The position numbers and the translations under genes were made by a program. A stretch of 23,304 nucleotides of DNA from a virus: the IMG/VR virus record IMGVR_UViG_3300043786_000519, positions 1 to 23,304 of that record. One strand, given 5' to 3'. Below the pieces are notes generated by a model, which saw nothing but the letters and a program-made list of their open reading frames with translations, did not search any database and was not told the DNA's origin. Positions within the stretch are counted from its first letter, which is position 1. Each line of letters opens with the position of its first letter. Positions 1 to 23,304 of this stretch are shown piece by piece.

Positions 1-1146
1 GTAGAGAACATATTGACCACTCATAATGATATTTGGCAGTTTATTAGAAAGTACTATGAGAATAACCTATCTGCCCCACCAGTAGATTTAGTAATAGATA
101 AATTCCGTGACTTTGTGCCAGATGAGGGTGTTGGTGCAACTAAGTATCACCTTGAAGAGCTGCAGGGCGAGTATATGAACAACTCTTTAAAGGATGTAAT
201 TAGGGCTGCTGCTACAGACATTCAATCAAACAACGCATCTGCTGCACTAGAAATGCTGATATCAAAGACTGCTGAATTAAAGAAAAATTCCTCCGCAATT
301 AGAGATATTGATGTAACTGATATAGATTCAGCCGTAGCTTATTATGAGCAAGTTCAAAAGCAAGCAGAGCTAGGTATCCAGGGAATTAAGACAGGGCTGC
401 CAGGATTTGATGACTATCTGCCAGCTGGAATTCAGCCAGGGCAGCTTGGAGTATTTTTGGCCTATCCAGGTATAGGTAAGTCTTGGCTAAGCCTTTATTT
501 TGCCGTACAGGCCTGGAAACAGGGTAAATCTCCGATGATCCTAAGCCTTGAAATGAGCGAGACTGAGGTTAGAAACCGTGTATTTACAATTATGGGCGAA
601 GGCCTCTGGTCTCACAGAAAGCTTTCTTCTGGCCAGATTGAGATTGATGACCTAAAGCGTTGGCACAACTCTAAGCTTGCTGGCAAGCCAGAATTTCATA
701 TTATTTCAAATGATTCTGGCGGAGATGTGACACCACTAGTTTTACGTGGAAAGATTGACCAGTATAAGCCAGACTTCGTAGTGGTTGACTACTTACAGCT
801 TATGAGTCCAAATACTAAATCAGATAATGAGACTGTTCGAATGAAGAATCTTTCTCGTGAGCTAAAGCTAATGGCCATCTCTGAAGAGGTTCCAATTATT
901 GCCATTTCGTCTGCAACACCAGATGATGTCACCAAGCTTGACACTGTTCCTACGCTTGGCCAGACAGCATGGTCACGCCAGATTGCGTATGATGCTGACT
1001 GGGTTATGGCCCTAGGTCGTGGACCAAATTCTGACGTTATTGAGTGCGTATTTAGAAAGAATCGTAATGGATTTATGGGCGAATTCTTAGTACAGGTTGA
1101 TTTTGACAAAGGCTGGTACAAGTATAAAGACTATGAGGGCAACTAG
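1..1146 (+). CDS. DnaB-type replicative DNA helicase (5' partial)
   Basis: Hexameric replicative helicase that would unwind the fork ahead of the phage polymerase. Numbering from the TTG at base 13, a Walker A motif AYPGIGKS lies at residues 150-157, the DnaB catalytic-Glu motif SLEMS at 178-182, Walker B FVVVDYLQLM at 255-264, and an arginine-finger-like RKNRNG at 348-353. These are RecA-fold helicase motifs in DnaB order. The reading frame is open to base 1 (codons V-E-N-I before the TTG), no clear ribosome site precedes the TTG, and phage relatives usually carry some 30-50 residues before the HNDIWQFI helix. The gene is therefore probably truncated by the window edge, though a TTG start at 13 cannot be excluded. 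The N-terminal domain is short compared with cellular DnaB. It heads the replisome operon, with the primase next. Function is secure; the start is not. Confidence 0.9.
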   Translation, partial: VENILTTHNDIWQFIRKYYENNLSAPPVDLVIDKFRDFVPDEGVGATKYHLEELQGEYMNNSLKDVIRAAATDIQSNNASAALEMLISKTAELKKNSSAIRDIDVTDIDSAVAYYEQVQKQAELGIQGIKTGLPGFDDYLPAGIQPGQLGVFLAYPGIGKSWLSLYFAVQAWKQGKSPMILSLEMSETEVRNRVFTIMGEGLWSHRKLSSGQIEIDDLKRWHNSKLAGKPEFHIISNDSGGDVTPLVLRGKIDQYKPDFVVVDYLQLMSPNTKSDNETVRMKNLSRELKLMAISEEVPIIAISSATPDDVTKLDTVPTLGQTAWSRQIAYDADWVMALGRGPNSDVIECVFRKNRNGFMGEFLVQVDFDKGWYKYKDYEGN

Positions 1147-1154
1147 GATTTGCG

Positions 1155-1163
1155 TGGTATAAT
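1155..1163 (+). promoter_or_regulatory. extended -10 promoter before the primase gene
   Basis: TGGTATAAT is a perfect extended -10 element, in the 34-base gap between helicase and primase. No convincing -35 is present, as is common for TGn-type promoters. The predicted transcript start near 1170 leaves an 11-base leader before the primase ATG. The same GTGGTATAAT core followed by GGTGGAAAA recurs at 8131-8155. Confidence 0.5.
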
Positions 1164-1180
1164 GGTGGAAAAGAGAAATA

Positions 1181-2116
1181 ATGAATAAAAAAAATACATC
1201 AAATTCATATACGCCAGAACAAATAAAAAGAATAGTAATAGGGTCAGGCCTCACTATTGAAAATGAGATTGATACTGATTATATTATTTTCTGTCCATTT
1301 CACGTAAACAATAGAACGCCTGCTGGAGAAGTAGATAAGTATAGGGGTACTTTCTTTTGTTTTTCTTGCCACAAAATAGCAGATCTTATAGAGCTTGTTA
1401 TGCACACAACTGGCAGAACTTATTTTGAGTCAGCTAGATTTATTAAATCAAAAGAGCAGCAAAGCAATATTGAGGACGAGGTAAACAAAAAATTAGTGGC
1501 AAAGCCTGAATATGTTCAGTTTGATGAAATTTTAATTAAAAGGCTTGCCAGTCAAGCAGTAGAATCGCCAAGAGCAATAAGATACTTTGCTGGACGACAA
1601 ATTCACGAAGAGTCTATGCGAAAGTTTTCGTTGGGCTTTTCTGAAAAACAGGATATGGTAACTGTCCCAGTTCACTCACCATCTGGAATGCCAGTTGGCT
1701 TTGTTGGTAGATCTATAGAAGGCAAAGAATTTAAAAACACACCAGGCTTGCCAAAGGCTAAGGTATTGTTTAACTTGCACCGCATAAAGGCAGCAGATAA
1801 GGTATATGTAGTAGAGTCCTCATTTGATGCCATAAGGCTTGACCAGTGTGGGCTTCCAGCCGTTGCAACTCTTGGTGCAAATGTGTCAAATTTCCAAATA
1901 GACTTGCTTCAAAAGTACTTTAATAATATAATTATTATTGCTGATAACGATGAGGCTGGCGGTAATATGAGAGACAGAGTACAAGAAAAGCTTGGATCTC
2001 GTGTTTCCGTTATACAACTGAATAAAGAATATAAAGATATAGGCGACATGTCTGACGATCATATTAAAAAACTAGAAGTATCATTTGACAAGTCAATAGC
2101 CAACATGCTAAACTAA
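1181..2116 (+). CDS. DnaG-type DNA primase (CHC2 zinc finger + TOPRIM)
   Basis: Synthesises RNA primers at the phage replication fork. A CHC2 zinc-binding domain is visible at the N-terminus: C38-P-F-H41 and C60-F-S-C63. The TOPRIM core follows: VYVVESSFDAI around residues 208-218, with the conserved Glu at 212, and ADNDEAG at 254-260 supplying the metal-binding D255 and D257. At 311 residues it is about half the length of bacterial DnaG and lacks a separate C-terminal helicase-interaction domain, as phage primases often do. VESS replaces the more usual VEGY in the TOPRIM strand, a conservative change. The ATG at 1181 has only a weak A-rich ribosome site. Its position directly after the helicase and before the SSB fits a primosome operon. 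Confidence 0.88.
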   Translation: MNKKNTSNSYTPEQIKRIVIGSGLTIENEIDTDYIIFCPFHVNNRTPAGEVDKYRGTFFCFSCHKIADLIELVMHTTGRTYFESARFIKSKEQQSNIEDEVNKKLVAKPEYVQFDEILIKRLASQAVESPRAIRYFAGRQIHEESMRKFSLGFSEKQDMVTVPVHSPSGMPVGFVGRSIEGKEFKNTPGLPKAKVLFNLHRIKAADKVYVVESSFDAIRLDQCGLPAVATLGANVSNFQIDLLQKYFNNIIIIADNDEAGGNMRDRVQEKLGSRVSVIQLNKEYKDIGDMSDDHIKKLEVSFDKSIANMLN

Positions 2117-2139
2117 TACACCAAAATATAGGAGAAAAA

Positions 2140-2799
2140 ATGAGTATTATTAAAGGGCTAAAGGATATCAATGCACTACTTGATAAGCCAAAGTACGATG
2201 AGAACAGAGCAAAGGTTCGCTGGCTTAAGCTAGCAGATGGCCAGTCTGTAAAGATTCGTTTTATTGAAGAGCTGGACGAGGATAGCTCAAGCTATTCGCC
2301 AGACCGTGGACTTGCTCTAGTTGTTAAAGAGCACTCCAATCCAAAGGACTACAAGCGTAAGGCTTTGGACACAATGGATACAGAAGGCCGTGACTGGGCA
2401 GAAGAGATGTACCGCAAAGATCCAAAGGGCAACTCTGGCTGGAAGGCAAAGCTACGCTTCTACTGCAACGTTCTTATTGACGATGGCATGGAAGCCCCAT
2501 ATGTTGCTATTTGGTCTATGGGTGTAAGCAAGCAATCTGTTTTCAACACCATTAGAGAATATGCTTTGGACACTGGCAGCATTTCAAATCTACAGTGGAA
2601 GCTAAAGCGAAATGGCCAGGGTACAGAGACAAACTATACCCTAATCCCCGTTGCACCAGATGCAGAGCCATTTAACTGGAGTGGAATTACTCCTTTCCCA
2701 CTGGAATCAGCACTAAACAAGATTCCATATGCAGAGCAAGAGTCGTTTTATCTTGGCTTTGACACACCATCAGTCACATCATCAAACATTGACTGGTAG
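2140..2799 (+). CDS. probable single-stranded DNA-binding protein
   Basis: A 219-residue protein with a strong ribosome site (AGGAG, seven bases before the ATG), placed between primase and polymerase where phage SSB genes sit. No textbook OB-fold motif can be read off, but the pattern WLKLADGQSVKIRFIEEL, then KDYKRKALDTMDTEGRDWAE, then YCNVLIDDG and TLIP is like a family usually annotated as ssDNA-binding protein in actinophages. Members I recall carry cysteines around the RDWAEEM segment; none are seen there here, so a zinc site has probably been lost. The protein ends SNIDW, a short acidic-aromatic tail reminiscent of the partner-binding tail of SSB. The role rests on position and family resemblance rather than on catalytic residues. 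Expected abundance and coating function are inference. Confidence 0.6.
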   Translation: MSIIKGLKDINALLDKPKYDENRAKVRWLKLADGQSVKIRFIEELDEDSSSYSPDRGLALVVKEHSNPKDYKRKALDTMDTEGRDWAEEMYRKDPKGNSGWKAKLRFYCNVLIDDGMEAPYVAIWSMGVSKQSVFNTIREYALDTGSISNLQWKLKRNGQGTETNYTLIPVAPDAEPFNWSGITPFPLESALNKIPYAEQESFYLGFDTPSVTSSNIDW

Positions 2800-2806
2800 G
2801 CAATAG

Positions 2807-5800
2807 TTGAGCTATAACGGTCTTCACGTCCACACACATTACTCTTTGTTTGATGGGATAGCCACACCAGAAGAGTATTTGTCACGTGCTCAGGAATTGG
2901 GTATGGATGCACTGGCAATTACTGACCATGGTTCGCTTTCTGGACACAGAGAGTTTTATAGGATAGCCAAAGAAAAAGGCATAAAGCCAATTCTTGGCAT
3001 AGAGGGTTACATTACTAACGACAGGAAAGACCAACGTGCACCAGATGTACGAGACGGCTTGCTGGACTTGGTTTATAACCACATTATTGTCCTTGCCAAA
3101 AACCGTGTTGGATTAGAAAACCTAAATAAGCTCAATGAGATTGCGTGGACTGAAGGCTACTTCAAAAAACCACGCTTTGACTATGAGACACTAGAGAAGT
3201 ACTCAGAAGGACTAATTGTTCTTTCTGGGTGCCTCTCTGGTGCTCTAGCAAAAGCTATTGAGGCAGAAGAGTTGGCAGAAGCCAAAAGAATTATTGAATG
3301 GCACAAGCGTGTATTTGGTGAAGACTACTACATTGAGGTAATGCCACACAATCCAGCAGAAGTAAACAGGCAGCTAATATCCCTAGCTGATCAGTATGGC
3401 GTAAAAGCTATTGTTACTCCAGACTGCCACCACGCACACACTGGACAAAAAGAAATTCAGGAGTTAAAGCTTATTCTTAATAGCTATTCAAACAAGGTAC
3501 AAAAAGATGTTACCTATGATAAATCGTTAAAGCATGAAAACCTCATGGATAGGCTTAACTATTTATACGGAGAAAGAGAAATTAGTTTTACTAACTTTGA
3601 TATTCATCTTTTGTCTAGTGAAGAAATGCACCAAGCTATGCAAGAGCAGGGCATTGACCGTGAAGATATCTACAAACATACCATTGAAGTTTCTCATAAA
3701 GTAGAAGACTACGAGATTAAAGACCACCTAGACCTTCTTCCAGTTCAATATCAAAATCCAGACAATGAGCTAAAAGAATTGGCTTTAGCTGGTCTAAAGG
3801 ATCGTGGACTAGAAGAAAAACAATATCTAGATAGGCTGGACGAAGAGCTAACAATCATTAAGCAAAAGAATTTTGCCCCATACTTTCTTGTTGTCCGCTC
3901 TATGATAGCGTGGGCAAAAAAGCAGGGCATCATGGTGGGACCAGGTCGTGGATCTTCCGCAGGCTCATTGCTTTGTTATACGCTAGGTATCACAGACATT
4001 GATCCAATTAAGCATGGATTGCTATTTTTCCGTTTTATTAATCCAGAGCGTAATGACTTTCCAGATATTGACACAGATATTCAAGATTCAAGGCGTGAAG
4101 AAGTTAAAGACTATCTTGTCAGGCAGTATAAGCACGTAGCGTCTATTGCGACCTTCTTACAGTTTAAAGATAAGGGCGTTGTTAGAGATATTGCTCGTGT
4201 GCTACACATTCCACTGACAGATGTAAATAAAGTTATGAAGGTGGTGGACACTTGGGATGATTACTGTAATTCAAAACAAGCTGCGTGGTTTAGGCAGAAG
4301 TATCCAGAAATTGAAAAATATGGCGAGCAACTTCGTGGACGTATTAGGGGGACTGGCATTCACGCTGCTGGTGTTGTTACTTCTAAGTATCCAATATTTA
4401 AGTATGCTCCAATGGAAACGAGAACGTCACCAGGAAATAAAGAAAGAATTCCAGTCGTAGGCGTTGACATGGAGGAGGCTGAGCGTATTGGTCTGATTAA
4501 GATTGATGCACTTGGTCTTAAAACATTGTCTGTTCTCAGGGATACGCTTGATATTATCAAAGAAAGGCACTATAAAGAAATCAATTTGCTAGGAATTGAT
4601 ATGGAAGATCCAAAGGTATATGACATGTTATCTTCTGGATATACTAAGGGCGTATTCCAATGTGAAGCTACTCCATATACAAATTTGCTAGTTAAGATGG
4701 GCGTTAAAAACTTTAATGAGCTTGCTGCATCAAATGCTCTAGTTCGTCCAGGTGCTATGAATACCATTGGAAAAGACTATATTCTTCGTAAACATGGTAA
4801 GCAAAACATTGCATATCACCACCAGGTTATGAAAGAGTTTACACAAGATACTTATGGATGTATCTTGTACCAAGAGCAGGTTATGCAAGCCTGTGTAAAT
4901 CTTGGCGGCATGACAATGGCAGAAGCTGACAAAGTTCGTAAAATTATTGGAAAGAAGAAAGATGCGAAAGAGTTTGACCAGTTTAAAGACAGGTTTGTTG
5001 AAGGTGCTTCAAAATATATCGCTCCTAATGTCGCACGTGATTTATGGTCTGATTTTGAGGCCCATGCTGGGTATTCGTTTAATAAGTCTCACGCTGTGGC
5101 GTATTCTACTCTCTCGTATTGGACGGCGTGGTTAAAATATTATTATCCACTTGAATTTATGTACTCTATTCTTAAGAATGAAAAAGACAATGATGCACGT
5201 ACAGAATATCTTATTGAAGCAAAGCGAATGGGCATATCAATTAAACTACCGCACGTCAATGAATCAGATGCTGACTTTAAGATTGAGGGCAAGGGAATTC
5301 GATTTGGACTAACTAGCATTAAGTTTATTTCTGATAATGCTGCAAGAATATGCATAAAGAATCGCCCATTTAATTCTTATGAACAAGTTCGTGAGCTATT
5401 TATGAGAAAGGGTAATGGCGTAACAAGTAGACAGCTAGAGGCACTTCGTAAAGTTGGAGCACTAACATTTCCAGACAATCCAAGAAATGACGAAGAGATT
5501 AGAAGTAATCTTTATGAATATCTTAACTTGCCAGAATTTAACATCACTATCCCACAACACTTCTATGCATTTATTAATGACGTAGAGGAGTTTGAAGAAA
5601 AGGGATCATTTATATTGATGGGCATGGTAAAGTCTATAAAGCGTGGCAAGGGCTGGTCACGGGTAGAAGTTTTAGATAGAACTGGCAGCGTAGGCATCTT
5701 TGATGATGAGCAAACTGCAATTGAACCAGGTAGAACATACCTGTTGTTGGCAAGTGACAATAGAATACTTGGGGCAATACCAGCAGATGAAATTGGAAAA

Positions 5801-6082
5801 ATAGAATCAGCAATAATTAAATATTTAAATTATAAACAGTTGCCATATAAAGAAGATGAAATGTATGTTGTGTCTTTTAAGCCAAGAGTTACAAAGGCTG
5901 GAAAGAAAATGGGTTATTTAACATTGGCAGATGTATCTAGAGAGCTGCACTCAGTTACTATTTTCCCAACTCAGTTTGCAAAAGCATACATGAAAATAAA
6001 AGAAGGTAACGCATATAAGTTTTCTTTTGGTAAAACAAAAGATGGAACAGTAATAATGGAGGACATAATTGACAACGGTTGA
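2807..6082 (+). CDS. dnaE: DNA polymerase III alpha subunit (DnaE family)
   Basis: C-family replicative DNA polymerase of 1091 residues, close to the length of bacterial DnaE. The N-terminal PHP domain keeps its metal-ligand motifs: HVHTHYS (7-13), TDHGS (39-43), the GIEGYI strand and TPDCHHAH. The polymerase active site is intact, with PDIDTD supplying D420 and D422 and KIDALGLKTL supplying D567, matching E. coli D401, D403 and D555. GPGRGSSAGS is the conserved palm loop. A C-terminal OB-fold region follows. No DEDD proofreading domain is fused, so this is DnaE-like and not PolC; a separate DEDDy exonuclease is encoded at 7522. The start is TTG, eight bases after the SSB stop, with only a weak ribosome site. 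It overlaps recA by 14 bases, suggesting coupled translation. Confidence 0.95.
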   Translation: MSYNGLHVHTHYSLFDGIATPEEYLSRAQELGMDALAITDHGSLSGHREFYRIAKEKGIKPILGIEGYITNDRKDQRAPDVRDGLLDLVYNHIIVLAKNRVGLENLNKLNEIAWTEGYFKKPRFDYETLEKYSEGLIVLSGCLSGALAKAIEAEELAEAKRIIEWHKRVFGEDYYIEVMPHNPAEVNRQLISLADQYGVKAIVTPDCHHAHTGQKEIQELKLILNSYSNKVQKDVTYDKSLKHENLMDRLNYLYGEREISFTNFDIHLLSSEEMHQAMQEQGIDREDIYKHTIEVSHKVEDYEIKDHLDLLPVQYQNPDNELKELALAGLKDRGLEEKQYLDRLDEELTIIKQKNFAPYFLVVRSMIAWAKKQGIMVGPGRGSSAGSLLCYTLGITDIDPIKHGLLFFRFINPERNDFPDIDTDIQDSRREEVKDYLVRQYKHVASIATFLQFKDKGVVRDIARVLHIPLTDVNKVMKVVDTWDDYCNSKQAAWFRQKYPEIEKYGEQLRGRIRGTGIHAAGVVTSKYPIFKYAPMETRTSPGNKERIPVVGVDMEEAERIGLIKIDALGLKTLSVLRDTLDIIKERHYKEINLLGIDMEDPKVYDMLSSGYTKGVFQCEATPYTNLLVKMGVKNFNELAASNALVRPGAMNTIGKDYILRKHGKQNIAYHHQVMKEFTQDTYGCILYQEQVMQACVNLGGMTMAEADKVRKIIGKKKDAKEFDQFKDRFVEGASKYIAPNVARDLWSDFEAHAGYSFNKSHAVAYSTLSYWTAWLKYYYPLEFMYSILKNEKDNDARTEYLIEAKRMGISIKLPHVNESDADFKIEGKGIRFGLTSIKFISDNAARICIKNRPFNSYEQVRELFMRKGNGVTSRQLEALRKVGALTFPDNPRNDEEIRSNLYEYLNLPEFNITIPQHFYAFINDVEEFEEKGSFILMGMVKSIKRGKGWSRVEVLDRTGSVGIFDDEQTAIEPGRTYLLLASDNRILGAIPADEIGKIESAIIKYLNYKQLPYKEDEMYVVSFKPRVTKAGKKMGYLTLADVSRELHSVTIFPTQFAKAYMKIKEGNAYKFSFGKTKDGTVIMEDIIDNG

Positions 6083-7076
6083 AGAGGCTCTAGCACTGCT
6101 AGATCCAAAGATTAGAAGCAGGCTTGCTACGGGTGCTGGAATTAAAACTGAAACGCAGGCAACGCCTAGCCCAGGATTAAACAGGGCACTAAATGGAGGT
6201 TTGCCATACGGAAGACAGGTCTTAATATGGGGCAGCAAGTCCAGTGCAAAGTCATCGCTATGCCTTCAGACAATAGCTTTGGCACAAAAAGATGGCAAGC
6301 TTTGTGCATGGATTGACGCAGAAATGTCTTATGACGAGGCATGGGCCAAGCACCTTGGGGTAGATACTGAAGGCCTAATCTACTCACAGGCTAGAACTAT
6401 TAATGAAATGGTAGATGTTGCTGTAGCACTAATGCAAGCAGGTGTAGACCTTATTGTAATAGACAGCATTACGTCACTATTGCCAGCAATTTACTTTGAA
6501 AAAGACTCTGACGAACTAAAGTCTTTAGAGAATACCAAGCAGATTGGTGCAGAGTCACGTGACTTTAGCAATGCATGGAAGATGATTAATTATGCAAACA
6601 ATAAAGTAAAGCCAACCTTGGTTATTGCTATTTCACAATCACGAAACAATATTAATGCAATGTACACAAGCCAGCAACCAACTGGCGGTCAGTCAACTAA
6701 ATTTTACTCATCTACAGTCATTAAGCTGTTCTCGTCTGAGTCAGAAAACCAAGCACTTAAGGGGAAGATACCAGTAGGGGATAAGCTTATTGAAGAAAAG
6801 GTTGGTAGAAAAGTTAGGTGGGAAATTCAATTCTCAAAAACATCTCCAGCATTTCAAAGCGGAGAGTATGACTTTTATTTCCGTGGAGATAACCTTGGCA
6901 TTGATTCAATAGCAGATCTAGTTGACACTGCTGAAATGAACGGGTTAATTGAAAGAACTGGTGCTTGGTATAAGCTAGAAAACGGAGAAAAGATTCAAGG
7001 TAGAGATGGCTTTATCAGATATGTAAAAGAAAATACTGAATATCAAAATGAGCTTAAGGCAAAGCTAAATGTCTAG
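6069..7076 (+). CDS. recA: RecA-like recombinase
   Basis: Strand-exchange ATPase of 335 residues, similar in length to bacterial RecA. The start is TTG at 6069, inside the end of dnaE, preceded by GGAGGA at a good distance. Walker A is GSKSSAKSS at 55-63; the usual GPESSGKTT has become A60 instead of Gly, with Ser for Thr. The RecA catalytic Glu region reads WIDAEMSYDEAWAKHLGVD at 81-99 with E85 equivalent to the family Glu, Walker B is LIVIDSITSLLP at 128-139, and the L2-loop region PTGGQSTKFYSS is recognisable. T4 UvsX also lacks this Gly (GPSKSFKS), so the change is probably tolerated. Likely roles are recombination-dependent replication and repair together with the nucleases encoded downstream. 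Confidence 0.92.
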   Translation: MTTVEEALALLDPKIRSRLATGAGIKTETQATPSPGLNRALNGGLPYGRQVLIWGSKSSAKSSLCLQTIALAQKDGKLCAWIDAEMSYDEAWAKHLGVDTEGLIYSQARTINEMVDVAVALMQAGVDLIVIDSITSLLPAIYFEKDSDELKSLENTKQIGAESRDFSNAWKMINYANNKVKPTLVIAISQSRNNINAMYTSQQPTGGQSTKFYSSTVIKLFSSESENQALKGKIPVGDKLIEEKVGRKVRWEIQFSKTSPAFQSGEYDFYFRGDNLGIDSIADLVDTAEMNGLIERTGAWYKLENGEKIQGRDGFIRYVKENTEYQNELKAKLNV

Positions 7077-7260
7077 TAAGTATGAAATATATCATGGAGA
7101 ATTTCCATGTCATACTTGCCAAGAAGTGGTTAAGTCAATGAGATTTTATTTTGATACAAAAGATACAACTTGGATGTGTAGCAAGAAGCACATAAGCGTT
7201 GTTACATTAATTCAACCAAAAAGAAATAAGAAAGATTATGAGCGAGAGAGCGGAGACTAA
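7069..7260 (+). CDS. small Cys-containing protein, possible zinc finger
   Basis: A 63-residue protein whose ATG overlaps the last eight bases of recA and whose end overlaps the next gene by 23 bases, so it is almost certainly translated as part of the operon. It contains C14-H-T-C17 and, after a beta-hairpin-like stretch, C36 followed by H41, which could form a single zinc site. The C-terminus is basic (KRNKKDYERE), suitable for nucleic-acid contact. No named family is recognised and no function is assigned. It may be a small accessory factor of RecA or the nuclease next door, judged by position only. Confidence 0.65.
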   Translation: MSSKYEIYHGEFPCHTCQEVVKSMRFYFDTKDTTWMCSKKHISVVTLIQPKRNKKDYERESGD

Positions 7261-7519
7261 GCGTCTTGGTGCCAAGCAAACTAAAAATAGTGGGCGTGGC
7301 ATTAAAAAGGGTGATGCTACCTGGGAAAATTTCACGGTAGACTTTAAAGAATACCCGAAAGGTTTTACTGTTAATCAGGACAATTGGGCAAAGGCCGCTA
7401 CAGATGCAATCAAAAACGGAAACGATCCAGCTATCGTTGTGGTACTGGGAGAAGGAAATAGAAAAACAAGACTGGCAATAATAGAGCTATCTTTATTAGA
7501 GCAGTTACTAGAGGACTAA
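7238..7519 (+). CDS. small PD-(D/E)XK nuclease, Holliday-junction-resolvase-like
   Basis: A 93-residue protein. The segment SGRGIKKGDATWENF then TVDFKEYPKGFTV resembles the compact PD-(D/E)XK core of small phage and archaeal resolvase-type nucleases: D26 as the first acid, D35-F-K37 as the D/E-x-K pair, followed by a helix (DNWAKAATDAIKNG) and the strand PAIVVVL. The conserved spacing SG-x5-GD-x8-DxK is the main evidence. It overlaps the upstream gene by 23 bases and is two bases from the downstream exonuclease. A branch-specific nuclease acting with RecA is plausible. The family is short and divergent, so the call stays tentative; it may also be a nuclease-derived structural protein. Confidence 0.5.
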   Translation: MSERAETKRLGAKQTKNSGRGIKKGDATWENFTVDFKEYPKGFTVNQDNWAKAATDAIKNGNDPAIVVVLGEGNRKTRLAIIELSLLEQLLED

Positions 7520-7521
7520 TT

Positions 7522-8139
7522 ATGAAAACATTATTCTTAGATATTGAAACAACACCAATGCAGGTTTATACCTGGGGCTTGTTTGATCAAAACATAAGCA
7601 TTGATCAAATTATAAAGAGCACAGAGATGCTTTGCTTTGGTGCCAGATGGCTTGGAGAAAGAAAGGTTATGTTTAGGTCTGTCTATCACGATGGCAAAAG
7701 GGCCATGCTTGAAGACCTTCATGGCCTAATGGATGAAGCAGATGTTCTTGTTGGATGGAACTCAGCAGCATTTGACCACAAGCACATTAACCGTGAATTT
7801 TTAGAGAACGGAATGATGCCACCATCAACAGTAAAAGACCTTGATTTGATGAGTGTTACAAAAGCTAATTTTTTGTTTCCCTCAAATAAATTAGATTATG
7901 TTGCACAAAAGTTGGATGTTGGTGCAAAGGTTAAGCACTCTGGCTTTAGCCTCTGGCTAAGATGTATGGATGGAGACAAGAAAGCCTGGAAAGAAATGAA
8001 GGAATATCAGATACAAGATGTTAATCTTTTAGTAGATCTATATGACATTCTTTTGCCATGGCTTGTGCCAAATGGCAAGGTAACCAGCAAGGAAAAACAG
8101 GCCATTCAGGCTACCATAGATACTGAGGGAGTGGTATAA
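7522..8139 (+). CDS. DEDDy-type 3'-5' exonuclease (DnaQ-like fold)
   Basis: RNase-H-fold 3'-5' exonuclease of 205 residues. Exo I is LDIETTP with D7 and E9, Exo II is WNSAAFDHKHINREF with D85, and Exo III is YQIQD with Y162 and D166, giving the DEDDy variant. There is no polymerase domain. The phage DnaE has no fused proofreading domain, so this protein may proofread in trans or act in recombination; the two genes lie in the same operon. The ATG follows the upstream stop by two bases, and the ribosome site is weak. The stop codon is embedded in a TATAAT element that appears to be the promoter for the next gene. Confidence 0.85.
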   Translation: MKTLFLDIETTPMQVYTWGLFDQNISIDQIIKSTEMLCFGARWLGERKVMFRSVYHDGKRAMLEDLHGLMDEADVLVGWNSAAFDHKHINREFLENGMMPPSTVKDLDLMSVTKANFLFPSNKLDYVAQKLDVGAKVKHSGFSLWLRCMDGDKKAWKEMKEYQIQDVNLLVDLYDILLPWLVPNGKVTSKEKQAIQATIDTEGVV

Positions 8140-8140
8140 T
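8132..8140 (+). promoter_or_regulatory. extended -10 promoter, possibly leaderless
   Basis: TGGTATAAT overlaps the stop of the exonuclease gene. Counting six bases after the element places the transcript start at base 8147, which is a GTG in frame with the next gene, so a leaderless GTG start is possible. The surrounding string GTGGTATAAT plus GGTGGAAAA is shared with the promoter before the primase. No clear -35 box is seen. Confidence 0.45.
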
Positions 8141-8143
8141 ATT

Positions 8144-8464
8144 ATGGTGGAAAAAGAAGTAAAAACAGATAAAACAACATTAGAATTAGTAAATGGTCTA
8201 GCAGAAATAGCCGATTTTATGAAAGATGAAGAGCTAACCTCTGCTCTTACTACCATTGCCAAGCTAATTCTAAAGCCAGATATTCCATTACAGGTAGCTA
8301 CTGTGGAGATTGTTAGACTACAGGCAATTGCAGCTAAGATGGCCTTTAGGGCAACCTGGATGGTAAATGTCGAAAAAGGAAATAGAGAGAAGAAAAACAT
8401 ATACTTTACTGCACACGAAGCAATTACGGATCTTGTATCAGCGTTAAAGTATATAGTTAAATAA
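8144..8464 (+). CDS. conserved helical phage protein of unknown function
   Basis: A 106-residue, predominantly helical protein with no catalytic motif, signal peptide or membrane segment. The middle (IAKLILKPDIPLQVATVEIVRLQAIAAKMAF) is rich in hydrophobic residues at helical spacing. The C-terminal part has a basic segment (EKGNREKKN) and ends ALKYIVK. I recall similar proteins next to Cas4-like nuclease genes in actinophages but know of no assigned function. Two starts are possible: ATG 8144, which has no ribosome site, or GTG 8147, which coincides with the predicted transcription start of the extended -10 element just upstream. The gene lies four bases before the nuclease gene and is probably co-transcribed with it. 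Confidence 0.65.
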   Translation: MVEKEVKTDKTTLELVNGLAEIADFMKDEELTSALTTIAKLILKPDIPLQVATVEIVRLQAIAAKMAFRATWMVNVEKGNREKKNIYFTAHEAITDLVSALKYIVK

Positions 8465-8468
8465 CATT

Positions 8469-9269
8469 ATGGCAAAAAATTTATTGCAGCAGGTAATGCT
8501 AAAGGCAGAAGATAAAGTAAAGAAGTCATTTCTTGACACGCAGGCTTTAATTGATAAAATTAATTACGGCTATATCGCCAAGCGTGAGTCAAAATTTGCT
8601 AAGAAAAATTCTTTCGCCCCAAGCACAATTGCGTACTCGCATGGTGAGTGTCCAAGATATTGGTACTTAGCATTTGAGGGTGCAACATTTGAGGATAATA
8701 CAGACCCTTATGGTGGTGCAAACATGACTGCTGGAACAAAATCTCACGAAAGAATTCAGCAAGCAATGGCAGACGCTGGAATACTTAAAGACTCTGAGTT
8801 TAAGATTACTTGGAATGATCCGCCCATATTTGGTTTTGGAGATGTGCTTCTTGACTGGGGCGGAGAAGATCTTCTTGGAGAAATTAAAACAATGCCAAAC
8901 GAGGGCTTTGAGTACCGCAAAGCAAGCGGTAAACCAAAGCTTGGTCATCTTGTTCAGCTTTTAATATATATGAGAATATTAAACAAAACCAAAGCGGTAT
9001 TAATTTATGAGAACAAAAATAATCACGATCTGCTTGTTATACCAGTAGAAATAAATGATTATTACATTAAGTGGGTAAGTCAGACATTTGAGTGGATGAA
9101 AGAGGTTCGTAAAGCCTGGGAAGACAAAAGGCTCCCAGAAAAGAACTATAGGTCCAACTCAAAGATTTGCAAGACATGTCCTTTAAGGGCAACTTGTGAC
9201 GAAGCTGGCAAGGGAGATATAAAGATTAGGTCCCTGGAGCCACTAAATGAAGAATTGTCAATGGTGTAA
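8469..9269 (+). CDS. Cas4/RecB-like Fe-S exonuclease (PD-(D/E)XK)
   Basis: DNA exonuclease of 266 residues with all RecB-family motifs: H93 in GTKSHERIQ, D125 in FGFGDVLLDW, E138-I-K140 in LLGEIKT, and Q163 with Y167 in HLVQLLIYM. Four cysteines in the Cas4/AddB arrangement are present, C61 in GECPRYWYL and C234, C237 and C243 in CKTCPLRATC, and would hold a 4Fe-4S cluster. In phages such proteins process DNA ends for recombination. No CRISPR array or other cas gene is in the window, so this is a recombination nuclease, not an adaptation protein. It overlaps the next gene by 23 bases. RecA, a RuvC-like resolvase and two further nucleases are encoded nearby, which fits an end-processing and annealing pathway. 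Confidence 0.88.
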   Translation: MAKNLLQQVMLKAEDKVKKSFLDTQALIDKINYGYIAKRESKFAKKNSFAPSTIAYSHGECPRYWYLAFEGATFEDNTDPYGGANMTAGTKSHERIQQAMADAGILKDSEFKITWNDPPIFGFGDVLLDWGGEDLLGEIKTMPNEGFEYRKASGKPKLGHLVQLLIYMRILNKTKAVLIYENKNNHDLLVIPVEINDYYIKWVSQTFEWMKEVRKAWEDKRLPEKNYRSNSKICKTCPLRATCDEAGKGDIKIRSLEPLNEELSMV

Positions 9270-9546
9270 TACTCCGTTTGAAACTAAGGTTAAGTATCAG
9301 ATTTATTGCTCGCCTGAGTGTAGAGAAGAGGCTACTAAGGAAAAGGTGGCAGAAAGATATGCGATTGTTAGAAGAAAAAAGATGCACCAAAAGACAAGAT
9401 ATTGCAAAAATTGCAAAACTAAATTGTCTGCATATAATGATGAAATTCTATGCGACAGCTGTCTAGTAAATCCAAATGATGTCAGCAAGGCTTTAAAGGA
9501 AATAAAAGGAATGGCAAATGGTAAAGATAAGCAGCCTGACCAATAG
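9247..9546 (+). CDS. double zinc-ribbon DNA-binding-type protein
   Basis: A 99-residue basic protein with two Cys4 clusters. The first is C4-Q-W-C7 with C21 and C25 (YCSPEC), an arrangement like the treble-clef YgiT/FCS-type fingers. The second is C53-K-N-C56 with C70 and C73 (LCDSC). A highly basic helix between them (VAERYAIVRRKKMHQKTRY) suggests binding to nucleic acid. The ATG lies inside the end of the Cas4-like gene and the gene overlaps the ruvC-like gene by 29 bases. The function is unknown; a regulator or nuclease accessory factor fits the neighbours, but nothing in the sequence decides between them. Confidence 0.7.
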   Translation: MKNCQWCNTPFETKVKYQIYCSPECREEATKEKVAERYAIVRRKKMHQKTRYCKNCKTKLSAYNDEILCDSCLVNPNDVSKALKEIKGMANGKDKQPDQ

Positions 9547-10099
9547 GCCAACAAGCATTTGCTCTATAGATGCAAGCACAAATAATTTTGCATTTGCTAT
9601 TTTTAAAGATGGTAATTTAATGTCATTTGGTAAAATAAAATTTGAGGGAATAAATACATACCAAAAAATTAAAGATTCTGCCAGAAAGTCAGTTGCCTTC
9701 TTTGAGAAATTTAAAGATCAGATTGATGCCATCGTAATAGAACATACTATTTATTTAAACAGCCCAAAGACAGCAGCAGACCTAGCCCTAATCCAAGGAG
9801 CGTTGCTTGGTGCAGCGGCTCAAAATGGAATTAAACTTTCTGGTTCTATTAATCCAATTGCTTGGCAGACTTACATTGGTAATGGCAAACTGACAAAAGA
9901 CGCAAAAGTTTTGATTAGAAAAACAAATCCAGGTAAGTCAGAGTCTTGGTATAAACAGCACGAGCGTGAGATCAGAAAACAAAAAACAATTAATTTTGTT
10001 AATATTAATTATGATATTGACATAGATGATAATGATGTTGCAGATGCTATAGGCGTTGGTCATTATGCCATAGGCAACTGGGAGAGGATTGACAAATAA
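9518..10099 (+). CDS. RuvC-like Holliday junction resolvase
   Basis: RNase-H-fold endonuclease of 193 residues. The catalytic acids are placed as in RuvC: D18 in CSIDAST on the first strand, E75 in IVIEHT, and D173 and D176 in DNDVADAIGVG near the C-terminus. The WQTYIGNGKLTKDAK segment resembles the region before the last helix in RuvC. It would resolve or debranch recombination and replication intermediates before packaging. The ATG at 9518 is preceded by AAAGGA and overlaps the upstream gene; the first 12 or so residues are not conserved in type, so a start further in cannot be ruled out. It is followed after one base by a small helix-turn-helix gene. Confidence 0.82.
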   Translation: MVKISSLTNRPTSICSIDASTNNFAFAIFKDGNLMSFGKIKFEGINTYQKIKDSARKSVAFFEKFKDQIDAIVIEHTIYLNSPKTAADLALIQGALLGAAAQNGIKLSGSINPIAWQTYIGNGKLTKDAKVLIRKTNPGKSESWYKQHEREIRKQKTINFVNINYDIDIDDNDVADAIGVGHYAIGNWERIDK

Positions 10100-10100
10100 G

Positions 10101-10259
10101 ATGGGGTCTGCTAAACTATATACAAATGAATTGTGGCTTAAGAAAAGATACCACATGGATAAAAAAACACCAGAAGAAATTGCAAAGGAGTGCGGGGTAA
10201 GCGTAGAAACAATTTATGTATACCTTGCAAAATTTGGATTAAGAAAGTCACGCAGATGA
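10101..10259 (+). CDS. small helix-turn-helix protein (52 residues)
   Basis: A short gene that length cut-offs easily miss. It starts with ATG one base after the ruvC-like stop and ends with TGA overlapping the ATG of the next gene (ATGA), a typical coupled junction. Residues 22-47 read KTPEEIAKECGVSVETIYVY then LAKFGL, a clear tri-helical helix-turn-helix of the Hin/sigma-region-4 kind. The N-terminal half (ELWLKKRYHMD) and the C-terminus (RKSRR) are basic. No other domain fits in 52 residues. It could be a transcription regulator or a small DNA-bending factor for packaging or resolution. The overlap structure and the coherent HTH make it very probably a real gene. Confidence 0.75.
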   Translation: MGSAKLYTNELWLKKRYHMDKKTPEEIAKECGVSVETIYVYLAKFGLRKSRR

Positions 10260-10528
10260 GTCTACAAACACAAAAAGAAATTGAAAAAGTAACTAAGCAA
10301 GTATCGGATTTGCTAATTGCAAAAAATAAGTCATATGGAGACTCTGCCCTGCACCCTATTCGTGTATTTTCTAAGGCGGATACTGTAGAGCAGCTTTTGG
10401 TTAGGATTGATGATAAGCTGTCTAGGATTCAAAACGGGCATGACTGGCCAGGTGACAATGACATTGAAGACCTAATTGGGTATTTGATTTTGTTAAAAAT
10501 TGCAAAGGACAAAAATGGCAAGGCGTAA
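10256..10528 (+). CDS. Nmad1/DUF1599-like protein
   Basis: A 90-residue protein. The pattern LLIAKNKSYGDSALHP, then RVFSKAD, then RIDDKLSRI, then EDLIGYLILL matches what I know of the DUF1599 family, also called nucleotide modification associated domain 1, an all-helical MazG-like fold found in phages with modified DNA and in unrelated phages. I choose ATG 10256, which overlaps the preceding stop; an upstream GTG at 10190 would add 22 residues encoded inside the HTH gene and is unlikely. Acidic residues in the RIDDK and EDLIGY helices could bind metal and a nucleotide as in MazG-type pyrophosphatases. The substrate is unknown. The gene overlaps the next by 14 bases. Confidence 0.7.
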   Translation: MSLQTQKEIEKVTKQVSDLLIAKNKSYGDSALHPIRVFSKADTVEQLLVRIDDKLSRIQNGHDWPGDNDIEDLIGYLILLKIAKDKNGKA

Positions 10529-10799
10529 AAAGGCAGATGTAAAGCCAACATACTTTGAAACATTGCCAATAGTAACAATTGACGGCTTTGAAATTAATGA
10601 AGGCGATATGATCAAGGTCAAGGGCCAACATGGAGATAGATTTAAGTTTATTGGGCTTACCAAAAATAATTTAACTGGCTCTCAGTGGGTAGATTGTTTT
10701 CAAATTATTGGAGGAGTTGCTTCTACATTTAGGTCTTTTAAAGAGGATCAAATAAAGAGAATTCCTCAACGTGGAAAGAGGAGAAGCCGTGTCAGCTGA
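10515..10799 (+). CDS. small basic phage protein, SH3-like beta fold suspected
   Basis: A 94-residue protein starting at ATG 10515, which has AAAGGA upstream and lies inside the end of the Nmad1-like gene; a start at 10500 is possible but has no better ribosome site. The core, IVTIDGFEINEGDMIKVKGQ then RFKFIGLTKN then WVDCFQIIGG then STFRSFKEDQIKRI, alternates short strands and glycine turns as in a small SH3-like barrel. Both ends are strongly basic (MARRKK and QRGKRRSR). I do not recognise a characterised family. A nucleic-acid-binding accessory role is possible from charge and from its position before the terminase genes, but this is inference. It overlaps terS by 11 bases. Confidence 0.6.
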   Translation: MARRKKADVKPTYFETLPIVTIDGFEINEGDMIKVKGQHGDRFKFIGLTKNNLTGSQWVDCFQIIGGVASTFRSFKEDQIKRIPQRGKRRSRVS

Positions 10800-11319
10800 G
10801 CAAGACCTAATTAATCATTTAGACCAAGTCAATAAGGTTGTTGGAGAGTATTTAAAGGGCAGTGATCCAACTAAAATTTCAAAAGAACTTGCCATACCAA
10901 GACAAACTGTAGTTGCTTATTTAAATGAATGGAAGGCTATGGCTGCAGATAATGCAGCTATTCGTGCACGTGCCAAAGAAGCCCTTGTGGTTGCAGATAC
11001 GCATTATAGCAAGCTAATTGAAAAAGCTTATGAAGTAATTGACGAGGCGACAACCGTTGCAAATCTTCCAGCAAAGACTGCTGCAATTAAGCTTGTTATG
11101 GACCTAGAGTCTAGAAGAATTGATATGCTACAAAAAGCTGGACTGTTAGAAAACAAAGAGCTAGCAGAAGAAATGATTGAGATAGAAAACCGTCAGCAAA
11201 TTCTTATAGGCATATTAAAAGATATTGCTTCAGAGCATCCAGAAGTCAGGGATAAGATTATGAGGAGGCTATCTGATGCCACACGTCCTGGAGAAACAAT
11301 TACGATTGTGAGCCAGTAA
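10789..11319 (+). CDS. terS: terminase small subunit
   Basis: DNA-recognition subunit of the packaging motor, 176 residues from GTG 10789. This start is preferred over 10771 because GAGGAG lies at normal distance before it. An N-terminal helix-turn-helix is visible (DPTKISKELAIPRQTVVAYL, about residues 25-44), followed by long helices that would form the oligomerisation core (RARAKEALVVADTHYSKLIE and onward) and a C-terminal segment that could dock the large subunit. The stop TAA shares its last base with the ATG of terL, so the pair is translationally coupled. Identity rests on the HTH-plus-helical architecture and strict adjacency to terL; small terminases are poorly conserved. Confidence 0.78.
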   Translation: MSAEQDLINHLDQVNKVVGEYLKGSDPTKISKELAIPRQTVVAYLNEWKAMAADNAAIRARAKEALVVADTHYSKLIEKAYEVIDEATTVANLPAKTAAIKLVMDLESRRIDMLQKAGLLENKELAEEMIEIENRQQILIGILKDIASEHPEVRDKIMRRLSDATRPGETITIVSQ

Positions 11320-13100
11320 TGTTTGATGATTTTTTAGAGGCATTGCAAGATAATGTTTTTGAAGAAAAGCCAGTAGATGCAAAGACATTTGTAGAAGGCG
11401 AGCATTATTTAAACCAGCCACCGCTATCAGCTATCCAGTACGATATTGTGGAGGCAATGAGCCAGGTCTATAGAAAACAAGACCTAATAGCCTTGATGGG
11501 CACTGAAAGTGGATCTAGACACTATAATAAATATACCAAAAACGAGATTATACTTCAGCTAGGAAAGGGAAGTGGTAAAGATTTTACGTCAACAGTTGCA
11601 TGTGCTTATATTGTATATAAGCTATTATGTCTTAAAGATCCTGCACGATATTTTGGTAAGCCTAGTGGTGATGCCATTGACATCATTAACGTTGCTATTA
11701 ATGCCCAACAGGCGAAGAATGTTTTCTTTAAAGGATTTAAAACTAAGATTGAGAAGTCCCCTTGGTTCGCTGGTAAGTTTTACGCTAAGGCTGAAAGTAT
11801 TGAATTTGATAAATCTATTACAGTATATTCTGGACACTCGGAAAGAGAATCTCACGAAGGTCTCAACCTTATACTTGCAGTCCTTGACGAAATTTCTGGT
11901 TTTGCCCAGGAAGTTGGCACGGGCAATGATCAGGGTAAAACTGCAGATAATATCTATAAAGCATTCCGTGCATCAGTAGACTCTCGTTTTCCAGATTTGG
12001 GGAAAGTGGCACTACTTTCATTCCCAAGATATCCTGGAGACTTTATCTCCCAAAGATATGATGACGTTATTGCAGAAAAAGATGTAACTACAAAAACTCA
12101 TAAGTTCATAATGAATCCAGATTTGCCAGAAGCACAAGAGGGAAACAGTCTTGAAATTAGCTGGGATGAAGATGAAATTATTAGTTATAAGTATCCAGGA
12201 GTGTTTGCACTAAAAAGACCAACCTGGGTGGTTAATCCAACTAGAAAAATAGATGATTTTAAACTAGCGTTTTATACAGACATGGGTGACGCTATGCAAA
12301 GATTTGCATGCATACCAACATTCTCATCTGACGCATTTTTTAAGCAAAGAGATAAGCTAAAGCAGGCAATGTCAATAAGAAACCCCATTGATAATTTTAG
12401 AAGATTTGAAGAAACGTTTAAGCCAGACCCAGAAAAAATTTATTATGTTCACGCTGACCTTGCACAAAAGCATGACAAGTGTGCTGTTGCAATTGCTCAC
12501 GTAGAAAAATGGGTAAACATTCAAGTTATAAAAGACTACGAACAAATTGCCCCAGTTGTGATTGTAGATGCAGTTGCCTGGTGGGAGCCAAGGGCAGAAG
12601 GTCCAGTAAACTTATCAGAGGTAAAGCAATGGATACAGAATCTAAGAAGGGTTGGATTTAACATAGGAATTGTCTCATTTGACCGCTGGCAATCATTCGA
12701 CATCCAGAATGAGCTAAAGGCTGTAGGCATGAGAACAGATACTGTTTCAGTTGCTAAAAAGCATTATGAAGACATGGCAATGTTGGTATATGAAGACAGA
12801 TTGGTAATGCCATCCATTGATCTTTTATTTGAAGAGCTTACAGAGCTAAAAATTATGCGTGGTAATAGGGTTGACCACCCACGCAAAAAATCAAAGGACT
12901 TAGCAGATGCCGTTTGTGGTGCTATTTATGGTGCAATTTCTCATACTCCAAGAAACCTTAATGAAGAAGTTGAGATTCATACTTTTAGAGATAGGCCAAA
13001 AACAGCACTTGAAATTCAAGATAAAAACGTGATACAATATAGGACCAAACCATCCGAAAAAGATGTTGAGGATTACTTAAATCAGTTTAATTTGTTATAG
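11319..13100 (+). CDS. terL: terminase large subunit
   Basis: Packaging ATPase and nuclease of 593 residues, typical for the family. In the ATPase domain Walker A is LGKGSGKD at 81-88, with Asp where Thr or Ser is usual, and Walker B with the catalytic Glu is AVLDEISGF (D190, E191). In the RNase-H-like nuclease domain the acids are D380 (VHADLAQKHD), D455 (VSFDRW) and D530 (KDLADAVCG). It would cut and translocate phage DNA into the procapsid. No portal gene follows; nrdI comes next, so the structural module is elsewhere. An extended -10-like element lies inside the 3' end at 13030. Identity is secure. Confidence 0.95.
   Translation: MFDDFLEALQDNVFEEKPVDAKTFVEGEHYLNQPPLSAIQYDIVEAMSQVYRKQDLIALMGTESGSRHYNKYTKNEIILQLGKGSGKDFTSTVACAYIVYKLLCLKDPARYFGKPSGDAIDIINVAINAQQAKNVFFKGFKTKIEKSPWFAGKFYAKAESIEFDKSITVYSGHSERESHEGLNLILAVLDEISGFAQEVGTGNDQGKTADNIYKAFRASVDSRFPDLGKVALLSFPRYPGDFISQRYDDVIAEKDVTTKTHKFIMNPDLPEAQEGNSLEISWDEDEIISYKYPGVFALKRPTWVVNPTRKIDDFKLAFYTDMGDAMQRFACIPTFSSDAFFKQRDKLKQAMSIRNPIDNFRRFEETFKPDPEKIYYVHADLAQKHDKCAVAIAHVEKWVNIQVIKDYEQIAPVVIVDAVAWWEPRAEGPVNLSEVKQWIQNLRRVGFNIGIVSFDRWQSFDIQNELKAVGMRTDTVSVAKKHYEDMAMLVYEDRLVMPSIDLLFEELTELKIMRGNRVDHPRKKSKDLADAVCGAIYGAISHTPRNLNEEVEIHTFRDRPKTALEIQDKNVIQYRTKPSEKDVEDYLNQFNLL
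13030..13038 (+). promoter_or_regulatory. possible extended -10 promoter for nrdI-nrdE-nrdF
   Basis: TGATACAAT within the last codons of terL is an extended -10 with one mismatch to TATAAT. It lies about 75 bases before the nrdI start and could give the reductase genes their own promoter. No -35 box is evident, and it lies in coding sequence, so the call is weak. Confidence 0.3.
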
Positions 13101-13111
13101 GAGTGAGAGAA

Positions 13112-13511
13112 TTGTCTTTGCCAATCTCTCTCGTATACTTTTCAAATTATTCTGAAAACACTAAAAGATTTGTAGAAAAGGTAACAGATGCAGGAATTCG
13201 TATTCCAGTTCGTTCTAGCGATGCCATTAGCTTTACTGTGGATGACGAGTACGTCCTTGTTTTACCTACTTATGGTGGCGGAAATGAATCGCCAGCCATC
13301 CCCAAATCAGTAAAATTATTTTTAAACAATTCTCATAATAGAGATTTGTTACGTGGTGTCATTGGAACTGGCAACACAAACTTTGGCGAACACTATTGTA
13401 AGGCAGCAGATATGGTATCTGCTAAAACTGGTGTACCAGTGATTGCCAGGGTAGAGTTATTGGGTACCCCAGAAGATGTAGAAATAATTAAACAAAGGTT
13501 GGAAACATTAT

Positions 13512-13522
<11 letters not shown>
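13112..13522 (+). CDS. nrdI: NrdI, flavodoxin-like activator of class Ib ribonucleotide reductase
   Basis: FMN protein that supplies oxidant for assembly of the NrdF metal-tyrosyl cofactor; 136 residues from TTG 13112. GTG 13103 is in frame but lies in the ribosome site itself; GGAG at 13100-13103 is correctly spaced for the TTG. FMN-loop and family motifs are visible: [17 protein letters not shown] at the first strand, LPTYGGGNE in the 50s loop position, and the NrdI signature [18 protein letters not shown]. The gene overlaps nrdE by 11 bases. The order I-E-F is the usual one for class Ib operons; nrdH, the dedicated redoxin, is absent here. Confidence 0.92.
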
Positions 13523-16588
<3,066 letters not shown>

Positions 16589-16591
16589 TGG

Positions 16592-16620
16592 TTGACAAAA
16601 TAGCAAATATCTGGTAAAAT
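16592..16620 (+). promoter_or_regulatory. strong sigma-70-type promoter for the secreted Ig-like protein
   Basis: TTGACA at 16592-16597, a 17-base spacer and TAAAAT at 16615-16620, with an extended TGG directly before the -10. Predicted transcript start is near 16627, giving a leader of about 60 bases that contains AAGGA before the chosen ATG. It starts three bases after the nrdF stop and is one of the two best promoters in the window. Confidence 0.8.
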
Positions 16621-16686
16621 AGATAGGTTATATAACAGGGTATGGCTAAAAATCATGTCCAAACTACAAAGAAGGAACATATATAT

Positions 16687-17643
16687 ATGACTACAATTAA
16701 GAAGTTGGCTATTGCACTATCTGTAGCCCTTGCTGCAAGCACTCTACCAGTTCTTGCAGCTTCTGCTAATACACAGACACTAACTGTGGCTGGAGTATCT
16801 GCTTCTGGAGGAACAACATCTGCAACAGCAGTTGCTCTTCCAGTGCCAGGCGACACAGTAACAGCATCTAATGCTCTCAGCATTTCTGTTTCTGGAGTTG
16901 TTGCTGGAACGACAGTATCTGCAACTGCTACAAATGCATTTCTACTAACTACTCTAACTGGTGCAACCAATGCATCTGGTTCAGCTGCAGTTACAGTAAA
17001 TGCAAGCACAAGCGGTAGCGTAGAGCTGTTTGTATTTACCAAGACTACTGCAGTTGGTTCTGTTGTAGTTACAGTTGGAAATACTGCTACTACTTACTTT
17101 GTTAGGGGTACTGCTGGAGATGTTGTAAAGGTTGCACTTTCTGCACCAGCATCTGGTCTAGCTGGATCAACCCAGTCAGTAGTTGTATCTGCCTTTGACC
17201 GTTACGACAACGCAAAGGCATCTGGAACAGTAAGCCTAATTGTTAATTCAAATGGTGTAATCACTACGCCAACTGCAACAACTGGTGCTGCTGGTACAGT
17301 TAGCTATGTTGTTACCCTGCCATCCACTGGCTCTCTAGCCGTCACAGCATTTGCTGCTAGCTCTTCTGCTACAGCAGTTATTGCTGTAACACAGCCACGT
17401 AATTTGCAGGCAGAGCTGGACAAAGCACTTGCTGACCTAGCTGCTGAAAAGGCTGCACACGAAGTAACCAAGAATTTGGTAACTTCTATAAGTGCAGAGC
17501 TTGCTGCTGTTAAGTTAGAGCTTGCAACTAGCAAAGACCTTTCTGCAAAGGAAGTTCGTAAGCTAAAGTGGCAGTACAACACACTTGTAAAGAAGTACAA
17601 TGTTGGAAAGCCAAGGGCTGAAAGACTAGCATTTATTAAGTAA
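16687..17643 (+). CDS. Sec-secreted Ig-like (Big-type) protein with C-terminal coiled coil
   Basis: A 318-residue exported protein of unknown role. I choose ATG 16687: AAGGA lies before it and it yields a textbook signal peptide (TTIKK, a hydrophobic core, and a cleavage site after ASA at residue 27). An in-frame ATG at 16642 would put 15 polar residues in front of the signal. The mature part is rich in Ala, Thr, Ser, Val and Gly. Residues around 155-245 resemble an invasin/Big-type Ig domain (VSAFDRYDNAKASGTVSLI, later TGAAGTVSYVVTLPSTGSLAV), with another beta-rich region before it. Residues about 250-300 form a coiled coil (LQAELDKALADLAAEKAAH), and the C-terminus is basic (WQYNTLVKKYNVGKPRAER). 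It has its own promoter and terminator, like a moron. It may coat the host surface; that is inference. Confidence 0.8.
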   Translation: MTTIKKLAIALSVALAASTLPVLAASANTQTLTVAGVSASGGTTSATAVALPVPGDTVTASNALSISVSGVVAGTTVSATATNAFLLTTLTGATNASGSAAVTVNASTSGSVELFVFTKTTAVGSVVVTVGNTATTYFVRGTAGDVVKVALSAPASGLAGSTQSVVVSAFDRYDNAKASGTVSLIVNSNGVITTPTATTGAAGTVSYVVTLPSTGSLAVTAFAASSSATAVIAVTQPRNLQAELDKALADLAAEKAAHEVTKNLVTSISAELAAVKLELATSKDLSAKEVRKLKWQYNTLVKKYNVGKPRAERLAFIK

Positions 17644-17662
17644 TTTCTTACTGAATAATATT

Positions 17663-17700
17663 AAGGGGCATGGATAAAACCGTGCCCCTTTTATTTTTAT
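17663..17700 (+). terminator. intrinsic terminator after the Ig-like gene
   Basis: An 11-base stem, AAGGGGCATGG paired with CCGTGCCCCTT (one G-T wobble), a six-base loop ATAAAA, and a T-rich tail TTATTTTTAT. It ends the strong transcription unit that begins at 16592 and is the only convincing rho-independent terminator in the window. Confidence 0.9.
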
Positions 17701-17709
17701 ATAAACAAG

Positions 17710-17715
17710 TATAAT
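17710..17715 (+). promoter_or_regulatory. possible -10 element before the 705-residue exported protein
   Basis: TATAAT sits between the terminator and the next gene, about 35 bases before its start codon. No good -35 can be seen at the right distance because that position falls in the terminator tail. As transcription from upstream is terminated here, the following genes need a promoter and this is the best candidate. Confidence 0.4.
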
Positions 17716-17750
17716 AATACAAGCATACATTCCAGCTACCCCAATCAGGA

Positions 17751-19868
17751 GTGATACAAATTAAAAAGTCACACAGAGCCTTTGTTGCTCTAACTTTAGC
17801 ATTTTTACCAACTTTTTTGGCTGCCGATCTGGCACACGCAGAAGGGTCTTCTACACAGGTTTCTGTAACGTTAACTTTAGATCAGCAAGTAACGCAAGCA
17901 GAAATCACTGTGACTACAGCTACATCTCAAATACAGGTTGTAACAGAAAACCTAGCTAGCACAAGTGCACTAATACAACAGCTTGTTAGTGGAGGGTCTG
18001 CAGATATTGCTTCTGTATCTGAAGTAATAACATTAGCTACCACAGCTGTAGCAGAGGCCTCCCAGGCTTTATCAAGTGCCTCTGACGCACTATGGGATGT
18101 CAAGCAAAAGCAAGACTCCTACCAGCTTGCAGTTGCCTCTTCACAGCTAGCAGATTCTAATTTAGCTGTGGCACAAACAAGTTATAGCCAGGCAGTAATT
18201 GACCTATCATCCATTAGTGCAGCGGTATCGGGACAGCAACAGATAGTTCAGCAAGAGCAGTCTGAGCTGAATGCCCTAACCAATGTGCCATCAAATAGTT
18301 TTCAAATATCTAGCCCAGGTTGGACAAACTCAGTAGAGGCAAGCACAGCATCTACTACTAGCGTTATCCTTCCACCAATGTGGGATGCATCTACAAAAAT
18401 CGATGTTCCATTTGATATTAGAATGGGAAACACTTTATACGAAGGCCAAGGCAGTGCTAGTCAAATTTATGTAACATCTAAAGCATTTATTTCTTTTGGT
18501 CAGGGGGATCACACATTTTGGGATTGGCCACAGACAACTGGTATATATGTATACCAGTCTGACTGGATGACTGCAGGAGCAGGTGCATACACTAAAGTAA
18601 CAACTACAGACAATACATTAACAGTTGAGTGGTCATTGCATAGATTTGGAGATAGCAATGGCCCACTAACAAGCGTGGTTTGGAATATGTTGGTTGATCC
18701 AGCTACTGGAGAATGGACTGGTTATTCAGAAATATCTGGAAATACAGAAGGTCTTTACGGTGGTCCAAGAATTGGCGTTAGATATTCTAATGGTGGCACT
18801 ATATTTACAATGTCTCCAAGAATAGTAGACTCCGTTTCTGCAGAATTAATTGCTCAACAGCAACAGGTGGTAAGCTCTGAATCAGCAATATTGGTTAATT
18901 TACAAACACAGAAAAGCCTACAAACAATAGTTGTTCAGCAGGCATCTACTTCTCTTGCAGTTGCACAATCTGTATCGTCACAAGCTAATACGGTAGAAGC
19001 ACAAGCATTATCAGAATTTACAACAGCATTACAGAACACACAAAATGTTATAAGTAATTTAATTATTGTTGTTGAAAACGCAGAAACAAAAGTTCAAACC
19101 GCATATGTGGTTACAACAAATGCTATTTCTAATTTGCCTGCCCCCACACCTGCCCCAGAACCAGTTGTAATTCCACAGCCTGAACCAACCCCAGAACCAA
19201 CACCAGAACCTGAACCTACGCCTGATCCGACACCAGAACCTGAACCTACTCCAGAACCTGAACCTACGCCTGATCCGACACCAGAACCTGAACCTACTCC
19301 AGAACCTGAGCCTACTCCAGAGCCAGAACCAAGCCCTGAACCAGAACCAACAGAAGAACCAACGGAAGAACCAGTAACTGAGCCAGACCCTGCTCCAGAA
19401 CCAGAACCCACACCAGAGCCAGAGCCTGCAGAACCAGAAGCACCAGTGCAGCTAAAAGAAGAGGTATCTGCTGAAAACATTGTTTCACTTGTTGAGGAAC
19501 TTGCAAGTATTGAGCCTACACAATTAACTGAGGCACAGGCAGAGGCAATTAAAGAAGCTGCATTAGAAGTATTTGAAACAGCAGAGCCAGGCTCTGAGGC
19601 CTATGAGGCAGCCCTAGATGCATTGATGGTAGTTGCAGAAGCAGATGACTTAGAGTTGCCAGCTGAACTCGCAGAAATTCCACTGATTGGAAATGTTGCA
19701 GGAGCAGTATTAGAAGTATTTAATAATCTTGGAAATGTTGGTGCAGACATGTCACCAGAAATCCGTGAAAAATCAGAAGATGTTGTTGTTGCAGCAGTCA
19801 TTGTTGGACAGGTTGCAATAACAGCTACAACAACAGCTGCCACGGCAGCATCAATAAGGAGGCCGTAA
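17751..19868 (+). CDS. large exported coiled-coil / beta-domain / PEPT-repeat protein with C-terminal membrane anchor
   Basis: A 705-residue protein with no recognised family over its full length. It has a signal peptide (IKKSHR, hydrophobic core, cleavage after AHA at residue 30). A Thr/Ser/Gln/Ala-rich coiled coil spans about 35-180. A beta-domain at about 183-355 ([35 protein letters not shown]) is nidogen-like in pattern. A second coiled coil follows at 360-460, then a PEPT/PEPE linker at about 464-563 typical of wall-spanning proteins, a helical region, and a hydrophobic segment at about 678-702 ([13 protein letters not shown]) ending in RRP. This fits a protein anchored in the membrane and crossing the wall. 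GTG 17751 is adjacent to AGGA, too close for normal initiation; ATT 17760 would be ideally spaced and give MKKSHRAF. The next gene's ATG directly follows the stop. Confidence 0.75.
19203..19298 (+). repeat. perfect 48-base tandem duplication in the PEPT linker
   Basis: Two identical 48-base units, 19203-19250 and 19251-19298, encode a 16-residue proline-glutamate-threonine repeat. A degenerate continuation follows to about 19330. Identity at silent positions suggests a recent duplication, so the linker length is probably variable between relatives. Confidence 0.9.
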
Positions 19869-20054
19869 ATGAAGAAATTTCTAGCTGGATTGTTCAAAGA
19901 TATCATTGACCAGTCCTGGACACTGCTTGGTATGGTAGTTGCCTGGCTAGTTTTGGAAGGCAGTGCCAGGGATCTAACTGGACTATTAATCTTGGTAACA
20001 CTAGCTATCTGGATTATAACCTATCCAATTCGTAGAGAAAAAGACGAAGAATAA
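19869..20054 (+). CDS. small two-helix membrane protein, holin candidate
   Basis: A 61-residue protein with a strong ribosome site (AGGAGG) and an ATG directly after the stop of the 705-residue protein. Two short hydrophobic segments are visible, about residues 15-29 (SWTLLGMVVAWLVL) and 36-52 (LTGLLILVTLAIWIITY), with a basic N-terminus (KKF, FK) and a charged C-terminal tail (PIRREKDEE). Size, topology and proximity to an endolysin gene fit a small holin. Another membrane protein at 20340 is an equal candidate, so the pair could be holin and antiholin. Coupling to the upstream anchored protein suggests joint function. No sequence family is recognised. Confidence 0.7.
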   Translation: MKKFLAGLFKDIIDQSWTLLGMVVAWLVLEGSARDLTGLLILVTLAIWIITYPIRREKDEE

Positions 20055-20061
20055 TTTGCGG

Positions 20062-20067
20062 TATAAT
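20062..20067 (+). promoter_or_regulatory. -10 element of an apparently leaderless promoter
   Basis: TATAAT is followed by exactly six bases and then the lipoprotein ATG at 20074, placing the predicted transcript start on the A of the start codon. No ribosome site is present upstream of that ATG. Leaderless mRNAs are common in actinobacteria. The -35 region is not recognisable. Confidence 0.5.
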
Positions 20068-20073
20068 ATACCC

Positions 20074-20340
20074 ATGATTAAAAAGACTATTACCCTAATT
20101 GGTGTATCCATTTTAGCCTTTACCCTTTCTGGATGTGGCTATGATGGTCACTATAGATACCCCTGCCAGGACCCAGCTAACTGGGGAACTGAGGAGTGCG
20201 TTCCACCAGTCTGTGAGGCTGCAGGCACATGCACAACAGATTTGCTTGGATATGACCCATTGGCTACAGAATCTGCTACAATAGAAGAGGAAATTGTTGA
20301 AGAAGCAACAGAGTCCGAAACAGTAGAAGTTGAGGAATAA
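20074..20340 (+). CDS. small cysteine-rich lipoprotein
   Basis: An 88-residue lipoprotein starting at ATG 20074; an in-frame codon at 20056 would place residues encoded by the promoter in front and is rejected. The signal peptide is IKKTITLIGVSILAFT, with the lipobox LSGC ending at C21. The mature region is short, with C31, C42, C47 and C53 in a compact segment (YRYPCQDP, NWGTEECVPPVCEAAGTC), enough for two disulfides, and an acidic tail. I recall phage lipoproteins with a YPCQDP-W-EC pattern from aquatic phages, function unknown. Location between two membrane proteins near the endolysin recalls spanin-type lysis genes, but an actinobacterial host has no conventional outer membrane. Superinfection exclusion is an alternative. 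Confidence 0.75.
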   Translation: MIKKTITLIGVSILAFTLSGCGYDGHYRYPCQDPANWGTEECVPPVCEAAGTCTTDLLGYDPLATESATIEEEIVEEATESETVEVEE

Positions 20341-20648
20341 TGGGAAAAAGATATACATCATCAGAGCTAGAGGCTAGACTAAAGTTTTCTCTTGGTCTTA
20401 TTCTTGGATCTATTTTATTGATGACAGCAGTGGGTATTTTGTATGCCTTAATTTTTGTAACCCAGCCAATTGGTGCACAATCTGAGAACGACAAGATGTT
20501 CTTTAATGTTCTTGGAAGCATTGCAACCTTTATTACTGGTACTTTGGCAGGTATTCTAATTGGCCAAAATGGCAAAAATGAAGAACCAGCCGTAGAAGAA
20601 GCTGTGGAATCAGAGCCAGAATTTGAAGAAGGCCAAGAAGAACAGTAA
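20340..20648 (+). CDS. two-helix membrane protein with acidic tail, holin-like
   Basis: A 102-residue protein whose ATG shares a base with the lipoprotein stop, so the two are coupled. Two membrane helices are clear: about 17-40 (LGLILGSILLMTAVGILYAL) and 56-76 (FFNVLGSIATFITGTLAGIL). A charged N-terminus precedes them and a Glu-rich C-terminal tail of about 25 residues follows. The segment between the helices (TQPIGAQSENDK) would face the outside if the N-terminus is inside. Similar proteins, with ATFITGTLAG or close variants, are common in phages and are sometimes called holins without proof. It may be the holin itself or a partner of the lipoprotein. Confidence 0.75.
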   Translation: MGKRYTSSELEARLKFSLGLILGSILLMTAVGILYALIFVTQPIGAQSENDKMFFNVLGSIATFITGTLAGILIGQNGKNEEPAVEEAVESEPEFEEGQEEQ

Positions 20649-20655
20649 AATATAT

Positions 20656-20684
20656 TTGACAAACCCCTTTGTGTTTTGTATAAT
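20656..20684 (+). promoter_or_regulatory. consensus sigma-70 promoter
   Basis: TTGACA at 20656-20661, a 17-base spacer and TATAAT at 20679-20684: both boxes are perfect and the spacing is optimal. The predicted start is near 20691, about 22 bases before the next ATG. It would drive the small acidic protein and the subtilase. An inverted repeat overlaps it. Confidence 0.88.
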
Positions 20685-20706
20685 TGATACATAATACAGA
20701 GGGGTT
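20661..20706. repeat. inverted repeat spanning the consensus promoter
   Basis: AAACCCCT at 20661-20668 and its exact complement AGGGGTTT at 20699-20706 flank the -10 box, with 30 bases between. The left arm starts at the last base of the -35 box and runs into the spacer; the right arm lies just after the predicted start. It could be a paired operator for a repressor, or a hairpin in read-through mRNA. Confidence 0.55.
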
Positions 20707-20712
20707 TCTCAT

Positions 20713-20910
20713 ATGAGTGACAATACTAATACTGATCTAGACAAGCTTCAGTTTTGGGCTTGGTTAGAGATGGGTATAAATAAGGGCTGGGTAACTGAGC
20801 CATTTTGTAACACTCACGATGGTGACCCGCATATGACAGAAGAAGAAGAAAAAGAGTGGGAAGATGGGGGAGACCCATGCTTGCACGTAATTAAACTAAT
20901 AGATAAATAA
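20713..20910 (+). CDS. small acidic Cys/His protein
   Basis: A 65-residue acidic protein directly under the consensus promoter. It has C32-N-T-H35 and, after a Glu-rich helix (MTEEEEKEWEDGGD), C56-L-H58, which together could coordinate one metal ion. No signal peptide or membrane segment is present, so it should be cytoplasmic. I recall similar short proteins with the CxTHDG and EEE-W-x-G-DPC pattern in actinophages, annotated only as hypothetical. Its ribosome site is weak: the predicted leader carries AGAGGGG about nine bases before the ATG. The strong promoter suggests high expression. The subtilase gene follows 19 bases downstream in the same unit. Confidence 0.7.
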   Translation: MSDNTNTDLDKLQFWAWLEMGINKGWVTEPFCNTHDGDPHMTEEEEKEWEDGGDPCLHVIKLIDK

Positions 20911-20929
20911 ATTGAAGGGTATAAAAAAT

Positions 20930-21715
20930 ATGAAGAAACTAGCAATCATTATTGCTACTATTTTTGCACTAGTTGGCATTGCACCAGCTCAGGCAAATAC
21001 TCAGGGTGCCATAGCAATCATTGATGTTAACTTTGAGTCACAACTAATTGATGGTCAGGTCACAGAGGTTTGTGTTACTTCTGTATCAGTATGTAATTCT
21101 GCGGTAGTCCCAAGAAATGCTTCTCAGTTTAAGGCATTTAATCACGGCACCATAATGGCAGATGTTGCAAGGGCAAGCAACCCATCGGCACACCTCATAC
21201 TTCTTGAGGCTGGAACTACAAAAACTGGCGTTGTAACTGGAGTTCAGCTACTTGAAGCACTAAAGTGGGTATCTGCAAATGCGTCTCAATACAACATTAA
21301 GTCTGTATCATTTTCTTATAATGCAGGCAATGGATCTAGATGTACGCCATCTTCTCCAGGAGTAAATGTGCAGGTGGCACACAGTGGCATTGTAAACGCT
21401 ATTGCTACACTAAAGAATGCTGGAGTTAAGTTCTATGCATCATCTGGAAACCATGTAAGAGGAAACCAGGTGGACTACCCAGCATGCATTTCTGACGCTA
21501 TCGCTGTTGGGTCAACAGTGTATGCTGGAAGCACACAGCTATCTGACATTGTTTTATCTGGACCAACGCACACAAGCACAAGACTAAAGTCTGTTAGAAC
21601 CGCATTGCAGGGACTGCACGATTCTTTTGCAATTACTCTTACTGATGCAAATCCAGTTATGGTTGGATTTACTACATCTGTAGCAACAGCTATTGCAGCA
21701 GCTACAAACAAGTAA
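20930..21715 (+). CDS. Sec-secreted subtilisin-like serine protease (S8 family)
   Basis: A 261-residue secreted protein from ATG 20930; TTG 20912 is in frame but would precede the signal peptide (KKLAIIIATIFALVGIAPAQA, cleavage after residue 22). The subtilase triad can be read in order: D32 in IAIIDVNF, H72 in FNHGTIMADVA, the oxyanion Asn 174 in ASSGNH, and S250 in GFTTSVATAIAAA, replacing GTSMAAP. The segment KSVSFSYNAG matches the strand usually written VINMSLG. The mature chain begins directly with the catalytic domain, so there is no I9 propeptide, and the whole enzyme is at the lower size limit of the family. Five cysteines may give disulfides. Targets could be host surface proteins or phage-encoded exported proteins upstream. 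Divergent motifs leave catalytic activity unproven. Confidence 0.8.
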   Translation: MKKLAIIIATIFALVGIAPAQANTQGAIAIIDVNFESQLIDGQVTEVCVTSVSVCNSAVVPRNASQFKAFNHGTIMADVARASNPSAHLILLEAGTTKTGVVTGVQLLEALKWVSANASQYNIKSVSFSYNAGNGSRCTPSSPGVNVQVAHSGIVNAIATLKNAGVKFYASSGNHVRGNQVDYPACISDAIAVGSTVYAGSTQLSDIVLSGPTHTSTRLKSVRTALQGLHDSFAITLTDANPVMVGFTTSVATAIAAATNK

Positions 21716-21723
21716 ATAGGCTA

Positions 21724-21795
21724 TCCCCCTTAGCTCAATGGCAGAGCAGAGAGCTGTTAACTCTAAGGTTCGTGGTTCGAATCCACGAGGGGGAG
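21724..21795 (+). tRNA. tRNA-Asn (GTT)
   Basis: Acceptor TCCCCCT pairs with AGGGGGA, D arm GCTC/GAGC, anticodon loop CTGTTAA with GTT, T arm CGTGG-TTCGAAT-CCACG. No CCA is encoded. The outermost anticodon-stem pair appears to be a G-A mismatch. Confidence 0.92.
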
Positions 21796-21844
21796 CTAAT
21801 GGTTAGTCTGCACCACTCTCCTAATGAGATAAAGCAGACAAATT

Positions 21845-21915
21845 GCGGATATTGCATAGTGGTAGTGCGTAACCTTGCCAAGGTTAATGTGCGAGTTCGA
21901 TTCTCGCTATCCGCT
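21845..21915 (+). tRNA. tRNA-Gly (GCC)
   Basis: Acceptor GCGGATA pairs with TATCCGC; the anticodon loop CTTGCCA contains GCC; T arm GCGAG-TTCGATT-CTCGC. No encoded CCA. It lies 49 bases after tRNA-Asn. Confidence 0.92.
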
Positions 21916-21917
21916 CT

Positions 21918-21991
21918 GGCTCTGTAGCTCAGTTGGTAAGAGCACTACCCTGTCACGGTAGGGGTCGCCAGTTCAAGTCTGGTCAGAGTCG
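21918..21991 (+). tRNA. tRNA-Asp (GTC)
   Basis: Acceptor GGCTCTG pairs with CAGAGTC (one G-T wobble), D arm GCTC/GAGC, anticodon loop CTGTCAC with GTC, T arm GCCAG-TTCAAGT-CTGGT. No encoded CCA. Two bases from tRNA-Gly. Confidence 0.92.
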
Positions 21992-21994
21992 CTT

Positions 21995-22067
21995 GGTCCC
22001 ATCGTCTAGTGGCCCAGGACGCTGCCCTTTCACGGCAGTAGCACGGGTTCGAATCCCGTTGGGACTA
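21995..22067 (+). tRNA. tRNA-Glu (TTC)
   Basis: Acceptor GGTCCCA pairs with TGGGACT (terminal G-T wobble), anticodon loop CTTTCAC with TTC, T arm ACGGG-TTCGAAT-CCCGT. No encoded CCA. Three bases after tRNA-Asp. Confidence 0.92.
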
Positions 22068-22068
22068 C

Positions 22069-22142
22069 GCCGCCTTAGCTCAGTTGGCCAGAGCATCCGC
22101 CTTGTAAGCGGAGGGTCGTGAGTTCGAATCTCACAGGTGGCT
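22069..22142 (+). tRNA. tRNA-Thr (TGT)
   Basis: Acceptor GCCGCCT pairs with AGGTGGC (one G-T wobble), D arm GCTC/GAGC, anticodon loop CTTGTAA with TGT, T arm GTGAG-TTCGAAT-CTCAC. No encoded CCA. One base after tRNA-Glu. Confidence 0.92.
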
Positions 22143-22153
22143 CTCCTTATTAG

Positions 22154-22162
22154 TGATATAAT
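22154..22162 (+). promoter_or_regulatory. extended -10 promoter for the endolysin gene
   Basis: TGATATAAT, a perfect extended -10, lies between tRNA-Thr and the endolysin. The predicted start near 22169 precedes a strong ribosome site AAAGGAG and the ATG at 22181. No clear -35 is seen; that position falls in the 3' end of the tRNA. Confidence 0.6.
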
Positions 22163-22180
22163 TATTCAAAAGGAGATTTT

Positions 22181-22993
22181 ATGGCTAAAGCACAAATGCC
22201 ACTTTCTGGCTTGCTAGGCAAGCACTGGAGAGTAACTAGCTACATGGGTTGGAGAATTCACCCAGTAAAGAAAACACGCAAGCATCACAATGGAACTGAC
22301 ATTATTTATACCGCTGGAAAAGATCGTGGTATTTATGCTCCATATCCTGGAACAGTTACATATGCTGGACCATCCAAGACAAAACAAGACAACGGTGAGC
22401 CAAGTGGTTTTGGATATTACGTAAAGATTACGCATAACATTAATGGTCAATTTTATAGCTCTTTGTATGCCCACCTTGTTAAGGGTTCAATGAAGGTTAA
22501 GCAGGGTGATAAAGTTAAAGCTGGAGATCTTCTTGGAACGATGGGGACCAGCGGTATGAGCACTGGCGTACATTTGCACTGGGAAATTTGGAAGGGAAAG
22601 ACACACGGATGGTCTGACGATGGCAAGGGATTCGTTGAGCCAATTGAGTTTATGAAGTCTCTAATTGCCCTTGAAGGTGCTGCAGATTATGCCAATGTTG
22701 GATCTGCTCCATCAAACAAGGCCAGCTCTCCTAATACACCAGGTGCAGCTGCAAAGCCAGTTGAGGCCAAGCCAAAGCCTGCAAAGCCTGCAGCTAAGCC
22801 AGCTGCTAAGCCCGCTACAAAGGCCACTCAGAAGCCCGCAAATGCCCCTAAAACGGCACATAAAGTTGTTTCTGGGGATACACTAAGCAAAATTGCATCT
22901 AGGTATGGAACCACAGTGCAAAAGCTTGTTAGTTTAAATAAGCTTAAAAATGCTAATCAAATCAAAGTTGGACAGATTATCAAACTAAGATAA
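22181..22993 (+). CDS. endolysin: M23 peptidase with C-terminal LysM
   Basis: Peptidoglycan endopeptidase of 270 residues that would lyse the host at the end of infection. The M23 zinc site is complete: H36-x3-D40 in HHNGTD, H98 in LYAHL, and H131-L-H133 in VHLHWE, within a lysostaphin-like fold (GWRIHPVKKTRKHHNGTD). A low-complexity linker of Ala-Lys-Pro repeats occupies about residues 180-220, and a LysM wall-binding domain spans about 227-270 (HKVVSGDTLSKIASRYGTT). No signal peptide is present, so release would need one of the holin-like proteins encoded upstream. A strong ribosome site AAAGGAG precedes the ATG. The stop shares a base with the next ATG. A virion-associated hydrolase is less likely, given the free-standing short architecture. 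Confidence 0.92.
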   Translation: MAKAQMPLSGLLGKHWRVTSYMGWRIHPVKKTRKHHNGTDIIYTAGKDRGIYAPYPGTVTYAGPSKTKQDNGEPSGFGYYVKITHNINGQFYSSLYAHLVKGSMKVKQGDKVKAGDLLGTMGTSGMSTGVHLHWEIWKGKTHGWSDDGKGFVEPIEFMKSLIALEGAADYANVGSAPSNKASSPNTPGAAAKPVEAKPKPAKPAAKPAAKPATKATQKPANAPKTAHKVVSGDTLSKIASRYGTTVQKLVSLNKLKNANQIKVGQIIKLR

Positions 22994-23172
22994 TGGCTAT
23001 TTACGACTACAGATGTAAAGGCTGTAATACTTCTAAAACAATTTCTAGGGGTATTTCAGAAAAAGAGCAAATACCAAATTGTAATACTTGCAATGTTCCG
23101 TTAATTAGAGTATACTCTAATGTAGGAGTTACTTTTAATGGAAGTGGCTTCTATACTACGGACAAACGCTAA
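22993..23172 (+). CDS. FmdB-like zinc-ribbon protein
   Basis: A 59-residue protein, too short for most length cut-offs, starting at an ATG that overlaps the endolysin stop. The N-terminus AIYDYRCKGC and the second knuckle PNCNTC give a Cys4 zinc ribbon with C8, C11, C30 and C33. The C-terminal NGSGFYTTDKR is the hallmark ending of FmdB-family proteins (KGSGFYxTDxR in cellular members). These are widespread in actinobacteria and their phages; their role is not settled, with transcriptional regulation proposed. The overlap suggests co-expression with the endolysin. Confidence 0.85.
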   Translation: MAIYDYRCKGCNTSKTISRGISEKEQIPNCNTCNVPLIRVYSNVGVTFNGSGFYTTDKR

Positions 23173-23187
23173 ACCCAGGAGGGTATT

Positions 23188-23304
23188 TTGAGTATGATTT
23201 CACAGCTTACTGCTTCAAAGCCAGATAAAAATAAACCAAAAGAATGGACGCTGACTGCAGAAGACAGGTGTGATTCTGGGAATTGTGGTGCACAGGCATA
23301 TGTA
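23188..23304 (+). CDS. DUF7455-like zinc-binding protein (3' partial)
   Basis: The first 39 codons of a gene cut by the window edge. AGGAGGG at 23177-23183 precedes TTG 23188 by four to five bases; ATG 23194 two codons later is an alternative. The segment LTAEDRCDSGNCGAQAYV matches the start of the actinobacterial DUF7455 family as I recall it (LTAxDRCDxCGAQAYV), a short zinc-binding protein of unknown function. The cellular CDxCGAQ has here become CDSGNCGAQ, widening the first Cys pair by one residue. Only the N-terminus is visible, so the second Cys/His pair cannot be checked. Confidence 0.75.
   Translation, partial: MSMISQLTASKPDKNKPKEWTLTAEDRCDSGNCGAQAYV

Follow-up and report, generated by a model that had tools for sequence, protein, structure and literature searches.

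The dependence of subtilisins on a folding catalyst has so far been studied mainly in engineered mutants. Subtilisin BPN' with residues 75 to 83 deleted refolds greatly faster than its parent, and the engineered BPN' variant Sbt-70 folds without its prodomain (PMC4865297); 3bgo is a further variant that carries the 75-83 deletion (PMC7935941). Natural subtilisins that lack the propeptide and the calcium-A loop and that have conserved cysteines would be a ready system in which to ask what makes a folding catalyst necessary for the classical enzymes.

To our knowledge, a need for secreted proteases is not usually ascribed to phages. Our literature searches on phage-encoded or freshwater-phage subtilases returned nothing relevant, and neither Kavagutti 2019 nor the Nanopelagicales phage paper mentions proteases in its main text. 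Here, we followed up a sequence-only reading of a 23,304-base virus fragment (the whole analyzed stretch, hereafter the window), which had proposed a secreted subtilase without a propeptide. The observation is upheld, and the exchange of peptidases at the position of this gene is a more interesting result than the subtilase itself.

The subtilase gene and its product

The open reading frame at positions 20930 to 21715 of the window (plus strand) starts with ATG, encodes 261 amino acids, and is confirmed by sequence comparison as a phage-encoded S8 subtilase. Pfam PF00082 (Peptidase_S8) matches the window protein at 29.5 bits, above its curated cut-off of 21.8, and matches 30 of 48 phage relatives at E <= 0.01. 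The residues read as catalytic were correctly assigned, with codons as described: in an HMM alignment, Asp32 (GAT, 21023 to 21025), His72 (CAC, 21143 to 21145), the oxyanion Asn174 (AAC, 21449 to 21451), and Ser250 (TCT, 21677 to 21679), all on the plus strand, align with D32, H64, N155, and S221 of BPN'. The reading had staked its identification on homologues keeping these residues, and all four are invariant in the 48 aligned relatives, which are 27 to 76% identical to the window protein. The remaining invariant columns are I30, C48, C55, G73, C138, L161, G173, P184, C186, and T249, and the four cysteines among them would fit an extracytoplasmic protein. Pairwise dN/dS was 0.1 to 0.35 in most of the pairs compared, which indicates that selection on the gene is purifying and that it is no chance ORF; the value of 0.57 in one pair of near-identical copies reflects very few changes.

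The same fragment carries helicase, primase, DNA polymerase, and RecA-like genes (read from translations), a ribonucleotide reductase gene (identified by Pfam), and a terminase that matches phage terminases. With these replication, packaging, and reductase genes on the record, the subtilase gene is phage-borne, as had been claimed. The gene does not correspond to the prohead maturation protease type, which is cytoplasmic and encoded beside capsid or portal genes: its product has a signal peptide, and it sits between exported or membrane genes and an endolysin-like gene.

The predicted N-terminus, MKK-LAIIIATIFALVGIAP-AQA followed by N, is a typical Sec signal composed of MKK, a hydrophobic core, and AQA (20930 to 20995, plus strand; about 22 residues, with predicted cleavage after AQA), judged by eye and by simple rules. 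The MKK...AxA pattern is kept in nearly all relatives, which bears out the proposed signal peptide, and it is followed almost directly, with few residues between, by the IAIID catalytic strand. A simple pattern count, in which members were not checked singly, put the catalytic Asp at position 32 or 33 of the protein for 68 of 82 subtilases from this genomic position and at 31 to 57 for nearly all others. There is no Pfam match to the Inhibitor_I9 domain in the window subtilase, and that domain was found nowhere in 13 phage records (the window and 12 others) at E <= 1, with control genomes positive. The proposed absence of a propeptide thus holds in cis and, in these 13 records, in trans.

Some members depart from this compact layout. 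In the subtilase of locus L019 (5783 to 6763), about 55 residues separate the signal peptide from the catalytic domain, and one stretch among them (NYEEWLKAGVDNGWVV) resembles the start of c2, the small gene described below, so that part of c2 may have been fused to it. Those of L005 (8001 to 9038), L006 (8001 to 9038), L099, and L100 have a C-terminal extension of about 75 to 85 residues with a helix-like end (LRDLASQLDSVYNN).

An AF2 model built from the 48-sequence alignment (pLDDT 68.7, pTM 0.72) is of moderate confidence overall and poor at residues 197 to 246, with the local geometry beside Ser250 blurred. Foldseek, the structural search suggested with the original reading, matched this model only to sedolisins and subtilases at E < 0.001. 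In VIA, model residues 25 to 261 superpose on BPN' 25 to 232 with a Z of about 16 and an rmsd of about 2.8 over 176 residues, the best subtilase or sedolisin match reaching a Z of 16.6 over 187 residues. As modeled, the window protein has the subtilisin alpha/beta fold, and convergence of the predicted triad is supported by the fold alignment together with conservation.

By the VIA alignment, the phage enzyme has no counterpart to residues 1 to 24 of mature BPN' or to roughly its last 40. This truncation and the atypical serine motif, TTSVAT where GTSMAxP is usual, would suit a catalytically dead subtilase-like protein that serves in binding. We consider such a role highly improbable, given that D, H, N, and S are invariant in 48 relatives under purifying selection and that the subtilase is replaced, at the same position in other phages, by peptidases with intact catalytic motifs. 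We infer from these residues that the window subtilase is catalytic.

A single-sequence phmmer search of the PDB gave nothing useful for the window subtilase. With the family profile, the best PDB sequence matches were mostly BPN' variants engineered without residues 75 to 83, and no gap followed H64 when the profile was aligned to loop-deleted BPN'; by this alignment, the calcium-A loop (BPN' 75 to 83) is naturally missing in the phage family. That natural loss might ease folding without a propeptide, although the analogy is suggestive only: some loopless subtilases need a propeptide, so that the absence of the loop proves nothing by itself. Proteinase K is one such enzyme, lacking the calcium loop and still needing its propeptide. 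The four cysteines, for their part, could couple folding to export into an oxidizing space.

Promoter, head gene, and neighborhood

The consensus promoter noted in the sequence-only reading is a sigma-70-type TTGACA-17 nt-TATAAT (12/12; 20656 to 20684, plus strand), with a -35 box placed 274 nt upstream of the subtilase start codon. It stands before c2, with the subtilase as second gene, and would therefore drive both. The c2 gene (20713 to 20910, plus strand), which heads what we call the slot, encodes a small acidic protein of 65 amino acids without a signal peptide, is recognized in alignment by GW..(P)FC.THDGDP.MT.EE..EWE.GGDPC, and has no Pfam or PHROG match. Of 57 distinct loci, 48 have c2 immediately 5' of the subtilase. 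In most relatives, the subtilase ATG is preceded at about 235 to 310 nt by a promoter close to consensus, its boxes 17 nt apart; the promoter is nearer (-88 and -60) where c2 is missing (L008 and L020). The head of promoter and c2 is conserved in dozens of phages, and the cargo behind it is exchangeable. We considered c2 as a propeptide acting in trans and rejected it: c2 has no signal peptide and no I9 match, and it occurs beside non-S8 cargo and also without any peptidase.

Upstream, also on the plus strand, are genes for SecB16, an exported Ig-like/coiled-coil protein (16642 to 17643), and SecA8, an exported PEP-repeat protein (17751 to 19868), both with relatives in phages where no subtilase was found. 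These are followed by genes for TM14, a small membrane protein and candidate holin (19869 to 20054), a small lipoprotein with an LSGC lipobox (20074 to 20340), and the membrane protein TM18 (20340 to 20648; phrog_25359, 1.6e-14). A second strong promoter-like site, TTGACA-17-TAAAAT (11/12; 16592 to 16620), precedes SecB16. Five tRNA genes (Asn, Gly, Asp, Glu, and Thr; 21724 to 22143) come directly after the subtilase, and tRNA-like sequences are also found 3' of the L007 subtilase. Beyond the five tRNA genes, 3' of the slot, is a gene for an M23 peptidase with LysM, a probable endolysin (22181 to 22993, plus strand; PF01551, 7.4e-22; PF01476, 1.8e-16). Of 30 loci, 22 have an endolysin-like gene and 25 a holin-like membrane protein within 6 kb of the subtilase.

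This neighborhood bears on the earlier suggestion that the subtilase serves to mature the phage's own exported products from the upstream genes, SecA8 and SecB16. The genes are indeed neighbors, SecA8 lying within 6 kb in all 30 subtilase loci with enough upstream sequence; even so, SecA8 or SecB16 is present where the same region has no subtilase (L105, L110, L130, L135, and L163), and the peptidases that replace it come from unrelated families with different expected specificities. Because the upstream exported proteins occur without any subtilase, the suggestion is weakened, and we hold a maturation role to be very unlikely.

Other genes recur near the slot. An HslV-family Ntn peptidase (L059, 1325 to 1849, and cluster c7; phrog_1040, 9.6e-19) is encoded just upstream of c2 in most of a sister clade, in which a second peptidase, without a signal peptide, thus accompanies the slot. 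A small heat-shock gene of the Hsp20 type (L072, 2329 to 2757, and cluster c3; PF00011, 1.1e-18) is the next gene after the subtilase in 23 loci. Full-length KatG-like catalase-peroxidase genes, recognized by eye, are found near the subtilase and c2 in L003 (9490 to 11643) and L004 (4704 to 6860), in line with the oxidative-stress genes reported for freshwater phages (PMC6802176).

Exchange of peptidases in the slot

Successive scans of IMG/VR recovered 8, then 15, then 79 related subtilase loci, in overlapping sets. The claim that secreted subtilases are rare in tailed phages holds for sequenced isolates, since tblastn found no relative in 50,697 phage records (only matches at E > 0.5), but not for the actinophage group of the window, in which 11 of 28 long terminase-related contigs have the gene. 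More than half of these contigs show no copy, although fragments may hide some, and the gene is accessory. An in-frame TAA interrupts the subtilase in L007 (8394 to 8396) and in records G025 and G028, as occasional loss of an accessory gene or as assembly error. No cellular relative came up in two scans of bacterial genomes; as the patterns used were tuned to the phage family, a cellular source may still exist. WhiB genes in relatives and a terminase closest to those of Streptomyces and Gordonia phages point to aquatic actinobacteria as probable hosts.

Where the subtilase is missing, c2 often precedes other genes, including other secreted peptidases. A secreted trypsin-like S1 enzyme (PF00089 above cut-off) occupies the slot of L105, and L272 has a trypsin-like enzyme with AGHC...DSGSP. 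Secreted HExxH...E zincins are found in L163 and other slots, with a zincin relative in L110 that has HGATH and so keeps both His and the distal Glu and has lost the general base; L261 has a metzincin-like enzyme (PF13582 above cut-off). In all 12 alternative slots examined, the same promoter type is found 175 to 332 nt upstream.

Among distinct first ORFs after c2, with loci found via the subtilase itself excluded and by a motif count that misses L272 and L110, a terminase-based scan gave 14 S8, 1 S1, 2 HExxH, and 6 other genes; scans with c2, whose queries were taken from two protease-bearing slots, gave 18 S8, 8 HExxH, 1 S1, and 31 other. Peptidases thus have no exclusive claim to the slot: in about half of the c2-scan cases it is filled by another gene, mostly for a non-secreted product such as M23, Hsp20, or a glycosyltransferase. 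Nevertheless, HExxH or GDSGG was present in 10 of 14 predicted secreted non-S8 proteins encoded in the slot, whereas outside the slot these loci gave 1 such protein in 120 (p = 3e-11), a comparison based on simple signal-peptide rules and motif counts in loci that are not fully independent. The single case outside the slot, in L259, resembles the slot protein of L261.

A 60-row terminase tree places the S1-bearing phage and the zincin-bearing phages at separate points among those that have the subtilase, and close terminase relatives differ in slot enzyme. The S8 label changes six times, at least three of these changes being forced by well supported branches; phage genomes being modular, the tree shows a mismatch with terminase history and not an exact number of swaps. 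We think it probable, with a fair measure of doubt, that a slot with its own promoter is common to a large group of actinobacteriophages and often holds an exported peptidase, drawn from four or more unrelated types (propeptide-less S8, S1, HExxH...E zincins, and metzincin-like), that selection for proteolysis outside the cytoplasm has brought about repeated non-homologous replacement there, and that the S8 occupants are natural self-folding subtilisins.

Export, combined with repeated replacement by unrelated peptidases, suggests that proteolysis outside the cytoplasm is what is selected. Given the exported, membrane-bound, and lytic neighbor genes, host envelope proteins would be the most likely substrates, cleaved for release or for a change of the surface. 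We therefore lean, by a little, toward an active, exported, compact, and propeptide-free subtilisin that is cargo of an exchangeable secreted-peptidase slot and degrades host envelope proteins. In the proposed sequence of events, the slot, with its own promoter, then c2, then the peptidase gene, would be expressed from within the envelope and lysis region; the subtilase would be exported via Sec and would fold outside the cytoplasm without a propeptide, disulfides formed there acting as a putative switch that keeps the enzyme inactive before export; and the product would cut host envelope proteins, presumably of the surface or wall, which may help progeny leave or alter the surface for later phages.

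The original proposal that surface cleavage serves release or a block to superinfection is strengthened by the way in which secreted peptidases of unrelated families replace one another in this slot. Taken separately, superinfection exclusion would have the exported protease shave receptors off the infected cell, with the various slot enzymes matching different host receptors. Such swapping among close relatives fits an arms race over surface proteins, and a host-type promoter of its own would allow expression apart from neighboring genes; yet a free protease would act on neighboring cells too, and closeness to endolysin and holin-like genes fits release equally, so that we see exclusion as a possible but unlikely main function. 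Less likely again is nutrient supply, in which protein from the surroundings or the cell surface would be broken down by the exported peptidases and the peptides would feed the host during infection. A general need for proteolysis, more than for one cleavage site, fits non-homologous exchange, whereas a diffusible enzyme made by a planktonic cell in dilute water would bring little private return within one infection, and no peptide uptake genes were recognized beside the slot. Should peptidases of several unrelated kinds indeed have entered this one slot and its promoter time and again, viruses of aquatic actinobacteria would have an overlooked process that needs extracytoplasmic proteolysis.

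Comparison with known subtilisins

Phage subtilase domains have already been catalogued, in that PHROG 3677 ('protease') is matched by 38 of the 48 relatives, though not by the window protein itself. Its profile of 1125 positions, matched at about 596 to 801, describes large proteins, in contrast to the compact secreted enzymes found here. The best viral structure match (9.1e-15) is A0A6J5P4E2, a 'Peptidase S8/S53 domain-containing protein' of 301 amino acids from an uncultured Caudovirales phage; at 30% identity it is probably a member of the same family, and it is apparently an annotated record only, for which we found no description of a missing propeptide or of a slot.

QhpE-type subtilisins (NF049966) are likewise compact and belong to quinohemoprotein maturation. 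Two phage relatives match this model weakly (8.2e-5 and 1.1e-3), with scores of at most 22.1 against a cut-off of 165 bits; the window protein does not match, and no quinohemoprotein maturation genes were recognized at the phage subtilase loci. Classical extracellular subtilisins, with their pre-pro-mature organization, share the Sec signal with the phage enzyme but differ in having the I9 propeptide and calcium site A.

The closest likeness is to subtilisin BPN' and the S8A group, especially the engineered calcium-free variants without residues 75 to 83 (5ox2, 3bgo, 3f49, and 6ube), with which the phage enzyme has in common the predicted fold and the order and alignment of D32, H64, N155, and S221. 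Identity is about 22 to 24% over the aligned core, and the phage enzyme differs in lacking a propeptide, in beginning at the equivalent of BPN' residue 25 and ending near 232, and in having four invariant cysteines. What was deleted by design from the calcium-free BPN' variants, the calcium-A loop, is also absent from the phage subtilase.
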